Shown here in pieces: positions 1 through 64,000 of a DNA stretch of 64,000 bases (positions are counted from its first letter, which is position 1; each line of letters starts with the position of its first letter). The stretch comes from Lactobacillus intestinalis. GTDB taxonomy: Bacteria; Bacillota; Bacilli; Lactobacillales; Lactobacillaceae. Position numbers and translations under genes: made by a program. The notes under the pieces are model-generated. The model ran no database searches, had not been told where the DNA came from, and worked only from the letters and a program-made list of their open reading frames with translations. The stretch spans positions 558,001 through 622,000 of the forward strand of contig NZ_CP072983.1 in assembly GCF_024397795.1 (NCBI RefSeq), written 5' to 3'.

Positions 1-1749
1 GTTGATGCTCATAAGATTGATCCAGATAAGGATCCTGAAAACTTGGGTGAAACTATCGTAACTTACAGCATGAAGCCAAAGCATGAAACAGGCCCATCAA
101 CTGATTATGACTTACCAAATGTTGACGTTAAAGAGGAAACCAAGACCTTCACTAGAACCGTTGTCTACCGCGGAACTAAGGATGGTGGTCAAACCTATGA
201 AGACGTAAATGGTTCACCAGACGGGAAGAACACTTACAAGCAAACTGTAACCTTTACTAGAAATATTTTCTCAACTACTGACAAGGATGGTAAGGTAATA
301 ATTCTTGAAACTACTCCATGGAAGACTCAAGATTCGATGGGACAAGTAGATTCTAAGAAACCAAGTGACGTTGGTTACGACAAGGTAGATATTGAATCAG
401 TTTCTGCCATAACAGTAGATCCAAATTCTGACAAGACAGATTTAGGAACTACCGTTGTAACTTACACAATTTCTTCAGTAACTCCACCAGTAGAGAACAC
501 TTACCACGTAACAGTTCACTATGTTGATGAAGACGGCAATGTCATTAAAGATCCTGTTAAGGATCCAGCTGACTTCAAGAACGGTGAATCTTACGATGAA
601 AACAGTAAGAAAGATTCTACTATCGAACATGACGGCAAGACTTACGAATTCACTCGCGTCAAGGAAGGCGATTCTCCTGCTGGTACTATCCAAGGTAAGG
701 ATGTTGACGTTACTTACGTTTACAAATTGAAGAAGAACCCTGTTACCCCAGTGGTTCCTCCTGTTGAGGAAACTTACCACGTAACAGTTCACTATGTTGA
801 CGAAGAAGGTAATGTTATCAAAGATCCTGTTAAGGATCCGGCTGACTTCAAGAATGGCGAATCTTACGACGAAAACAACAGAAAAGATTCTACTATCAAA
901 CATGATGGTAAGACTTACGAATTTACTAGAGTAAAAGAAGGCGACGTCCCAGCTGGTACTATCCAAGGTAAGGATGTTGACGTTACTTACGTTTACAAGT
1001 TGAAGGAAACCCCAGTAACTCCACCATCAGAAAATACTTACAATGTAACTGTAAACTTTGTAGATGAACATGGTAATGTTTTGCAAGATCCACGTCATAG
1101 TTCAGATCATAAGAATGGCACTGACTACAATGAAAGTGATCATCCAACAACGATTACTAAGGGTGGCAAGACTTACACTTACATTCGTGTAGAAGATGAT
1201 AAGCCAACTGGAACTATTAATGGTAGGGATGTTGTAATTACTTATGTTTACAAGGAAGTTGAAACTCCAACAGAGCCAACTAATCCTTCAACACCAAGTG
1301 AACCAACTGCCCCAACAGAGCCAACTAATCCAACACAGCCATCTACTCCAAGTGAACCTTCAACACCAACTACTCCGTCTGAACCTGATACTCCATCAAC
1401 TCCAGATGAAACTCCCGATGAACCAGCAACTCCATCTAAGCCAGCCAAGAAGACTAACTTTGATAACGATGTAGCTCCATCCCACGAAAGTTACACTGAC
1501 ACTAATAAGGCTAAGTTTGAAAATGTAAATGCTAAGAAGAAGTCTACTTCAACTAATGCAGCCTTGGCTGAAGATACAATTGCGGCTCACAAGACTCCTA
1601 AATACCGCAGAAGTGCAGTTCCACAATCAGACAGAATTTTGCCACAAACCGGCCAAAAGAAGACTTCTGAATCTGCAATTGTTGGTTTAGCCGCTCTTGC
1701 CTTATCAGGGATCATTAGTTTGGCAATTGATCGCAAGAAGAAGAACTAA
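1..1749 (+). CDS. MucBP-domain LPQTG cell-wall-anchored adhesin (5' end outside window)
   Basis: The reading frame is open from the first base, so the N-terminus and signal peptide lie upstream; 582 residues are visible. Residues about 51-160 resemble a Mub B2-type repeat. Three MucBP-type units follow at about 168-245, 259-336 and 346-417, each starting YxVTVxxVDExGNV and ending DVxxTYVYK. Residues 420-482 are a Pro/Thr/Ser/Glu-rich spacer of EPT/NPS/TPS repeats that would span the wall. The sortase signal LPQTG is at 547-551, then a hydrophobic segment (559-577) and a DRKKKN tail. MucBP proteins bind mucus glycoproteins, so host adhesion is the likely role. Units 1 and 2 are almost identical in DNA, which suggests recent duplication. 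A terminator follows the stop. Confidence 0.93.
   Translation, partial: VDAHKIDPDKDPENLGETIVTYSMKPKHETGPSTDYDLPNVDVKEETKTFTRTVVYRGTKDGGQTYEDVNGSPDGKNTYKQTVTFTRNIFSTTDKDGKVIILETTPWKTQDSMGQVDSKKPSDVGYDKVDIESVSAITVDPNSDKTDLGTTVVTYTISSVTPPVENTYHVTVHYVDEDGNVIKDPVKDPADFKNGESYDENSKKDSTIEHDGKTYEFTRVKEGDSPAGTIQGKDVDVTYVYKLKKNPVTPVVPPVEETYHVTVHYVDEEGNVIKDPVKDPADFKNGESYDENNRKDSTIKHDGKTYEFTRVKEGDVPAGTIQGKDVDVTYVYKLKETPVTPPSENTYNVTVNFVDEHGNVLQDPRHSSDHKNGTDYNESDHPTTITKGGKTYTYIRVEDDKPTGTINGRDVVITYVYKEVETPTEPTNPSTPSEPTAPTEPTNPTQPSTPSEPSTPTTPSEPDTPSTPDETPDEPATPSKPAKKTNFDNDVAPSHESYTDTNKAKFENVNAKKKSTSTNAALAEDTIAAHKTPKYRRSAVPQSDRILPQTGQKKTSESAIVGLAALALSGIISLAIDRKKKN
496..1008 (+). repeat. Two nearly identical in-frame MucBP repeat units (273-bp period)
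   Basis: The segments near 502-735 and 775-1008 encode almost the same 78-residue MucBP unit. They share long identical DNA stretches and differ by scattered, mostly silent changes. A third unit at about 1036-1251 is much more diverged. The spacing from unit 1 to unit 2 is 273 bp, including a short Pro-rich linker. Such repeats can expand or contract by recombination and can collapse in assemblies. Confidence 0.8.
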
Positions 1750-1768
1750 AGCTAAATAGTTTAGAATG

Positions 1769-1801
1769 AAGAAGATGACGAAAGTCACCTTCTTTGTTTT
1801 T
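1769..1801 (+). terminator. Rho-independent terminator after adhesin gene
   Basis: An 11-bp stem (AAGAAGATGAC with GTCACCTTCTT, one A-C mismatch) with a GAAA loop is followed by a T-rich run, 19 bases after the adhesin stop codon. Confidence 0.8.
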
Positions 1802-1943
1802 ACTAATTTTTTGAAAGAAATATATAAAAATTCACCACATTTGTGAATTTTTTTACTATAATGGAAAAGTAAAAAGTGTTATAGAATATAGAGGGATGAA
1901 AACGTTTTAATTAAATACAACTTCCGAAAGGGGCAAATATATA

Positions 1944-2600
1944 ATGGATTTTGAAGAAGTTTTTAATAAAGAACGTGTTACGCGTAAGTTTACCAATAGA
2001 AGGGTAAATGAGAAACTTATTGCTAAAATTGTCGAAAAAGCACAGCAATCGCCATCTTTGCTTAATTCACAACCTTGGCGTGCATATACTTTGATGGGTG
2101 AACCACTTGAAGAGTTGAAAAAAGCTTCCAAAGAAAATATTGAAGCTGGCGTTAAGGCTAATGAAGATTTTGCGTCAATGCTTTCTCTTAATTGGGATAC
2201 TTTTCCAAGTCAAAACATGGCAACGATGGGTGCTTCACAAACTTATTTCTTCCGTAATAAGCTCAATTTATTTACTAAAGCCAATAATGAAATGTTCAAT
2301 GCGCCTGCAATTGTCTTTTTAACAATTCCAAAGACTTCTCCAGCTTGGTCTGTATTTGACTTAGGAATTTTTGCTCAAAGTATCATGCTTTTAGCAATTG
2401 ACAATGGGTTGTCGATTATGCCAGCTCACTCATTAGTTTCTTATCCAGATTTAGTGCGTAAATATGCTCGTATTCCTGAAGGTGAAATGGTGGGTATGGC
2501 AATTGGCTTGGGTTACCCAGATAAATCTGCCGAAGTTAACGATCTAAAGTACGTTCCAGATCGTGTTCCATTTGAAAAAATTTATAAATTAACAAAATAA
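1944..2600 (+). CDS. Nitroreductase family protein (FMN-dependent oxidoreductase)
   Basis: The 218-residue product has the nitroreductase layout. There is an N-terminal RVTRKF segment that contacts FMN phosphate, the SPSLLNSQPW motif near residues 33-42, a central dimer-forming region, and a C-terminal GLGYPD motif near 190. These enzymes use NAD(P)H to reduce nitro compounds, quinones or flavins in the cytoplasm; the substrate cannot be read from the sequence. The length is usual for the family. The ATG is preceded by an AAGGGG Shine-Dalgarno sequence. It is monocistronic, with terminators before it and a separate gene 100 bp downstream. Confidence 0.88.
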   Translation: MDFEEVFNKERVTRKFTNRRVNEKLIAKIVEKAQQSPSLLNSQPWRAYTLMGEPLEELKKASKENIEAGVKANEDFASMLSLNWDTFPSQNMATMGASQTYFFRNKLNLFTKANNEMFNAPAIVFLTIPKTSPAWSVFDLGIFAQSIMLLAIDNGLSIMPAHSLVSYPDLVRKYARIPEGEMVGMAIGLGYPDKSAEVNDLKYVPDRVPFEKIYKLTK

Positions 2601-2700
2601 TCCTTATAATTATCCTTTTTCAAGCGTAAAAAGCGTCTGTCTAATCCTTAAAATGGTAAAATATGTTTAGAATAATTTTATATAAAAAGGTGATAATACT

Positions 2701-4059
2701 TTGAGTAACGCTGAGATAATAACTAATTTAATTGCCACATTAGTTATTTTCGTGTTTGCGGCGTTCTTTGTAGCTGCCGAATTTGCCTTAGTACAAACTA
2801 GACCGAGTCAGCTTGAAGATATGCTTGCAAATGGACAAGGCAATAAGAAAAGATTACAACGTGCACTTCATATGGTGCATAATCTGAATGAGTATCTATC
2901 AACTACACAGGTTGGTACGACGCTTGTAGGTGTAGTTCTTGGTTGGTTTTCAGCAGATACACTCTCGCAAATTTTTGTTAAGTTGTTTAACTTAACTCCG
3001 ATGAGTCATTCTCTGGTTAAATCAGTTAGTGCTATCTTGGGTGTGATTTTATTAACTTACTTAGAAGTGGTTGTAACTGAAATTGTGCCCAAGAATATCG
3101 CGATTGATATGCCAGTCAAGATGCTGATGGGAATTGTAACTCCACTTCAATGGTTCCATACTTTGGTTTATCCATTCGTATGGCTTCTTAATACCAGTTC
3201 TAATGGCCTACTTAAATTGCTCGGCTTTGAACCAGCTGATGAAGAAAATGAAGTCTATTCTCAATCCGAAATTATCAAACTTTCTCGGAATGCCGTTCAT
3301 GGTGGTTCCCTTGATAAGTACGATTTAACTTATATGGAACGTGCCTTTGAGTTAAACGATAAAGTTGCCAAAGACATCATGACTGATAGAACACGGTTGA
3401 AGGTTTTGAATTCAACTGATACTATCAAGACCGCCCTTGAGATGTACTTAAAGGATGGTTATAGCCGTTTTCCAGTAGTTCGCGACAACGATAAGGATGA
3501 CGTTGTAGGTTATGTGTATGCTTATGATATCGTTCAACAAGATCAAATTGATCCTAACGTTCCCGTAACTAGAATCATCCGCACCATCATTACAGTGCCT
3601 GAATCAATGCCAATTCAAGATATCTTGCATTTGATGATTAAGAAGCATACGCCAATTGTTTTGGTGGTAGATGAATATGGTGGTACGAGCGGAATCGTGA
3701 CTGATAAGGATATTTATGAAGAACTCTTCGGTTCTGTTAAAGACGAAATTGATGATGTTTCTGATGACTACATTATCAAGGATAAGAATGGTAACATTCA
3801 TGTTTCTGGAAAGACGACTTTGTATGACTTTGAACGCTACTTCCACACCGACTTGAAGGCCTTTCAAGATAGCGACATCATTACCATTGGTGGTTACATG
3901 ATGGAACATTATCCAAACCTTAAAAAGGATGAAAGCGTCGAACTTGAAGGTTATATCTTTAAGCTAGATAGCATTGAGCAAGGCTTTATGCGTTGGTTTA
4001 TTGTTAAGCCAGTTGAAAAAGATGATGACGATTCAGAAGAAAAAACAGATCAAAAGTAG
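2701..4059 (+). CDS. CNNM/CorC-type membrane protein with DUF21, CBS pair and CorC_HlyC domain
   Basis: The 452-residue protein starts at TTG, 6 bases after an AAGGTG ribosome site. Residues about 5-195 form the DUF21 (CNNM) transmembrane domain. A tandem CBS pair lies at about 228-345, with FPVVRD and TPIVLVVDEYGGTSG. A CorC_HlyC domain spans about 358-440, and the tail is acidic and Lys-rich. Relatives (YhdP, YrkA, MpfA) act in magnesium export or homeostasis and are often misnamed hemolysins. CBS domains usually sense adenine nucleotides or Mg-ATP. It appears monocistronic, with a terminator before hpt. A transport role is inferred from family. Confidence 0.9.
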   Translation: MSNAEIITNLIATLVIFVFAAFFVAAEFALVQTRPSQLEDMLANGQGNKKRLQRALHMVHNLNEYLSTTQVGTTLVGVVLGWFSADTLSQIFVKLFNLTPMSHSLVKSVSAILGVILLTYLEVVVTEIVPKNIAIDMPVKMLMGIVTPLQWFHTLVYPFVWLLNTSSNGLLKLLGFEPADEENEVYSQSEIIKLSRNAVHGGSLDKYDLTYMERAFELNDKVAKDIMTDRTRLKVLNSTDTIKTALEMYLKDGYSRFPVVRDNDKDDVVGYVYAYDIVQQDQIDPNVPVTRIIRTIITVPESMPIQDILHLMIKKHTPIVLVVDEYGGTSGIVTDKDIYEELFGSVKDEIDDVSDDYIIKDKNGNIHVSGKTTLYDFERYFHTDLKAFQDSDIITIGGYMMEHYPNLKKDESVELEGYIFKLDSIEQGFMRWFIVKPVEKDDDDSEEKTDQK

Positions 4060-4074
4060 GGCCTAGCCTACAAG

Positions 4075-4101
4075 AAAGCGCAAAAAATAGCGCTTTTTTT
4101 G
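4075..4101 (+). terminator. Rho-independent terminator after CNNM gene
   Basis: The stem AAGCGC/GCGCTT with an A-rich loop is followed by seven or more T residues, about 16 bases after the stop codon. Confidence 0.75.
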
Positions 4102-4162
4102 TTTGAAGATGTTATAATCATTTTTATAATGGATGAAAAGGTAATAAATGAAGGGTAAATAA

Positions 4163-4729
4163 ATGGCAAAAAGCGACGATATTAATCGAATTATTGATCA
4201 CAAGTTATTTTCAGAAGACGACATTCAAGAAATGTGCAAGCGTCTAGGTAAGCAATTAACCGAAGACTACGCTGGTAAGAAGCCATTAGTGATTGGAGCA
4301 CTGAAGGGCGCAGTTTACTTTTTGACTGATTTGACCAGAGAAATGGATGTTGAAGAACAATTGGACTTTATCGATGTTTCAAGCTATGGGGATGGCTTTG
4401 AATCAACGGGTAAAGTTGAAATTGTCAGCGATGTGGCAACTGATGTGAAAGATCGCGATGTTTTGATCGTAGAAGATATTGTTGACAGTGGTTTGACTTT
4501 GAAGTTTATGAAAGATTTATTCAAAGAGCGCGGTGCTAAGAGTGTCAAGTGTTGCGTAATGCTCAACAAGGAAGCTAGAAGAACTACTGATGTTGAGATT
4601 GAATACTACGGTTCAAAGGTTGGCGATGAATTTGTTGTGGGATACGGCATGGATTTCTTGAACATGTACCGCAACATCCCTTACGTGGGCGTTTTGAAGC
4701 CAGAAATTATCGAAAAGTACATTAAGTAG
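4163..4729 (+). CDS. hpt: Hypoxanthine phosphoribosyltransferase
   Basis: This 188-residue purine-salvage enzyme converts hypoxanthine or guanine plus PRPP to IMP or GMP. The PRPP-binding motif VLIVEDIVDSGLTL lies near residues 96-109. The flexible-loop/active-site region SSYGDG is near 73-78, and the C-terminal base-recognition region contains VVGYGMDF. Length matches bacterial Hpt. In many Firmicutes hpt sits between tilS and ftsH; here it is alone between terminators. An internal part of this gene (4372-4640) is repeated in inverted orientation at 17027-17294 with one base missing, but this copy is intact. Confidence 0.96.
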   Translation: MAKSDDINRIIDHKLFSEDDIQEMCKRLGKQLTEDYAGKKPLVIGALKGAVYFLTDLTREMDVEEQLDFIDVSSYGDGFESTGKVEIVSDVATDVKDRDVLIVEDIVDSGLTLKFMKDLFKERGAKSVKCCVMLNKEARRTTDVEIEYYGSKVGDEFVVGYGMDFLNMYRNIPYVGVLKPEIIEKYIK

Positions 4730-4742
4730 TTTTTGAATTAGA

Positions 4743-4788
4743 ATCTAGAAGAATCAGATGATTAGTACATCTGATTCTTTTTTGATTT
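4743..4788 (+). terminator. hpt terminator, left copy of a direct repeat bracketing the TA pair
   Basis: The inverted repeat GAATCAGATG/CATCTGATTC (loop ATTAGTA or similar) plus a T run forms a Rho-independent terminator 13 bases after hpt. The whole segment recurs at 5506-5552 with one substitution in the loop and one extra T. The two copies therefore flank the toxin-antitoxin genes as a direct repeat of about 46 bp. Confidence 0.9.
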
Positions 4789-4852
4789 TCTAACAAACTG
4801 ATTGTTTTATACGTACAAAAAATATAAAATGTATGTACAAGGAGGTAGAATT

Positions 4853-5101
4853 ATGATGGTAGATAATGCAAAACACATTTTTAAAAACGGTAATTCATAT
4901 GCACTGCGTATTAGTAAACAAGATCGCCTAGATTTAGGCATTGATGAGGATACTAATTTAGTGAAGACTATTAGTCCAGATCATAAAACTATTTCTTTTA
5001 CAGTAATTAATTCTAATGATGAAAATCAAGCAGTTGATGATTTTGCTAAGAAATTCATGGCGGATCATAAAAAAGCTTTTGATATTCTAAAGGATATGTA
5101 A
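4853..5101 (+). CDS. AbrB/MazE-like antitoxin of a type II TA pair
   Basis: The 82-residue product has a SpoVT/AbrB-like N-terminal swapped-hairpin pattern (HIFKNGNSYALRISK, then DLGIDEDT). An acidic/basic C-terminal tail probably wraps around the toxin. The start is placed at ATG 4853 because AAGGAGG sits 7 bases upstream; an in-frame ATG follows at once and an upstream in-frame ATG lacks a ribosome site. The stop codon abuts the ATG of the Doc-like gene, the usual antitoxin-first arrangement. Antitoxins of this type normally repress their own operon. Function is inferred from domain and partner. Confidence 0.82.
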   Translation: MMVDNAKHIFKNGNSYALRISKQDRLDLGIDEDTNLVKTISPDHKTISFTVINSNDENQAVDDFAKKFMADHKKAFDILKDM

Positions 5102-5503
5102 ATGACACTTTATTTGACCCGAAATGAACTAATTAGACTAAATCATGATATTCGACCCGAAGTTCCTACAGATGAATTAGTACAATATGCTCCTGGAATT
5201 GATGTTGTAGTGATGCAACCGCAACAGGTTCTGTTCGGGCGTGAATTGTATCCAACGTTATGGCTTAAAGCAGCTTTTATCATGCAGAAAATTACCAAAA
5301 AACATATTTTTACAAATGGTAATAAACGTACTAGTTTAACAGCAACAGCCTATTTTTTGTATAAGAATAATTATGATTTAGTAATTACTAATAAAGAAGC
5401 AATTGACATAGTACTATTTGCAACAAATGAAGAAGATTCAGAGGAGAATATGCAAAAAATTGCAGATTGGCTTAAAGAACATAGTCAAAAGCAAAAGCTT
5501 TGA
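5102..5503 (+). CDS. Fic/Doc-family toxin (death-on-curing-like)
   Basis: The 133-residue protein carries the Doc/Fic catalytic motif as HIFTNGNKRT near residues 68-77, matching HxFx(D/N)xNKR. The acidic position seen in phage P1 Doc is Asn here, as in some chromosomal relatives. Doc phosphorylates EF-Tu and halts translation, while other Fic proteins AMPylate targets; which applies here is unknown. It directly follows the antitoxin (TAA then ATG), so the two are co-translated. A duplicated copy of the hpt terminator follows 2 bases after the stop, marking the pair as an inserted cassette. Confidence 0.87.
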   Translation: MTLYLTRNELIRLNHDIRPEVPTDELVQYAPGIDVVVMQPQQVLFGRELYPTLWLKAAFIMQKITKKHIFTNGNKRTSLTATAYFLYKNNYDLVITNKEAIDIVLFATNEEDSEENMQKIADWLKEHSQKQKL

Positions 5504-5505
5504 TG

Positions 5506-5552
5506 ATCTAGAAGAATCAGATGATTAGTGCATCTGATTCTTTTTTTGATTT
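5506..5552 (+). terminator. Duplicated hpt-type terminator, right copy flanking the TA pair
   Basis: This is the second copy of the terminator at 4743-4788, with identical stem arms GAATCAGATG/CATCTGATTC, one loop substitution and one extra T. It ends the toxin-antitoxin transcript and gives the cassette direct-repeat borders. Confidence 0.9.
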
Positions 5553-5610
5553 ATTTTGTTGGAGAATGGCTGGTTTTTGGTTAAAATGGTTATTTAGGAG
5601 GACAGGCCCG

Positions 5611-6318
5611 ATGAAACGATTTCATCATAAATTCACCTTGCCAGCAATTTTAACCCTCTTAGTTTTAGCAATTGCTGGCTTATTAATTGGATATTTTAAT
5701 TATGAAAAGCAAACCACTCTGCCACCGAATTCAAATAGTAGCGCAATTGGAGTGGAGTTAAATCAAAGTCAAGATTATGTTGATTTACATAAGCTGCAAG
5801 CCAATGGTGTCTCCTTTGTTTATTTGAAAGCAACTCAGGGACGGTCATATTTTGATGATGACTTTTTGTTATATCGGGATCAGATTTTAGGCACCCAACT
5901 GGCATACGGCGTAATTGTGACCTATAGCAATGAATCGACTTCCAATCAACATTACCGTTACTTTTTAAAAAAGGTGGGCAGAAACACAGGCACCTTGCCA
6001 ATCTTAATTCGGCCAGCTAGCAGTTCTACTAGTTCTAAATATTTACGATCAATGGGACGCTTTGCGGGGATGCTAAAGCAACTTGGCAAGCCAGTGATGG
6101 TCGAAGAAAATTACAAATATCATGGATATTTTCCTCAAGGAACCTTATTCATGAAGACTGGCAATAAGGCGCCTAATAAGTTGAAATATTCCTTTTGGCA
6201 ATATACAACAGATGGTAGAGTTAAAAATGTAAGCAATCTGGACCAAGGCGTTACAATGTTTACTTATAACGGCACGGTTCAGCAGTATAAACAAAAGTAT
6301 GGGCAGTTGACACAATAA
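5611..6318 (+). CDS. GH25 muramidase-like membrane-anchored protein, probable pseudoenzyme
   Basis: ATG 5611 is chosen because AGGAGG lies 9 bases upstream and the protein then opens with a membrane anchor (residues about 10-31). The longer frame has no ribosome site and would run into the terminator repeat. The 235-residue product shows the GH25 lysozyme fold pattern: GVELNQSQ (normally GIDVSxxQ), VSFVYLKATQG, and late SFWQYTTDGRV. However, the DxE pair expected after the 'LP' strand is replaced by LPILIRPA, and the first Asp is Glu. Muramidase activity is therefore doubtful; wall binding or scaffolding is possible. Its stop codon overlaps the helicase start by one base. Confidence 0.8.
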   Translation: MKRFHHKFTLPAILTLLVLAIAGLLIGYFNYEKQTTLPPNSNSSAIGVELNQSQDYVDLHKLQANGVSFVYLKATQGRSYFDDDFLLYRDQILGTQLAYGVIVTYSNESTSNQHYRYFLKKVGRNTGTLPILIRPASSSTSSKYLRSMGRFAGMLKQLGKPVMVEENYKYHGYFPQGTLFMKTGNKAPNKLKYSFWQYTTDGRVKNVSNLDQGVTMFTYNGTVQQYKQKYGQLTQ

Positions 6319-7562
6319 TGTATCAAGAAAAAGTAAGAGAAATTTTATCAAAACAACATAAAACACAGCCAACACTGATTCAAAAAAACACTTATGACGC
6401 CATCAAGAATGGCGCTAGCGTAGTAGGGTTGGCAAAGACAGGAACTGGGAAGACCTTGGCATATGCCTTACCAGTTTTAGAAAATGTAAAAGCAGGGGAA
6501 GCTAATTCTGCGGTAATTATCGCACCAACCACTGAACTGGCAGTACAAATTCGGCATGTGATTAATCCATTTTTGCACGTTTTAGGGTTAAAAGGTGTAA
6601 GTTTAGTTGGAGCCGGGAATCGCAAACGCCAAGAAGAAAATTTGAAAAAGCGCCATCCCGAAGTAGTTGTCGCAACGCCTGGTCGTTTCTTTGATTTCTT
6701 TTCAAGTGGAAGGATTAAGACTAATCAGATTCATAGTTTAATCATTGACGAAGCAGACGATATTTTGGAATTTGCTAAAAAGGAACTTTTAGCATCTCTT
6801 GGGCAAAATTTGTCTTCACAAGCGCAGATTTTATTATTTGGTGCGACTGATTCTGAAATCACTAGGGATGCAGAGAGCTTGTTTGACCGTAATTTCTTAT
6901 TAATTGATGTGCGCGGGGAACAAACTACTAAACGTAAGAACTATTTCTTACAAGTTGATAATTCTCACAAGATTGAGTTCTTGCAAAGAATGACTAAATT
7001 GGATAACTTCAAGGGTATTTTGTTCTTTGATTCTAACAAGACGATGATGAAGTTTGCGGGAATCTTTGGTCATAGTAAAACTAAATTTGAAATTTTAGCA
7101 AATGAATTTGGTAAAGAAAAGCGCGAAGCTGCCTTGCATGACTTGAAAGTAGGCAAGACTAAGTTGCTTTTGGCAACAGATTTAGCTGCGCGCGGTCTCG
7201 ATATTCCAGATCTTACCCATGTCATCAACTTTGACATTCCAAGTGAAGTTAATACTTATCTTCACCGTGCCGGCCGAACTGGACGTATGAATGCTGAGGG
7301 CTATGTGGTGACACTCGGAAACGATCATGATTTCCGCGATTTGAAAAAACTTTTAGCTGGTGAAGTTGAGCTTGAACGAGTATATTTTGCGGGTTACAAG
7401 TTATCGACAACTTTAGCTAAAAAAGAGAAGAAGGCTAAAAATGATGATGAATCCGCTAAAAATAAAAAGCAGAAAGTGACGCCTAAGGCTAAGAAAAAGC
7501 ATAAAAAGCGGAAAAATAAAAATAAGGGTTATCACCCTCATTATTTGAAAGGTAAGAAATGA
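6318..7562 (+). CDS. DEAD-box RNA helicase
   Basis: The 414-residue protein has all core helicase motifs. These are Q motif QPTLIQ, Walker A AKTGTGKT (39-46), Ia PTTELAVQ, II IIDEADDIL, III as GAT instead of SAT, ATDLAARGLDIP, and VI HRAGRTGRM. The C-terminus is very Lys-rich (about 370-414), consistent with RNA binding. Such proteins remodel RNA in ribosome assembly or mRNA decay in the cold; the exact paralogue cannot be told. It overlaps the upstream GH25-like gene (TAATG) and the downstream EIIC gene (ATGA), suggesting one transcript. Confidence 0.93.
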   Translation: MYQEKVREILSKQHKTQPTLIQKNTYDAIKNGASVVGLAKTGTGKTLAYALPVLENVKAGEANSAVIIAPTTELAVQIRHVINPFLHVLGLKGVSLVGAGNRKRQEENLKKRHPEVVVATPGRFFDFFSSGRIKTNQIHSLIIDEADDILEFAKKELLASLGQNLSSQAQILLFGATDSEITRDAESLFDRNFLLIDVRGEQTTKRKNYFLQVDNSHKIEFLQRMTKLDNFKGILFFDSNKTMMKFAGIFGHSKTKFEILANEFGKEKREAALHDLKVGKTKLLLATDLAARGLDIPDLTHVINFDIPSEVNTYLHRAGRTGRMNAEGYVVTLGNDHDFRDLKKLLAGEVELERVYFAGYKLSTTLAKKEKKAKNDDESAKNKKQKVTPKAKKKHKKRKNKNKGYHPHYLKGKK

Positions 7563-8887
7563 GTCGATTAGTAGCATGGCTTGAAGATTATATTTTGCCG
7601 ATTGCTAGCCGCCTCGGTCAAGTACGGTGGCTTGTAGCTTTGCGAAATGCTTTTGTATCGATAATGCCGATTACAATTGCGGGATCTTTAGCCGTTTTAA
7701 TTAAAAGTCTGATTCAGGCAGCTCGCGACCATTTGGGCTGGCAGACTTTTGCTTTTGCAATGCAGCCACTAGTTGCAATTAGCGATATTGTGTGGCGCGG
7801 AACCTTTTCTCTTTTTGCCTTGTTTTTGGCATTGGCATTAGGCTATCAATTGTCTAAAACCTTTGAGGTGAATCGATTAGCAGGTTCTATTGTTTCGCTA
7901 GCATCATTTATGATGAGTGTGGCCAACTACATGAAGTTGAAGATGAACGGGGATAATGTGATTGTCAAAAATGCTTTTGATATTTCACAGTTTTCATCAA
8001 CGGGTATTTTTACCGCGATCCTCTTTTGTTCAATTGGGGTGGGGATTTATGTGCTATGTGTAAAAGCTCGCATTAGCTTGCATATGATGGCCAATATGCC
8101 CCATGCGGAACAAGCAGCCTTTGATTCTTTAATTCCAGGAATTATTTCAATTTTTAGTGTGGGGGCAATCAATTACGTCTTTCAACTTTCAACCGGTCTA
8201 TATTTTGGTAGTTGGCTGTTAAAGACGATTCAAATTCCATTAGTAAACTTGGGTCAAGGATTTGGTGTAGTACTTTTGGTAACTTTGCTAGTTCAAGTTT
8301 TTTGGTTCTTTGGGATCAATGGGTTGAGCATTTTGTCACCAATTATGGATTCAATTTGGCTAACTGCGCAAAATGTCAATATTACTGCTGCGCAAAATGG
8401 TCAAGTACCCAACTATCTCTGGGTTAAAGGCTCATTTGAAGTTTTTGCGTGGATTGGGGGCGCCGGTGGAACATTGATGTTGATTGTGGCGATTTTGCTT
8501 TTTTCTAAAAGAAGTGATTATCGTACAATTGCTAAAGTAGCCCTAGCTCCGGGAATTTTTAATATTAATGAGCCAATTGTCTTTGGGTTGCCAGTCGTGC
8601 TCAACCCAGTTTACTTCATTCCATTTGTAATAGCGCCATTAGTTAATGTGGCTTTCTCATATTGGATTACTAAAATGGGGCTCGTTAATCCAGTGCAAGT
8701 AGCTGTTCCTTCGATCATGCCACCATTGATTGGACCATACTTGGCCTGCAATTATGATTGGCGCGCGATTATTTTAAGCGTAGTGAATATGTTAATTGGA
8801 CTGGCAATTTGGGCACCGTTTGTTTTTGCGGCTGATAAGATTGCTGACGTTAACAATCCAAAAACTTTCTTTAATACTCAATATTAG
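7559..8887 (+). CDS. PTS lactose/cellobiose-family EIIC permease
   Basis: The 442-residue protein has about ten hydrophobic segments and the family signature FNINEPIVFGLPVVLNP near residues 336-352. EIIC of this family moves a beta-glucoside, chitobiose or related sugar across the membrane while EIIB phosphorylates it. No EIIA, EIIB, regulator or glycosidase gene lies nearby, so it is an orphan permease that must borrow partners. The start overlaps the helicase stop by four bases (ATGA). Substrate is not inferable from sequence. Confidence 0.92.
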   Translation: MSRLVAWLEDYILPIASRLGQVRWLVALRNAFVSIMPITIAGSLAVLIKSLIQAARDHLGWQTFAFAMQPLVAISDIVWRGTFSLFALFLALALGYQLSKTFEVNRLAGSIVSLASFMMSVANYMKLKMNGDNVIVKNAFDISQFSSTGIFTAILFCSIGVGIYVLCVKARISLHMMANMPHAEQAAFDSLIPGIISIFSVGAINYVFQLSTGLYFGSWLLKTIQIPLVNLGQGFGVVLLVTLLVQVFWFFGINGLSILSPIMDSIWLTAQNVNITAAQNGQVPNYLWVKGSFEVFAWIGGAGGTLMLIVAILLFSKRSDYRTIAKVALAPGIFNINEPIVFGLPVVLNPVYFIPFVIAPLVNVAFSYWITKMGLVNPVQVAVPSIMPPLIGPYLACNYDWRAIILSVVNMLIGLAIWAPFVFAADKIADVNNPKTFFNTQY

Positions 8888-8938
8888 TAAAAAATAATTA
8901 GCTTTTATCATGATTTTTTGATAAAGTTAATTAGGTAT

Positions 8939-9012
8939 GATCCTGTAGCTCAGCTGGATAGAGCATCGGTTTCCTAAACCGTGTGTCGTGGGTTCGAATC
9001 TCACCAGGATCA
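8939..9012 (+). tRNA. tRNA-Arg (anticodon CCT)
   Basis: A 74-base cloverleaf has a 7-bp acceptor stem GATCCTG/CAGGATC, a D arm (GTAGCTCAGCTGGATAGAGC), anticodon loop TTCCTAA with CCT at 8973-8975, and TGGGTTCGAATCTCA T arm. CCA is not encoded. It reads AGG codons. A terminator follows. Confidence 0.95.
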
Positions 9013-9019
9013 TTTATGA

Positions 9020-9044
9020 GGGCTGGATTTTTCCAGTCTTTTTT
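9020..9044 (+). terminator. Terminator after tRNA-Arg
   Basis: The stem GGCTGGA/TCCAGTC (one G-T pair) with a T loop is followed by six T residues, 8 bases past the tRNA. Confidence 0.75.
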
Positions 9045-9098
9045 GTTTGCTGGTAGTATGGTTTAATTAAACTAGCAAGATTTAGAAAGTGAACTAAC

Positions 9099-9275
9099 AT
9101 GTTATATTTATTGACTGCTGCCTTAGTAATTGTAATTGGTAGTTTTTGTTTAGTATTTGGCTTGGATAAGTCTCGTCCTTTCAAGACTAGAAAGCGGCTA
9201 CTTTATACGGCACTGATTTGTGTCTTTATTGTATGGGGGCTTGTAACAGCAATTATGATGAATCCACTGAGATAA
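9099..9275 (+). CDS. Small two-TM membrane protein of unknown function
   Basis: A 58-codon frame opens at ATG 9099 and encodes MLYLLTAALVIVIGSF followed by a basic loop (KTRKRLL) and a second hydrophobic helix ending MMNPLR. Two transmembrane helices with a positive loop are clear. The ribosome site is weak (AAAGTGA). It ends 11 bases before mnaA, so it probably shares its transcript. I do not recognise the family; a wall-polymer role is only suggested by the neighbour. Confidence 0.6.
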   Translation: MLYLLTAALVIVIGSFCLVFGLDKSRPFKTRKRLLYTALICVFIVWGLVTAIMMNPLR

Positions 9276-9286
9276 TTGAGGAAATT

Positions 9287-10429
9287 ATGCAAAAGATAAA
9301 AGTAATGACAGTTTTTGGTACGCGTCCTGAAGCAATCAAGATGGCGCCATTAGTTTTAAAATTAAAAGAAGACCAACGTTTTGAAGAAGTAACAGTTGTT
9401 TCAGCTCAACACCGTGAGATGCTGGATCAGGTGCTCGACATTTTTAAGATTAAGCCAGATTATGACTTTAACATTATGCATAAGAATCAGACTTTGGAAG
9501 ATATTACTTCTAAAGTAATGACTGATTTGGCGAGGGTAATTAAGAAAGAGAAGCCCGATATTGTCTTGGTTCATGGCGATACTACGACGAGCTTTGCGGC
9601 TAGTTTGGCTACTTTTTATGAACAAACCACGCTCGGCCACGTAGAAGCAGGATTAAGAACTTGGAATAAGTATTCACCGTTTCCTGAAGAAATGAATCGT
9701 CAAATGACCGATGATTTGGCTGATTTATACTTTGCACCAACTGAACTTAGCCGCAGTAATCTGATTAAGGAAAATCATAATGCCGATAATATTTTTGTGA
9801 CGGGCAATACTGCGATTGATGCTTTGCATGAAACTGTTCAAAAAAATTATCATCATGATGTGCTGGATGAAATTACACCAGGGAATCGCGTGATTTTGGT
9901 AACGATGCACCGCCGGGAAAACCAAGGTGAACCAATGCGACGAGTGTTTAAAGTAATAAAGCAAGTAGTGGACACGCATGATGATGTAGAGATTATTTAT
10001 CCGGTGCACTTGTCGCCGCGCGTACAAAAAGTGGCTAAGGAAGTATTAGGCGCCGATCCGAGCATTCACTTAATTGATCCGCTAGATGTGGTGGATTTCC
10101 ATAATTTGGCTAAAAGATCCTACTTTATCATGACTGATTCAGGTGGAGTTCAAGAAGAAGCGCCAAGTTTAGGTAAGCCTGTACTAGTTTTACGAGATAC
10201 AACTGAGCGTCCAGAAGGAGTGAAGGCTGGAACCTTGAAACTTGTTGGCACTGAAGTTGATAAAGTGCATGATGAAATGGTCAAGCTACTCGAAAATAAG
10301 AGTGAATATGATAAGATGGCGAATGCCAAGAATCCATATGGTGATGGTCGTGCCAGTGAGCGCATTATGGATGCAATTTACTATTACTTTAATAAAGATA
10401 CAGCAGAAAGACCAGAAGATTTTGAATAA
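9287..10429 (+). CDS. mnaA: UDP-N-acetylglucosamine 2-epimerase (non-hydrolysing)
   Basis: The 380-residue enzyme interconverts UDP-GlcNAc and UDP-ManNAc for teichoic acid linkage units or other wall polymers. Motifs are FGTRPEAIKMAPLV at the N-terminus, HGDTTTSFAASLA, VEAGLRT, FPEEMNRQMTD and TDSGGVQEEAPSLGKPVLVLRDTTERPEG-type nucleotide-binding residues near 285-315. ATG 9287 is chosen because TTGAGG lies just upstream and family proteins begin here; a longer frame would overlap the small membrane gene. The last three codons and the terminator are part of a 47-bp direct repeat that recurs at 12542. Confidence 0.95.
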   Translation: MQKIKVMTVFGTRPEAIKMAPLVLKLKEDQRFEEVTVVSAQHREMLDQVLDIFKIKPDYDFNIMHKNQTLEDITSKVMTDLARVIKKEKPDIVLVHGDTTTSFAASLATFYEQTTLGHVEAGLRTWNKYSPFPEEMNRQMTDDLADLYFAPTELSRSNLIKENHNADNIFVTGNTAIDALHETVQKNYHHDVLDEITPGNRVILVTMHRRENQGEPMRRVFKVIKQVVDTHDDVEIIYPVHLSPRVQKVAKEVLGADPSIHLIDPLDVVDFHNLAKRSYFIMTDSGGVQEEAPSLGKPVLVLRDTTERPEGVKAGTLKLVGTEVDKVHDEMVKLLENKSEYDKMANAKNPYGDGRASERIMDAIYYYFNKDTAERPEDFE

Positions 10430-10465
10430 CGAAAAAAGCTGATGTGATAGTGCATCAGCTTTTTT
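10419..10465 (+). terminator. mnaA terminator, left copy of a 47-bp direct repeat
   Basis: The stem GCTGATG/CATCAGC with an 8-base loop and six T residues forms a terminator. The repeat starts within the final mnaA codons and recurs at 12542-12588 with 45 of 47 positions identical; the two differences are in the loop. The copies bracket the SLAP and helveticin J-like genes. Confidence 0.9.
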
Positions 10466-10596
10466 GTATTCAATCACTATTAATATATACTTATTAATTT
10501 TTCTCTAATTGGAGTCGTTATTTTAGGCAATAATTTCAGGATTCTGTTATACTTGCTTTAGATAATAGTTATTAATGATTAGAAAGAAGCAGATAG

Positions 10597-11526
10597 ATGA
10601 ATTTTAAAAAGATAGTAATTGGTTCAGTGGCCGTATTGATGGCGACTACACCGGTGCTTGCAATGGCTGAACATCCTACTCCCGTTCAGGCTGCTAGCAC
10701 AGAAAATAAGAAAGAAAAAGGCACCCTTACTATTAGAAGAGATGGTGCACATGTCTACGGAAAAGATGGTAAGAAATTGAACGCTTATCGTGGAGGTAAG
10801 CCCTACCTTAAGGAAGGAGATGAGGTGAAGTACTATAGTGGTCCACTATATATGAATAAATATGATGTAGGATGGAGAAATTATAAAAAAGCTATTTTTT
10901 ATAATATTGGAGATGGTGGCTATATCTTAGGTTATAACATTGCCTCAATGAATGGCAAAGGCGTTTTGAGCGTTTATCATAATGCTTATGTATATGATAA
11001 AAATGGCAAACGGTTGAAGAAATATCAAGGTAGTAAGTCAAACACCTTGATTAGAAAAGGAACGGCTGTAAATTATGTAGGCAAGATAAACGAAATGCCA
11101 AATACGGATAAAGACATGCCTAAGTTTTATTACTTTAATAATTATATTCAACGCGAGTCAGATAAAATGTTGTGGGTAAGCTATAAAACAATTAAAGGTA
11201 AGCAATATTATAATATTGGTTCCGGTGGCTACATTAAAGCAGCTAATATTGGATATATTAACGGAAAAGAATTGTTTACTGCCGAAGCAACAGTTACGCT
11301 TGGAACCCCAGATTACGGTAGGCGCAGTGAATATTATGTATGGAATAGTAAAGGCCAATTTACTCATGAAGTATTTCCATATAGAAAAGGTCAAAAAATT
11401 ATTGTAGATCGTGCCACTATTGGAGAGGATGGTGATGGTGAGATGATTTATCGAGTAAAAGGGACTGATAAGTATATTGCGCAAAGTGATTTGAAGTCGG
11501 ATCCGATTCAAGCTTTAAGATATTAA
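10597..11526 (+). CDS. Secreted SLAP-domain surface protein
   Basis: The 309-residue protein has a signal peptide (residues 1 to about 34, ending VQAAS). At least three SLAP-like segments follow (about 42-110, 127-215, 220-300), recognised by the pattern LxVxxNAYVYDKNGKRLKKYxG ... GGYIxxxNI. SLAP (S-layer protein C-terminal) domains bind secondary wall polymers non-covalently in acidophilus-group lactobacilli. No anchor or enzymatic domain is visible. It is followed after 19 bases by the decayed helveticin J gene, probably as one transcript, and both lie inside a terminator-bracketed insertion. Confidence 0.9.
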   Translation: MNFKKIVIGSVAVLMATTPVLAMAEHPTPVQAASTENKKEKGTLTIRRDGAHVYGKDGKKLNAYRGGKPYLKEGDEVKYYSGPLYMNKYDVGWRNYKKAIFYNIGDGGYILGYNIASMNGKGVLSVYHNAYVYDKNGKRLKKYQGSKSNTLIRKGTAVNYVGKINEMPNTDKDMPKFYYFNNYIQRESDKMLWVSYKTIKGKQYYNIGSGGYIKAANIGYINGKELFTAEATVTLGTPDYGRRSEYYVWNSKGQFTHEVFPYRKGQKIIVDRATIGEDGDGEMIYRVKGTDKYIAQSDLKSDPIQALRY

Positions 11527-11545
11527 ATAGAAAAGGAGAATAATC

Positions 11546-12536
11546 ATGATTAACTTAAACACTACAATTTTGAGTAAACCTAGATTTACCTTTGAGGGTG
11601 AATATGATAGAGTGGTTCAAAAAGGAAATGTAGGAACCAGTTATGTATATGCTTTACAATTATACAGAGGTCATACTTGTGTTTTAAGAGGACGTCGGAA
11701 TGATAATTCTTCTACTGTAAAAGTAAATAGGTCTCAGGAAGTCGATTTGACTGGTTCAGCAGGCGGTCATACTCAAACATGGGAATATGCGGGAAGCGCT
11801 GCTCAAAACAACTTTAATGGTGATTGATTTATTGGAACTAAGGGTCAACGAGCTTCAGATGGATATGATTGGGATATTCAACTAGCTAGAATTCATTTTC
11901 CAACTAGCGCTAATGATAATACGCAATTAGTAAGACTTTCGCATTTAAATCAGGTAGGAACGGCTAGCTTTGACGGTGCTGCTTATAGAACTGAAGCAGC
12001 TGTTACTCCAGATTATCAGATTATCGTAGATTAATGATTGTAGCGCTTGATGACAGTAAAAATGCCCATTTTGGTTTATTTGATTTGGCTACCATTAATA
12101 GTCGACTCAATGGAGTTCAAACTAGTGGATCTAAACAAGGACATGTGCCATTAAATGAGGTGACTTCCTTAGCTTCTTTTACTATTCCGGCAATTACAAA
12201 TACTATTCCTTCTCTTCAAGGATTTGATATTGATAATAGGAATAACATTTATGTTTCTTGTCAACCTCATCCAGTTTGGCCAAAAGGTCAACGCGGACCT
12301 CGCCAAATTGTAAAAATTCCATGGGGTGAAACTGGAAGTAGTAATTGGTATGTCGCAAACTATGATGGATATAATTCTGATTTAGATATTTCAGGCTACT
12401 ACACTGAATTTGAAGGTGTTCAAGTAATTGATGAAGACAGTTTATATTTAACAGTTTTGCATATCATCATGCAAATAAAAGTTTACTTACAGATAAAAAT
12501 AAGATCTTCAAAATTAGTGGTTTCCAGACATATTAA
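11546..12536 (+). pseudogene. Helveticin J-like class III bacteriocin gene, decayed
   Basis: A good ribosome site (AAAAGGAG) precedes ATG 11546. The translation matches the helveticin J family in its beginning (INLNTTILSKPRFTF) and its later FDIDNRNNIYVSCQPHP segment. Three lesions are seen. An in-frame TGA stands at 11825-11827, where the protein should continue FIGTKGQRASDGYDWDIQL; TGG Trp is the likely ancestor. A frameshift lies near 12031-12034. A second frameshift lies in the T run near 12456, after which the third frame reads YHHANKSLLTDKNKIFKISG and ends TAA at 12534-12536. Full-length protein cannot be made. Helveticin J lyses related lactobacilli. Confidence 0.85.
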
Positions 12537-12541
12537 TTTGA

Positions 12542-12588
12542 ATTTTGAATAACGAAAAAAGCTGATGTAATAATGCATCAGCTTTTTT
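12542..12588 (+). terminator. Duplicated mnaA-type terminator, right copy
   Basis: This is the second copy of the repeat at 10419-10465, including the remnant of the last mnaA codons (ATTTTGAATAA) although no mnaA gene precedes it here. The stem arms are identical; two loop bases differ. Confidence 0.9.
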
Positions 12589-12590
12589 CA

Positions 12591-13151
12591 TTAAATTGGA
12601 TAAAATACATCAAATCCGTTTTGCCCATTAAGACAGTTCACTTTAATCGTCAAAATACTACCCTTTAATAGCTCATATTTTGTGTTCAATGGAATTGACA
12701 TGTTTTCGTCACTGGAAATTAGTGAAGCTATTTTTCCAAAAGCAGGGTGGTGAACTTGCACGCGAACTCCTGGTTGAACCTTCAAGTTTAAAACATGCTT
12801 GCCGGTGCGTTTGTTATAGCGCAAGCGAATTTTCTTAGCCTGACCAATAATATTCTCCCAAGAAGGAATGTGAACTGGAAATCTATCTTCAAAGTATAGA
12901 TAAGCTTCGCCATTTTTGTTTACTTTAATGGCATCTGCATGAGGATTTGCTTCCAATAAACGTTCGTAAATCTTCACCAACTCATAAGTAGTTAAATTCT
13001 CAAAATCAGCCACACGAACCTTATGTTCCACTAGTTGATAATCCCTTGCTTCTTGTGCTTGGAGCTTGTTTTGGATTAAATGTGTATCTGTTTGTTCAGC
13101 TAAGTTCTTAAGTGCATTAGTATGTAGTCCGAATTTAGTAGTTGAAGTCAT
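12591..13151 (-). CDS. Hypothetical protein, 186 residues
   Basis: I do not recognise this family. The protein starts MTSTTKFGLHTNALKNLAE, is soluble, has no signal peptide or membrane segment, and is rich in charged residues. The first half looks helical (about 15-75) and the second half beta-rich with alternating hydrophobic residues (KHVLNLKVQPGVRVQVHHP). Codon use resembles its neighbours. It is transcribed toward the duplicated terminator at 12542-12588, which may serve both strands. It is monocistronic. Confidence 0.7.
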   Translation of the reverse strand: MTSTTKFGLHTNALKNLAEQTDTHLIQNKLQAQEARDYQLVEHKVRVADFENLTTYELVKIYERLLEANPHADAIKVNKNGEAYLYFEDRFPVHIPSWENIIGQAKKIRLRYNKRTGKHVLNLKVQPGVRVQVHHPAFGKIASLISSDENMSIPLNTKYELLKGSILTIKVNCLNGQNGFDVFYPI

Positions 13152-13240
13152 TTAATTGTTCACTTTCTATTAAATTCAACTCCCTTGGCTATGATTTTAA
13201 CAGATAAATATGAATAAATTGTGAAATAAATAACATAAAT

Positions 13241-13273
13241 AAAAATGCCTAGTCATGATGACTAAGCATTTTT
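13241..13273 (-). terminator. Terminator after gtrA-like/flavodoxin pair
   Basis: The inverted repeat AAAATGCCTAGTCA/TGACTAAGCATTTT with a short TG loop overlaps the gtrA-like stop codon. On the minus strand it is followed by T residues. Confidence 0.75.
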
Positions 13274-13790
13274 ACTTTTTTATATTTTTTTGATGTTCGT
13301 GAAGACGCATTTTTGCTCGTTCAATCATAGTGTGTTCTTGCTTTTGGAAAACGGATCTAGTAGTTAAATAATTGAAAATTCCTACTAAAACTTGATCGAT
13401 AATTTTAACAAGAAGGGCATTAAGGTGTAGCCATGAGAGTCCCACCAACATGATTAGAGTATCAGGGATTAAACTAATGATTCGATAGGTGAAAAATACG
13501 ATTAATTTGTGCCAGGTTGTGTGCTCATGGTCAACATTGTTAATGAATACTGCCTTTTGATTAAAGAAAAAGGAAGCTAAGTTAGAAATAATAAAGGCAA
13601 TAGTGTTGGAAATCACCACTGCACTATGCCACCATTGATGAAGCACCATGAAAGCAACCGTGTTTATTAAAGCAGCAACAAAGCCAAAAATCATGTAAAC
13701 CCATAAGTTTCGATGTCTTTTGACTAACTTTTCACCTAACTTACGAATATTGGCTTCATCAGAAACTACTGCTTGTTTCTTTTTATCCAT
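13272..13790 (-). CDS. GtrA-family membrane protein
   Basis: The 172-residue protein has four predicted transmembrane helices between about 28 and 150, with the GtrA pattern near the start (YMIFGFVAALINTVAF) and FFFNQKAVF after helix 2. GtrA proteins are thought to flip or organise lipid-linked sugars for wall or teichoic acid glycosylation. The C-terminus is Lys/His-rich and cytoplasmic. It overlaps the upstream flavodoxin gene by 8 bases, so the two are translated from one mRNA; no functional link is evident. Confidence 0.85.
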   Translation of the reverse strand: MDKKKQAVVSDEANIRKLGEKLVKRHRNLWVYMIFGFVAALINTVAFMVLHQWWHSAVVISNTIAFIISNLASFFFNQKAVFINNVDHEHTTWHKLIVFFTYRIISLIPDTLIMLVGLSWLHLNALLVKIIDQVLVGIFNYLTTRSVFQKQEHTMIERAKMRLHEHQKNIKK

Positions 13791-14229
13791 TTAATAAATC
13801 AGCCATTTCCTTTGCAGCGTTATCAATTTTATCAATTGCATCGTCATCCGGTGCATTTTCAATAGTTACCGGAGCAGTAGCTTCAATTGCGCCAGCTTCT
13901 TTAAATGCCTTTTCATAATCAAAAACATTCTCGCAGAAGTGTTCACCATAAGTCTTATCGCCACTACCCATTACAGCAAAATGTTTGCCGCTTAAATCTA
14001 AAGTCTTTAATTGTTCATAAAAGTCGGCAATTTCGTCTGTCATCTTGCCTTCGCCATACGTATAGGTAATAAAGATACAGAGATCACTCTTTAAATAGTC
14101 GCTAGCATCGGTGAAACTTACATCGCTACTTTCAACTTCAAAGCCGTAGTCTTGTAAGTCCTCTTCTAAAATATCTGCCATGTCTTCATCGTTACCAGTC
14201 ATACTAGCGTAGACAATTCTTGCTTTCAT
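13783..14229 (-). CDS. Flavodoxin
   Basis: The 148-residue protein has the flavodoxin FMN phosphate loop as YASMTGNDEDMADIL near residues 7-21. The second loop TYTYGEGKMTDE is near 55-66, and GSGDKTYGEHFCENVFDYEKAF is near 88-110. It is a short-chain flavodoxin that carries electrons at low potential in the cytoplasm. A partner reductase is not in the window. The gene reads divergently from map across a 145-bp intergenic region and overlaps the gtrA-like gene. Confidence 0.92.
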   Translation of the reverse strand: MKARIVYASMTGNDEDMADILEEDLQDYGFEVESSDVSFTDASDYLKSDLCIFITYTYGEGKMTDEIADFYEQLKTLDLSGKHFAVMGSGDKTYGEHFCENVFDYEKAFKEAGAIEATAPVTIENAPDDDAIDKIDNAAKEMADLLNG

Positions 14230-14374
14230 GAATACTCTTCAACCTCTCTTAAATTAGTAGTCACTTTGTCTTATTATACATAACTTTGGCAAGTTTTCGT
14301 ATTGCTTTAGCAAATTTTACAAAAAATGTATAATAAGAAGAGTATATTATTGCAAATGAAGAGAGGAATTTATT

Positions 14375-15202
14375 TTGATTACTATAAAATCTGTTCGTGA
14401 ACTTAAAGGCATGCAAAAATCCGGTCGTTTGCTTGCTTCAATGTTTGAAGGCTTACGCGATGTAATTAAGCCAGGTATTTCTACTTGGGAAATTGAAGAA
14501 TTTTGTCAAAAATTCGTCAAGGACCGTGGCGGTCGTCTTTCAGAACAAGGCTTTGAAGGCTATAAGTACGGTACTTGTGTTTCAGTTAATGATGAAATTG
14601 CCCACCAAACTCCAAGAAAAGACCGTATTTTAAAGGAAGGTGACATCGTTAAGGTTGATGTTACTTGCAATTTAGACGGTTATGAAACTGACTCATGCAC
14701 TACTTATCCAGTAGGTAAGATTTCAAAGGCTGACCAAGACTTGATCGAAACTACTAAGAAGGCAATGTACCTTGGAATTGACCAAGCTGTTTTGGGTAAC
14801 AGAATTGGGGATATTGGTGCAGCTATTCAACACTTTGTTGAAGTTGAACACCCATATGGTGATGTTCGTGAACTTGTGGGTCACGGTATTCAACCCACTA
14901 TCCACGAAGATCCAGAAGTTCCTCACTGGGGTAAGGCTGGTCATGGTCTTCGTCTTCGTGAAGGGATGACCATTACTTGTGAACCAATGGTTGAAGCTGG
15001 TGGAGATTGGCATATCGATCAAAGAACAGTTGATGATCCAAATGATGACTGGGTATACTATGCAACTCCAGATGGCTCAAATGCAGCTCAATTTGAACAC
15101 ACCTTTGCTATTACTAAGGATGGTCCAAAGATTTTAACCCTTCAAAAGCCATATGATGGTTATGAAAAATACTTGCCTCATTTTGATGAGATGGATGACT
15201 AA
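14375..15202 (+). CDS. map: Type I methionine aminopeptidase
   Basis: The 275-residue enzyme removes the initiator Met from nascent proteins. Metal ligands are visible: the Asp pair in VDVTCNLDGYETDSC, His in GHGIQPTIHEDPEVPHW, Glu in TCEPMVEAG and Glu in QFEHTFAIT. The start is TTG, with GAGAGG 8 bases upstream. A C-terminal stretch of about 20 residues beyond the catalytic domain is typical of lactic acid bacteria. A TATAAT-like -10 lies at about 14330. The yihY-like gene begins 6 bases downstream, so they are probably co-transcribed. Confidence 0.96.
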   Translation: MITIKSVRELKGMQKSGRLLASMFEGLRDVIKPGISTWEIEEFCQKFVKDRGGRLSEQGFEGYKYGTCVSVNDEIAHQTPRKDRILKEGDIVKVDVTCNLDGYETDSCTTYPVGKISKADQDLIETTKKAMYLGIDQAVLGNRIGDIGAAIQHFVEVEHPYGDVRELVGHGIQPTIHEDPEVPHWGKAGHGLRLREGMTITCEPMVEAGGDWHIDQRTVDDPNDDWVYYATPDGSNAAQFEHTFAITKDGPKILTLQKPYDGYEKYLPHFDEMDD

Positions 15203-15208
15203 AACTGA

Positions 15209-16120
15209 ATGAAATCTAATAAAGAAGTTCGTGAAAATATAGGACTTTTTTATAAAACACTCTCAGGTAAAATCTCTAATGGAGAAATAGTGGTCAGTTC
15301 TATTGTGATTGCCTACTATATCTTATTTTCGATCTTTCCAATCATTATTATTGTCGGAAACATTTTGCCTTTATTTCATATCAATACTGCCCCAATTGCG
15401 GAGTATTTAAGGTTAGTTTTTCCGGATCAAGTTTCAGAATTCATTATGCCAATCATTAATTCTCTTTTGAAAAGCAATTCAACAGGATACATTTCTTTTG
15501 GTATTATCTTTGCGATTTGGTCGTTTTCTTCCTTAGTTAATGCAATTAGGATTGGAATGAATCGAATTTATGGTGTTCATCAAGCTGAGCTTAAGCAGAA
15601 GCTTTTAATTGTGGTTTGGACGCGCTCTATTACAGTGATTTTAACTACTTTGATGATTATTGTATTTACTGCAGTAGCTTTAGTATTTATTTTTGGTCAA
15701 CAAGTTTTGGAATTCCTAAAGCCAATCTTTAGTTTTTCAATTGGTGAAATCCAAAGAATTTTAAATTATCGCTATCCAGTAGTCTTTATCATCATGATGA
15801 TTGCAGTTTTTTACCTTAATTATGTTTTACCAAATATTAAGCTTAAAAAGAGAGTCATTTGGCCAGGGGCCTTGACTACAGTGTTTGGCTGGTTTGTTTT
15901 ATCCTATCTGTTTAGTTTTTACTTGCATAATTTCCATATTAGCTGGGAAAACTACGGGATTGTAGGAACGTTTATTATGTTTATGCTGTGGCTGAACTTA
16001 ACTGCATTGTTGCTGTTATTTGGAACTTGTATCAATGCAGCCATAGTTCAAATGCGAGTGGGTAAGGTTCCTTATTCCGCGGGAAGGCTGGTAGAATACA
16101 TTCAAAAAAGTCGTAGATGA
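15209..16120 (+). CDS. YihY/BrkB-family integral membrane protein
   Basis: The 303-residue protein has six strongly hydrophobic segments and the YihY (once 'RNase BN') family pattern, including YYILFSIFPIIIIVGN near residues 31-46 and SFSSLVNAIRIGMNRIYG. The C-terminus is basic. Its function is not established; proposals include a transporter or envelope role, and the ribonuclease label is an old error. It follows map by 6 bases and precedes galU with a new promoter. Confidence 0.9.
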   Translation: MKSNKEVRENIGLFYKTLSGKISNGEIVVSSIVIAYYILFSIFPIIIIVGNILPLFHINTAPIAEYLRLVFPDQVSEFIMPIINSLLKSNSTGYISFGIIFAIWSFSSLVNAIRIGMNRIYGVHQAELKQKLLIVVWTRSITVILTTLMIIVFTAVALVFIFGQQVLEFLKPIFSFSIGEIQRILNYRYPVVFIIMMIAVFYLNYVLPNIKLKKRVIWPGALTTVFGWFVLSYLFSFYLHNFHISWENYGIVGTFIMFMLWLNLTALLLLFGTCINAAIVQMRVGKVPYSAGRLVEYIQKSRR

Positions 16121-16136
16121 GGTAAGCGATTTCTGG

Positions 16137-16142
16137 TATGAT
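16137..16142 (+). promoter_or_regulatory. Extended -10 promoter of galU
   Basis: TATGAT preceded by TGG (TGnTATGAT) lies 36 bases before the galU ATG. The -35 region is weak, as is usual for extended -10 promoters. Confidence 0.5.
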
Positions 16143-16178
16143 AAATTTTAGGGTAGAAAATAGAAAGAGTGTTTTTTT

Positions 16179-17054
16179 ATGAAAGTTAGAAAAGCTGTTA
16201 TTCCGGCAGCCGGTTTAGGTACAAGATTTTTGCCTGCAACTAAGGCAATGCCTAAAGAAATGGTGCCAATTGTTGATAAGCCGACTATTCAATTTATTGT
16301 TGAAGAGGCTAAGAAGTCTGGAATTGAAGATATTTTAATCGTAACTGGTAAAAATAAGCGTTCAATCGAAGATCATTTTGATGCTAATCCTGAGTTGGAA
16401 CAAGATTTGGAAGAAAAGGGCAAGACGAACTTGCTTCATTTAACTCAATCAATTACTAATTTAGGGATTAACTTATACTTTACTCGTCAACCTCATCCAG
16501 CTGGTTTGGGGGATGCAATATTACGAGCACGCAGCTTCGTTGGAGACGAACCTTTTGCGGTAATGCTTGGTGATGATTTGATGGACGATAAGGTTCCACT
16601 TACTAAACAACTAATTAACAGATATAATAAAACGCACGCTTCAACTATTGCAGTTATGCCAGTGCCACATGAAGAAGTTTCAAAGTACGGGGTAATTGAA
16701 CCAGCCAGCGAGATCGAACCGGGCTTGATTAATGTTAAGTCTTTTGTAGAAAAGCCTGATATTGATAAAGCTCCAAGTGATTACGCAATTATTGGTCGTT
16801 ACCTTTTGACGCCAGAAATCTTTGAAATTTTGGCTCATCAAAAACCAGGTCGTGGTGGAGAAGTTCAATTAACTGATGCCATTGATACGATGAATAAGAC
16901 TCAACGAGTTTTTGCTCATGTATTTAATGGCGAACGTCACGATGTTGGTAACAAGGAAGGCTATCTTGAAACTTCCATCGAATATGGTCTTTCTCACCCT
17001 GAAATTAAAGATGAACTTCGTCAATACCACAACAAATTCATCGCCAACCTTTGA
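16179..17054 (+). CDS. galU: UTP-glucose-1-phosphate uridylyltransferase with replaced C-terminus
   Basis: The enzyme makes UDP-glucose for teichoic acid, glycolipid and polysaccharide synthesis. Motifs are [26 protein letters not shown] residues 7-28, [36 protein letters not shown] and FVEKP. The catalytic domain is complete. At 17027 the DNA switches to an inverted hpt fragment, so the last native codons after DELRQY are lost and HNKFIANL is added before a chance stop. The lost part is probably about ten residues, since family members are close to 300. Activity may be retained. Confidence 0.9.
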
Positions 17055-17294
17055 ACCGTAGTATTCAATCTCAACATCAGTAGTTCTTCTAGCTTCCTTG
17101 TTGAGCATTACGCAACACTTGACACTCTTAGCACCGCGCTCTTTGAATAAATCTTCATAAACTTCAAAGTCAAACCACTGTCAACAATATCTTCTACGAT
17201 CAAAACATCGCGATCTTTCACATCAGTTGCCACATCGCTGACAATTTCAACTTTACCCGTTGATTCAAAGCCATCCCCATAGCTTGAAACATCG
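17027..17294 (-). pseudogene. hpt: Inverted internal fragment of hpt
   Basis: The reverse complement of 17027-17294 matches 4372-4640 of hpt base for base over the whole length except one deleted A in the AAAG run of TATGAAAGATT. It covers about residues 70-159 of Hpt, lacks start and stop, and is frameshifted. Its left edge interrupts galU and its right edge coincides with the first remaining base of thiolase. Identity of 268/269 means the copy is very recent or is an assembly artefact. Confidence 0.95.
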
Positions 17295-18115
17295 GTGGAA
17301 GTGAAAGCATGACCAACGCTCCTTTTATTGTTGAGAAAAAGTATAAAGATGATGCTCAAAATCACTTGAAAAATTCAATGTTGGTGGATGCTTTAATTGA
17401 TGCTTTTTCTGGTGAACATATGGGAATCACTGCCGAAAATGTGGCTGAAGAATATAATATTACTCGCCAAGAAATGGATGAATTTAGTGTGGATTCTCAT
17501 CAAAAAGCCGTTAAGGCAATTGAAGAAGATAATTTTGATGAAATTTTACCAATTACTATTAATGGTCAAACTTTGACTCATGATGAAAGTGTAAGAAGTG
17601 ACACTAATTTAGAAGCATTGGGTAAATTAAAGACCGTTTTTAAAGAAGATGGTAAAGTAACCGCTGGGAATGCCTCACCTTTGAATGATGGAGCTAGTAT
17701 GTTGATATTAGCAACTGAAGAAAAAGTAAAAGAACTCAATTTGAAGCCGATTGCCAAACTAGGTGCCTTCGCTGAAGCAGGTTTTGATCCAGCTTTGATG
17801 GGATATACTCCTTACTACGCTGTTCGAAAATTACTTGATAAAAATAAGACTACTGTTGATGATTATGATGTCTTCGAAGTCAATGAAGCTTTTGCCTCCC
17901 AAGCAGTAGCTTTAAAACGTGATTTGAAAATTCCGGCTAATAAACTTAATATTTTAGGTGGTGCGATTGCTTTGGGTCACCCATTAGGAGCAACCGGTAC
18001 TAGATTAATCGCCACTGCAATTAGTGCATTAAATAAAGTAAATGGTAAAAGAGCAATTGCGACCTTGTGTATTGGTGGAGGTCAAGCAATTGCTTATGAA
18101 ATTAAGCGGGATTAA
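17294..18115 (+). pseudogene. Acetyl-CoA acetyltransferase (thiolase), 5'-truncated
   Basis: From 17294 the frame reads GGSESMTNAPFIV, a conserved thiolase segment normally near residue 115-120 of about 390. The first third of the enzyme, including the nucleophilic Cys, is absent. The remaining catalytic signatures are present: VNEAFASQA, GGAIALGHPLGATG and the C-terminal CIGGGQA Cys. An ATG at 17309 could start a 268-residue remnant, but it should be inactive. The enzyme condenses two acetyl-CoA in the first mevalonate step, fitting its neighbours mvaA and mvaS. The native promoter and start are also lost. Confidence 0.9.
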
Positions 18116-18117
18116 AG

Positions 18118-19344
18118 ATGAAATTTTATCAATTGTCGGCTAAGGATCGTCGGAAGATTTTAGATGATGAAGGAATTGAACTTGAAGAAATCGATGAGGA
18201 AGTTTTAGAAAAGCTCAATAACTTAAGTGAAAATGTCATTGGTCAGCTTCGTTTACCTTTGGGCGTCGTTCAGAGTTTAAATGTAAATGACGCAAATTAC
18301 ATGGTGCCAATGGCAACTGAGGAACCCTCAGTGATTGCTGCAGCCAATCACGGCGCTAGCATTTTTAATAAAAATGGTGGGGTGGTTGCTTCAAGTGATC
18401 GAAGTGGAATTTATGGCCAGATTGTGATGGCGATTGAAGATGATTTTGACTTAGCTTTAGTAGAAAAGAAAAAATCAGCTTTAATTAAAGAGGCCAATGA
18501 TAAATTTTCTTCTTTAGTTAACCATGGTGGTGGATTGTGCAAGATCGAATTTTCTTTAAAAAATGGCGATCAACAAAAGTTGCTCTATGCTTTGTGCTTG
18601 ATTGATCCAGCAGAAGCCATGGGGGCAAACAAGGCTAATTCGATTTTAGAATTTTTAGCTCAAAACTTGCTGGCCGTAAGAGGAATCAGTGAAAAACTTT
18701 ATGCAATTTTGTCTAATTATCCAAGTCAACTCACTACTGCTAAAGTAGAACTTGATTTTGCCAGTGTGGGCGGCAGAAAAGTTGCTGAAAGAGTGGTTTT
18801 ATTAAGTAAAATCGGTCAAATCGATCCCTACCGTGCAGTTACCAATAACAAAGGGATCATGAATGGCGTGGACGCGGTCTTATTGGCCACTGGAAATGAT
18901 TACCGGGCCATTGAAGCAGCAAGTGCGGTTCTAGCTAGTCGAAATGGCTATACCAGTTTAAGCAGATGGAGGATTAAAGATCAAAAATTGGTTGGCGAAT
19001 TGACTTTGCCAATGGCAATTGGTGCAGTTGGTGGTTCAATTAATGCTCGCAGTGATGTGAAGCAGGCTTTCAATATTTTAAATCCTACAAATCGCATTTC
19101 TGTAAAAGATTTAGCTAATGTGATTACGAGTATTGGTTTAGCTAATAATCTAGCGGCACTACTTGCAATATCAACAGTTGGGATTCAAGAAGGTCATATG
19201 AAATTGCAAGCGCGTAACTTGGTCGCAAGTTTAAATGTGCCTGAATCTGAAAAAGAAAAAGTCCTTAAGCAATTGATAAAAGATAAGATTTATACAAAAG
19301 AGCACGTTCAAGAAATACTAAAAGAAATAAGTGAGGATAAATAA
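18118..19344 (+). CDS. mvaA: Hydroxymethylglutaryl-CoA reductase, class II
   Basis: The 408-residue enzyme reduces HMG-CoA to mevalonate for isoprenoid synthesis. It has the bacterial class II pattern: ENVIGQLRLPLGVVQSL near residues 40-56, MVPMATEEPSVIAAANHGA near 62-80, and GNDYRAIEA. The late LPMAIGAVGGSIN segment and GHMKLQARN give the catalytic His region. Length is typical. The start lies 2 bases after the thiolase stop and the stop overlaps the mvaS start, so the three genes form one operon. Its original promoter seems removed with the thiolase 5' end. Confidence 0.95.
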   Translation: MKFYQLSAKDRRKILDDEGIELEEIDEEVLEKLNNLSENVIGQLRLPLGVVQSLNVNDANYMVPMATEEPSVIAAANHGASIFNKNGGVVASSDRSGIYGQIVMAIEDDFDLALVEKKKSALIKEANDKFSSLVNHGGGLCKIEFSLKNGDQQKLLYALCLIDPAEAMGANKANSILEFLAQNLLAVRGISEKLYAILSNYPSQLTTAKVELDFASVGGRKVAERVVLLSKIGQIDPYRAVTNNKGIMNGVDAVLLATGNDYRAIEAASAVLASRNGYTSLSRWRIKDQKLVGELTLPMAIGAVGGSINARSDVKQAFNILNPTNRISVKDLANVITSIGLANNLAALLAISTVGIQEGHMKLQARNLVASLNVPESEKEKVLKQLIKDKIYTKEHVQEILKEISEDK

Positions 19345-20507
19345 TGCGAATTGGTATTGATCAGATAGGTTTTTATACTCCTAATAAATATGTGGACATG
19401 GTAGATTTAGCTCATGCGAGAGGGGAAGATCCTAATAAGTTTTTAATTGGGATTGGTCAAAGACAAATGAGTGTAGCTGACAAGACTCAAGATGCTGTAT
19501 CGATGGGGATTAATGCCACTTTAAGATATTTAGATCAAATTGACAAAGATAAGGTTGGCTTGTTAATTTTTGGTACTGAAAGTAGTGTGGACCAATCTAA
19601 GTCAGCTTCCTTGTTCGTGAAGTCTGCCTTGCATTTACGTCCAGAAGTTAGAACTTTTGAAGTAAAGGAAGCTTGTTTTGGTTTAACGGCAGCTTTAATG
19701 ACTGCCCGTGATTTCGTCAGGGTACATCCCGATCAAACTGCGATTGTTATTGGGAGTGATATTGCTCGATATGGTGTTAAAACGCCAGGTGAAGTTACCC
19801 AAGGTGCGGGAAGCATTAGTTTATTAGTAAAGAGTGAACCGAGGATTTTATCCTTAAATGATGGCCACAGTGCATACAGTGAGGATATTAATGACTTTTG
19901 GCGTCCTAACGATTCTGCAGTTGCTAAAGTTGATGGTAAGTATTCAACTCAAGTTTATTTAGACTTCTTCAAAAAGACCTTTGATGCTTATAAAGAGCAA
20001 AAAGACTGGAGTACCCGTGACTTTAGTGCTTTGATTTATCATTTGCCATTTACTAAGCAAGGATTAAAAGCTAATCGCCTTGCAATTGAAGATCAAGATG
20101 ATGTGACTAAGGATCGTTTAAGTGAAACTTTTGAAGCTTCTAAGCAATTAAGTATGCGAGTAGGGAATATTTACACTGCATCTTTATACATGAGCTTGTT
20201 AAGCTTGCTTGAAAACTATGATCTTGAGCCTAATTCTTTAATTGGACTATTTTCTTATGGTTCAGGTGCGATGGCGGAATTTTTCTCAGGAAATGTTGTT
20301 GATGGTTATAAAGAATGGATTAACCCTAAGGGGGATGCAGCTTTGCTTGATGATCGTCAGAGATTAACAGTTGAAGAATACGAAAAGGTATTTACCGAAG
20401 CCCTAGAGCCAGTAGCTAATAATCGAGAATTTACTAGTGATGAACGTCAAGGTGTTTGGTATTTTGCTGGTGTGAAAAATGATATCCGTCAATATCGTCA
20501 AGTTTAA
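19344..20507 (+). CDS. mvaS: Hydroxymethylglutaryl-CoA synthase
   Basis: The 387-residue enzyme condenses acetyl-CoA with acetoacetyl-CoA to HMG-CoA. The catalytic Cys is in EVKEACFGLTAAL (near residue 111), the catalytic His in YHLPFTKQGLKA and the Glu near the N-terminus (GIGQRQM region). GSGAMAEFFSG near 311 is the usual C-terminal motif. It overlaps mvaA by one base (TAATG). With thiolase truncated, the supply of acetoacetyl-CoA for this enzyme is uncertain. Confidence 0.95.
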   Translation: MRIGIDQIGFYTPNKYVDMVDLAHARGEDPNKFLIGIGQRQMSVADKTQDAVSMGINATLRYLDQIDKDKVGLLIFGTESSVDQSKSASLFVKSALHLRPEVRTFEVKEACFGLTAALMTARDFVRVHPDQTAIVIGSDIARYGVKTPGEVTQGAGSISLLVKSEPRILSLNDGHSAYSEDINDFWRPNDSAVAKVDGKYSTQVYLDFFKKTFDAYKEQKDWSTRDFSALIYHLPFTKQGLKANRLAIEDQDDVTKDRLSETFEASKQLSMRVGNIYTASLYMSLLSLLENYDLEPNSLIGLFSYGSGAMAEFFSGNVVDGYKEWINPKGDAALLDDRQRLTVEEYEKVFTEALEPVANNREFTSDERQGVWYFAGVKNDIRQYRQV

Positions 20508-20516
20508 AATTTGGGA

Positions 20517-20545
20517 TTGCTATAAATTTTAAAAAATGGTAAGAT
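20517..20545 (+). promoter_or_regulatory. Predicted sigma-A promoter of the 20552 small RNA
   Basis: The -35 TTGCTA (20517-20522), a 17-base spacer, and -10 TAAGAT (20540-20545) with an extended TGG element lie just after mvaS. The predicted start is near 20552. Confidence 0.55.
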
Positions 20546-20551
20546 AATATC

Positions 20552-20734
20552 ATCATGTAGGTTGGCTGAAATATAAAAAGATATGAGTAAGAATAAAAAT
20601 TGCCTGCCACAGATTTTCAAAAAGTAATTCGCACTTAGAATTACTACACACACATAACAGAGTTTCTTGATATTCACATAACATATCAAGAAAGTGTAAT
20701 AGGATTGAGCGAGTAACACCCAATCCTATTTTTT
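20552..20734 (+). ncRNA. Candidate structured small RNA with three hairpins
   Basis: Between mvaS and a convergent peptide gene there is no plausible coding frame. A promoter is followed by three ordered stems. Stem 1 is AGTAATTC/GAATTACT (20623-20645). Stem 2 is TTTCTTGATAT/ATATCAAGAAA (20663-20693, 11 perfect pairs). Stem 3 is AATAGGATTG/CAATCCTATT (20698-20730), followed by six T residues as terminator. The 5' TAGGTTGG could also pair with CCAATCCTA of the terminator stem, giving an alternative fold. Size (about 180 bases) would fit a trans-acting sRNA or a 6S-like RNA, but I cannot assign a family. Confidence 0.5.
20698..20734 (+). terminator. Terminator of the candidate small RNA
   Basis: The perfect 10-bp stem AATAGGATTG/CAATCCTATT is followed by a T run. 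Confidence 0.8.
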
Positions 20735-20739
20735 GTATC

Positions 20740-20771
20740 AAAAAAATCCTAGAAATTATCTCCTAGGATTT
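20740..20771 (-). terminator. Terminator of the small secreted peptide gene
   Basis: On the minus strand AATCCTAG/CTAGGATT forms a stem followed by a T run, 7 bases after the peptide stop codon. Confidence 0.75.
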
Positions 20772-20777
20772 GTTGCT

Positions 20778-20918
20778 TTATCTATAATTTTCAATTTTGA
20801 TATTTTCTGAGCCCGTAGCTTGAACTATTTGTGTTTCGCTACATAAGAGAGTCGCACCGACAGTTGAAACAGCTACAACAGTTAGAAATACTTTCTTAAA
20901 AATTCTAGCAGCTTTCAT
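20778..20918 (-). CDS. Small secreted peptide, 46 residues
   Basis: A short minus-strand frame encodes a clear signal peptide (MKAARIFKKVFLTVVAVSTV, then GATLLCSETQIVQA) and a mature tail of about 12 residues, TGSENIKIENYR. The start ATG 20918 has an AAGGGG ribosome site 10 bases upstream; another in-frame ATG sits 6 bases before it. A terminator follows the stop. The plan of signal peptide plus a tiny charged tail recalls export-processed signalling peptides or remnants of surface-protein leaders. No cognate receptor gene is adjacent. The family is not recognised. Confidence 0.6.
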   Translation of the reverse strand: MKAARIFKKVFLTVVAVSTVGATLLCSETQIVQATGSENIKIENYR

Positions 20919-21015
20919 TTCCATTACCCCTTATACTCAAATTCTAAGTATATTTTATAATGAAAATTTAACTCTGAAGCATAGAATTTGGATTTTTTTG
21001 AAATTCTTTAAAAAA

Positions 21016-21246
21016 CTAATCTTTTTTACGATAATGACCATCCATTGTGTTTGAACGAGTTGGTGCATCCGGCATCACGATTGCGGCTACAATGTAAAGT
21101 AAGACCCCTGGGAAGAAGCCCGTAAAAATAATTAGGGCTGCACCCAAAATTCTAACCCAAGCTTTATCTAGGCCAAAATAATCAGCAATTCCGCCAAATA
21201 CCCCAGCAACAATCTTATCCCGTGATTTAGTTAGTTGTTTTTTCAT
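21016..21246 (-). CDS. PspC-domain membrane protein
   Basis: The 76-residue protein matches the PspC domain: KSRDKIVAGVFGGIADYFGLDKAWVRI (7-33), then one transmembrane segment and a VMPDAP end. PspC proteins take part in envelope-stress sensing; in Firmicutes small stand-alone versions are common and poorly characterised. The C-terminus after the domain is short and hydrophilic. No PspA or LiaR-type partner is adjacent. A ribosome site (GTGAGGG) precedes the start. Confidence 0.88.
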   Translation of the reverse strand: MKKQLTKSRDKIVAGVFGGIADYFGLDKAWVRILGAALIIFTGFFPGVLLYIVAAIVMPDAPTRSNTMDGHYRKKD

Positions 21247-21292
21247 TTTTTATCCCTCACTTTTTCACTAAAATTATACTACTTGTAAGAAA

Positions 21293-21321
21293 GAAAAAAC
21301 TGGTCAGACGACCAGTTTTTT
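21293..21321 (-). terminator. Terminator after tRNA-Leu
   Basis: The palindrome AAAACTGGTC/GACCAGTTTT with a 4-base loop lies just downstream of the minus-strand tRNA, with T residues on either strand. Confidence 0.75.
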
Positions 21322-21326
21322 AATGA

Positions 21327-21410
21327 TGCCCCGAAAAAGATTCGAACTTTCACTCAGTTACCTGAACAGCGACCTGAACGCTGCGCGTCTGCCAATTCCG
21401 CCATCGGGGC
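21327..21410 (-). tRNA. tRNA-Leu (anticodon CAG)
   Basis: On the minus strand an 84-base class II tRNA has acceptor stem GCCCCGA/TCGGGGC, D arm with GGCGGAATTGGCAGACGC, anticodon loop TTCAGGT (CAG at 21374-21376), a long variable arm and a T arm with GTTCGAATC. CCA is not encoded. It reads CTG codons. Confidence 0.95.
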
Positions 21411-21521
21411 TAGAATAATTTGATAGCTCTTGAATTATCATACCAAATATTTGGTAAAATGTAAGCATAAAATTACTTAATTTAGAATCTATTGACTAAA
21501 AAAGGAGAATTTAGCGATTTT

Positions 21522-22814
21522 ATGTTTTTTCATAACAGAATAAAGAAAACTTTGATTAGCCTTGTAGCGGTAATTTCTTTAGTTGGAGTTGGAGGTGCTT
21601 TTACTAGCGCCCCTGTTTTAGCGAGTCAGTATAGTGAAAACCAATTAAATTTAAACGTTAAATCGGCAATTGCTGTTGATAGCCAAACTGGACAAATTTT
21701 ATATGCCAAAAACGAAGATAAGGATTTACCAATTGCTTCCATGACAAAGCTGATTACAATCTATTTGACTTTAGAAGCAATTAAAGACAAACGCCTTTCT
21801 TGGAATACAACTATCAAACCTACTGATGCAATTTTAAAGGTGGCTAATAATAGCGAATACTCTAATGTGCCTTTGCAAAAGAATCATACTTATACCATTA
21901 GACAACTTTTTGAAGCGACTTTAATCGAGTCAGCTAACGGAGCAGCAATGTGTTTAGCTAATGCAGTGGCAGGGAATCAAAAAGAATTTGTAGATCAAAT
22001 GCGTGACAAAGTTAAGTCATGGGGAATTAAGGATGCCAAGATTTACACTAGTTGCGGTCTACCTAATGGAAATGTAGGTGCTGATGCTTATCCAGGCGTT
22101 TCTAAAAATATCGAAAACACCCTGTCAGCAAAGGATATGGCGATTATTGGGATGCACTTGATTAATGATTATCCAGAAGTATTAAATACTACCAAGCTTG
22201 CCCATGAAGATTTTAAAGATGAAAATAAAACCACCAAGATGGATAATTTCAATTGGATGCTTAAAGGTTTATCTCAATATGATTCCAATCTTCAAGTTGA
22301 TGGTCTAAAGACGGGAACTACTGATAAGGCTGGAGCTTGTTTTATTGGAACTGTTTCTAAAAATGGTGGTCGAATCATCACTGTAGTAATGGGTGCGCGT
22401 CACCAAGATGGAACTGATCCTTCAAGATTTATTGAAACCAAAAAGCTCATAAATTATATTTATAACAGCTACACTCCAGTAACTTTTAAAACAGGTGAGG
22501 CTATTACGGGTGCCACTACAACTAAGGTAATTAATGGAGATAAGCAAAGTGTAAAAATTGGTATTGATTCTCCTGTTACTGTGTGGGATCCAAAAGACAA
22601 TAAGTCAATTTCTGCTAGTTTGAAATATGATGCAATTGAGGCTCCTGTTAAAAAGGGGCAAGTTGCCAATTACTATGAATTTAAATCTGGTAAAGAAAAG
22701 CTGGTTTCAATTTCAAATACTAAGCAAATGACAGTTAAGGCACAAGCGATGAGCTCAACAGCTGAAGTAAACTGGTTTGTAAAAGTGTGGCGCTGGATTA
22801 CAGGGGAAAATTAA
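21522..22814 (+). CDS. dacA: D-alanyl-D-alanine carboxypeptidase (penicillin-binding protein, S11)
   Basis: The enzyme trims the terminal D-Ala from peptidoglycan stem peptides. The start is placed at ATG 21522, giving 430 residues with a clean signal peptide (to about residue 35, VLAS). An AAAAGGAG site lies 14 bases upstream, a long spacing; an in-frame TTG at 21492 has no ribosome site. Active-site motifs are SMTK (SxxK), SAN and KTGTT, followed by a C-terminal beta domain and an amphipathic end (WFVKVWRWITGEN) that would hold it on the membrane. nnrD starts one base after its stop. Confidence 0.93.
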   Translation: MFFHNRIKKTLISLVAVISLVGVGGAFTSAPVLASQYSENQLNLNVKSAIAVDSQTGQILYAKNEDKDLPIASMTKLITIYLTLEAIKDKRLSWNTTIKPTDAILKVANNSEYSNVPLQKNHTYTIRQLFEATLIESANGAAMCLANAVAGNQKEFVDQMRDKVKSWGIKDAKIYTSCGLPNGNVGADAYPGVSKNIENTLSAKDMAIIGMHLINDYPEVLNTTKLAHEDFKDENKTTKMDNFNWMLKGLSQYDSNLQVDGLKTGTTDKAGACFIGTVSKNGGRIITVVMGARHQDGTDPSRFIETKKLINYIYNSYTPVTFKTGEAITGATTTKVINGDKQSVKIGIDSPVTVWDPKDNKSISASLKYDAIEAPVKKGQVANYYEFKSGKEKLVSISNTKQMTVKAQAMSSTAEVNWFVKVWRWITGEN

Positions 22815-22815
22815 A

Positions 22816-23664
22816 ATGACAGATATTTCTGAAGATGTTTTAAAACAGGTAATTACAGTTAGAAAAAGCGACTCACATAAAGGAAATTATGGTCGCATTC
22901 TATTGATTGGAGGTAGTGAAAACTACGGAGGTGCCATTATTATGGCTACTGAAGCAGCTTTGAATGCTGGTGCAGGTCTGATTGCAACAGCGACTCATTC
23001 AATCAATTTGACTGCTCTTCATGCGCGTGATCCAGAAGCCATGTATATTGACTATCGTGATCCTAAGCTGGCAGATTTAATTAAAAAGATGGACGTGGTA
23101 GTTTGTGGCCCGGGGTTAGGAATGAGTGATTTTGCTAAGCGGATTCTTTTAATGTTAAAGAATAATACTAATGAGAAGCAAATTATCGTGCTTGATGCTA
23201 GTGCACTTGACCTAATCGGTGAAGATCATAGTCTTTTACCGCTAAATGCTGGTCATATTATTATGACACCTCATCAGATGGAGTGGCAGCGAGTTAGCCA
23301 AATTAAGATTCCTTATCAAACTGACGCTGCTAATATAGAGGCTTTGGCTAGTCTATGTCCCAAAAAGAATATCACCTTAGTTTTAAAGTCCAACCACACG
23401 CATGTTTATAGTGAAAACGGCGAAGTGATGGTCAATCCACTTGGTAATCCTGGGATGGCGACTGGCGGCAGCGGCGATACACTCAGCGGAATTATCGGCG
23501 GTTTTTGTGCGCAATTTGGAGCAAAATTCGAAACAATTTTGGCTGCTGTTTATATTCATTCACTGGCTGGTGATATAATTTATCAAACTAATTATGTGGT
23601 GAAACCAACGCAGATTTCTAAATTACTGCCGCAGATTATGAAGAAATATTCAAGCTTAAATTAA
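22816..23664 (+). CDS. nnrD: ADP-dependent NAD(P)H-hydrate dehydratase
   Basis: The 282-residue ribokinase-like enzyme repairs hydrated NAD(P)H. Motifs are KGNYGRILLIGGSENYGGA near residues 21-39, VVCGPGLG, DASALDL, MTPHQMEW and the signature NPGMATGGSGDTLSGIIGG near 215-233. The epimerase domain fused to it in some bacteria is absent, so this is the stand-alone form. It follows dacA directly, with GGGGAAAA as ribosome site, and a terminator ends the unit. Confidence 0.93.
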   Translation: MTDISEDVLKQVITVRKSDSHKGNYGRILLIGGSENYGGAIIMATEAALNAGAGLIATATHSINLTALHARDPEAMYIDYRDPKLADLIKKMDVVVCGPGLGMSDFAKRILLMLKNNTNEKQIIVLDASALDLIGEDHSLLPLNAGHIIMTPHQMEWQRVSQIKIPYQTDAANIEALASLCPKKNITLVLKSNHTHVYSENGEVMVNPLGNPGMATGGSGDTLSGIIGGFCAQFGAKFETILAAVYIHSLAGDIIYQTNYVVKPTQISKLLPQIMKKYSSLN

Positions 23665-23672
23665 GTTTTTGT

Positions 23673-23698
23673 GACATGATGTAAATCATGTCTTTTTT
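23673..23698 (+). terminator. Terminator after nnrD
   Basis: The stem GACATGAT/ATCATGTC with loop GTAA is followed by six T residues. Confidence 0.85.
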
Positions 23699-23761
23699 GA
23701 TAGCCAAGAACAGGATTAACTGTTAAAATTTAGGATTGAAAACTAATGAAGAGATGTTTAT

Positions 23762-24424
23762 ATGAAAAAATATATTATTGCGACAATAGTGGGACTTTTA
23801 TGCATTGTGGGACTTGCAAAAGTTTGTTCCCCTGCTTCCAGTACCACACAGGATAATCAAGCACAAAAGAATAAAGTAGAACATAAAAAATCAAAACCTA
23901 AAAAGACGAAATCTCAAGCTGAATTAGCACGTCCATATAAGGATCCAAAAGATTTAAGAAAAGCAGGTAGCTGGAAATCACGCAGTGAAAAGAAAAAGTA
24001 TCCGGATATTAGCGATCCAAAAAAAGTTGTTTTGCGTGTTTCGCTTAAAGGCAACCGTGTTTATGTTTTGAAAAATGGTAAGGTAGCTTATACCATGCTT
24101 TCAACTGCTGGAGTTTATAAACATGGTAAATCAGCCACTCCTACTGGTACTTATCGTATTCAAGAAGGACGGGGAGAAAGCTTTTTTAACCAAGGTTTAA
24201 ATGAGGGTGCCAATAATTGGGTGAGTTGGGATCCAGAGGATGCCAATGTTTACTTGTTCCACTCAGTTCCAACTATGGCTTTAGGAGACTACAACTTAAA
24301 GGAAGCAAAGAAGTTAGGTAGAACTCAAGGCTCACATGGCTGTATTAGACTCAGCGTTCCTGATTCACGCTGGCTCATGGAACATGCTCAACCAGGCACT
24401 AAAGTAATCATTAAAGACAAATAA
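23762..24424 (+). CDS. L,D-transpeptidase (YkuD domain), membrane-anchored
   Basis: The 220-residue protein has an N-terminal signal anchor (residues 4-20), a Lys-rich linker to about 90, and a YkuD domain with VLKNGKVAYTMLSTAG, the His of YLFHSVPT and the catalytic GSHGCIRLS near 200-208. YkuD enzymes make 3-3 cross-links or attach proteins or lipids to peptidoglycan outside the cell. The Cys at residue 22 does not follow a normal lipobox. Position between nnrD and the argS T-box, with separate signals, indicates its own transcript. Confidence 0.9.
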   Translation: MKKYIIATIVGLLCIVGLAKVCSPASSTTQDNQAQKNKVEHKKSKPKKTKSQAELARPYKDPKDLRKAGSWKSRSEKKKYPDISDPKKVVLRVSLKGNRVYVLKNGKVAYTMLSTAGVYKHGKSATPTGTYRIQEGRGESFFNQGLNEGANNWVSWDPEDANVYLFHSVPTMALGDYNLKEAKKLGRTQGSHGCIRLSVPDSRWLMEHAQPGTKVIIKDK

Positions 24425-24476
24425 TTCAAAAATATTAGCCAAGTTTGGTAATACCTGTTATAATCATGCTAAGAAT

Positions 24477-24669
24477 TGACTAAAAGTAGTAATAAGTTAG
24501 CTCTTTTTAGCGAGTCTATATTTGGTGCAAGGTAGGCAAGGGCGCTTATGAAGGCGTGTTTAGTTAAAAAGTTTGATAATTATAAAGCGGATACTTTGTA
24601 TCAACGAGAGTGGTACCGCGGGTTTAAACTCGTCTCTTTCTACAAGTTGTAGGAAGGGGCTTTTTTTAT
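24477..24669 (+). promoter_or_regulatory. T-box leader of argS
   Basis: The leader contains the T-box sequence GAGAGTGGTACCGCGGG (24606-24622), which pairs with uncharged tRNA ends. A terminator stem follows (CTCTTTCTAC with GTAGGAAGGGG, 24634-24660) with a T run before argS. Stem I is closed by GACTAAA near 24479 and TTTAGTT near 24559. A CGT triplet at 24555-24557, just inside the 3' strand of stem I, fits an arginine specifier. Uncharged tRNA-Arg should allow read-through into argS. Confidence 0.85.
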
Positions 24670-24685
24670 TGAAAAGGGGTAAAAA

Positions 24686-26371
24686 ATGGATTTTAAAAAT
24701 GAAGTTGTTGAATTAATTTCAAGTCAAGTTGATTTGCCAAAAGAAAAAATTGCGGCTTTAATTGAACGTCCTAAGAATGCGAAAATGGGTGACTATGCAT
24801 TTCCATGCTTTGTTTTAGCTAAAGAATTACACAAGAATCCAGTTGAAATTGCTAAAAATATTGCCGACAATATCTCAAGTGATGACTTTGCTAGCATTAA
24901 GGCAGTTGGTCCTTATGTAAACTTTGCCATTGACCATGAAAAGCTTGTTTCTTCAACTTTGAAGGATGTTTTAGCACAAAATAACCACTACGGTGACCAA
25001 GAAGTAGGTCACGGCAATGTGCCAATCGATATGTCTAGTCCTAACATCGCTAAGCCAATGTCAATGGGGCACCTTCGTTCAACTGTAATTGGTAACTCAA
25101 TTGCTAAAACTATGGAAAAAGTTGGCTATACTCCAATCAAGATTAATTACTTGGGAGACTACGGTACTCAATTTGGTAAGTTGATTGCTGCTTATAAGCA
25201 CTGGGGTAATGAAGAAGACGTTAAGAAAGATCCAATCATGAGTCTTTTCCACTACTACGTAAGATTCCATAAGGAAGCTGAAGAAAACCCAGAATTAGAC
25301 CAAGAAGGTCGTGACTGGTTTAAGAAGCTTGAAGATGGCGATCCAGAAGCTGTTAAACTTTGGAAATGGTTCCGTGAAGTTTCCTTAGCTGACTTCAACC
25401 GCATTTATAAAGAATTGGGCGTAACTTTTGATTCTTATAATGGTGAAGCTTTCTTTAATGATAAGATGCAACCAGTAATTGATGAATTAAAGGACAAGGG
25501 TCTTCTTCACGAATCTCGCGGTGCGCAAGTTGTAGATATGGGTGAAGATGAAAACCCAGCAATCATTGTTAAGTCTGATGGTACTTCAATTTACTTGACT
25601 CGTGATTTAGCTGCGGCTGAATGGAGAATGAAGGAATACGACTTTGTGAAGATGCTTTACGTTGTAGGTAACGAACAAGCTCAACACTTTGTAGAATTGA
25701 AGACTGTTTTGAAGAAAATGGGCTATGATTGGTCAGATGAAATTCACCATGTACCATTTGGCTTAATTACCCAAGGCGGTAAGAAACTTTCAACTAGAAA
25801 AGGTAACGTTGTCTTCTTGGATCAAGTATTAAAAGACGCTGTAAATCTTGCTAAGAAGCAAATTGAAGAAAAGAATCCAGATTTAGCTAACCAAGATCAA
25901 GTAGCTCATGATGTTGGTGTTGGGGCAGTTATTTTCCACGATTTGAAGAACGATCGTCTTGATAACTTTGATTTTGACTTAAATGAAGTAGTTCGCTTTG
26001 AAGGAGATACTGGTCCTTATGTTCAATACACTAATGCACGTGCACAAAGTGTACTGAGAAAAGCTGCTGCTATGGGTGAAAAGCCATCAGATACTGATTT
26101 TGCCTTAGATGATGATTGGGCATTTGCCGTAGCTAAGGACATCGCAGACTTCCCAAGAATTATTAGAAGAAGTGCAGAAAAGTTTGAACCTTCAGTTATT
26201 GCTAAATACTCATTAGATCTTGCTAAGAAGTTTAATAAGTACTATGCAAATGTGAAGATTTTGACAAAAGATGAAAAAATTGGCGCTCGTCTTGCACTAG
26301 TTAAGGCAACTTCTATCGTTTTAACTGAAGCACTTAGACTTTTAGGCGTAAATGCTCCAGAAGAAATGTAA
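24686..26371 (+). CDS. argS: Arginyl-tRNA synthetase
   Basis: The 561-residue class I synthetase charges tRNA-Arg. It has an N-terminal Add-1 domain (about 1-90), the HIGH equivalent in SMGHLRST near residue 130, the DYGTQFGK segment, GLITQGGKKLSTRKGN in place of KMSKS, and a C-terminal DALR-type anticodon-binding domain with FNKYYANVKIL. Length fits lactobacillar ArgS. A T-box leader upstream controls it. Downstream fba has its own promoter. Confidence 0.97.
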   Translation: MDFKNEVVELISSQVDLPKEKIAALIERPKNAKMGDYAFPCFVLAKELHKNPVEIAKNIADNISSDDFASIKAVGPYVNFAIDHEKLVSSTLKDVLAQNNHYGDQEVGHGNVPIDMSSPNIAKPMSMGHLRSTVIGNSIAKTMEKVGYTPIKINYLGDYGTQFGKLIAAYKHWGNEEDVKKDPIMSLFHYYVRFHKEAEENPELDQEGRDWFKKLEDGDPEAVKLWKWFREVSLADFNRIYKELGVTFDSYNGEAFFNDKMQPVIDELKDKGLLHESRGAQVVDMGEDENPAIIVKSDGTSIYLTRDLAAAEWRMKEYDFVKMLYVVGNEQAQHFVELKTVLKKMGYDWSDEIHHVPFGLITQGGKKLSTRKGNVVFLDQVLKDAVNLAKKQIEEKNPDLANQDQVAHDVGVGAVIFHDLKNDRLDNFDFDLNEVVRFEGDTGPYVQYTNARAQSVLRKAAAMGEKPSDTDFALDDDWAFAVAKDIADFPRIIRRSAEKFEPSVIAKYSLDLAKKFNKYYANVKILTKDEKIGARLALVKATSIVLTEALRLLGVNAPEEM

Positions 26372-26390
26372 TTTATAAGCAAATATCTAA

Positions 26391-26404
26391 AAATAGCGCT
26401 TACA
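26391..26404 (+). promoter_or_regulatory. Predicted catabolite-responsive element (cre) upstream of fba
   Basis: Read on the minus strand, TGTAAGCGCTATTT matches the CcpA cre consensus TGWAARCGYTWNCW at all but one position. It lies 14 bases upstream of the fba -35, a place more compatible with activation than with blocking. Confidence 0.5.
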
Positions 26405-26417
26405 TTAATTAAAAAGA

Positions 26418-26446
26418 TTGTTCATTTCTTATTAAAAGGGTACAAT
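26418..26446 (+). promoter_or_regulatory. fba promoter
   Basis: The -35 TTGTTC (26418-26423), a 17-base spacer and -10 TACAAT (26441-26446) lie 32 bases before the fba start; AGGAGG precedes the ATG. Confidence 0.7.
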
Positions 26447-26477
26447 GTGTCTGTAAGATATTTAGGAGGTATTTTTA

Positions 26478-27389
26478 ATGGCTTATTTTGTAAACGGTAA
26501 CGAAATCTTCAGAGAAGCTCGTAAACACCACTACGCAGTAGGTGCATACAACACTAACAACTTGGAATGGACTCGTGCAGAATTACGTGCAGCAGAAGAA
26601 ACTAGAACTCCACTTTTGATTCAAGTTTCAACTGGTGCTGCTAAGTACATGGGTGGTTACAAGTTCGTTAAGGACATGGTTGAAGATCAAATGGATGCTA
26701 TGAACATTTCTGTTCCAGTTATCTTGAACTTGGACCACGGTGACTTTGAATCAGCTAAGGAATGTATTGCACTTGGTTACTCATCAGTTATGTTTGACGG
26801 CCACGCACTTCCAACTGAAGAAAACTTAGCTAAGACTAAGGAAATCATCAAGTTGGCTCACGAACGTGGTATTTCTGTTGAAGCAGAAATCGGTAAGATT
26901 GGTGAAAACCAAGGCGGTGGTGAATTAGCTTCTGTTGAAGACGCTAAGGCATTCGTTGAAGCTGGTGTTGATAAGCTTGCTTGTGGTATTGGTAACATCC
27001 ACGGTGTTTACCCAGCAGACTGGAAGGGTCTTAACTTTGACCGTTTGAAGGAAATTGCAGAAGCTGTTCCTGAAACTCCACTTGTACTTCACGGTGGTTC
27101 AGGTATTCCTGAAGACCAAATTAAGAAGGCTATTCAACTTGGTATTTCAAAGGTTAACATTAACACTGAATTCCAATTAGCATTCCAAGAAGCTACTCGT
27201 AAGTACATCGAAGAAGGCAAGGACGAAGACAAGGCAAACAAGGGTTACGACCCACGTAAGTTGTTATTGCCAGGTACTGAAGCAATCACTGACAAGATGA
27301 AGGAAATGATTGCTTGGTTAGGTACTAAGACTATCGATGAAGAAATCAAGGATGCTTCATTCGACCGTTCATCATTGAACGAAGAATAA
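26478..27389 (+). CDS. fba: Class II fructose-1,6-bisphosphate aldolase
   Basis: The 303-residue zinc enzyme splits fructose bisphosphate in glycolysis. Zinc and substrate residues are visible in NLDHGDFESAKECI (metal His and catalytic Asp near 83-86), EAEIGKIG, GIGNIHGVY, LVLHGGSGIP and KVNINTEFQ. Codon use is strongly biased to those seen in highly expressed genes (TTC, AAC, GGT, CGT), more so than in the flanking genes. Gene-specific promoter and terminator make it monocistronic. A cre-like site upstream suggests CcpA control. Confidence 0.97.
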   Translation: MAYFVNGNEIFREARKHHYAVGAYNTNNLEWTRAELRAAEETRTPLLIQVSTGAAKYMGGYKFVKDMVEDQMDAMNISVPVILNLDHGDFESAKECIALGYSSVMFDGHALPTEENLAKTKEIIKLAHERGISVEAEIGKIGENQGGGELASVEDAKAFVEAGVDKLACGIGNIHGVYPADWKGLNFDRLKEIAEAVPETPLVLHGGSGIPEDQIKKAIQLGISKVNINTEFQLAFQEATRKYIEEGKDEDKANKGYDPRKLLLPGTEAITDKMKEMIAWLGTKTIDEEIKDASFDRSSLNEE

Positions 27390-27406
27390 TCTTCTAATTA
27401 ATAAAA

Positions 27407-27442
27407 AATAAAGTCTAGCAATTTGCTAGGCTTTATTTTTTT
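27407..27442. terminator. Bidirectional terminator between fba and the RluD-type gene
   Basis: The inverted repeat AATAAAGTCTAGCAA/TTGCTAGGCTTTATT (one wobble) serves both convergent genes. It includes the stop codon of the minus-strand gene. Confidence 0.85.
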
Positions 27443-28283
27443 GTTCAAGAGAAATTTGAATGCGATCAAAGGTGTAGGGCTTGATTAGGGACATTTGATA
27501 AGCTTTCAATTGCAATTCTTCAGTTTCTTTAAAATTTGGATTATATAAAGGATCTCCGACAATAGGAGTTCCAAGTGTAGCCAAGTGAACTCGAATTTGA
27601 TGAGTTCGACCAGTTTCTAAAACGAGTTTAACTTGAGCCGTATTATCAGAATTTTTCTGCACGACTTCATAATGTGTAACTGATTTTAAACCATCTGCAC
27701 GCACCATGCGTTTTCTTTGATCAGTGGGATCTTGACCAATTGGAAGATTAATAGTTCCTTTTTCTTTTAACTTATTAGCATTATCTACTGTCGCTATGTA
27801 TTCGCGATGAAAAATTTTGGTTGTTAATTCACGATTTAAAATTGGCACAACTGCTGGATTTTTGGCAACCAAAAGCAAGCCACCTGTAAGCATATCCAGA
27901 CGATGAACAATGTAGGGACTTTGTTTTAAATAAGTGGTGCAATCGTTAAGGGCGGTGTCGGTTTCAAATAGGTTGGGATGTGTTTTTTGCCCTTTAGGTT
28001 TATCAATGACAAGCAAATCATTGTCTTCGTAGACAATTTTTGGAAGATGACCACTTGGAGGATAAGATTGTTGTTGCGATTCGACAAAATCAAGCTTGAG
28101 TGAAATTTTGTCGCCTGGATAAACTAATTGGTTAAAGTAGCGGTATTCACCATTAATTTTTACATTCTGATCTTTTCTTAAATAGTGACGCCACTTGCGT
28201 GGAATAAGCAACTTTTGTAAAAGTTCACTCACTGACATCGGGTTGATATTGTTTGGGTAAATAAGTGTATAATTATAAGCCAT
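27426..28283 (-). CDS. RluD-family RNA pseudouridine synthase
   Basis: The 285-residue protein has a short S4-like N-terminal region (about 15-65), the catalytic motif HRLDMLTGGLLL with the invariant Asp near residue 129, and the late GRTHQIRVHLATLGTPIVGDPLY. It modifies uridines in rRNA or tRNA. Several paralogues exist in lactobacilli, so the target position is not given by sequence. It is convergent with fba and shares its terminator. Confidence 0.9.
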   Translation of the reverse strand: MAYNYTLIYPNNINPMSVSELLQKLLIPRKWRHYLRKDQNVKINGEYRYFNQLVYPGDKISLKLDFVESQQQSYPPSGHLPKIVYEDNDLLVIDKPKGQKTHPNLFETDTALNDCTTYLKQSPYIVHRLDMLTGGLLLVAKNPAVVPILNRELTTKIFHREYIATVDNANKLKEKGTINLPIGQDPTDQRKRMVRADGLKSVTHYEVVQKNSDNTAQVKLVLETGRTHQIRVHLATLGTPIVGDPLYNPNFKETEELQLKAYQMSLIKPYTFDRIQISLEQKNKA

Positions 28284-28366
28284 AAATATTTCTTAAATCT
28301 AATCTGAATAAAAGATATACTTTCTAAATATGATACAATCGTAAGTGTTTTTAAAGGAGAAGATTT

Positions 28367-30424
28367 ATGCAATCTAATAAGCCAAAAGAGAGTGGTTTAA
28401 AAGGTGCGTGGCGCCGTTTTGACCACCGCTTTTACATTGGACGCTGGATTATTTTAATCCTGCTTACCTTGGTCCTTTTTACCTGTACATATTATACAAT
28501 CAAAGTGAAAACTTCCAATATTTCAAATTTGAAAGCTTCACTTTCTACGACAACTACGATTTATGATTATAAGGGAAAAAAAGCTGGATCGCTCTATTCT
28601 CAAAAGGGATCGTTTGTAGAATATAATAAAATTTCACCTAATATTCGGAATGCGGTTATTTCAACAGAAGACCGCACTTTCTGGACTAATCCCGGTTTTA
28701 GTATTAAAGGGATGGCTCGGGCCGGAGTTAATTTGATTATTCATCATGGTCAAATCACCGGTGGGGGGTCTACTTTAACTCAGCAATTAGCTAAGAACTC
28801 GCTTTTAACACAGCAACAAACTTTTTCAAGAAAACTCGAAGAGTTGTTTTTTGCGATTGAAATCAATCATGTTTATTCCAAAAAAGACATTTTGACCATG
28901 TATCTCAATAATGCTTATTTTGGGAATGGTGTTTGGGGCGTGCAGGACGCTAGTCGCAAATATTTTGGTAAAAATGCTAGTGATGTAACGGTAGGTGAAG
29001 CAGCAACTTTAGCAGGGATTTTGCGAAGCCCAAGTTACTATAATCCAATTGATCACATGGCAAATGCTTTATCAAGAAGAAATCTAGTTCTAAGCTTAAT
29101 GGCTTCTAATGGTAAAATTACCCAGCAAGAAGCAAAGGCTGCTTCTCAAACGGGACTTGAATTACATGATACTTTTAAGAATAAAGATGGTTATCGTTAT
29201 CCGTATTTCTTTGATGCTGTGGTGGACGAAGCAATTAATCGGTATGGTTTAAAAGAAGAAGACGTCATGAATCGCGGATTGAAGATTTACACTACTTTGA
29301 ATCAAAATTATCAAGGACAACTTCAAGATAAATTTGAGCAAAGTTGGCTTTTCCCCCAATCAGCTACTGATGGTACTCAAGTTCAAGGTGCAAGTGTAGT
29401 CATGGATCCGACCACTGGAGCCGTAAGAGCGGTTATCGGAGGACGAGGAAAGCATGTCTTCCGTGGTTATAATCGAGCTACGCAAATGAAGCGTCAGCCT
29501 GGTTCTTCTATCAAACCATTGGCGGTTTATTCACCAGCTCTTCAAAATGGCTATCACTATGATTCTGAGCTTTCTAACAAATTGCAAAAATTTGGCAAGA
29601 ATAATTATGAACCTCGGAATGTTGACAATCAGTATTCTGATAAAATTCCAATGTATCAAGCTTTAGCTCAAAGTAAGAATGTTCCAGCAGTTTGGCTTCT
29701 TGATAAAATTGGCGTCAACAAGGGTGTACAATCGGTGGAAAACTTTGGGATTAAAGTGCCAAAAGATGATCAAAATCTTGCTTTAGCTTTAGGTGGTCTC
29801 TCTAGTGGGGTGTCGCCACTGCAAATGGCACGTGCCTATTCCGCATTTGCTAATAAAGGAAACTTGCCAAATAATTCATACTTTATTACTAAAATTACGG
29901 ATGCTAGCGGAAAGGTTTTAGCCGAAAACAATAATACTGGCACCCATCGAATCATTTCTGCTAATACTGCCAAAGAAATGACCACCATGATGCTTGGTGT
30001 CTTTCAAAATGGTACTGCTCAGTCCGCTCAACCAAATGGCTTTCGTGTTGCTGGAAAAACCGGTTCAACAGAAGTGCCTAATTCATATGGCTTTGGGACA
30101 AAAGATCAGTGGATTGTTGGTTATACTCCAGATATTGTCATGGCTACGTGGGTAGGATTTGACCGAACTAATCAGGATCATTATATGCATGGAGTTTCAG
30201 AAACTGGAATTACGCGTCTTTATAAAGCAGAAATGGAAGGAGTCTTGCCGTACACTGCCCAGACCAAATTTAGTGAGCAAGCACCTAGCCAATTGATTAA
30301 ACAAAATGGCTCAAATTCGGATTGGACTGGTGATTTAGGAAATAAATTGCAAAAAGGAATCGGTTCAGCCGGAGAAAAACTAAATGAATGGTATAATAGT
30401 ATCAAAGGCCTTTTTGGCAATTAA
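28367..30424 (+). CDS. Class A penicillin-binding protein (glycosyltransferase/transpeptidase)
   Basis: The 685-residue protein has one transmembrane helix (about 27-47). The GT51 domain shows EDRTFWTNPGF (catalytic Glu), GGGSTLTQQLAKN, KLEELFFAIEIN and YLNNAYFGNGVWGV. The transpeptidase domain has GSSIKPLAV (SxxK), SKN and KTGST. It polymerises and cross-links peptidoglycan. The composition resembles PBP2A/PBP1A. It starts a run with the YlbF-like gene 21 bases downstream and the yhaO/yhaN genes. Confidence 0.94.
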   Translation: MQSNKPKESGLKGAWRRFDHRFYIGRWIILILLTLVLFTCTYYTIKVKTSNISNLKASLSTTTTIYDYKGKKAGSLYSQKGSFVEYNKISPNIRNAVISTEDRTFWTNPGFSIKGMARAGVNLIIHHGQITGGGSTLTQQLAKNSLLTQQQTFSRKLEELFFAIEINHVYSKKDILTMYLNNAYFGNGVWGVQDASRKYFGKNASDVTVGEAATLAGILRSPSYYNPIDHMANALSRRNLVLSLMASNGKITQQEAKAASQTGLELHDTFKNKDGYRYPYFFDAVVDEAINRYGLKEEDVMNRGLKIYTTLNQNYQGQLQDKFEQSWLFPQSATDGTQVQGASVVMDPTTGAVRAVIGGRGKHVFRGYNRATQMKRQPGSSIKPLAVYSPALQNGYHYDSELSNKLQKFGKNNYEPRNVDNQYSDKIPMYQALAQSKNVPAVWLLDKIGVNKGVQSVENFGIKVPKDDQNLALALGGLSSGVSPLQMARAYSAFANKGNLPNNSYFITKITDASGKVLAENNNTGTHRIISANTAKEMTTMMLGVFQNGTAQSAQPNGFRVAGKTGSTEVPNSYGFGTKDQWIVGYTPDIVMATWVGFDRTNQDHYMHGVSETGITRLYKAEMEGVLPYTAQTKFSEQAPSQLIKQNGSNSDWTGDLGNKLQKGIGSAGEKLNEWYNSIKGLFGN

Positions 30425-30445
30425 TTTTAGAAGGGATTTTTATCT

Positions 30446-30796
30446 ATGGTAAATATTTATGACTCTGCTAACCAATTAGCAAAGGACTTACAACAAACTC
30501 AAGAATACGAGAATTTGAAAAAGGCAATTGCTGACGTTCAAAACGATCAAGAAAGTGCTGACTTATTCAAGAAGATGGATGCACTTCAAACTAAGATTTT
30601 GACTGCTCAACAATCAGGTCAACCACTTGCAGAAGAAGATCAAAAGGCATACCAAGAATTGAACGAAACTGTTCAAAAGAATGCTAAGATCATCGCACTT
30701 TTACAAAGTGAACAAGCTATTTACAAGTTAATTAACGATTTGCAAAAGGAAATCACCAACCCAATTAACGATCTTTATGCAGATCTTAGAAAATAG
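30446..30796 (+). CDS. YheA/YlbF-family helical protein (UPF0342-like)
   Basis: The 116-residue protein is almost entirely helical with heptad-like Leu/Ile and many Gln and Lys residues, as in the YlbF/YmcA/YheA family. Members act as small cofactors of RNase Y complexes or regulators of competence and sporulation in Bacillus; the role of the YheA branch is not settled. It sits between the PBP gene and yhaO, and in Bacillus yheA-type genes also neighbour the yha group. The strong ribosome site is AGAAGGG. Confidence 0.85.
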   Translation: MVNIYDSANQLAKDLQQTQEYENLKKAIADVQNDQESADLFKKMDALQTKILTAQQSGQPLAEEDQKAYQELNETVQKNAKIIALLQSEQAIYKLINDLQKEITNPINDLYADLRK

Positions 30797-30801
30797 CAAT
30801 T

Positions 30802-32016
30802 ATGAAATTTATTCATTTCGCAGATGCGCATTTAGATAGTCCATTTCATGGGCTATCTTTTTTGCCATCTAATAGTTTTAATCAAATATATCAAGCTGCC
30901 AATCAGTCTCTTGAGAGAATTATAGATCTTGCCTTAAAAGAAAAGGTGGATCTAGTTTTAATTGCGGGAGACACTTTTGACAGTAATCAACCTTCTCCGC
31001 ATAGTCAGTTGTTTTTTGCTAAGCAAATTAAGCGGCTGACAGACTCTGGAATTCAAGTAGTAATGATTTTTGGAAATCACGATCATATGAAGGTTGATGA
31101 TTTGTTAATAACTCCTAGTCCATACTTTAAGCTGCTTGGCCCTGATGAAAAAGTTGAAAGTGTTAGTTATGAAACTAGGTCTGGTTTTAAATATGATGTA
31201 GTGGGTTTTTCATATTTGAATAATCATATTACGCATGATTTAATTCCAGATTTTCCAGAGAAAAGTAATAATTATACTTTTGGGATCATGCATGCCCAGC
31301 AAAAAACTGATCATCAAGACGTGTATGCGCCTTTTGCTTTAAGTGAAGTGACGGATTTAAATTATGATTACTTTGCTTTGGGGCATATTCATCAGCGCCG
31401 CGTTTTGAGTGATCAGCCATGGGTTGTTTACCCTGGCAATATTCAAGGGCGTCACATTAATGAAACAGCTCTTAAGGGATGCTACCTGGGTGAAATTGAT
31501 GAAAAGACTAGACAAACAACTATTTCATTTAAGCCTATGAGTCCAATTGTCTGGGAAAAAGTTACTCTTAAATTAGCTGGTCCTGTAAGTAAAAAGACTT
31601 TGCACGAGAAAATTTTAGCAACTTTAAAGTCTAATAATTTCACTACTTACTTTAGTTTAACTATTGAGAATGCCCAATATTTGACTGAAGAAGAACGTGA
31701 ATTGATTCAAGATAGCAGTTACTGGCAAGGAATTTCGTTGGAATTGAGTCAAAATTCTCAACTTGTTGATGTTCGTTTTAAAACCCAATCTCTCCCAAGC
31801 TTAAGTGTAGAAGATCAAGCTACTTCTAAGCAGGCATCAGAAGAGATTTTTACTAATTCTGCATTAAAGGAAATTGCTGCTGGCTGGGTTAAAAAGAGTA
31901 CTTTAACCCAAGAATTAGCTGATGATCCAGAGTTCTTAACGGAAATTAAAGAGATGAGTCAGGTTAAGTTGAGTAGTAAGTTGCGAGGTGTTAGCTATGA
32001 AATTGAAGAAAATTGA
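30802..32016 (+). CDS. yhaO: DNA repair metallophosphoesterase, YhaO/SbcD-like
   Basis: The 404-residue protein starts with the calcineurin-like phosphoesterase motifs FADAHLDSPF, IAGDTFDSN, FGNHDH, FGIMHAQ and ALGHIHQR, all metal ligands present. Its C-terminal part is the capping region. Together with YhaN it resembles the SbcCD/Mre11-Rad50 nuclease pair that processes DNA ends. It overlaps the downstream yhaN gene by 20 bases, a sign of co-translation. Confidence 0.92.
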   Translation: MKFIHFADAHLDSPFHGLSFLPSNSFNQIYQAANQSLERIIDLALKEKVDLVLIAGDTFDSNQPSPHSQLFFAKQIKRLTDSGIQVVMIFGNHDHMKVDDLLITPSPYFKLLGPDEKVESVSYETRSGFKYDVVGFSYLNNHITHDLIPDFPEKSNNYTFGIMHAQQKTDHQDVYAPFALSEVTDLNYDYFALGHIHQRRVLSDQPWVVYPGNIQGRHINETALKGCYLGEIDEKTRQTTISFKPMSPIVWEKVTLKLAGPVSKKTLHEKILATLKSNNFTTYFSLTIENAQYLTEEERELIQDSSYWQGISLELSQNSQLVDVRFKTQSLPSLSVEDQATSKQASEEIFTNSALKEIAAGWVKKSTLTQELADDPEFLTEIKEMSQVKLSSKLRGVSYEIEEN

Positions 32017-34480
32017 TATCATCAATTTTGGTCATTTGTCTAATCTAACTTTTAACTTATCTAATGACAATTTGAGTGTCTTTTTTGGCGAAAACGAAGC
32101 TGGAAAAAGCACAACGGTAGCCTTTATTAAACAGATTATGTTTGGCTTTTATTTAAGAAACAGTGCTTCCCCATTTTTTGAAGATTATAAACCACTTACG
32201 CATGTTAGCCCTATGGGAGGATCCTTGTTTTTTGAAGATCAGGGAGATGAATATCAGCTTGAGCGTTTGTGGGCGAAAGGCGATAAGACTAAAAAAGGGA
32301 TTTTAACCGTTAAAAAGAATGGCGAAGTTGTGCCAGAGAGAGAGTTTTTTGATAAGATCCACAACATTGATGGTAATTTTTATGCCGATAGTTTTATTTT
32401 TAATCAGGAAACTTTAGGTCAAATTGCTAAATTAAATCAGGAAGATTTACTTGAGCGCATTTATTATTTGGGAGCTAGCAATAGTAGTGAGTTAATTGAG
32501 CTTAGGAATAATTTTGAAAAAGAAGCCGATAATTTGTTTAAAAAGACTGGGAAAAAGCCTGAGGTGAATCGTCTTCTTAAGCAAATTGATGATGAGCAAC
32601 ATGAATTGACTGAAATTGAGCATGAATTCGATCAATACAAACGGATTGATGAAGAAAGCCAGAAGCTCAAAAAGCAACTTGATCAAGAAAAAAAGCAGTT
32701 AGAGCAACTAAATAAAACTAAGGATCACTTGCTTAATTTGCAGAAGCAGCTACGGAATTTTACAGATTTAGAATCTCTTAAAAGGAAACAAAAAAACTTA
32801 GACTTTGATAGTAAGGCTTATCAAAAGGCGCAAAATTTAAATTCTAAGGTTAGCAGCTTAAATACGAGCATTGATTCTTTGCAAAATCAAATGTCGCAAC
32901 TAGATTTAGTGTCTGACTTAAATGTCGAACAGGCAGAAAAGATTGTTCAGAAAAAGCCAGAGCTTTTGCAATGGCAAACGGATTACAAGTCTTGCTTGCA
33001 GAAGGAGCAAGAGCTTGAAAGTGAAGTTGATCAAATTTTGGCTATAACTCCTGAAGTTAAAGAAGTGGCTTCTTTTGATCAAGATAAAATTACGCAAATG
33101 AAGGAAGACTATCAACATTGGGTTAAGCAAGAAGTTCCTGATAAGAAACCTAAGTCGGTGGTATCACAGACTATTTTTTATTTAGGATTGCCCATCTTTA
33201 TCTTAGGTTTAGGACTACTACTTCGAGTTCCTACAGCTGGATGGACTTTGATTGCTGCTGGAATTCTGATGATGGGAGGAGCTTATTACAATCTTAATCA
33301 AGTAGTAAAGCAAAATAAGATTGTTGATCAGTTCCAGGCAAATTCAGATAAGAGTCAGAAGAAATTTGAAGAAAAATATGGAATTTCTCCCTTAGGATTA
33401 GACCTCAATAACTTATTAAGTCAACTTACCCAGTATCAGTTTAAAAAACGATCAGAAAAGAATAATCAAGCTCACATAAGCGAGATTAAGACTCGACTTG
33501 ATAAATTGGCCGCAGAGTTACAAAAGCTTCTTGAAAAGCCTATAAACGTAGATTTTAATGATGAACTTAATGCCATTAACGAAGTGGATACTAAATTAAA
33601 GAGTTTGCAACAAAAGCAGCAACGAAAAGACGAGATTCAGGCAAGTTTGAAGACAAGCTCGCAGAAATTGATGAAATTGCAATTAGAATTGAAAGATATT
33701 TTAGTCCAAAATAAAGTTCGGACTTTAGAAGAATTTGATGATTTATATCAAGAGTCATTGGTTCAAACTAAGCTTGATGCACAGATCGTGGCTTTAGAAA
33801 ATAGTTTAGAGGGAGATTTAGAGGATTTAACTAAATTCAAGCCTGATGAGCTCAGATCTAAATTGAGTGAAGCTACCACCACTATGCAAGAAGTTAAGGA
33901 TAAACTTGATCTACTTCAAGCTAGCTTTGCTAAAGCTGAAGTCCAAAAAGCCAACTTGGCCGATTCAGATGCTCTCTTTAAAGCTAAGCAAAAATTGGCT
34001 AATACTAAGACTTTATTTATCAATGCTAGCAAGGAATATTTATCTAACTTAATGACGGCGCAATTAATTCAAAGAACCCTAGATATTGCTTCAAATGAAC
34101 GTTTTCCAAAAATGTTGCAGGAAGCAAAAGAATATCTTAAGCTTTTAACAGGTGGGCGATATGTTGATCTAGTTTTGGATAAAAAATTAAAAGTTGTCAA
34201 TCAAGATGGCAAAAAGATTGAGGTTAAGTATTTGTCGCGGGGAACCAGTGAGCAATTATACTTTGCCTTGAAGTTAGCCTTTATTGATCAGATTAAAGAT
34301 CAAATTAACTTGCCAATTTTAATTGATGATTCCTTTGTTAACTTTGATGATCAACGAATTAGCTATATTAAGGATTTGCTAGAAAAAATTGCAGAAAATA
34401 ATCAAGTCTTGATCTTTACCGCACAGAAAAACCTAGTAGATAAACTTAATAGAACTCCATTAACTTATAAGAAAGGATAG
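31997..34480 (+). CDS. yhaN: Rad50/SbcC-like ATPase, YhaN family
   Basis: The 827-residue protein has Walker A FGENEAGKST near residue 33-42. A long coiled-coil region (about 180-650) is interrupted by two hydrophobic segments near 390-430 (IFYLGLPIFILGLGLLL and GWTLIAAGILMMGG). C-terminal signature YLSRGTSEQLYFALKLAF and Walker B LPILIDDSFVNFD follow. The membrane segments within the coiled coil are a family trait of YhaN. ATG 31997 has GAGGTG 6 bases upstream; GTG at 31988 is less likely. It pairs with YhaO. Confidence 0.92.
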   Translation: MKLKKIDIINFGHLSNLTFNLSNDNLSVFFGENEAGKSTTVAFIKQIMFGFYLRNSASPFFEDYKPLTHVSPMGGSLFFEDQGDEYQLERLWAKGDKTKKGILTVKKNGEVVPEREFFDKIHNIDGNFYADSFIFNQETLGQIAKLNQEDLLERIYYLGASNSSELIELRNNFEKEADNLFKKTGKKPEVNRLLKQIDDEQHELTEIEHEFDQYKRIDEESQKLKKQLDQEKKQLEQLNKTKDHLLNLQKQLRNFTDLESLKRKQKNLDFDSKAYQKAQNLNSKVSSLNTSIDSLQNQMSQLDLVSDLNVEQAEKIVQKKPELLQWQTDYKSCLQKEQELESEVDQILAITPEVKEVASFDQDKITQMKEDYQHWVKQEVPDKKPKSVVSQTIFYLGLPIFILGLGLLLRVPTAGWTLIAAGILMMGGAYYNLNQVVKQNKIVDQFQANSDKSQKKFEEKYGISPLGLDLNNLLSQLTQYQFKKRSEKNNQAHISEIKTRLDKLAAELQKLLEKPINVDFNDELNAINEVDTKLKSLQQKQQRKDEIQASLKTSSQKLMKLQLELKDILVQNKVRTLEEFDDLYQESLVQTKLDAQIVALENSLEGDLEDLTKFKPDELRSKLSEATTTMQEVKDKLDLLQASFAKAEVQKANLADSDALFKAKQKLANTKTLFINASKEYLSNLMTAQLIQRTLDIASNERFPKMLQEAKEYLKLLTGGRYVDLVLDKKLKVVNQDGKKIEVKYLSRGTSEQLYFALKLAFIDQIKDQINLPILIDDSFVNFDDQRISYIKDLLEKIAENNQVLIFTAQKNLVDKLNRTPLTYKKG

Positions 34481-34484
34481 AAAG

Positions 34485-35462
34485 ATGCTTAAAAGGTTAA
34501 TCGACTATAATGATGGCGAGGAGCTAGATTTAGTTGTTTATATCAAGAATTCGCAACTTCGTCATACCAAAAATAATAAGTTGTATCTGGCTTTGACCTT
34601 TGCAGATGGGTCAGGAGATATCCGTGGTAATTATTGGGATGCAGACCAGCGCGATGCTGATAGCTTTAGTTCAGGGACAATTGTGGAGCTGAATGGTAAG
34701 CGAGAAGAGTATCAAGGACGCCCTCAAATTAAGATTTATTCTTTGAGAGTGGTGGGACCTGATGAAGGATATGATTTGAACCAATTTGTAAAATCGGCCC
34801 CTGAAAAAGTCGACGACATGAAGGAAGAAATCAATAATTATGTGTTTAAGATTCTAAATCCTACCTGGAATCGAATTGTACGCTACTTGCTTGAGAAGTG
34901 GGGCAAGCGGTTTTATGATTATCCTGCTGGAAAAAGCAACCACCATGCAGTAAGAGGTGGTCTCGCATATCATACTTTATCCATGCTTAGGGATGCAGAT
35001 GGGATTAGTAGAAATTATCCGCAAGTAAATCAATCTTTACTTTTTGCGGGATGTATTTTGCATGATATGGGGAAGGTTCTAGAATTAAGTGGTCCAGCAG
35101 CTACCCAATATACTGCAGAAGGAAACTTGATTGGCCACTTGGTTTTAATTGATGAACAAATTATGATGGCTGCGCAAAAACTTCATCTTGATCTTGAAAG
35201 TGAAGATTTGCTTTTGCTTAGACACATGGTCTTGTCTCACCATGGTAAGTTTGAATATGGTTCACCAAAGTTGCCTGGGCTCCTTGAGGCAGAACTCCTG
35301 CATAGAATCGATGATTTAGATGCGACAGTTTATGCCGTGACAAATGCGCTACAACATACTAAACCGGGCAACTTTACCGAGCCACTCATGAGTCAAGACG
35401 GCAAGCGATTCTATCGTCCTAAAGTGGATGAAGCACTAGATAATTCAAGAAAATTAGAGTAA
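34485..35462 (+). CDS. yhaM: 3'-5' exoribonuclease YhaM
   Basis: The 325-residue protein has an N-terminal OB-fold (about 15-95, LVVYIKNSQLRHTKNNKLYLALTF-like pattern) and a C-terminal HD domain with GGLAYHTLSM, LHDMGK and HHGKFEYG. YhaM trims RNA 3' ends and can act on DNA. The gene follows yhaN by 4 bases, keeping the conserved yhaO-yhaN-yhaM order. A terminator follows and the convergent prsA gene lies beyond. Confidence 0.94.
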   Translation: MLKRLIDYNDGEELDLVVYIKNSQLRHTKNNKLYLALTFADGSGDIRGNYWDADQRDADSFSSGTIVELNGKREEYQGRPQIKIYSLRVVGPDEGYDLNQFVKSAPEKVDDMKEEINNYVFKILNPTWNRIVRYLLEKWGKRFYDYPAGKSNHHAVRGGLAYHTLSMLRDADGISRNYPQVNQSLLFAGCILHDMGKVLELSGPAATQYTAEGNLIGHLVLIDEQIMMAAQKLHLDLESEDLLLLRHMVLSHHGKFEYGSPKLPGLLEAELLHRIDDLDATVYAVTNALQHTKPGNFTEPLMSQDGKRFYRPKVDEALDNSRKLE

Positions 35463-35465
35463 AAG

Positions 35466-35497
35466 AAAAAGCTTTGGATTATTCCAAAGCTTTTCTT
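35466..35497. terminator. Terminator between yhaM and prsA
   Basis: The perfect 11-bp stem AAAAGCTTTGG/CCAAAGCTTTT with a 6-base loop serves yhaM and possibly the convergent prsA. Confidence 0.85.
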
Positions 35498-35508
35498 AGT
35501 CATAAGTC

Positions 35509-36408
35509 TTATTTGCTTAATTGGCTGCTTGATACGTATGATGACAATACGTTCTTCAAGTCATTATCCTTGATAGAAACGTCCGCCTTCTTCAAAACAG
35601 TGGCAATGACAGCACGCATAGTTTCTTGGTCTTGAGCCATTGATGCGTAAATTTCATTATCAATTGCTTTCTTGTGGTCAGCAAACTTACCCTTAGCTGG
35701 GTGAGAGATCATCTTGATTACGTGGTAACCGGATTGTGATTTAACTGGAGTATCAGTAACTTCACCACTCTTAAGCTTGAAGGCAGCAGTCTTGAATGAT
35801 GAATCTAAAGTAGTATCAGTTGAGTCAAATGCAGGGAGCTTACCAGCATTGTTCTTAGTTGCAGTATCAAGTGAGTATTTCTTAGCTAAACTCTTGAAGC
35901 TCTTACCATCCTTTAATTGCTTAATGATGTCGTTTGCAGTTGATTTCTTAGCAACTAAAATATGTTGAACAGTAACCTTAGGTTGGTAGCTCTTCCAAGC
36001 TTCTTGTTCTTGCTTCTTAGTTATTTTCTTAACACTCTTAAGAGCAGCTTCAGAAAGTAAGTTAGTCTTCAAGTTTTGTTTGAAAGTTGATGGAGTCATA
36101 CCGTTTTGTTGCAAAACAGCACTAAATTGTGATCCATATTGCTTCTTGTAGTTGTTGTATTGCTTATCAACTTGCTTTTGAGATACTTTGTTACCGTATT
36201 GTTCTTCCAAGGCACGGTTGATAATCATGTTAGCTAAAGTTGATTGACCTGCTTGAGACTTCTTCATTTCATCGTAATATTGTTCTTGGGTGATCTTACC
36301 ACCTTTGTAAGAAACAACAGTCTTACTGTTACTTGAACAAGCAGATAATGATAAAGCAACACCAGCTACTGCAACTGCTGCAGCAGCCTTTTTAATATAA
36401 TTCTTCAT
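35509..36408 (-). CDS. prsA: PrsA-like foldase lipoprotein (parvulin PPIase)
   Basis: The 299-residue protein has a lipoprotein signal with lipobox LSAC (Cys24), a SurA-like N-terminal chaperone region, and a parvulin domain at about 130-235 (VTVQHILVAKKS ... SGYHVIKM). It folds secreted proteins on the outer face of the membrane, such as PBPs and surface proteins of the kind encoded in this window. The tail after the domain is Ser/Lys-rich. The gene is near yhaM, hit and ecsAB as in Bacillus. Confidence 0.95.
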   Translation of the reverse strand: MKNYIKKAAAAVAVAGVALSLSACSSNSKTVVSYKGGKITQEQYYDEMKKSQAGQSTLANMIINRALEEQYGNKVSQKQVDKQYNNYKKQYGSQFSAVLQQNGMTPSTFKQNLKTNLLSEAALKSVKKITKKQEQEAWKSYQPKVTVQHILVAKKSTANDIIKQLKDGKSFKSLAKKYSLDTATKNNAGKLPAFDSTDTTLDSSFKTAAFKLKSGEVTDTPVKSQSGYHVIKMISHPAKGKFADHKKAIDNEIYASMAQDQETMRAVIATVLKKADVSIKDNDLKNVLSSYVSSSQLSK

Positions 36409-36518
36409 AAATTAAATTCTCCACATCCTTAATAAAATTAAGTAACTGTCACCTAATATACCATAATTTAAACTTTTACGTTTTTAATATCGCAAATTTT
36501 CACAGAAAAGTTAAACTT

Positions 36519-36857
36519 TTATTCAGATTTTGGATTTTCTAAATCATCGTCTACTTCATCTGCATCGCGCTTAATATTATTAATGATAGGTGCGGTTCTT
36601 TCTTCATAATGATGAACATCGTCACCAATATCACTAATGGCTCTTTCAGCAGCTGGCATATTTGCCATTAAATCTGCGCTAGCTTGTTTAGCCTTGTTGA
36701 TTCCATCCAAAAGACTCATTGCGTCATGCTGGAAACTTTCTAAATCTCGTTTTAGCGGAGCTCCTAAACGTTGACCGTTTTCGTCTTTAAATAGTGAAAC
36801 AGCCATCCCGGCTGCAAAACCAGCCATTAATCCAAATCCAAACTTGCTTATGCTCAT
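36519..36857 (-). CDS. YtxH-like small membrane protein
   Basis: The 112-residue protein has one N-terminal membrane segment with Gly and Ala (FGFGLMAGFAAGMAVSLF, residues 6-23). A Lys/Asp/Glu-rich helical tail follows, the general plan of YtxH proteins. The function is unknown, although relatives respond to stress. It lies 23 bases downstream of hit on the same strand and probably shares its transcript. Confidence 0.78.
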   Translation of the reverse strand: MSISKFGFGLMAGFAAGMAVSLFKDENGQRLGAPLKRDLESFQHDAMSLLDGINKAKQASADLMANMPAAERAISDIGDDVHHYEERTAPIINNIKRDADEVDDDLENPKSE

Positions 36858-36880
36858 TGTTTGCCCCTTATTACTTCTAG

Positions 36881-37318
36881 TTAAAATTGTTCCTTAATCT
36901 TTTCTGCAACTTCTTTATATTTTGCATCATCGTATTCGTCAGCGTTGTTACGCGTCATGAGCTTTAAGCCATCCCCTTCAAAGCGAGGAATGAAGTGGAT
37001 ATGTGAGTGCATTACCACTTGGTTAGCTGCCTTCCCATTGTTGGTGGTGATGTTCATTGCAGTAACATTTGGGAAAGCTTTCTTAATTGCGTTGGCGATT
37101 TCTGGTATGTATTGCAAATATTGTTTAGCATCATCTTTAGTGTAATCGAATAAGTTAACGATGTGCTTTTTTGGTACCATCAATGTATGACCAGGATTTA
37201 CTTGAGAAATATCAAGAAAGGCCTTCACATCATCGTTTTCAAATACGGTGTAGCTTGGAATTTCACCGCGGATGATTTTACAGAATAAACAGTCGTCGAC
37301 TAAATTATTATTTTCCAT
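36881..37318 (-). CDS. hit: HIT-family nucleotide hydrolase/transferase
   Basis: The 145-residue protein starts with a zinc-like CLFCKIIRGEIPSYTVFEND and contains the histidine triad HSHIHFIPR near residues 104-112. HIT proteins hydrolyse purine nucleoside phosphoramidates or dinucleotide polyphosphates. It is divergent from ecsA, an arrangement (hit next to ecsAB) conserved in Firmicutes. The ribosome site is GTGAGGA. Confidence 0.95.
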   Translation of the reverse strand: MENNNLVDDCLFCKIIRGEIPSYTVFENDDVKAFLDISQVNPGHTLMVPKKHIVNLFDYTKDDAKQYLQYIPEIANAIKKAFPNVTAMNITTNNGKAANQVVMHSHIHFIPRFEGDGLKLMTRNNADEYDDAKYKEVAEKIKEQF

Positions 37319-37482
37319 GTTAAATCCTCACTGTCTTTAGAATCTTATAGTTATTATGCTATCATAAATCTGGCAATATCTTTAACTGGAATGGGAGTTT
37401 AGTGGAAAAGAATTATAGAAAAACTATCAATTTAGTAAAAATTGGTAAATTTGAAGATAATTTTTTCTTAAAGCTGACCCTC

Positions 37483-37511
37483 TTGACGCAAAATAGAAGA
37501 AATCATGATAT
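37483..37511 (+). promoter_or_regulatory. Predicted ecsA promoter
   Basis: The -35 TTGACG (37483-37488), a 17-base spacer and -10 TGATAT (37506-37511) lie 36 bases before ecsA, which has an AAAGGA ribosome site. The rest of the 228-bp hit-ecsA gap holds no supported gene. Confidence 0.6.
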
Positions 37512-37546
37512 AAAGATATTTGCATTAATAAAGAAAGGAATATTTA

Positions 37547-38290
37547 ATGGCTTTAAAAATCGAACATTTAACAGGAGGCTATACAGGCGTTCCTGTAATT
37601 AAAGACATAAATTTAGAAATTAAACCAGGCCAAGCTTTGGGACTGATCGGTTTGAATGGGGCAGGTAAATCAACGACCATTAAACACATTTTAGGTTTAC
37701 TTCGTCCGCAAAAAGGGACGATTTCTTTGAATGGCGTAGTTTTAAGACAACAGCCCACCAAGTTTAAGCAAGAAGTAGCTTATATCCCGGAAACTTCAGT
37801 TTTGTATCCGGAATTAACTTTGAAAGAGCATCTGGAATTAACTATGCTTAGTTACAATCTAGACCAGGAAAAAGCTTGGAAGAGAGCACATGAACTTTTG
37901 AAGATGTTTAGATTGGATGACAAACTGGAATGGCTGCCAATCCACTTTTCAAAAGGAATGCGGCAAAAAGTGATGATTGTGTGTGCGTTTTTAGCAGATA
38001 CAAGTCTTTTGGTAATTGATGAGCCATTCACCGGGCTAGATCCACTGGCAGTGGCTAACTTGATTGATTTGATCAAAAAGGCCATTGCGGATAAAAAAAT
38101 GGTTTTGATGACTACGCACGTTTTAGCTGATGCTCAACAAGCAATTTCAAATTATGCCGTCTTGAATAACGGCACAATTGAAATTATCGGCAGTTTGAAA
38201 GAAATTCGCACGCATTATGGCTTGAAGCCGGACGATCCATTTGATCAACTATATTTAGCTTTGAATAGAGAGGATAATGGCCATGCGTGA
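37547..38290 (+). CDS. ecsA: ABC transporter ATP-binding protein EcsA
   Basis: The 247-residue ATPase has Walker A GLNGAGKST near residues 35-43, the signature FSKGMRQKVM and Walker B LLVIDEPFTGLDP. It pairs with EcsB and the complex influences secretion, regulated proteolysis and competence in Bacillus; the substrate is probably a peptide or lipid-related molecule. The gene overlaps ecsB by 8 bases. Confidence 0.94.
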   Translation: MALKIEHLTGGYTGVPVIKDINLEIKPGQALGLIGLNGAGKSTTIKHILGLLRPQKGTISLNGVVLRQQPTKFKQEVAYIPETSVLYPELTLKEHLELTMLSYNLDQEKAWKRAHELLKMFRLDDKLEWLPIHFSKGMRQKVMIVCAFLADTSLLVIDEPFTGLDPLAVANLIDLIKKAIADKKMVLMTTHVLADAQQAISNYAVLNNGTIEIIGSLKEIRTHYGLKPDDPFDQLYLALNREDNGHA

Positions 38291-39494
38291 GTTAGCGAAT
38301 AAAAGATTAAGCGAAAATCTTAAGCAGTCAATTAAGTATTTAACGCTTGTCTTCAACGATTTCTTTATTTTGGCATTGATTTTCTTATTTGGAGCCTTGA
38401 TGTTTTGGTATGCGCAAGCAATGAAAACAATACCTAATAACCTGTGGTTTTATAAGCCATTAGTTGGTATAATTTTGTTCTTGCCACTTTTAACAGGACA
38501 TTTAGTGACTTTAATTAAAGATGCGGATATGCAGTTCTTGTTTACTCAAGATGAAAAGATGGAAGACTACTTACGCCCAATGTATCGCTATAGTCTAATT
38601 TTGCCATTTATATTGGAGTTTTTGGTTGCGGGAATTCTATTTCCGTTTGCGACAGTGAAGGCTGGAATTTCAGTTTGGGGCTATATTTTAATGATCATTA
38701 CAATGTTAAGTTTGAAAGATGATCAGTTAATTATAGAAAAGCGCAATCTATATTTTGGCAAAAAGATCGATTTTTGGGTTAGCTGCCTTCTTGCCTTAGC
38801 TGTGGCCATTTTAGCGGCTTATAGTCAAACTGGTGCTTTGGTAATTTCGATTTGCGGAATGTTTATTGAGCCTAACTTTCAACCCATGTTTGGCAAAAGA
38901 ATGAATGTCAAAAAATTCTTTGATTGGCGTTATGCGGTTGATAGTGAAAAGGCGAGAAAAGATCGTGTCTATTCGATTTTCAGTATGTTTACCGATGTAA
39001 GTGAAAAACAAGTTACTATTAAACGAAGAAAGTATCTTGATTTCTTACTGCCAAAGAATTTGGGGAAAGAAAATCCAAATTCATTCTTGTATCGCAGATC
39101 GTTATTGAGAAATCCAGAATATTTAAACTTACTGGTAAGAATGACTGCATTTGCCGTGCTGATTTCATTCTTAGTGCAAGATTGGAAATGGGCCTTAGGT
39201 CTTTCAGCACTAGTAGTATTTTTGACAGTTTACCAATTATTACCAATGGCAACAGAATTTGACGGCAATATTATGTATCGCGTTTATCCAATTTCTACTG
39301 AGCATCGCGGTCGTAGTTTAGTTAAAGTGCTAAATTCTGCCTTGTTCTTACAATGGGGCATTATCAGTGTCTTTTGGCTGATTATTTTACCGATTAACTT
39401 GAATGTCTTTGAAGCAATTGCTGGCCTGTTCGTCTTTGTATGGGTCTTAACAGTGGCATATTTGCCTTATAAAGTGAAAACTAATAAGAAATAG
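38283..39494 (+). CDS. ecsB: ABC transporter permease EcsB
   Basis: The 403-residue protein has about eight hydrophobic segments and matches the EcsB plan, with soluble loops near residues 210-270. Start ATG 38283 is preferred because GAGAGG ends 9 bases before it; an ATG at 38277 would be only 3 bases from that site. It is translationally coupled to ecsA. trmB follows after 9 bases, so the transcript may include it. Confidence 0.92.
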   Translation: MRELANKRLSENLKQSIKYLTLVFNDFFILALIFLFGALMFWYAQAMKTIPNNLWFYKPLVGIILFLPLLTGHLVTLIKDADMQFLFTQDEKMEDYLRPMYRYSLILPFILEFLVAGILFPFATVKAGISVWGYILMIITMLSLKDDQLIIEKRNLYFGKKIDFWVSCLLALAVAILAAYSQTGALVISICGMFIEPNFQPMFGKRMNVKKFFDWRYAVDSEKARKDRVYSIFSMFTDVSEKQVTIKRRKYLDFLLPKNLGKENPNSFLYRRSLLRNPEYLNLLVRMTAFAVLISFLVQDWKWALGLSALVVFLTVYQLLPMATEFDGNIMYRVYPISTEHRGRSLVKVLNSALFLQWGIISVFWLIILPINLNVFEAIAGLFVFVWVLTVAYLPYKVKTNKK

Positions 39495-39503
39495 GGGAAG
39501 AAC

Positions 39504-40166
39504 ATGAGATTAAGAAATAAACCATGGGCTGTGAAGCTTGTTAATGAACATCCAGAAAGCGTATTGCAAAATCCTGATCCAGAAAAGAATATTGATTGGG
39601 CTGCACGTTTTGGAAATAATAATCCAATTGAAATTGAAGTTGGATCTGGAAAGGGCCACTTTATTACGACTTTAGCAGAGAATAATCCGGATAAAAATTA
39701 TGTGGCTTTGGAGTTGCAAACCACTGCTGCAGGAATTATTTTGAGAACTAAATTGGAAAAAGGCTTAGATAATTTACAAATTTTGCGCGGGGATGCGGCA
39801 GAAATTAATCATTTCTTTGATGAAAACAGCACTAGCGTGGTTTATTTAAACTTTAGTGATCCGTGGCCAAAGAGCCGTCATGAAAAAAGAAGACTCACTT
39901 ATAAGAGCTTTTTGGCAAAGTATCAACAAGTATTGAAGCCGGAAGGTCATTTGGAATTTAAGACAGATAATTCAGGACTTTATGCTTATTCAGTTCAAAG
40001 TATGAATAATTTTGGGATGCACTTTGATTTTGTATCAGTTGATCTACATCATGAAAAGCCTGAAATTTTGGAAAAGAATATTGAAACCGAATATGAGCAC
40101 AAGTTTGCAGCTAAAGGTAATCCGATTTATGCTCTTCATGCAAGTTTTGAAACAAAAAACTTGTAA
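39504..40166 (+). CDS. trmB: tRNA (guanine-N7-)-methyltransferase
   Basis: The 220-residue enzyme methylates G46 in tRNA. The SAM motif is IEVGSGKGHFI near residues 37-47. The catalytic/tRNA-binding FSDPWPKSRHEKRRLT lies near 116-131, and the C-terminal EYEHKFAAKGNPIY motif is near 195-208. It follows ecsB by 9 bases with an AGGGGAAG ribosome site, an order common in lactobacilli. Confidence 0.96.
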   Translation: MRLRNKPWAVKLVNEHPESVLQNPDPEKNIDWAARFGNNNPIEIEVGSGKGHFITTLAENNPDKNYVALELQTTAAGIILRTKLEKGLDNLQILRGDAAEINHFFDENSTSVVYLNFSDPWPKSRHEKRRLTYKSFLAKYQQVLKPEGHLEFKTDNSGLYAYSVQSMNNFGMHFDFVSVDLHHEKPEILEKNIETEYEHKFAAKGNPIYALHASFETKNL

Positions 40167-40223
40167 AATTTCACTTTAACATTTAAAATACTTATAAATA
40201 GTAAGTAAAGTGAGGCGCGAAAA

Positions 40224-40544
40224 ATGGAAGAAATTAAAGAACTTACACAAGATAAATTAGATGAAATCACTAAGAATGGACGTACCGTCTTGGAATTTTC
40301 GGCTGCGTGGTGCCCAGATTGCCGTTTCTTGGATCCATTTATGCCACAAATTGAAAAAGATTTTCCAAATGCTAAATTCTACAAGATCGACCGTGATGGC
40401 TCAATTGACATCGCAAAGAAATTAAATATTATGGGAATTCCTTCATTTGTTGTCTACCAAGATGGTCAAGAAATTGGTAGACTAGTAAATAAGGACCGTA
40501 AAACTAAACAACAAGTTGAAGATTTCTTGCGGTCACTTGACTAA
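40224..40544 (+). CDS. Thioredoxin-family protein
   Basis: The 106-residue protein has the thioredoxin fold pattern with redox site AAWCPDCRF (Cys-Pro-Asp-Cys) near residues 28-36 and the cis-Pro segment MGIPSFVVYQDG near 72-83. The CPDC site differs from the CGPC of classical thioredoxin, so it is a thioredoxin-like reductant of uncertain partner. It is cytoplasmic, with no signal. ytpR follows 23 bases later. Confidence 0.92.
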   Translation: MEEIKELTQDKLDEITKNGRTVLEFSAAWCPDCRFLDPFMPQIEKDFPNAKFYKIDRDGSIDIAKKLNIMGIPSFVVYQDGQEIGRLVNKDRKTKQQVEDFLRSLD

Positions 40545-40567
40545 CATAGAGGAGATTTTTAGAAAAA

Positions 40568-41212
40568 ATGATCACTAGTATTAATAAAGAAGCTTATCCA
40601 AATACTTTGATCGTTATCTTGGGCCAAGACAACGGCAGAAGTGAATTTGAAGAAAAGGATAATGTAACTCGCGTTACTGATAAAGATGGTAATTTAATCG
40701 GCTTTAATTTCTTCAATGTTGATGAAATTATCGATTACGATAAGTTGCCAAACGGCCAAGTTAAGTTAAGCAATGATGAACTTAAGAAGTTGAACGATCG
40801 TTTAAAGGAAAATGGCTTTAACGATGAACTTGCATATGGCAAGCCAACTTTGGTATATGGTTACGTTAAGACTTGTGAAAAGCACCCAGATTCAGATCAC
40901 CTTCATGTAACTACTGTTGATGTAGGTGGAGAAGAACACCAAATTGTTTGTGGTGCACCAAATATTGCTCAAGGACAAAAGGTTGTTGTTGCACTTCCTG
41001 GTACTTTAATGCCAAATGGTGCGCAAATTTGGCCAGGTGAACTCCGTGGAGTTGATTCATATGGCATGATTTGTTCAGCTAGAGAACTTGGTTTGCCACA
41101 CGCACCTCAAAAGCGCGGCATCATGGTTGTACCTGACGATTTTGAAGTTGGTGCTGAATTTGAACCAACTAAGTGTGATGAATTAATCGCTAGTGGCGAA
41201 ATTACTTTATAA
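40568..41212 (+). CDS. ytpR: YtpR-family tRNA-binding protein
   Basis: The 214-residue protein joins a DUF4479-type N-terminal domain (about 1-90) to a tRNA_bind OB-fold at about 95-205 (VYGYVKTCEKHPDSDHLHVTTVDVG, HQIVCGAPN, MICSARELGL). This OB-fold is like the N-terminal part of PheT and free EMAP/Trbp111 proteins. It binds structured tRNA, though its task is not settled. A terminator follows. Confidence 0.93.
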   Translation: MITSINKEAYPNTLIVILGQDNGRSEFEEKDNVTRVTDKDGNLIGFNFFNVDEIIDYDKLPNGQVKLSNDELKKLNDRLKENGFNDELAYGKPTLVYGYVKTCEKHPDSDHLHVTTVDVGGEEHQIVCGAPNIAQGQKVVVALPGTLMPNGAQIWPGELRGVDSYGMICSARELGLPHAPQKRGIMVVPDDFEVGAEFEPTKCDELIASGEITL

Positions 41213-41218
41213 TTTTTT

Positions 41219-41250
41219 AAAAAGCGTTGAGTTAATCTCAGCGCTTTTTT
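41219..41250 (+). terminator. Terminator after ytpR
   Basis: The stem AAAGCGTTGAG/CTCAGCGCTTT with a 5-base loop is followed by T residues. Confidence 0.85.
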
Positions 41251-41322
41251 GTGTACAAATATTAAGTTTTCCAAAAAAGTTAGAGAGAGTAAAATTTAGA
41301 TAAAGATGAAGGAGAATTAAAA

Positions 41323-43230
41323 ATGAAGCTCAATCGTAAAATTATATCTAGTGCAGTTGCTTTACTTGCTACAGCTTCTGCAGGTTTATTAACTGCGCAA
41401 ACAACTCATGCGCAAAGCGTGACTCTTCATCAGACCTATGATAAGACCGTGCTGCCTTATATTAGACAAAAGGGTAAATTTACGTCCGCTAATAAAACAA
41501 TTAAAGTTAAAAACTATAAATACTACGGCAAACCTACTTTAACAGCTGGTAGCAAATTTGTTTATGCGAATTCCACCACAATGTATACCATCAATGGTGA
41601 TGATTACTTCTATTTAGGCGATGGCGGCTATATAAAAGCGCAAAATGCTTCCGTCCAACCTCAAAAGAAACTCTTTATCTTAAACCAAAATTCTTATGTT
41701 TACGATAAAAATGGAAAAAGGCTAAAGACTTTCCGCGGAGGGAGGGCCTACTTCACAACCAATTCCAAAGTTAAGTATACAGGTAGCGAGGAATTCTACC
41801 GCAAACCTTATGTTTACTACCGAATTGGCAACAACACTTATGTAAACAGTGGCCAAATCAGCAAAGTAAACGGCAAGGGGGTTTTATTCGTTTCCCAAAA
41901 TTCCTATGTCTATAATTCTAAGGGTCAACATCAAAAACGCTTAATTGAGGCTGGAGAATTAGTACCTTACACTGGAAAAGTAGTGAATAAGTCTAATCAA
42001 TACTTCTATACTGAGTACAAAGACCGTCAACCTAATTTCTATTCTATTAAAAACTACAAGATCAAAGGCAACTACTATTTTAGAATTGGTAAGAACCAAT
42101 ATATTAAGGCCAACAATATCAATGCTATTAATGGTGAAACCCTCTATACTAAGCAACCAATTAAAGTTAAGATAATTACCGATACCTATGCTTACAATAA
42201 GGATCTTACCCAAATCGATAAAATGTATCGTAAAGGCCAAACAGTAACTGCCGATCAAATGATTACTACTGGCATGGGCGATTTTCAAGCAAGTTATTTC
42301 CGTGTAAAAGGAACAAGTAAAGATCCTGTTTACATTAACACTGGCTTATATGAAGAAGATGCCGATAGCCCATATGTTTGGAGTGGGGATCAAGGTCCAA
42401 CTTTAGCTAAGCAATATCTATTTCCTGAAAGCTACAATGATTTGATCTACACCGTAGCTAGCTTTAAAGGAAATAATGTAGCCTTTTACAATGTCAATGG
42501 CGAAAAGACGAACTATAAGACTGACGGCGATCAATTAGCAGTTAACCAAAAGATTTACCTTTGGAATACCAAAGAAAATAAGGCAGAGCTATATTATCAT
42601 GTTCAAAATTCATTAGTTTATAAAACTGGAGCTGAAGATGATCGTCATGATACAGCAATTAGCAATCTTTATGTAAAGGCTGATGATGTCGCAATTAGTG
42701 GTCAAAAGCTTACAACTCTCAATACTGCCTCTGAAGCTGAAGCAGATAGTAAATTAGCAACTAATTCAGAAAAAGCTGAACTTACGCAAGCAATTTCTGA
42801 TGCAGCTAGCGTTAAGGATTCAATCAAGTATCGCTTAGATAACTGGGTCGATCGCAGTCTATATGATCAAGCTGTAGAAAATGCTCAAACTATTGCTCAG
42901 GATAAAAATGCTACCAAGATGGCAGTTAAGGAAGCTTTGTGGCAGGTTGACTTTGCTAAGAAAAACTTAAAGGGTGCTAAAGTTAAGGTTAAGGATATCA
43001 ATAATTTAACTGCTATTGAAGCAGCTCAAGTCTTGAATGTGATTCGCCAAGCTTACTATAGTGGTAAGAACTATCCAATGGTGAGTGTTTATCAAAAATG
43101 GGCTCACAAGCCAGGATATTATCCCGCAGAAGGCTGGAAAGGCAACGATAAGACTAGGTACTACTTAATTCCAAGTGGCGGAGCTAAGAAGAAACTGTTG
43201 AATTTTTCTGATTTTGCTACTGAAAAATAG
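41323..43230 (+). CDS. Large secreted SLAP-domain surface protein with FIVAR-like region
   Basis: The 635-residue protein has a signal peptide (cleavage near THAQS, residue 31). A tandem series of SLAP-type segments lies in about 40-340, recognised by NSYVYDKNGKRLKTFRGG and YYRIGNNTYV patterns. A middle region contains further SLAP-like strands (380-470), and a helical FIVAR-like segment lies at about 480-555. The C-terminus is Tyr/Lys-rich. It is likely held on the wall by SLAP domains. The SLAP sequence resembles that of the 10597 protein, so they are paralogues. No LPxTG signal is present. Confidence 0.9.
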   Translation: MKLNRKIISSAVALLATASAGLLTAQTTHAQSVTLHQTYDKTVLPYIRQKGKFTSANKTIKVKNYKYYGKPTLTAGSKFVYANSTTMYTINGDDYFYLGDGGYIKAQNASVQPQKKLFILNQNSYVYDKNGKRLKTFRGGRAYFTTNSKVKYTGSEEFYRKPYVYYRIGNNTYVNSGQISKVNGKGVLFVSQNSYVYNSKGQHQKRLIEAGELVPYTGKVVNKSNQYFYTEYKDRQPNFYSIKNYKIKGNYYFRIGKNQYIKANNINAINGETLYTKQPIKVKIITDTYAYNKDLTQIDKMYRKGQTVTADQMITTGMGDFQASYFRVKGTSKDPVYINTGLYEEDADSPYVWSGDQGPTLAKQYLFPESYNDLIYTVASFKGNNVAFYNVNGEKTNYKTDGDQLAVNQKIYLWNTKENKAELYYHVQNSLVYKTGAEDDRHDTAISNLYVKADDVAISGQKLTTLNTASEAEADSKLATNSEKAELTQAISDAASVKDSIKYRLDNWVDRSLYDQAVENAQTIAQDKNATKMAVKEALWQVDFAKKNLKGAKVKVKDINNLTAIEAAQVLNVIRQAYYSGKNYPMVSVYQKWAHKPGYYPAEGWKGNDKTRYYLIPSGGAKKKLLNFSDFATEK

Positions 43231-43306
43231 GTCCTAAGTGATTTATGAAACCGAAAAAATGTTAAAATGAAAGACGAATATTTTTTGACATTGCGGGGAA
43301 ATAATT

Positions 43307-44620
43307 ATGTTAGATAAAAATAAAGAAATTTGGTTTACTGGAATTAAGGGAACAGGAATGGCCTCACTTGCACTTTTATTGCATGACTTAGGCTATAATG
43401 TTGCAGGTAGTGACATTGAAAAGTACACTTTTACTCAAGTTCCTCTTGAAAAAGCTGGCATTGAAGTTAAGAGTTTTGACCCAGCAAATATCAAGTCAAA
43501 TGATGAACAAGTTATTGTTAAAGGAAATGCCTTTAAGGAAGATAACCCAGAAGTAAAAGCTTGCCTTGATAAGGATGTTAAGTGGCAAAGTTACCCAGAT
43601 ACTGTTGAAGAAATTGTTCAAATGCATACTTCAATTGGTATTTCAGGAACTCACGGCAAGACCTCAACCACTAGTCTTTTGGCTCACGTGTTAGGTGAAG
43701 TAGCACCAACTTCATACTTGATTGGTGATGGTCGCGGTAAGGGTGTAGAAGATTCACGTTTCTTTGTTTATGAAGCAGATGAATATCGTCGTCATTTCTT
43801 GGCATATCATCCAGATTACCAAATTATGACTAACATTGACTTTGATCACCCTGATTACTTCAAGGATCAAGATGATTATACTTCCGCTTTCCAATCTGCA
43901 GCTGATCAAACTAAGAAGGCTCTCTTTGTCTGGGGTGACGACAAGCGTTTGCAAAGTTTGAAGACTGATATTCCTAAGTATACTTATGGTTTTAAAGATA
44001 CTGATGACTTCCAAGCTGTAAATATTGAGAAAACTACTGATGGTTCAAGTTTCAATGTTTTAGCTCACGGTGAAGATTTGGGTCGTTTTGGAATTCATTT
44101 GTTTGGTGATCACAGTATTTTAAATGCGACAGCTGTAATTGCTGTGGCTTACACTGAAAAAGTTCCAATGGATGATATCAAGAAGGGACTATTAACTTTT
44201 AAGGGGGCTAAGCGTAGATTTAGCGAAAAAGACTTCGATGATATTGCTGTAATCGATGACTATGCTCACCACCCAACAGAAATGAGAGCTACTATTCAAG
44301 CTGCCCGTCAAAAATTCCCAGATAAAAAGTTGGTTGTTGTCTTTCAACCACATACTTTCTCAAGAACTAAGAAATATCAAAAAGACTTTGAAGAAATCTT
44401 ACGTGATGTTGATAAGGCTTACGTAACGCCAATTTATGCTTCAGCACGTGAAGCAAGTGGTGACATTTCTAGCCAAGACTTGGTTGACAATATTCCAAAT
44501 TCTGAAGTAATTGATTTGGATAATATTGCTGATTTAACTAAGAATAGAAACTCTGTAGTTGTCTTCATGGGTGCTGGTGATATTCCAAAGTATGAAGATG
44601 CTTTTGAAAAGTTGCTTTAG
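43307..44620 (+). CDS. murC: UDP-N-acetylmuramate-L-alanine ligase
   Basis: The 437-residue enzyme adds L-Ala to UDP-MurNAc. Motifs are FTGIKGTGMASLALLLHDLGY at the N-terminus, the ATP-binding GISGTHGKTSTTSLLAHV near residues 107-124, NIDFDHPDYF, the DDYAHHPTE substrate segment and FQPHTFSRT. Length and order match Firmicute MurC. It stands alone between surface protein and terminator. Confidence 0.97.
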   Translation: MLDKNKEIWFTGIKGTGMASLALLLHDLGYNVAGSDIEKYTFTQVPLEKAGIEVKSFDPANIKSNDEQVIVKGNAFKEDNPEVKACLDKDVKWQSYPDTVEEIVQMHTSIGISGTHGKTSTTSLLAHVLGEVAPTSYLIGDGRGKGVEDSRFFVYEADEYRRHFLAYHPDYQIMTNIDFDHPDYFKDQDDYTSAFQSAADQTKKALFVWGDDKRLQSLKTDIPKYTYGFKDTDDFQAVNIEKTTDGSSFNVLAHGEDLGRFGIHLFGDHSILNATAVIAVAYTEKVPMDDIKKGLLTFKGAKRRFSEKDFDDIAVIDDYAHHPTEMRATIQAARQKFPDKKLVVVFQPHTFSRTKKYQKDFEEILRDVDKAYVTPIYASAREASGDISSQDLVDNIPNSEVIDLDNIADLTKNRNSVVVFMGAGDIPKYEDAFEKLL

Positions 44621-44645
44621 TAATTTGATAATTATTTAAATATAA

Positions 44646-44692
44646 AAAATGAGTCGTAAAAGCTGTGATGCTTTGACGGCTCATTTTGTTTC
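44646..44692. terminator. Bidirectional terminator between murC and the 44693 gene
   Basis: A stem of about 16 bp (AAAATGAGTCGTAAAAGC with GCTTTGACGGCTCATTTT, one mismatch and one wobble) lies between convergent stops. Confidence 0.8.
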
Positions 44693-45112
44693 TTAGTTGT
44701 TTTTGATCTTATTTAAAAATTCTTCTTTGGTAAATGGAATGCTTTTTGAAATATAAGAAAATGATAAACTTAAGATCCAAATCCAATTGTTCTTGATTTT
44801 ATCATAATCGATCAGCTGCTTATTAGCTGCTAAATATTTTTTACTTATCCAAATTAATTCATTTAAAATCTTATTGCTAGTTTCTGGAGCAAAAACAAAA
44901 TCAATAATTAAGTTTTTACCTGATTCAGTAATGAAATCGACAAATTTTTCATTAATATGTCGAAGTGGTGAAAATGGATAATAAATTGAATCGCTAAACA
45001 AAATTTCTTCAAATTTACTTAATTGATGTTGATCTTGTGATTTTAAATTGAATTTTTGAGGAAGCCCAGTTAAAGTTGAATCTTCGCCCTTGATTTGAGT
45101 TAAGTTATTCAT
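44693..45112 (-). CDS. Hypothetical protein divergent from a TetR regulator
   Basis: I do not recognise this family. The 139-residue protein has no signal peptide and starts MNNLTQIKGEDSTLTGLPQ. It carries a central hydrophobic stretch (NLIIDFVFAPE) and a tryptophan-rich hydrophobic segment NNWIWILSLSFSYI near 108-121 that could be a membrane or core helix. The AT content is slightly higher than in the neighbouring core genes. It reads away from the TetR gene, so it may be a target of that regulator. Confidence 0.6.
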   Translation of the reverse strand: MNNLTQIKGEDSTLTGLPQKFNLKSQDQHQLSKFEEILFSDSIYYPFSPLRHINEKFVDFITESGKNLIIDFVFAPETSNKILNELIWISKKYLAANKQLIDYDKIKNNWIWILSLSFSYISKSIPFTKEEFLNKIKNN

Positions 45113-45190
45113 TATAAAGTCCCCTTTAGCGCTTTCATAATCTACTTTATATTATTAAATTTGTCTTGATTGTTTTCAATGGTATTGCAA

Positions 45191-45219
45191 TTTTGAAGAA
45201 AAAGTAACAAGATTATAAT
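45191..45219 (+). promoter_or_regulatory. Predicted promoter of the TetR gene
   Basis: A -10 TATAAT lies at 45214-45219 with a poor -35 (TTTTGA at 45191, 17-base spacer). The palindrome starts immediately after the -10, where a bound repressor would block polymerase. Confidence 0.5.
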
Positions 45220-45246
45220 AATAACTAAAAGATTCTTTTAGTTATT
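45220..45246 (+). promoter_or_regulatory. Perfect 13-bp palindromic operator upstream of TetR
   Basis: AATAACTAAAAGA and TCTTTTAGTTATT are perfect inverted arms around one central base, 44 bases before the regulator start. This is the size and form of a TetR-family operator. A hairpin role in RNA cannot be excluded, but no T run follows. Confidence 0.65.
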
Positions 45247-45290
45247 AAAAGAAATTTTGATTAAGTGGAAGGTGGATAAATAGATTTCGC

Positions 45291-45929
45291 ATGGTAGATA
45301 TCAGAATTATTAATACTAAAAGCCAATTAAAAGCAGCATTATTTGAATGTTTAAAGGAAAAAAGCCTGAGAGAGGTTAAAATTAAAGATATAATTTCAGT
45401 ATCAGGAGTGAGTACTCGGACTTTTTATCAGTATTATTCAGATGTAGATAACTTAATTGAAGAAATTGAAAAAGAATTCATTGAGGGCTATAGGAAGAGT
45501 ATTGAAAAAGATCGTGATGTAATTTTGGATGTTGATTATAGTTTGCCTATAGAGAAACAATTTGAAACAGTATTAAATTCGGCTAAAAATACAATTGCTT
45601 TTTGTTTTGAACGAAAAGAAGAGATCCAAACTTTGCTTTCTGATAATGGGGATATTAGATTCTATAATTTAATATATAAGACTAGTTGTGATGAATTTTT
45701 AAAAAGAGCTACTACTATGAAGAGTACCTCTGGCATTAAGTTATCCTCTAAACAAAGATTGCTTTTTGATATAAATGTTCAAGTATTTGTTCATTGTATG
45801 ATCGATTTGGTAAGTGTTTTGTTAAAGTATGATGATCGTCTATCTCCTTATGATGTTAGACAGAGCATTTTTGACTTTTTACATAAAACACCTTTAGATA
45901 GAATTAATGAAATTATTCAAGATAACTAA
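45291..45929 (+). CDS. TetR/AcrR-family transcriptional regulator
   Basis: The 212-residue protein has an N-terminal TetR HTH (VKIKDIISVSGVSTRTFYQYYSDVDNLIEEIEKEF near residues 26-60) and a helical ligand domain of the type seen in TetR_C_7/DhaS-like members. It likely represses itself and perhaps the divergent hypothetical gene through the palindrome at 45220-45246. The ribosome site (GGAAGGTGG) is unusually far from the ATG. Ligand unknown. Confidence 0.88.
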   Translation: MVDIRIINTKSQLKAALFECLKEKSLREVKIKDIISVSGVSTRTFYQYYSDVDNLIEEIEKEFIEGYRKSIEKDRDVILDVDYSLPIEKQFETVLNSAKNTIAFCFERKEEIQTLLSDNGDIRFYNLIYKTSCDEFLKRATTMKSTSGIKLSSKQRLLFDINVQVFVHCMIDLVSVLLKYDDRLSPYDVRQSIFDFLHKTPLDRINEIIQDN

Positions 45930-46027
45930 GATCTACTAAAAATACTGCTAATCCATGATATAAGACTAAGAAAACTGTTAAAATAGTTACGTACTATTGA
46001 ACAGTTTTTTATTTTAAGGAGATTTTT

Positions 46028-48691
46028 ATGGCACAAAAGAAATTGCTTTTAATTGACGGAAATTCAGTGGCCTTTCGTGCCTTTTATGCTTTATACCGTC
46101 AGCTTGATCGTTTTGTAAGTCCTGATGGTTTACATACTAATGCAATCTATACTTTTAAAAATATGCTCGATGCAATCTTAAAACAAGTTGATCCTACTAA
46201 CGTCTTAGTTGCATTTGATGCGGGAAAAGTAACTTTTAGAACCAAAATGTATGAGGACTACAAAGGTGGTCGTCAAAAAACACCAAGTGAATTACTTGAA
46301 CAATTGCCGGTAATTCGAGAAATGTTGAAAGATTTGGGCATTAAAAGCTATGAATTAGCTAATTATGAAGCAGATGATATTATTGGAACCCTTTCTAAGA
46401 TGGGTGAAAAAGCTGGTTATGAAGTGACCATTGTCACAGGAGATAAAGATTTAACTCAGCTGGCTTCAGACAAGACAACAGTTTTAATTACTAAAAATGG
46501 GGTTGGTGATACAGAAGCTTACACCCCTGAACACATGAAAGAAGTTAATGGGGTTACACCAATTGAATTCATTGATATGAAGGCTTTGATGGGCGATAAT
46601 TCTGATAATTATCCCGGTGTTACTAAAGTTGGCCCGAAGACAGCGTCACGCTTGATTCAAAAATATGGTTCAATTGAAAATCTTTACGCCCATCTAGAAG
46701 AAATGAAAAAGTCAAAGCTAAAAGAAAACTTGATCAATGACAAGGACAAGGCCTTTTTAGCAAAAAAATTAGCAACAATTGATCGTGATTCTCCAGTTGA
46801 AGTTACTCTTGAAGATACTGAGAAAAAAGATATCGATTATGAAAAGTTGCGTGAACTTTATGAACGTTTGGGATTCAAGAAGTTTTTGGCTGAACTTAAT
46901 TCTTCAGCTGATGCTCAAGGAGAAAATACCGGGGTAGAGCAATATGAATATGTGGAGTTAACTAAAGATAATCTAGACGAATTGGCTGACATAAAAGAAA
47001 AAGAAGTCGATTTTTATTTAGAAATGCTTGGCGATAATTATCATGTTGCTCCGTTTGTTGGTTTTGGTTTAAGAGTTGGTAAAAAGAACTATGTTTCAAA
47101 AGATATAGCTCTTTTACAAGAAATGCCTTTAAGAGGAATTTTAGAAAATAAGACTATCAAGAAAAATGTTTTTGATCTTAAGAGAACCTATGTAGGGCTA
47201 CATCGATTAAATATTGAAGCGGGTGGTTTTGATTATGATATGCTTTTAGCTTCCTATTTAGTTAATAATGAAAATAATTCTAATGATTTAGGCGAGATTG
47301 CCCATTTATATGATGAATATTCCGTAAAAACTGATCTTGAAGTTTATGGTAAAGGCAAAAAGCAGGCTGTGCCAGAGGATGCGGACCTTTTCAAGCATTT
47401 AGCGGCTAAAGTTAGCGTGATTCAAAAGTTAAAACCTGAACTACTTAAAAAGTTGAAAGATCATGAGCAAGATGATCTTTATGATGCAATTGAAATTCCG
47501 GTTGCATTTGTTCTTGCAAAAATGGAAATTAGTGGAATGAAAGTTTTGCCAAGTACACTTTTGCAACTAGAAAATGATTTTGCAATAAAATTAAAGGATC
47601 TTGAAAATAAGATTTATCAGCAAGCAGGAGAAGAATTTAATATTAATTCACCTAAGCAGTTGGGACATATTTTATTTGAAAAGCTTGGTCTGCCCCCTGT
47701 TAAGAAAACTAAAACCGGCTATTCAACCTCTGTAGAAGTTTTGGATAAGTTGAAGACGGAAAGTCCGATCATTAATCAAATTTTGGATTATCGTCAAATT
47801 GCAAAAATTCAATCAACTTATGTAAAGGGGTTGCTTGATGTAATTCAATCAGATGGTCGCGTTCATACTCGTTATCTCCAAACTTTAACAGCCACTGGTC
47901 GTTTATCCTCAGTTGATCCTAACTTGCAAAATATTCCAACTCGGACTGAAGAAGGAAAGCAAATTAGAAAGGCTTTTGTACCAACTGATCCAGATGGCTA
48001 TATTTTCTCATGTGACTATTCTCAAGTTGAATTGCGTGTTTTGGCCCATGTTTCAGGGGATGAAAATATGCAAGAAGCCTTCAAGACTGGCTATGATATT
48101 CACTCTCATACAGCCATGAAAATCTTCCATCTTGATTCTCCAGATCAAGTTACACCCCTTATGCGTCGACATGCAAAGGCTGTTAATTTTGGGATTGTGT
48201 ACGGTATTTCTGATTATGGTTTAGCTAAAAACTTGGGAATTTCTCGTAAACAAGCTAAGGAATTTATTGATAATTACTTTGAACAATATCCTAAGATTAA
48301 GGAATACATGGATAAGGCTGTAAAGTTTGCTCGTGAACATGGCTATGCAGAAACTATCATGCATAGAAGAAGATATCTGCCTGATATTCATGCTAAGAAC
48401 TTTAATGTACGTAGTTTTGCTGAGAGAACTGCAATTAATTCTCCGATTCAAGGATCAGCGGCGGATATCATTAAGATAGCAATGATTAATATGCAAAAGA
48501 AACTTGAGGAGCTTCATTTGAAGACTAAAATGGTTTTGCAGATTCATGACGAATTGGTCTTTGATGTGCCAAAAGAAGAATTAGAAACTATTAAAAAGAT
48601 TGTCCCAGAAGTAATGCAATCTGCAGTCAAACTTGATGTGCCATTAGTGGCAGATTCAGGTTATGGTCATAATTGGTATGATGCAAAGTAG
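46028..48691 (+). CDS. polA: DNA polymerase I
   Basis: The 887-residue enzyme repairs DNA and removes Okazaki primers. The N-terminal 5'-3' exonuclease domain (1-290) is intact, with LLIDGNSVAFRAFYAL, YEADDIIGTL and MGDNSDNYPGV. The 3'-5' exonuclease domain (about 300-480) lacks the metal-binding acidic residues, as in Bacillus Pol I, so proofreading is not expected. The polymerase domain carries FSCDYSQVELRVLA, RRHAKAVNFGIVYG and QIHDELVFDVP. It starts the operon polA-mutM-coaE-nrdR-dnaB-dnaI. Confidence 0.97.
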   Translation: MAQKKLLLIDGNSVAFRAFYALYRQLDRFVSPDGLHTNAIYTFKNMLDAILKQVDPTNVLVAFDAGKVTFRTKMYEDYKGGRQKTPSELLEQLPVIREMLKDLGIKSYELANYEADDIIGTLSKMGEKAGYEVTIVTGDKDLTQLASDKTTVLITKNGVGDTEAYTPEHMKEVNGVTPIEFIDMKALMGDNSDNYPGVTKVGPKTASRLIQKYGSIENLYAHLEEMKKSKLKENLINDKDKAFLAKKLATIDRDSPVEVTLEDTEKKDIDYEKLRELYERLGFKKFLAELNSSADAQGENTGVEQYEYVELTKDNLDELADIKEKEVDFYLEMLGDNYHVAPFVGFGLRVGKKNYVSKDIALLQEMPLRGILENKTIKKNVFDLKRTYVGLHRLNIEAGGFDYDMLLASYLVNNENNSNDLGEIAHLYDEYSVKTDLEVYGKGKKQAVPEDADLFKHLAAKVSVIQKLKPELLKKLKDHEQDDLYDAIEIPVAFVLAKMEISGMKVLPSTLLQLENDFAIKLKDLENKIYQQAGEEFNINSPKQLGHILFEKLGLPPVKKTKTGYSTSVEVLDKLKTESPIINQILDYRQIAKIQSTYVKGLLDVIQSDGRVHTRYLQTLTATGRLSSVDPNLQNIPTRTEEGKQIRKAFVPTDPDGYIFSCDYSQVELRVLAHVSGDENMQEAFKTGYDIHSHTAMKIFHLDSPDQVTPLMRRHAKAVNFGIVYGISDYGLAKNLGISRKQAKEFIDNYFEQYPKIKEYMDKAVKFAREHGYAETIMHRRRYLPDIHAKNFNVRSFAERTAINSPIQGSAADIIKIAMINMQKKLEELHLKTKMVLQIHDELVFDVPKEELETIKKIVPEVMQSAVKLDVPLVADSGYGHNWYDAK

Positions 48692-48699
48692 GTGACACT

Positions 48700-49530
48700 A
48701 TGCCAGAAATGCCAGAAGTGGAAACAGTGAGAAGATCGCTGATTCCTTTAATTAAAGGGAAAACTATAAAAAATGTAACATTGTGGTATCCCAATATTGT
48801 AGCCAGTGATCAAAGTGAATTTGTTCATGATTTAGTAAATAAAAAGGTGATTGGCATCGATCGTTATGCCAAGTATCTCTTGATTAGATTAAGTGATAAT
48901 CTAACTATTGTGTCTCATTTGCGGATGGAAGGTAAGTATCACTTAGTTGATGTGGATACGCCTAAAGATAAGCATGATCATGTTCAATTTGAATTCACTG
49001 ATCATACTGCACTTAGATATAATGATGTTCGTAAATTCGGCCGAATGCAGCTTATTTTAACCGGAAGTGAAAAGACAGCAACTGCAATTGGAAGATTGGG
49101 CGTAGAGCCAAATTCAGCTGATTTTACTGATCAATATTTTATTTCTAAACTCAAAACAAAGAAAAAGAATATTAAAAATACTCTGCTAGATCAAACGATT
49201 GTAGCAGGACTTGGAAATATATATGTGGATGAGGTTTTATGGCAAGCAAAGATTCATCCGCTTAGTGTTTCAAGGGCTATTCCTGCAGACAAAGTAAAAG
49301 AACTACGTAAAAATATTAATCATACGATTAAATGGGCAACTGAATTGCATGGAACCACAGTCCATACTTATCTTGATGCTAATGGAAACTATGGCGGTTT
49401 TCAAGATAAGCTTAAAGTATATGGTCATAGTGGCGAAGAATGTCCTAGATGTAATACAATATTAGAAAAAATCAAAGTAAATGGGCGAGGAACAACATTT
49501 TGCCCGCATTGTCAGGTGATATATAAATGA
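48700..49530 (+). CDS. mutM: Formamidopyrimidine-DNA glycosylase
   Basis: The 276-residue repair enzyme removes 8-oxoguanine. The family start PELPEVETVRR appears as MPEMPEVETVRRSL, with the catalytic Pro after Met and the Glu present. The lyase Lys region and H2TH domain (LDQTIVAGLGNIYVDEVLW) follow, and the C-terminal zinc finger is CPRC...CPHC. It follows polA by 8 bases and overlaps coaE by 4 (ATGA). Confidence 0.96.
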   Translation: MPEMPEVETVRRSLIPLIKGKTIKNVTLWYPNIVASDQSEFVHDLVNKKVIGIDRYAKYLLIRLSDNLTIVSHLRMEGKYHLVDVDTPKDKHDHVQFEFTDHTALRYNDVRKFGRMQLILTGSEKTATAIGRLGVEPNSADFTDQYFISKLKTKKKNIKNTLLDQTIVAGLGNIYVDEVLWQAKIHPLSVSRAIPADKVKELRKNINHTIKWATELHGTTVHTYLDANGNYGGFQDKLKVYGHSGEECPRCNTILEKIKVNGRGTTFCPHCQVIYK

Positions 49531-50129
49531 CACTTGTGTTAGGTTTAACCGGCGGAATTGCGACTGGTAAAAGTACTGCTGATAAATTTTTTGAGGAAAA
49601 AAATATTCCAATTGTGGACTGTGATGAGATAGCCCACAACATCATGAATGTTAATAAGCCGGCTTGGAAAGATATTAAAGAGGTTTTTGGTGATGAATAT
49701 TTAAATGAAGATCAAACCATTAATCGAAAAAAGTTGGGCAAATTAGTGTTTAATGATCCCACAAAAATGAAAATTTTGAATGAAATTACTCATCCGCGGA
49801 TTTTTCAAGAAATGGAATCACAAATCGCACAATATAAATCTGAAGGCTATTCTTTGATTATCGTCGATGCCCCAGTTTTGTTTGAATCTCATAGTGAAAA
49901 ATATTATAACGAAACTTTAGTAATTAGTTTGCCTCAAGACCTACAGCTTAAACGATTAATGGCACGAAATAATTTGACTAAAGAAGAAGCTCTTAGTAGA
50001 ATTAACAGTCAAATGTCATTAAAAGAAAAAGAAGCTAGAGCCACGTATGTGATTGAAAATACTGGTTCTGTAGAAGATTTATATAAAAAATTGAATGAGT
50101 TATTAACGAAAATTAAGTATGAGGTTTAA
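49527..50129 (+). CDS. coaE: Dephospho-CoA kinase
   Basis: The 200-residue kinase phosphorylates dephospho-CoA, the last step of CoA synthesis. The P-loop GLTGGIATGKST is at residues 6-17, DCDEIAHNIM carries the catalytic Asp, HPRIF lies near 88, and DAPVLFES near 113. It starts inside the mutM stop codon and nrdR follows after 2 bases. Confidence 0.95.
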   Translation: MTLVLGLTGGIATGKSTADKFFEEKNIPIVDCDEIAHNIMNVNKPAWKDIKEVFGDEYLNEDQTINRKKLGKLVFNDPTKMKILNEITHPRIFQEMESQIAQYKSEGYSLIIVDAPVLFESHSEKYYNETLVISLPQDLQLKRLMARNNLTKEEALSRINSQMSLKEKEARATYVIENTGSVEDLYKKLNELLTKIKYEV

Positions 50130-50131
50130 TT

Positions 50132-50599
50132 ATGGAATGTCCAAATTGTCATCAAAATGCTTCACGCGTTATTGATTCTCGTCCAAGCGATGAAAATCGA
50201 GCTATTAGACGTCGCCGAGAATGTGAAAATTGTGGCTTTCGTTTTACTACATTTGAAAGAATTGAAACTGCACCATTACTTGTTATTAAGAATGATGGAA
50301 CGCTTGAGCCATTTAGTCGTAAGAAGATTTTGCATGGGGTCATGGCTGCTTGTCAAAAGAGACCAATTACTAGTCAACAATTTGAGCAGTTGGTGGACCA
50401 TGTTGAAAATAAAGTTCGTAAGCAAGGTGTTAGTGAAATTTCATCTAAGAAAATTGGTCAATTTGTCATGGATGAATTAGCTGACATCGATGATGTAGCC
50501 TATATTCGTTTTGCTTCTATCTATCGTGAATTTAAAGATATGTCTAGCTTTATGAAGACGATGGAAGATATGATGGCAAAGCGTGAGAAAGGAAATTAG
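50132..50599 (+). CDS. nrdR: Transcriptional repressor NrdR
   Basis: The 155-residue protein has a zinc ribbon (CPNC...CENCGFRFTTFER, residues 3-41) and an ATP-cone domain (about 49-139, with VIKNDGTLEPFSRKKI). NrdR senses ATP/dATP and represses ribonucleotide reductase genes through NrdR boxes. The gene precedes dnaB and dnaI as in other Firmicutes. Confidence 0.96.
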   Translation: MECPNCHQNASRVIDSRPSDENRAIRRRRECENCGFRFTTFERIETAPLLVIKNDGTLEPFSRKKILHGVMAACQKRPITSQQFEQLVDHVENKVRKQGVSEISSKKIGQFVMDELADIDDVAYIRFASIYREFKDMSSFMKTMEDMMAKREKGN

Positions 50600-50601
50600 A
50601 G

Positions 50602-51963
50602 ATGTTTGAAACATCTAATCCTAAGCAGCCATTTTACGTTGCTAACAAAATCAATTTGTTCCCAGGAGATATCAAGGTTTTGATTAAACTCTATCAGCCC
50701 ATTGTTGGCGCCACGGCAGTTTCTTTATATCAAACTTTGATTCAGGATTATGATGCGTATGCAATAGTTTCAGATTCGCAGGGGATTTATTCTCTGCAGG
50801 AGGAACTAGATTGCAGTTTAAAAGACATGTTTTCTGCTTTGCATAAACTGGAAGCTGTCGGTTTAGTGAAGACGTATCTCGCTGATAGTATTATTAATAA
50901 AATTCTTATTTTTCAGTTGATGAATGTGCCTAGTGCACAAGAATTCTTTTCAACTGCGCTTTTAGCGAGTCTTTTAAAAGAAAAAATAGGGGCAATTAAG
51001 TTTCATGCTTTAAGTCATGCTTTTGCTAAGGAACTTAAACGAGCTCAAAAACCCATTAAAGATGCACAAGATGTTTCTGCATCTTTTTTTGACGTCTTCC
51101 ATCTATCACAAGCAGAAGCAATTACTCCATCTGATGATGTGAAAAAAGCTGCTAGTGAAAATACGGGTCAAAAAATTGTTCCAGCTCAAGTCAATGATCA
51201 CAGTAATATTGATTGGGAATTTTTGAAACAACAATTTGAAATGTATCAAATTCCGCCCGAGCAAGTAACTCTTCATCAACGTGAGATTGCATCTCTCATG
51301 ACCACTTACAATTTGAACGAAAAAGAGTTTTCTGATAAAGCAATGTATGCCATGCGGGAAGCGCCAACCCAGTATGAGTTGAATATGCAGCTGATTGAAG
51401 AGAAGATTGCAGAAGAATCTCAAAATGTGCGTTTTTTGGCTAATAAGGAAAACCCTAAAGAAGAAAAGCTGGATTTGAGCGGTTTATCTCACAATGAGCA
51501 AGAAATTGTTAAAAATGCGATGAATCTATCGCCCTATGACTTTTTGCATAAGGTTAAAAAGCAGTATGGAGGGCAAGTTTATTCCAGTGAAAGCTATACT
51601 GTTAATGTGATTAATAGAAAATATCACTTACCTGTATCTGTTTTAAATATGGTTGTCTATACTTGCTTAACTTATAATTCGGTTGTGTCGTACAATTTAG
51701 CTAAGAGAATTGCAGAGGATTGGACTGAAAATCAAGTTGGGGATGCCGTAACTGCCTTAAAGCGGATTAATGCGCGCAAGCAAGATAACCATAAGGAACC
51801 GCTGATTAAGACGCAAGAGACTAAGAAAACATCTTATGGTAAGAAGCGAGTTGAAGAAGGAACTGATTGGAGTAAGAAGAAAGCTAAGGTTAATAAATCA
51901 GTTAGTGCTGAAGAACTAAGAAATTTCTTTAAGAATTTTGAAGAACAAAATGGCATGAAGTAG
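50602..51963 (+). CDS. dnaB: Replication initiation and membrane attachment protein DnaB
   Basis: The 453-residue protein is the Firmicute DnaB helicase-loading factor, not the helicase. It has an N-terminal DnaB/D-type winged region (PFYVANKINLFPGDIKVLIKLYQPIVG) and a C-terminal DnaB_2/DnaD-type domain (about 310-385, SPYDFLHKVKKQYGG). The tail is Lys-rich. It begins 2 bases after nrdR, and dnaI follows directly. Confidence 0.94.
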   Translation: MFETSNPKQPFYVANKINLFPGDIKVLIKLYQPIVGATAVSLYQTLIQDYDAYAIVSDSQGIYSLQEELDCSLKDMFSALHKLEAVGLVKTYLADSIINKILIFQLMNVPSAQEFFSTALLASLLKEKIGAIKFHALSHAFAKELKRAQKPIKDAQDVSASFFDVFHLSQAEAITPSDDVKKAASENTGQKIVPAQVNDHSNIDWEFLKQQFEMYQIPPEQVTLHQREIASLMTTYNLNEKEFSDKAMYAMREAPTQYELNMQLIEEKIAEESQNVRFLANKENPKEEKLDLSGLSHNEQEIVKNAMNLSPYDFLHKVKKQYGGQVYSSESYTVNVINRKYHLPVSVLNMVVYTCLTYNSVVSYNLAKRIAEDWTENQVGDAVTALKRINARKQDNHKEPLIKTQETKKTSYGKKRVEEGTDWSKKKAKVNKSVSAEELRNFFKNFEEQNGMK

Positions 51964-51972
51964 GTGATAAAA

Positions 51973-52872
51973 ATGGAGCCAATTGGTGATACTCTCAAAA
52001 AAATAGTAAAAAAACGAAATTTTGGAGCTTCTTTGCAAGAGATTCAAAATGAGGTTTTACATGATAAAGATGTTCGTGAATTTTTAGCAGCTCATAAAGA
52101 TAAACTGAATAAAAAAATTGTAGAAACAAGTTTTGCTAATTTATATGAATATTATTCCCAAAAACAAAAATCTGATCATGTAATGAATGGTTACCAACCA
52201 GAGTTGTTTATTAGTGGGGATGTAATTGATATTCGATATGCGCCAACTAAAGCTAAAATTGAGGCGGATAAAGAGATAAATACTCAAAAGCACTTGGAAT
52301 TAATTGATCTACCGAAGAACCTGCGCTCAGTAAAATTAAGCAATCTTGATATCTCTGATGAACGTTCAGATGTTATGATTCTTATTCGACAGTTTTTAAA
52401 TAGCTATAAAGAAAATAATCATCAAAAAGGTCTTTATTTAAGTGGTAATTTTGGAGTAGGAAAGACGTACATGTTAGCTGGGCTTGCAAATTCGATTGCT
52501 GCTACGAACAAAAACGTCATCTTTTTACATGTGCCGACTTTTATTGCAAGCCTTTCGAGTCACTTTGAAGACAACAGCCTAAATAAAGAAATCAAGCGCG
52601 TTTCAGCGTGTGATGTCTTGATTTTAGATGATATTGGGGCAGAAACTCTCAGCCAATGGTCGCGTGATGACGTTTTAGGCGTAATTTTGCAAGCAAGAAT
52701 GGATAATGTGCTTCCGACATTTTTCTCATCTAATTTGGACATGGATAAACTTGAAAAGCACTTTGCTGAAACAAAAAATGCTGTTGATCCTGTAAAAGCA
52801 GCTCGTTTGATGCAACGAGTAAGATTTTTAGCAAAAGAAGTTGTCGTTTCAGGGGAAAACAGAAGAATCTAA
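51973..52872 (+). CDS. dnaI: Primosomal helicase loader DnaI
   Basis: The 299-residue AAA+ protein loads the replicative helicase. Walker A is GNFGVGKTYMLAGLAN near residues 160-175, Walker B ILDDIGAE near 220, and sensor FFSSNLDMDKLEKHF near 253-267. An N-terminal helicase-binding domain occupies about 1-100; its Cys zinc cluster known from Bacillus DnaI is not evident. ATG 51973 is used because AGGTGA lies 5 bases before it; GTG 51964 is an alternative. Confidence 0.94.
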   Translation: MEPIGDTLKKIVKKRNFGASLQEIQNEVLHDKDVREFLAAHKDKLNKKIVETSFANLYEYYSQKQKSDHVMNGYQPELFISGDVIDIRYAPTKAKIEADKEINTQKHLELIDLPKNLRSVKLSNLDISDERSDVMILIRQFLNSYKENNHQKGLYLSGNFGVGKTYMLAGLANSIAATNKNVIFLHVPTFIASLSSHFEDNSLNKEIKRVSACDVLILDDIGAETLSQWSRDDVLGVILQARMDNVLPTFFSSNLDMDKLEKHFAETKNAVDPVKAARLMQRVRFLAKEVVVSGENRRI

Positions 52873-52924
52873 TTTTTTTCAAAAAAGACTTGATTCCCAA
52901 AAATCTACGCGTATAATTGATTTC

Positions 52925-53150
52925 AAATGAACGAACATGATAGTTCTTGACTCAGAGAGAGGGGCCTAGTTCTGAAAGCTCCCATTAAAGAGCTACCCCA
53001 CTCGTTATTTCCCAAATTGATAATTAATGGTTGGACTCCAATATCAGTCCGTATATGAGAGATTATTTATATAATCTGAATTTGGGTGGAACCACGCTAA
53101 TTAACGTCCCAGTGCTATTACCGGCACTGGGACTTTTTATTTTCTATTTT
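52925..53150 (+). promoter_or_regulatory. T-box leader of thrS
   Basis: The leader has a stem I closed by AACGA near 52930 and TCGTT near 53001-53006, an ACC triplet at 52995-52997 suited to a threonine specifier, and the T-box core GGGTGGAACCACG (53083-53095). A strong terminator stem GTCCCAGTGC/GCACTGGGAC (53107-53134) with a T run stands before the thrS ribosome site. Stem I appears short compared with the argS leader. Confidence 0.87.
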
Positions 53151-53162
53151 TTGGAGGTAAAT

Positions 53163-55097
53163 ATGAGTTTTTCAATTACTTTGCCAGATGGCTCAAAAAA
53201 AGATTTTGATTCAAGCATCACTGTTGGAAAGTTGGCTTCAAGTATCGCTACTTCACTTGGAAAAGCAGCTGTAGCAGGTAAGGTTAACGGCCAATTAAGA
53301 CCATTGGATTATGTTTTAGATAATGATGCTGAAGTTGCAATTTTAACTGATAAAGATGAAGAAGCTTTAGACGTTTTACGTGCAAGTGCTGCATTTGTAT
53401 TTGAAGCAGTTGCTAAAAAACTTTACCCTGACCTTCACTTTGGTGAACATGTTGCTGATGAAGGTGGCTTTTTCGTAGATACTGATAAGGACGACCAAAT
53501 TAAGGTTGGTGAATTACCAAGACTTGAAAAGGCAATGCAAAAAGCTGTTAAGAGCGGCGAAAAGATTGAATTTGTTCAAGTAGCTAAATCAGAACTTGAA
53601 GAACAATTCAAGGATGACCCATACAAGAGTGAACTTTTGAAGAAAATTGATAGCGAAATGGTTGATGCATACCGCCTTGGCGATTTCATCGACTTTGGTT
53701 TTGAAGCACTTTTGCCAAACACTGGTAAGATTAAGCACTTCAAGCTTTTATCAGTTGCTGGTGCTTACTGGCTTGGTAAATCTTCAAACCCAATGCTTCA
53801 AAGAATCTTTGGTACTGCATTCTTTAAGCAAGCAGCTTTGGATGAAGATTTGAAGCGTCGTGCTGAAATTAAGGAAAGAGACCACCGTACTATTGGTCGT
53901 GACCTTGACTTATTCTTCGTTGATCCTAAGGTTGGTGCAGGTCTTCCTTACTGGATGCTAAAGGGTGCTACTATTCGTCGCGTTGTTGAACGTTACATTA
54001 TTGACCGTGAAGTTGGCGATGGTTACAAGCACGTTTACACTCCAGTACTTATGAACCTTGATGCTTACAAGACTTCAGGTCACTGGGCACACTACCGTGA
54101 TGACATGTTCCCACCAATGGACATGGGTGATGGTGAAATGCTTGAACTTCGTCCTATGAACTGTCCTTCGCATATTCAAATCTACAAGCACCACATTCGT
54201 TCCTACCGTGATCTTCCACTTCGTGTTGCTGAACTTGGTATGATGCACAGATATGAAAAGTCAGGTGCTTTATCAGGTCTTCAACGTGTACGTGAAATGA
54301 CTTTAAACGACGGTCATACTTTCGTAGAACTTGACCAAGTTCAAAGCGAATTTGCTAAGATCTTGAAGTTAATCATGGACGTTTACAGAGACTTCGATAT
54401 TACTGATTACTACTTCAGACTTTCATACCGTGATCCAAAGAACACTGACAAGTACTTTGCAAACGATGAAATGTGGGAAAGAAGTCAAAAGATGCTTAAG
54501 GGTGCTATGGATGACCTTGGCCTTGATTACGTTGAAGCTGAAGGTGAAGCTGCATTCTACGGTCCTAAGCTTGATATTCAAACTAAGACTGCTTTGGGTA
54601 ATGACGAAACTATGTCAACTATCCAACTTGACTTCATGCTTCCAGAAAGATTTGGTTTAACTTATGTTGGTAAAGATGGTGAAGAACACCGTCCAGTTAT
54701 GGTTCACCGTGGTATTGTTGGTACTATGGAAAGATTTATTGCCTACTTAACTGAAATCTACAAGGGTGCCTTCCCAACTTGGCTTGCACCTGTTCAAGCA
54801 GAAATCATTCCAGTTAACAATGAAGCTCACGGCGAATACGCAGAAAAAGTTCGTCAAGAACTTGCTAAGCGCGGCTTCAGAGTAGAAGTTGATGATAGAA
54901 ATGAAAAGATGGGTTACAAGATTCGTGAATCACAAACCCAAAAGGTACCTTACACTTTAGTATTAGGTGACAACGAAATGAACAACGGTTCAGTAAACGT
55001 TCGTCGCTACGGTACTGACGAAGAAATTTCTAAGAGTCTTGACGACTTTATCAACGAAATTGATGCAGACGTTAAGTCATATTCAAGAGAAAACTAG
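53163..55097 (+). CDS. thrS: Threonyl-tRNA synthetase with degenerate editing site
   Basis: The 644-residue enzyme has a TGS domain (1-62), an N2 editing-domain region (about 70-225), the class II core and a C-terminal anticodon domain. The catalytic zinc ligands are present (Cys in MNCPSH, His in NDGHTF, His in [13 protein letters not shown]). In the editing region the HxxxH motif is replaced by ASAAF (Ala74, Phe78), and the CxxxH of DLCRGPH reads DFGFEAL (Gly179, Leu183). Seryl-tRNA editing by the known mechanism should be absent. ATG 53163 follows GGAGG; an upstream in-frame ATG lies inside the T-box. Confidence 0.95.
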
Positions 55098-55117
55098 TCT
55101 TAATAAAATAAACAATA

Positions 55118-55154
55118 AAAATCCGCTAGGAAAAAGATCCTGGCGGATTTTTTT
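55118..55154 (+). terminator. Terminator after thrS
   Basis: The stem AAATCCGCTAGG/CCTGGCGGATTT with an 8-base loop is followed by T residues. Confidence 0.87.
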
Positions 55155-55164
55155 ATGTAAAATT

Positions 55165-55194
55165 ACCATTCAACACTAGATTTTTACCGTTTAC
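55165..55194 (+). promoter_or_regulatory. Predicted LytTR-binding direct repeats
   Basis: ACCATTCAA (55165-55173) and ACCGTTTAC (55186-55194) are imperfect 9-bp direct repeats whose starts are 21 bp apart, two helix turns. They approach the AgrA/LytTR consensus (T/A)(A/C)(C/A)GTTN(A/G)(T/G). They lie upstream of a TATACT -10 (55227-55232) with no good -35, a pattern of an activator-dependent promoter. Confidence 0.6.
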
Positions 55195-55258
55195 CGAAAA
55201 TCTCTGTTTTTTAAGAGGTGAATCGTTATACTTAATAACCAAGTAAGGAGGAAAAACA

Positions 55259-55693
55259 ATGAAGGTTGAGTTTAATATTGATCCTAATTTATCCGAGGAA
55301 AAGGCTGAATTTTGGCTGAAAAAAATGACCAGTAAAATAAAGCGGATTACAAACGAATTAACATCAAAGCAAGATTTTCTTTGGGGTTATCAAGATGGGG
55401 ATGCGTATGCGATCAAGTTTTCAGAAATTCTTGTCATTCAAGTAGAGGATGAGAAGACAATGATTTGTACTGAAGGGGATGTTTATATTTTTAAGGGACG
55501 ACTTTATCAAGTGGAAAAACTTCTACCTAGTAATTTTGTTACTACTTCAAGAAGTTCAATTGTTAATTACCATTTTATTGATCATTTGGAGATTATCAGT
55601 AGTGGAAATATTGATGCAATTTTAGAGAATGGTTTACGCATTCAAGTTGCAAGAAGAAAGATTAAAGTTTTGAAGGAGAGACTGGGATTATGA
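55259..55693 (+). CDS. LytTR-type DNA-binding regulator
   Basis: The 144-residue protein has an N-terminal region without a receiver domain and a C-terminal LytTR domain (about 45-140, with FVTTSRSSIVNYHFIDHLEII and RIQVARRKIKVLKERL). Receiver-less LytTR regulators next to small membrane proteins form LytTR regulatory systems, such as HdrRM/BrsRM in streptococci, where the membrane partner inhibits the regulator. It overlaps the DUF3021 gene by 4 bases. Predicted LytTR sites lie just upstream. Confidence 0.9.
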   Translation: MKVEFNIDPNLSEEKAEFWLKKMTSKIKRITNELTSKQDFLWGYQDGDAYAIKFSEILVIQVEDEKTMICTEGDVYIFKGRLYQVEKLLPSNFVTTSRSSIVNYHFIDHLEIISSGNIDAILENGLRIQVARRKIKVLKERLGL

Positions 55694-56130
55694 AAAAAAT
55701 TGGTCAATTATTAGTAAGTGGTTTAATTGGAATTGGAATCGGGATGGCTTGGATAGTTGTTCAGATTCTTATGGAATGTCCTTGGAAAAATTTAGCTAAT
55801 AGTACACTCCAGCTCTCAGAATTCTTATTTTGGGTTTTAACGTCTTTTCTAATTGGTATTTTCTTCGCTTTGGCTACTTGGATTTTTAATAATGATAATT
55901 GGTCATTAAGAAAACAAATTATTATTAACTTTTTTGTTTGCTTAGTTGCTTGGTTAATTTTTAATTTCTTTGTAAATGGATTAACGGTTATAGAAAAACG
56001 ATGGCCGATCGTAATTGGGGATTTCATTCTCATGTATGCTATTGCATATGGAACTTACTTCTTTAACTTATGGAATGATGTGAAGCAAATTAATACTAAA
56101 TTGAAAAAGAAAAATGATAAGGAGGAATAG
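55690..56130 (+). CDS. DUF3021-family four-helix membrane protein
   Basis: The 146-residue protein has four transmembrane helices (about 8-28, 40-60, 73-93, 105-125) and a Lys-rich C-terminus. DUF3021 proteins are found next to LytTR regulators and are thought to hold the regulator inactive at the membrane. It overlaps both the LytTR gene (ATGA) and is 2 bases from the permease gene. Confidence 0.88.
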   Translation: MKKIGQLLVSGLIGIGIGMAWIVVQILMECPWKNLANSTLQLSEFLFWVLTSFLIGIFFALATWIFNNDNWSLRKQIIINFFVCLVAWLIFNFFVNGLTVIEKRWPIVIGDFILMYAIAYGTYFFNLWNDVKQINTKLKKKNDKEE

Positions 56131-56132
56131 GT

Positions 56133-56897
56133 ATGAAATTGATTTTTAACTATTTTAAGACATTCAATAAAGTCATCCTTTCTGAAAAAATCCCATTTAT
56201 TTATTCAGTTGTTGTGCCTGTATGTATATTTATGTTTAACAACTTTGAAAATTTGGTTTCCTCAACTTGGTCTGTTTCTCAATTATTAAATCAAACCGTA
56301 AATTATGTAGGCTATATTATTGTTTCTGTAGCGATTAATGGTGTAGGGATGCAGTTAATCAGTTTTAGAGAAAGTGGATTTTTAAAGACTTATACGATGA
56401 TTTCAGGTGGAAATAAAAAATATGGGGTCATTGGATTAGTGTTAAGCGAAATGCTATTTGGCTATTTAAGTGTTTTTATTTTTGGATTTGTGATCGGATT
56501 ATTTTATTTAAAGAATCTACTATTAATTTTGACTTTCTACACTATTTCATACTTATTCGCAGGCATTCCTGTTTTCTTGTTAGCCATTCTCTTAGGAACT
56601 TTACCGGTAAAAATTAATACAATCAGTACAGTAGCAAATATTGGCTTATTTGGAATGGGATGGCTTTCGATCTTAAGAAATGATACCCATAGTATTTTAG
56701 GAGAAATCGTGTATGGCCTTAATCCTATAGATTATGTAAGCCAAGTTTTGTTAACAATAAATCAAGCATTTCGGAATGCAGCTAGTGTAGCTTCTTATCA
56801 GATACTAGCAGTCTTAATTTTGTTAATTATTTTTGGAGGAATTGGCATTGGCTCAATTTCTAAAGTGAGATTAAATTCTCTTAATATGCGTAACTAA
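56133..56897 (+). CDS. ABC-2 type transporter permease
   Basis: The 254-residue protein has six hydrophobic segments and the ABC-2 layout of small-molecule or peptide exporters, including GFLKTYTMISGGNKK between segments 2 and 3 as a coupling region. The downstream ATPase makes a transporter. It sits in the LytTR operon, so the pump is probably its output, perhaps for antimicrobial-peptide export or resistance. Substrate unknown. Confidence 0.83.
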   Translation: MKLIFNYFKTFNKVILSEKIPFIYSVVVPVCIFMFNNFENLVSSTWSVSQLLNQTVNYVGYIIVSVAINGVGMQLISFRESGFLKTYTMISGGNKKYGVIGLVLSEMLFGYLSVFIFGFVIGLFYLKNLLLILTFYTISYLFAGIPVFLLAILLGTLPVKINTISTVANIGLFGMGWLSILRNDTHSILGEIVYGLNPIDYVSQVLLTINQAFRNAASVASYQILAVLILLIIFGGIGIGSISKVRLNSLNMRN

Positions 56898-56912
56898 GGT
56901 GAGGTGAACGAC

Positions 56913-57605
56913 ATGAGTATTAAAATTCGAGATTTGAGTTTTCAATATAGACAAATTCCTATCTTTCAAAAATTAAATGTTGAATTTGATCCCGGACAAG
57001 TAAATTATCTGATTGGCTATAATGGTGCAGGTAAAAGTACTTTATTTGATATTCTCAGTAATTTACGAACGGATTATTCTGGAAGTATTCAAGGTCTACC
57101 TTCCATAGATGAAATTTTATATCAAACACAAAATCCTGTTGTATTTGGAACTTTAACTGGGAAAGACTTACAAAACTTTGTTTTTGGAATTGCCAATACC
57201 CATGAACCGGTAATATTAGAAAAATTATCCCCACATTTTCGTGATTTGTATATGAAATTGATGAAGCAAAAAGTTGGGGAAATGTCAGTTGGTGAAAGAA
57301 GATGGCTTTTATTATTTTTAGAAAGTAAATTAGATAAAAAATTGTTTTTGTTAGATGAACCTTTTAGTGGGGTGGATCCTGTTTCTAAAATTCAAATTGA
57401 AGAGATTATTAGTGATTTAGCTAAGAAAGAAAATACGTATGTCATCGTAACTACACATGAATTGGATTATTTGATTGGAGGAAAATGTTTTATTCATTTG
57501 CTCAATGATGGAAAAATTCAATCTTTTGATTCATATGAAGAATTTATCAAAAATTCGGATCATCATGATCCAGAAGAAGCATTTGCTAAATTAGTAAAAA
57601 TGTAA
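56913..57605 (+). CDS. ABC transporter ATP-binding protein
   Basis: The 230-residue ATPase has Walker A GYNGAGKST (residues about 35-43), the signature MSVGERRWLL and Walker B LFLLDEPFSGVDP. It is the partner of the preceding permease. ATG 56913 is preferred because GAGGTGA lies 5 bases upstream; GTG 56904 is an alternative. The 47 bases between this gene and the infC promoter show no clear terminator. Confidence 0.9.
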   Translation: MSIKIRDLSFQYRQIPIFQKLNVEFDPGQVNYLIGYNGAGKSTLFDILSNLRTDYSGSIQGLPSIDEILYQTQNPVVFGTLTGKDLQNFVFGIANTHEPVILEKLSPHFRDLYMKLMKQKVGEMSVGERRWLLLFLESKLDKKLFLLDEPFSGVDPVSKIQIEEIISDLAKKENTYVIVTTHELDYLIGGKCFIHLLNDGKIQSFDSYEEFIKNSDHHDPEEAFAKLVKM

Positions 57606-57652
57606 ATATATTTGTTTGAAAGAAATAATCAATTTCAACTTTAAAATTTTAG

Positions 57653-57681
57653 TTGACGGACAATTATGAAGCGAGTATAAT
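57653..57681 (+). promoter_or_regulatory. infC operon promoter
   Basis: The -35 TTGACG (57653-57658), a 17-base spacer and perfect -10 TATAAT (57676-57681) lie upstream of the leader; start expected near 57688. Confidence 0.85.
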
Positions 57682-57687
57682 ACGACT

Positions 57688-57829
57688 AGTTGAGAACAAG
57701 AAGAAGCTCCCGCTTCTCGCCTAAGTTAAGTTAACCTCTAGGCTGATCGATAATTTCTGTTGATTAAAGGCGGGTGTTAAAACTTTTACCCGCCTTTTTC
57801 TTGTCCTCAAATTAACACGGAGGTGAAGA
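57688..57829 (+). promoter_or_regulatory. infC-rpmI-rplT leader (L20 autoregulatory type) with attenuator
   Basis: The 140-base leader contains several inverted repeats (GAAGCTCCCGCTTC near 57704-57717, CCTAAGTTAAGTTAACCTCTAGG) and a strong terminator AAAGGCGGGT/ACCCGCCTTT plus T run (57766-57799) before the infC ribosome site GGAGGTGA. Bacillus-type L20 leaders at this place let free L20 stabilise the terminator. The equivalent role is inferred. Confidence 0.75.
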
Positions 57830-58366
57830 ATCATACCAAGGAATTTGATTTTAAACGATAGAATTCGCGCACGCGAAGTTCGTTTAATTGATGAAAATGG
57901 TGAGCAAGTTGGTGTTATGTCTAAAAATGATGCCTTGCAACGAGCAAGTAACGCAAATTTGGACTTAGTTTTAATTTCACCAAATGCTAAACCACCAGTT
58001 GCCCGGATTATGGACTATGGGAAGTACCGCTTTGAACAACAAAAGAAGCTTAAGGAATCCCGTAAAAAGTCTAAGACAGTTAGTGTCAAAGAAATCCGCT
58101 TGAGCCCTACTATTGAGGGTAACGACTTTGATACTAAGTTGAAGCATGTTCGTAAGTTCCTAACTAAAGAAGGAGCTAAGGTCCGTGTTTCAATTAGATT
58201 TAGAGGTCGTGCAATCACTCATAAGGAATTAGGTCAACAAGTTTTAGAAAAAATGGCTGAAGCTACCTCAGATATTGCTAATGTAATTAGCAGACCTAAG
58301 ATGGAAGGCCGTTCAATGTTCTTGATGCTTGCACCTAAGAGTGAAAAGGACAAAAAGAAAAAGTAG
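57830..58366 (+). CDS. infC: Translation initiation factor IF-3
   Basis: IF-3 binds the 30S subunit and checks start-codon pairing. The product has the N domain ([13 protein letters not shown] ... [18 protein letters not shown]) and C domain ([19 protein letters not shown] ... GRSMFLML). No ATG/GTG/TTG stands at the right distance from the GGAGGTGA site (57819-57826); TTG 57845 is 18 bases beyond it. Codon ATC at 57830, or ATA at 57833, is well placed, and infC genes are known to start at rare AUU-type codons for autoregulation. With ATC the protein has 178 residues. Confidence 0.93.
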
Positions 58367-58386
58367 TTAATTGGAGGAAATAGAAA

Positions 58387-58587
58387 ATGCCTAAAATGAA
58401 AACACACCGCGCTTCAGCTAAGCGTTTTAAGAGAACTGCTAATGGTGGTTTGAAGCGTCACCACGCATTTACTGGTCACCGTTTCCACGGTAAGACTAAG
58501 AAACAACGTCGTCATTTGAGAAAAGCTGCTATGGTTTCACGCAGTGACATGAAGCGCATCAAACAGATGCTTGCCCAAATGCGTTAA
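58387..58587 (+). CDS. rpmI: Ribosomal protein L35
   Basis: The 66-residue, very basic protein matches bL35: [15 protein letters not shown] at the start and [22 protein letters not shown] at the end. It lies 20 bases after infC with a TTGGAGG ribosome site, in the conserved infC-rpmI-rplT order. Confidence 0.98.
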
Positions 58588-58625
58588 TTATTACTAATTA
58601 AGAACGATATTAGGAGGAATTTCTG

Positions 58626-58982
58626 ATGCCAAGAGTTAAAGGTGGAACTGTAACACGTAAACGTCGTAAGAAGGTTATGAAGCTTGCCAAGGGTTACCGT
58701 GGCGCAAAGCACATGCAATTTAAGGCTGCAAGCACTCAATTATTTGTATCTTACAGATACGCATTCCGCGACCGTAAGAGACGTAAGAGTGACTTCAGAA
58801 AGTTATGGATTGCTCGTATCAATGCAGCAGCAAGACAAAACGACATTTCTTACTCTAAGTTAATGCACGGTTTGAAGTTGGCTGGTGTTGACATGAACCG
58901 TAAGATGTTAGCAGATATTGCTTACAACGATGCAGAAACTTTTGCTCAATTAGCAGAAACTGCTAAGAAAGCTTTAAACTAA
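58626..58982 (+). CDS. rplT: Ribosomal protein L20
   Basis: The 118-residue protein matches bL20: [21 protein letters not shown] at residues 3-23, and [23 protein letters not shown]. The C-terminal part that binds 23S rRNA and the leader is present. AGGAGG precedes the ATG. A terminator follows. It probably represses its own operon through the leader. Confidence 0.98.
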
Positions 58983-58988
58983 TCTGAT

Positions 58989-59021
58989 AAAAATGACGCG
59001 TTTACTGGCGCGTCTTTTTTT
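58989..59021 (+). terminator. Terminator after rplT
   Basis: The stem GACGCG/CGCGTC with an 8-base loop is flanked by A and T runs. Confidence 0.85.
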
Positions 59022-59085
59022 ATGCAAAAATTGCTATTTTTTTGGTATATTAAAGTTATGCAATTTTATGAAGGGAAAATACTGA

Positions 59086-59610
59086 ATGCTATTTCGACCA
59101 AAATATACGATCGACACAATTTATCATTTAAATACAGATAAATTACATGAAATGGGAATCAAAGCAGTCTTTTCTGATTTAGATAATACTTTATTGGCTT
59201 GGAATAAGTTTGAAACAGCAGAAGAGATGAATAAATTGAATCAGCGACTCGCAAAGGCTAATATTAAATTAGTAGTGATTTCTAATAATAATGCTGAGCG
59301 TGTTGGGAAGGTGCTCAATCCTTATCACATTGCTTTTGTAGCTAAATCACGCAAGCCGCTTCCTTTTGCTATTACTAAAGAACGTGAGCGTTTGGGCTTA
59401 AAGAAAGATCAAGTTATGATGGTTGGAGACCAGTTAATTACTGATATTCAGGCAGGTAACTTGGCAGGTGTAGAATCAGTATTGGTTAAACCATTAGTAG
59501 AAACTGATAAATGGAATACGAGAATTAATCGTTTTTTAGAAAAGTTCATCTTTTTCTTTTTATCATTTTCACATCGTGTAACGTTTAAGGAGACTTTGAA
59601 AAATGGATGA
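59086..59610 (+). CDS. yqeG: YqeG-family HAD phosphatase
   Basis: The 174-residue HAD protein has the nucleophile motif FSDLDNTLLAW (DxDxT) near residues 30-40, motif II VVISNNNA, the Lys in AKSRKPLPFAI and motif III MVGDQLITDI. The family includes phosphatidylglycerophosphate phosphatase-like members (PGP/GEP4), but the substrate here is not shown. It overlaps yqeH by 8 bases. Confidence 0.9.
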   Translation: MLFRPKYTIDTIYHLNTDKLHEMGIKAVFSDLDNTLLAWNKFETAEEMNKLNQRLAKANIKLVVISNNNAERVGKVLNPYHIAFVAKSRKPLPFAITKERERLGLKKDQVMMVGDQLITDIQAGNLAGVESVLVKPLVETDKWNTRINRFLEKFIFFFLSFSHRVTFKETLKNG

Positions 59611-60712
59611 GGATATTATTTGTATTGGTTGTGGGGCCGTCTTGCAATCAGATGATCCTAAAAAAGCAGGTTATTTACCAGCTAGCGCTTTAAAAAAGGC
59701 TAAAGAAGGCGAAAGTGAAGAAGTATATTGTCAACGTTGTTTTCGCTTAAGACATTACAACGAAATTATGCCAGTTGACTTAAACAACGATGAATTTTTA
59801 GCTTTGCTTAATTCTTTGGCTAATAAGAAGGCCTTGATTGTGAATGTGGTTGATTTATTTGACTTTTCCAATTCACTTTTATCTTCATTAAAGCGTTTTG
59901 TTGGTGATAATGAATTTATCTTAGTAGGGAACAAGTTTGATCTGTTTCCTAAGAATTCGCGTCAATCAAAGATTAAGGATTGGATGCGTCAAGAAGCTAA
60001 TCGGATGGGTCTTCATCCTAAGGAAATCTTTTTAATTAGTGCAGCTAAACAAAAGAATCTTGATGACTTGATTGCTTATTTAGACAAAGCTTCTCAAGAT
60101 AAGGATATTTATTTTGTGGGAATGACCAATGTTGGTAAGTCAACTTTAATTAATGCCATTATTGATAAAATGGGCGATGTAAAGGACTTAATTACCACTT
60201 CACGTTTTCCTGGCACTACTCTTGATCAAATCGAAATTCCACTTGAAAATGGTCACTTTTTAATTGATACACCTGGGATTATGACCCAAAATCAATTGGC
60301 TACCCATCTTAGTCCAAAAGACTTAGAGTTGATTTCTCCTAAAAAGCCGCTTAAGCCTGCTACTTACCAACTTAAGCCTGGTAATACTTTATTCTTGGGT
60401 GGTTTAGGAAGAATCGACTATTTAAAGGGTGAGCCAACTAGCTTCACAGTTTACACGGCGCGTGGTCTTTATATTCACCGTACTAAAACTGAAAATGCCG
60501 ATGAATTTTATAAAAAGCATGTGGGTGAACTTTTAACTCCACCAAATAAAGGTGAGAAAATTGCACCTTTAAAGGGTCAAGAATTCCATACTGATTATAA
60601 GAGCGATTTGCTTTTTGGTGGAATTGGTTTTGTTACTGTACCAAAAGGTTGTGTAGTAAAGACATACACTCCTGATGGTATTGGTTTAGGTATTCGACGA
60701 GCATTGATCTAG
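59603..60712 (+). CDS. yqeH: Ribosome biogenesis GTPase YqeH
   Basis: The 369-residue GTPase has an N-terminal zinc finger (CIGCGAVLQ ... CQRCFRL) and circularly permuted G motifs: G4 NKFD and G5 SAAK come before G1 GMTNVGKST (near residue 175) and G3 DTPG. The C-terminal domain binds RNA. YqeH is needed for 30S assembly. It overlaps yqeG, and nadD follows after 11 bases; the yhbY gene that often follows is missing. Confidence 0.96.
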   Translation: MDEDIICIGCGAVLQSDDPKKAGYLPASALKKAKEGESEEVYCQRCFRLRHYNEIMPVDLNNDEFLALLNSLANKKALIVNVVDLFDFSNSLLSSLKRFVGDNEFILVGNKFDLFPKNSRQSKIKDWMRQEANRMGLHPKEIFLISAAKQKNLDDLIAYLDKASQDKDIYFVGMTNVGKSTLINAIIDKMGDVKDLITTSRFPGTTLDQIEIPLENGHFLIDTPGIMTQNQLATHLSPKDLELISPKKPLKPATYQLKPGNTLFLGGLGRIDYLKGEPTSFTVYTARGLYIHRTKTENADEFYKKHVGELLTPPNKGEKIAPLKGQEFHTDYKSDLLFGGIGFVTVPKGCVVKTYTPDGIGLGIRRALI

Positions 60713-60723
60713 AGGACATTATT

Positions 60724-61365
60724 ATGACAAATTCTAAATGTGTTGAAAAAATCCCTACAGCAAAAGCGGAACCCCAATTTGAACAAAGTGAAAACAAAGG
60801 AAAACAAATTGGTATTATGGGTGGAACCTTTAATCCTGTCCATATCGCACATCTAGTGGCTGCAGAACAAGCCTTAACTAAATTGCATCTTGATGAAGTA
60901 TGGTTTATTCCCGATAATATTCCACCCCATAAGAACGCGCCTTTAACTTCAGCTAAGGATCGCGCTACGATGTTAGATTTAGCTACTCGTGACAATCCTC
61001 ATTTTAGAGTAAAGTTGCTTGAGTTATTCCGTGGTGGGGTTTCCTATACAATTGATACTTTACGCTATTTAAAAGAAAAAGCTCCTCAAAATAATTACTA
61101 TTTAATTATGGGGAGTGACCAGGTTAACAGTTTCCATACTTGGAAAGAAGCGCCAGAATTAGCTAAGATGGCAACGTTAGTGGGAATTCGGCGCCCTGGT
61201 TATCCGCAAGATCCACAATATCCAATGATTTGGGTAGATGCACCAGATATCCGTTTGAGTTCAACCGCAATTCGCCGGTCGGTAGCTACAGGAACTTCAA
61301 TTAGATATTTGGTTCCAGAGCCTGTAAGATTATATATTGAAGAAAAGGGGCTTTATCTTGACTAA
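60724..61365 (+). CDS. nadD: Nicotinate-nucleotide adenylyltransferase
   Basis: The 213-residue enzyme makes deamido-NAD. Motifs are GIMGGTFNPVHIAHLVAAEQ (near 30-49), PDNIPPHK, MGSDQVNSFHTW and the C-terminal LSSTAIRRSV. The first about 25 residues before the Rossmann strand are hydrophilic and unusual for NadD; an internal start is possible but has no better ribosome site than the AGAGG near the first ATG. It overlaps yqeK by 8 bases. Confidence 0.94.
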   Translation: MTNSKCVEKIPTAKAEPQFEQSENKGKQIGIMGGTFNPVHIAHLVAAEQALTKLHLDEVWFIPDNIPPHKNAPLTSAKDRATMLDLATRDNPHFRVKLLELFRGGVSYTIDTLRYLKEKAPQNNYYLIMGSDQVNSFHTWKEAPELAKMATLVGIRRPGYPQDPQYPMIWVDAPDIRLSSTAIRRSVATGTSIRYLVPEPVRLYIEEKGLYLD

Positions 61366-61951
61366 GCTGTTTTTCAAGGAGACCTATTCTCCTTTAACTA
61401 GTGATGAAATTATCGCTAAAGAAAAAGCTAATATGGATAAAAAGCGTTTTGAGCACTGCATTGGGGTCAGCAAAACAGCGCGTAAATTAGCAAAATTAAA
61501 TGGGTACGATGAAGATAAGGCGGCCTTGGCTGGATTTATTCATGATTATGCTAAACGGGTTCCTGTAGAAGAATACCGCAAAGTAATTAAAGAACAAGGC
61601 TTTGATTCAGATTTGCTTAATTGGAATCGAGCAATTTGGCATGGAATTGTTGGGACTTATTTTATTAAACGGGATTTGAAAATTACTGATCCTGAAATTT
61701 TACAGGCTGTATGGCGTCATACGACAGCTGATGTAGAAATGACTACCTTAGATAAAATTGTCTTTGTGGCAGATTTTATCGAGCCTGGACGCGATTTTCC
61801 TGGTGTAGATGAAGCTCGCAAAGTCGCTTACAATAATTTAGATGATGGGGTGGGATATGAATTAGCTCACACATTAGAATTTTTAGTTAAAAATAGAAAC
61901 AAGATATACCCACGCACGCTTGCAGCGTACAATGTGTGGAGTGTTAAATAA
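61358..61951 (+). CDS. yqeK: HD-domain hydrolase YqeK (Ap4A hydrolase family)
   Basis: The 197-residue HD protein has RFEHCIGVSKTARKLA, the AGFIHDYAKR His-Asp pair near residues 58-67, AVWRHTT and IVFVADFIEPGRDF. Family members cleave diadenosine tetraphosphate symmetrically. TTG 61358 is chosen since GGGG lies 7 bases upstream; an earlier TTG at 61337 has none. It overlaps nadD. Confidence 0.93.
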   Translation: MTKLFFKETYSPLTSDEIIAKEKANMDKKRFEHCIGVSKTARKLAKLNGYDEDKAALAGFIHDYAKRVPVEEYRKVIKEQGFDSDLLNWNRAIWHGIVGTYFIKRDLKITDPEILQAVWRHTTADVEMTTLDKIVFVADFIEPGRDFPGVDEARKVAYNNLDDGVGYELAHTLEFLVKNRNKIYPRTLAAYNVWSVK

Positions 61952-61962
61952 GGAGAAATATA

Positions 61963-62310
61963 TTGAATAGTACACAAGTTTTAGATTTTGCATTAAAAGC
62001 AGTTAGTGATCGTCATGGTGAAGATACCGAAGCTTTTGACATGCGCGGTGTCAGTATCTTAGCTGACTACTATGTAGTAACTAGTGCTGGTTCTAACCGT
62101 CAGCTACACGCGATTGCTAATGCAATTATTGATGAAGCTCATGAAAATAACTACACTGATTACCGAATTGAAGGTACTCGTGATTCTAACTGGCTTTTGA
62201 TTGACTTAGGAGATGTAGTAGTAAACATTTTTACCGCCGAAGCTCGTGAATTTTATAACCTTGAAAAATTGTGGGCCAATGGCAAGCAACTTGAAATAAA
62301 GGAAGACTAG
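61963..62310 (+). CDS. rsfS: Ribosomal silencing factor RsfS
   Basis: The 115-residue protein belongs to the Iojap/RsfS family, with FDMRGVSILADYYVVTSAGSNRQLHAIAN at about 25-53 and GDVVVNIFTAEAREFYNLEKLW near 85-106. It binds L14 and blocks joining of subunits in stationary phase. It starts at TTG with AAGGAG 7 bases upstream, and follows yqeK by 11 bases. Confidence 0.95.
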   Translation: MNSTQVLDFALKAVSDRHGEDTEAFDMRGVSILADYYVVTSAGSNRQLHAIANAIIDEAHENNYTDYRIEGTRDSNWLLIDLGDVVVNIFTAEAREFYNLEKLWANGKQLEIKED

Positions 62311-62316
62311 TAAATT

Positions 62317-63468
62317 ATGGGCGCAGTTGGAATAATTGCAGAATACAACCCTTTTCATAGTGGACATGATTTTTTAATGAATCAAGCTCGGATAATTGCG
62401 GGCAAAGATCCTATTATTGTAGTAATGTCTGGAAACTATGTTCAACGTGGTGAAATGGCAATCATGGATAAATGGGCTCGGGCCAAAGCTGCTTTGCAGT
62501 CTGGAGCAGATTTAGTGTTTGAATTGCCATTCTCTACTGCTGTACAAGCTGCTGATTTATTTTCATTAGGAAGCATTAATCAATTAGCTAAGCTTGGTGT
62601 AACCGACTTAGTATTTGGCGTGGAAGATGCCAATTTGAATTTTACTTATTTAGGTCAAAAAATTGCTCAAATTCCTCGAAATCATATGGATTTTAAGGAT
62701 TATAGTCAAACTTATTCCACTCAGTATAATCAAATGATTGCTCGAGAAGTGGGATATGAAGTGAATCAGCCAAATGCAATTTTAGGCTTGGCCTATGCAG
62801 TAGCCAATTACAATTTGGGTGAACCGTTAAAGCTTCATCCAATTAATCGAATTGGCGCGGGTCATGATGATTTGCTTAATCGCGAGCATATTGTCCAAAG
62901 TGCGAGTGCAATTCGGAACATTCTATTACATAATGAAGATAAAGAAGAACTAAAAACTTGGCTTCCTAAATTAGAAGCTAGTGAATTAATTAAGCAGCCC
63001 ATTTATCCAAATTGGAATATTCTCTTTCCATTTTTAAAATATCGCTTAGAGTCTTCTTCAATTGAAGAATTACAGAAGATTTATCAAATGAGTGAAGGAC
63101 TTGAGTATAAGATGAAGCAAGAGATTCATCTTGCCCAGACATTCACAGAATTTTTGCGTCATGTAAAATCTAAGCGATATACATATTCGCGTTTGCGAAG
63201 ACTTAGTTTGTACACTTTATTAAATGTTACTCAAGACGATATGATCAATAGCTTTAATGATGAATCATTGATGTTATTGGGATTCAGTAAGACTGGAAGA
63301 CAATTTTTGAAGAAAAATCGCAAGAATATTCAAACTGAAATTGTTTCTAAAGTTGATAAGAGAAGTGCCAAAGATGGCTCTTTAGGTCTGCAAGTCCGTG
63401 TAGACCGTTTATTTGAAGAATTATTACATGTCGATCAAAACTTTGGTCGACGTCCAGTGGAGGTGTAA
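62317..63468 (+). CDS. tmcAL: tRNA(Met) cytidine acetate ligase / nucleotidyltransferase-like
   Basis: The 383-residue protein starts with [17 protein letters not shown], the nucleotidyltransferase motif (HxGH) of the TmcAL family, and has [22 protein letters not shown] and the later GAGHD segment. In Bacillus TmcAL makes N4-acetylcytidine at the wobble base of elongator tRNA-Met using acetate and ATP. Order rsfS-tmcAL-yceD is conserved in lactobacilli. A GGAAG site precedes the ATG. Confidence 0.9.
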
Positions 63469-63476
63469 TCAATAAG

Positions 63477-64000
63477 ATGTTAACAATTAACTTTTCTAAT
63501 ATTAAAAATAGTCCAAATCCTTTAACTCATATCGATAAAGATTTGGAAATGCGTCCGGAGTTCTTTAATCGAAGTCAGGACCTTTTGATTGAAGCTGAAA
63601 ATGTTCATGTGAGTGGAGATCTATTTTACGATGAGCCATATGTGACAGGTAACTTCCATGTCACAGCAGATTTGGTAGTACCATCAAGTAGAAGCTTAGA
63701 TCCAGTGAAGTATCATGAAGATTTTTCTTTCACCGAAAATTATTCAGAAACTACTCCAACCAAGCAAGAACTTGAAGACAATCCTGATCCAATTGTTAAA
63801 GTTGAGGATGATGTGATTGACTTGCAAACTGCAATTGAAGATAATATTTTGCTTCATATTCCTACAACTATTCTTACTCCTGAAGAAGAAAAAGATAATA
63901 TTTTTCCAGAAGGCAATGGCTGGGAAGTTGTATCAGAATCAAGTTTTGAAGAAGGTAAAAAGAACCAAGTAAATCCAGCCTTTGCAAAATTGAAGATTCT
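63477..64000 (+). CDS. YceD-family DUF177 protein (3' end outside window)
   Basis: The frame opens at ATG 63477, 11 bases after GGAGGTG, and runs off the window; 174 codons are visible. Its beginning MLTINFSNIKNSPNPLTHIDKDL and the acidic middle fit the DUF177 (YceD) family, whose gene usually precedes rpmF (ribosomal protein L32) and which is linked to 23S rRNA accumulation. The CxxC segments typical of some members are not seen here. Confidence 0.82.
   Translation, partial: MLTINFSNIKNSPNPLTHIDKDLEMRPEFFNRSQDLLIEAENVHVSGDLFYDEPYVTGNFHVTADLVVPSSRSLDPVKYHEDFSFTENYSETTPTKQELEDNPDPIVKVEDDVIDLQTAIEDNILLHIPTTILTPEEEKDNIFPEGNGWEVVSESSFEEGKKNQVNPAFAKLKI

Follow-up and report, generated by a model that had tools for sequence, protein, structure and literature searches.

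A genome of the gut bacterium Lactobacillus intestinalis carries an inverted 268-bp copy of hpt, the gene of hypoxanthine phosphoribosyltransferase, in place of the end of galU and the beginning of a thiolase (acetyl-CoA acetyltransferase) gene, while the intact hpt lies 12.4 kb upstream of the copy. This replacement is probably a genuine one-off accident; a single recent and real rearrangement in one L. intestinalis strain, by way of a double template switch, is the likely reading, and the odds that the rearrangement is real are put at about four in five. The interest comes chiefly from the thiolase, the opening enzyme of the mevalonate pathway, having no spare copy: if the lesion is real, the organism has lost the sole thiolase match, on which its isoprenoid precursors should depend, and a requirement for mevalonate or acetoacetate is predicted.

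The inverted hpt copy and its two joints

The window, that is, the whole stretch of 64,000 nucleotides that was analysed, represents positions 558001-622000 of the largest of three contigs (1,699,754, 319,380 and 19,578 bp, 2,038,712 bp in total, with zero N). The C2 contig of this assembly is similar to L. johnsonii plasmids (the best record covering 51% at 93.7%), and plasmid sequences gave no match to window positions 16000-18200.

When the window was compared with itself by BLASTN, 17024-17294 aligned with the minus strand of 4643-4372 at 270 of 272 positions with one gap (E about 2e-135). Within it, 17027-17294 holds 268 bases against the 269 bases of hpt 4372-4640, without a mismatch and with one T missing from a run of three after 17155. 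The preliminary description, which took this segment as the reverse complement of hpt minus a deleted A, is hence borne out by both BLASTN and alignment, its A being the plus-strand T read on the hpt strand. The source gene is retained at 4163-4729 on the plus strand and encodes 188 aa that score above the HGPRTase cut-off (TIGR01203, 191.8 bits; cut-off 150). In the genome, hpt was the only high-identity partner of the copy. A list of 29 pairs of repeats with lengths of 60-1100 bp and ≥95% identity (some, the hpt pair included, listed twice) held two other groups that were inspected; both were ordinary, lying in S-layer and in hsdS genes. The insert is wholly hpt coding sequence and has no mobile-element part, which rules out an IS or transposon insertion.

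At the left joint (17027), galU (16179-17054, plus strand; TIGR01099, 371 bits) passes into hpt antisense. Its product reads LRQY and then HNKFIANL and a stop, against IIKMGAELEKEDKSKKKK in P0121, P0122 and P0123, which are 97-98% identical to GalU here and whose native end is ...LRQYIIKMGAELEKEDKSKKKK. These tails indicate that the last 18 codons and the stop were replaced by 8 foreign codons and a stop from hpt antisense, in agreement with the earlier observation that the left edge of the copy cuts the last galU codons. The function of GalU is probably little affected by the swap, since the tail varies in length among relatives (GalU has mostly 293 to 315 aa among the matches listed) and a galU paralogue with 80% DNA identity is present at C1:1457521-1458356.

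At the right joint (17294), hpt antisense directly precedes codon 113 of the 385 thiolase codons of the reference P0004 (GGSES), and ahead of GGSESM the reading frame consists of hpt antisense interrupted by stops. Thiolase similarity starts at 17294 in several congeners as well, so that the right edge of the copy is, as first described, exactly the start of thiolase homology. The remaining thiolase frame, 17309-18115 on the plus strand, encodes 268 of 385 aa and covers TIGR01930 positions 113-382. It is followed by intact genes, both on the plus strand, for HMG-CoA reductase (18118-19344; TIGR00532, 263.3 bits, cut-off 259.95) and HMG-CoA synthase (19344-20507; TIGR01835, 433.4 bits, cut-off 360.35). 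Thiolase codons 1-112 are absent, and with them Cys88 in NDVCGSS, which we take to be the acyl-enzyme cysteine of thiolases; the remaining protein is thus expected to be inactive.

The locus in relatives

P0004, a thiolase of 385 aa with the source name Lactobacillus intestinalis, is 100% identical over the remaining 268 aa, which gives the lesion a recent, strain-level look, and intact conspecific thiolases were found on many contigs. Short thiolase forms were also present. P0021, of 268 aa, has the same first residue and 96% identity, lies on a 42,605-base contig and stands for 7 sequences; it may be either another truncated allele or an effect of the contig edge, and in the former case it would speak against a one-off event. 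Two further short forms are P0042 (283 aa) and P0046 (294 aa). In the congener G067, the thiolase match at C106:2200-2930 falls into three pieces, possibly a second broken thiolase.

One galU locus was compared from each of 29 of 36 matching congeners. The thiolase was also matched within the fetched flanks of 13 of these loci and was absent from the flanks of the other 16, while L. agrestimuris (L034) and L. xujianguonis (L035) have the thiolase without a galU match, indicating that the ancestral galU-thiolase neighbourhood is not universal. No hpt match was found at any of the 29 galU loci. The comparison with other galU and thiolase loci proposed in the preliminary description therefore spoke for a rearranged locus here, as 13 relatives pair the two genes, none has hpt there, and an intact conspecific thiolase exists.

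The best-scoring relative, G024, shares 82% DNA identity over galU and the stretch upstream of it. Between the equivalent breakpoints, G024 has 551 bp, which comprise the galU tail, a terminator-like hairpin, a gap and the thiolase start. Across the 13 paired loci, this distance was 551 bp in G024, 499-549 bp in eight others (five of these with the thiolase start placed by extrapolation from a match beginning further in) and 1113 bp in one, and it was unmeasurable in three. Among the best 80 of the 175 loci of the genome-contig scan there was no L. intestinalis DNA record, and the native bases at the joints were taken from G024. With the G024 codons as the native stand-in, 1 nt is shared at the left joint (C 17027) and 1 nt at the right joint (G 17294), hence 0-1 nt at each; the near-absence of microhomology noted earlier thus holds, while its extent is 0-1 nt instead of the 1-2 bases then given.

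The joints themselves were also looked for elsewhere. A fused minus-strand ORF at 17111-17365 matches phosphoribosyltransferase-domain proteins (at least 120 of 604 at E ≤ 0.001), the best with 71% identity over 80% of the query; neither the right joint in another assembly nor the ORF itself was among the matches listed, so this negative carries little weight. A 25-base pattern across the right joint had 0 matches in viral contigs, where none was expected. Among the papers listed on L. intestinalis genomes and on Lactobacillus mevalonate auxotrophy, none describes the lesion in its title or abstract opening.

Effect on the mevalonate pathway

Searches of the genome with the thiolase N-domain and C-domain profiles each matched this locus alone, so no second thiolase was found. 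DXR was also without a match in the genome, in a search whose control was positive in 10 of 14 genomes, whereas diphosphomevalonate decarboxylase was found; together these indicate that the organism should depend on mevalonate. Of 61 surveyed genomes of the genus, 49 had a completeness of 90% or more and a contamination of 5% or less, and 46 of the 49, including the present one, have HMG-CoA synthase. By a hand count, 44 of these 46 have a thiolase over the whole N-domain, G067 has a split one, and the present genome lacks the first 108 positions. Consistently, a full thiolase was absent from all three near-complete genomes that lack HMG-CoA synthase (G012, G077 and G079). The counts show that thiolase and HMG-CoA synthase co-occur, with the present genome as the exception, and the first step of the pathway is expected to be lost or bypassed.

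A YdiF-like CoA-transferase could in principle provide such a bypass as a candidate enzyme for converting acetoacetate to acetoacetyl-CoA. It has 523 aa and a PF01144 match at C3:94683-95381, its closest solved structure is E. coli YdiF (E 8.2e-134), and its Staph_FadX score of 419.2 bits is below the cut-off of 750. The gene (L215 652-2223, on C3) adjoins a FabK-like gene. PF01144 was matched in 7 of the 61 genomes and in 5 of the 49 near-complete ones, including the present genome. However, G024 has both the CoA-transferase and a full thiolase, so the enzyme is no specific compensation. Some lactobacilli, such as L. acidophilus ATCC 4963, may require mevalonate, a lead that carries no weight for the present genome.

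A related case is the S. aureus delta-mvaS mutant, which is reported to need mevalonate until a bypass is gained that is thought to enter at mevalonate (PMC6052127). There too an upper step of the pathway is missing; in contrast, that mutant was engineered, whereas here the first step, the thiolase, is affected in a sequenced genome. A fuller account, in which the lesion is real and tolerated because external mevalonate, or acetoacetate through the YdiF-like CoA-transferase, feeds the pathway, with a galU read-through transcript carrying antisense hpt driving the HMG-CoA genes, is tentative and rather doubtful. This assembly lacks part of a gene that is whole elsewhere in the species, so pathway calls based on it alone would be wrong.

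Origin of the junction

The region could also be normal in the strain, and the junction could come from a chimeric template, for instance from whole-genome amplification, or from a false join. This is unlikely, but it draws weight from the cost of the lesion: losing the sole thiolase match without DXR makes an artefact of sequencing or culture more probable, the more so as the lost step is kept in full by 44 of the 46 near-complete genomes with HMG-CoA synthase. Moreover, chimeras of multiple displacement amplification (MDA) most often consist of inverted sequence with a deletion in between (more than 85% of 475; PMC1855051), and the present insert has the same form. However, more than 70% of the MDA joints described there share 2-21 nt against 0-1 nt here, and the present case has two joints in one consensus and a copy one base off its source. 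An artefact would need both joints on one molecule, and this molecule would have to win the consensus. The two copies of hpt differ by the missing T, which favours a real event, as joining the same molecules would give no difference, though a sequencing error could mimic it. The assembly also places long repeats: near-identical copies of 5.3-5.5 kb, in pairs (one checked, with 16S, 23S and 5S rRNA), and, at 1.5 kb, several more (one checked, OrfB_IS605). Near-identical copies of these sizes are rarely placed from short reads alone. With rRNA and IS605-type repeats placed in contigs free of N, the assembly itself favours a real rearrangement. Between the inverted duplication with deletion and the false join, which the preliminary description had left side by side, the one-base difference, the absence of hpt from all 29 congeneric loci and the placed repeats better support the former.

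For a real rearrangement, a double template switch is favoured because a single event then accounts for the inverted copy, the retained source and the local loss. In this scheme, a replication end that had stalled or broken would have moved to the opposite-strand hpt template 12.4 kb upstream, copied 268 nt of hpt, and returned beyond the deleted stretch, so that 268 bp of inverted hpt would have taken the place of some 550 bp from galU codon 283 to thiolase codon 113. Two features expected of such an event were found, namely an insert copied from elsewhere with its source retained, and a loss of local sequence between the joints, the latter as judged against congeners and conspecific proteins. 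Inverted templated insertion with deletion is a known kind of event, and the present locus is one more bacterial case. Similar to the FoSTeS/MMBIR-type rearrangements of E. coli outlined in PMC3161906, it has a non-local inverted insert, no long homology and a kept source; unlike them, it measures 268 bp instead of 5.2-42.6 kb and comes with no amplification. The embedded inverted duplications of E. coli have 3-30 bp at their joints (PMC3161906), and the 0-1 nt found here counts against a template switch in this respect. With little or no shared sequence at either joint, microhomology provides no evidence for the mechanism.

The blunt look of these 0-1 nt joints would suit end joining, in which a break between galU and the thiolase gene was trimmed back and then closed by a loose 268-bp piece of hpt. 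This explanation is improbable, as it needs the piece to have existed as a free copy besides the intact hpt source, and as the genome gave no match to Ku (PF02735), for which a control search was positive in 1 of 14 genomes, that of B. subtilis. Classical NHEJ was rejected on the Ku result.

Two 268-bp inverted repeats 12.4 kb apart could in principle recombine, and membership of a programmed inversion system was considered, on the model of this genome's hsdS and slpA-type loci. Those loci likewise have high-identity inverted repeats a few kb apart, but they are built differently: theirs join specificity or S-layer genes, whereas here the repeat is a fragment of a housekeeping gene, and inverting the interval would break hpt. 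No recombinase was found among the 18 window proteins scanned (77 ORFs were listed). With repeats that are pieces of hpt and not variable genes, this idea was rejected as hardly credible. As for the switch-like loci themselves, 211-265 bp repeats in both orientations occur at three SlpA-domain S-layer genes (L123 3714-11274; C1:163714-171274) and resemble the slpA/slpB inversion. A type I restriction locus (L176 9776-18010; C1 about 1289.8-1298.0 kb) has a second, inverted hsdS piece with an integrase-family gene between, an arrangement that looks like phase variation.

If a double template switch did remove the interval, the galU terminator may have been lost with it. A scan of the plus strand at 15900-18200 gave no terminator-like site. 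Of the 13 congeners with paired loci, 6 carry a terminator-like hairpin at a distance of up to about 50 nt from the galU stop, 2 have one only far downstream, and 5 have none. Based on these two results, galU transcription may continue across the antisense hpt and reach the genes of HMG-CoA reductase and HMG-CoA synthase. The read-through transcript would hold 268 nt complementary to hpt, and together with a hairpin near the stop in 6 of 13 relatives and none here, this could point to a selected arrangement in which antisense hpt tunes hpt. Such a function is very unlikely: the arrangement is known from one genome and from none of the 29 congeneric loci, intact conspecific thiolases occur on many contigs, no Rfam match was found at 16000-18300, and 7 of the 13 relatives show no hairpin near the galU stop either.

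Additional repeats in the window

Downstream of the intact hpt, a 47-bp near-identical direct repeat with a terminator-like hairpin (4743-4788 and 5506-5552) flanks a two-gene module, which consists of a 99-aa ORF that matches no Pfam family and a 133-aa protein of the Fic/DOC family. The module, which is Phd-Doc-like, has the appearance of an insertion next to a terminator that was duplicated. Another 47-bp repeat (10419-10465 and 12542-12588) is common to the ends of a UDP-GlcNAc 2-epimerase gene and of a 172-aa Helveticin_J-like ORF (12034-12549), the latter matching only positions 144-292 of the 314 positions of Helveticin_J. Finally, a MucBP-domain protein has internal 345-bp repeats (81%) at 483-1091.
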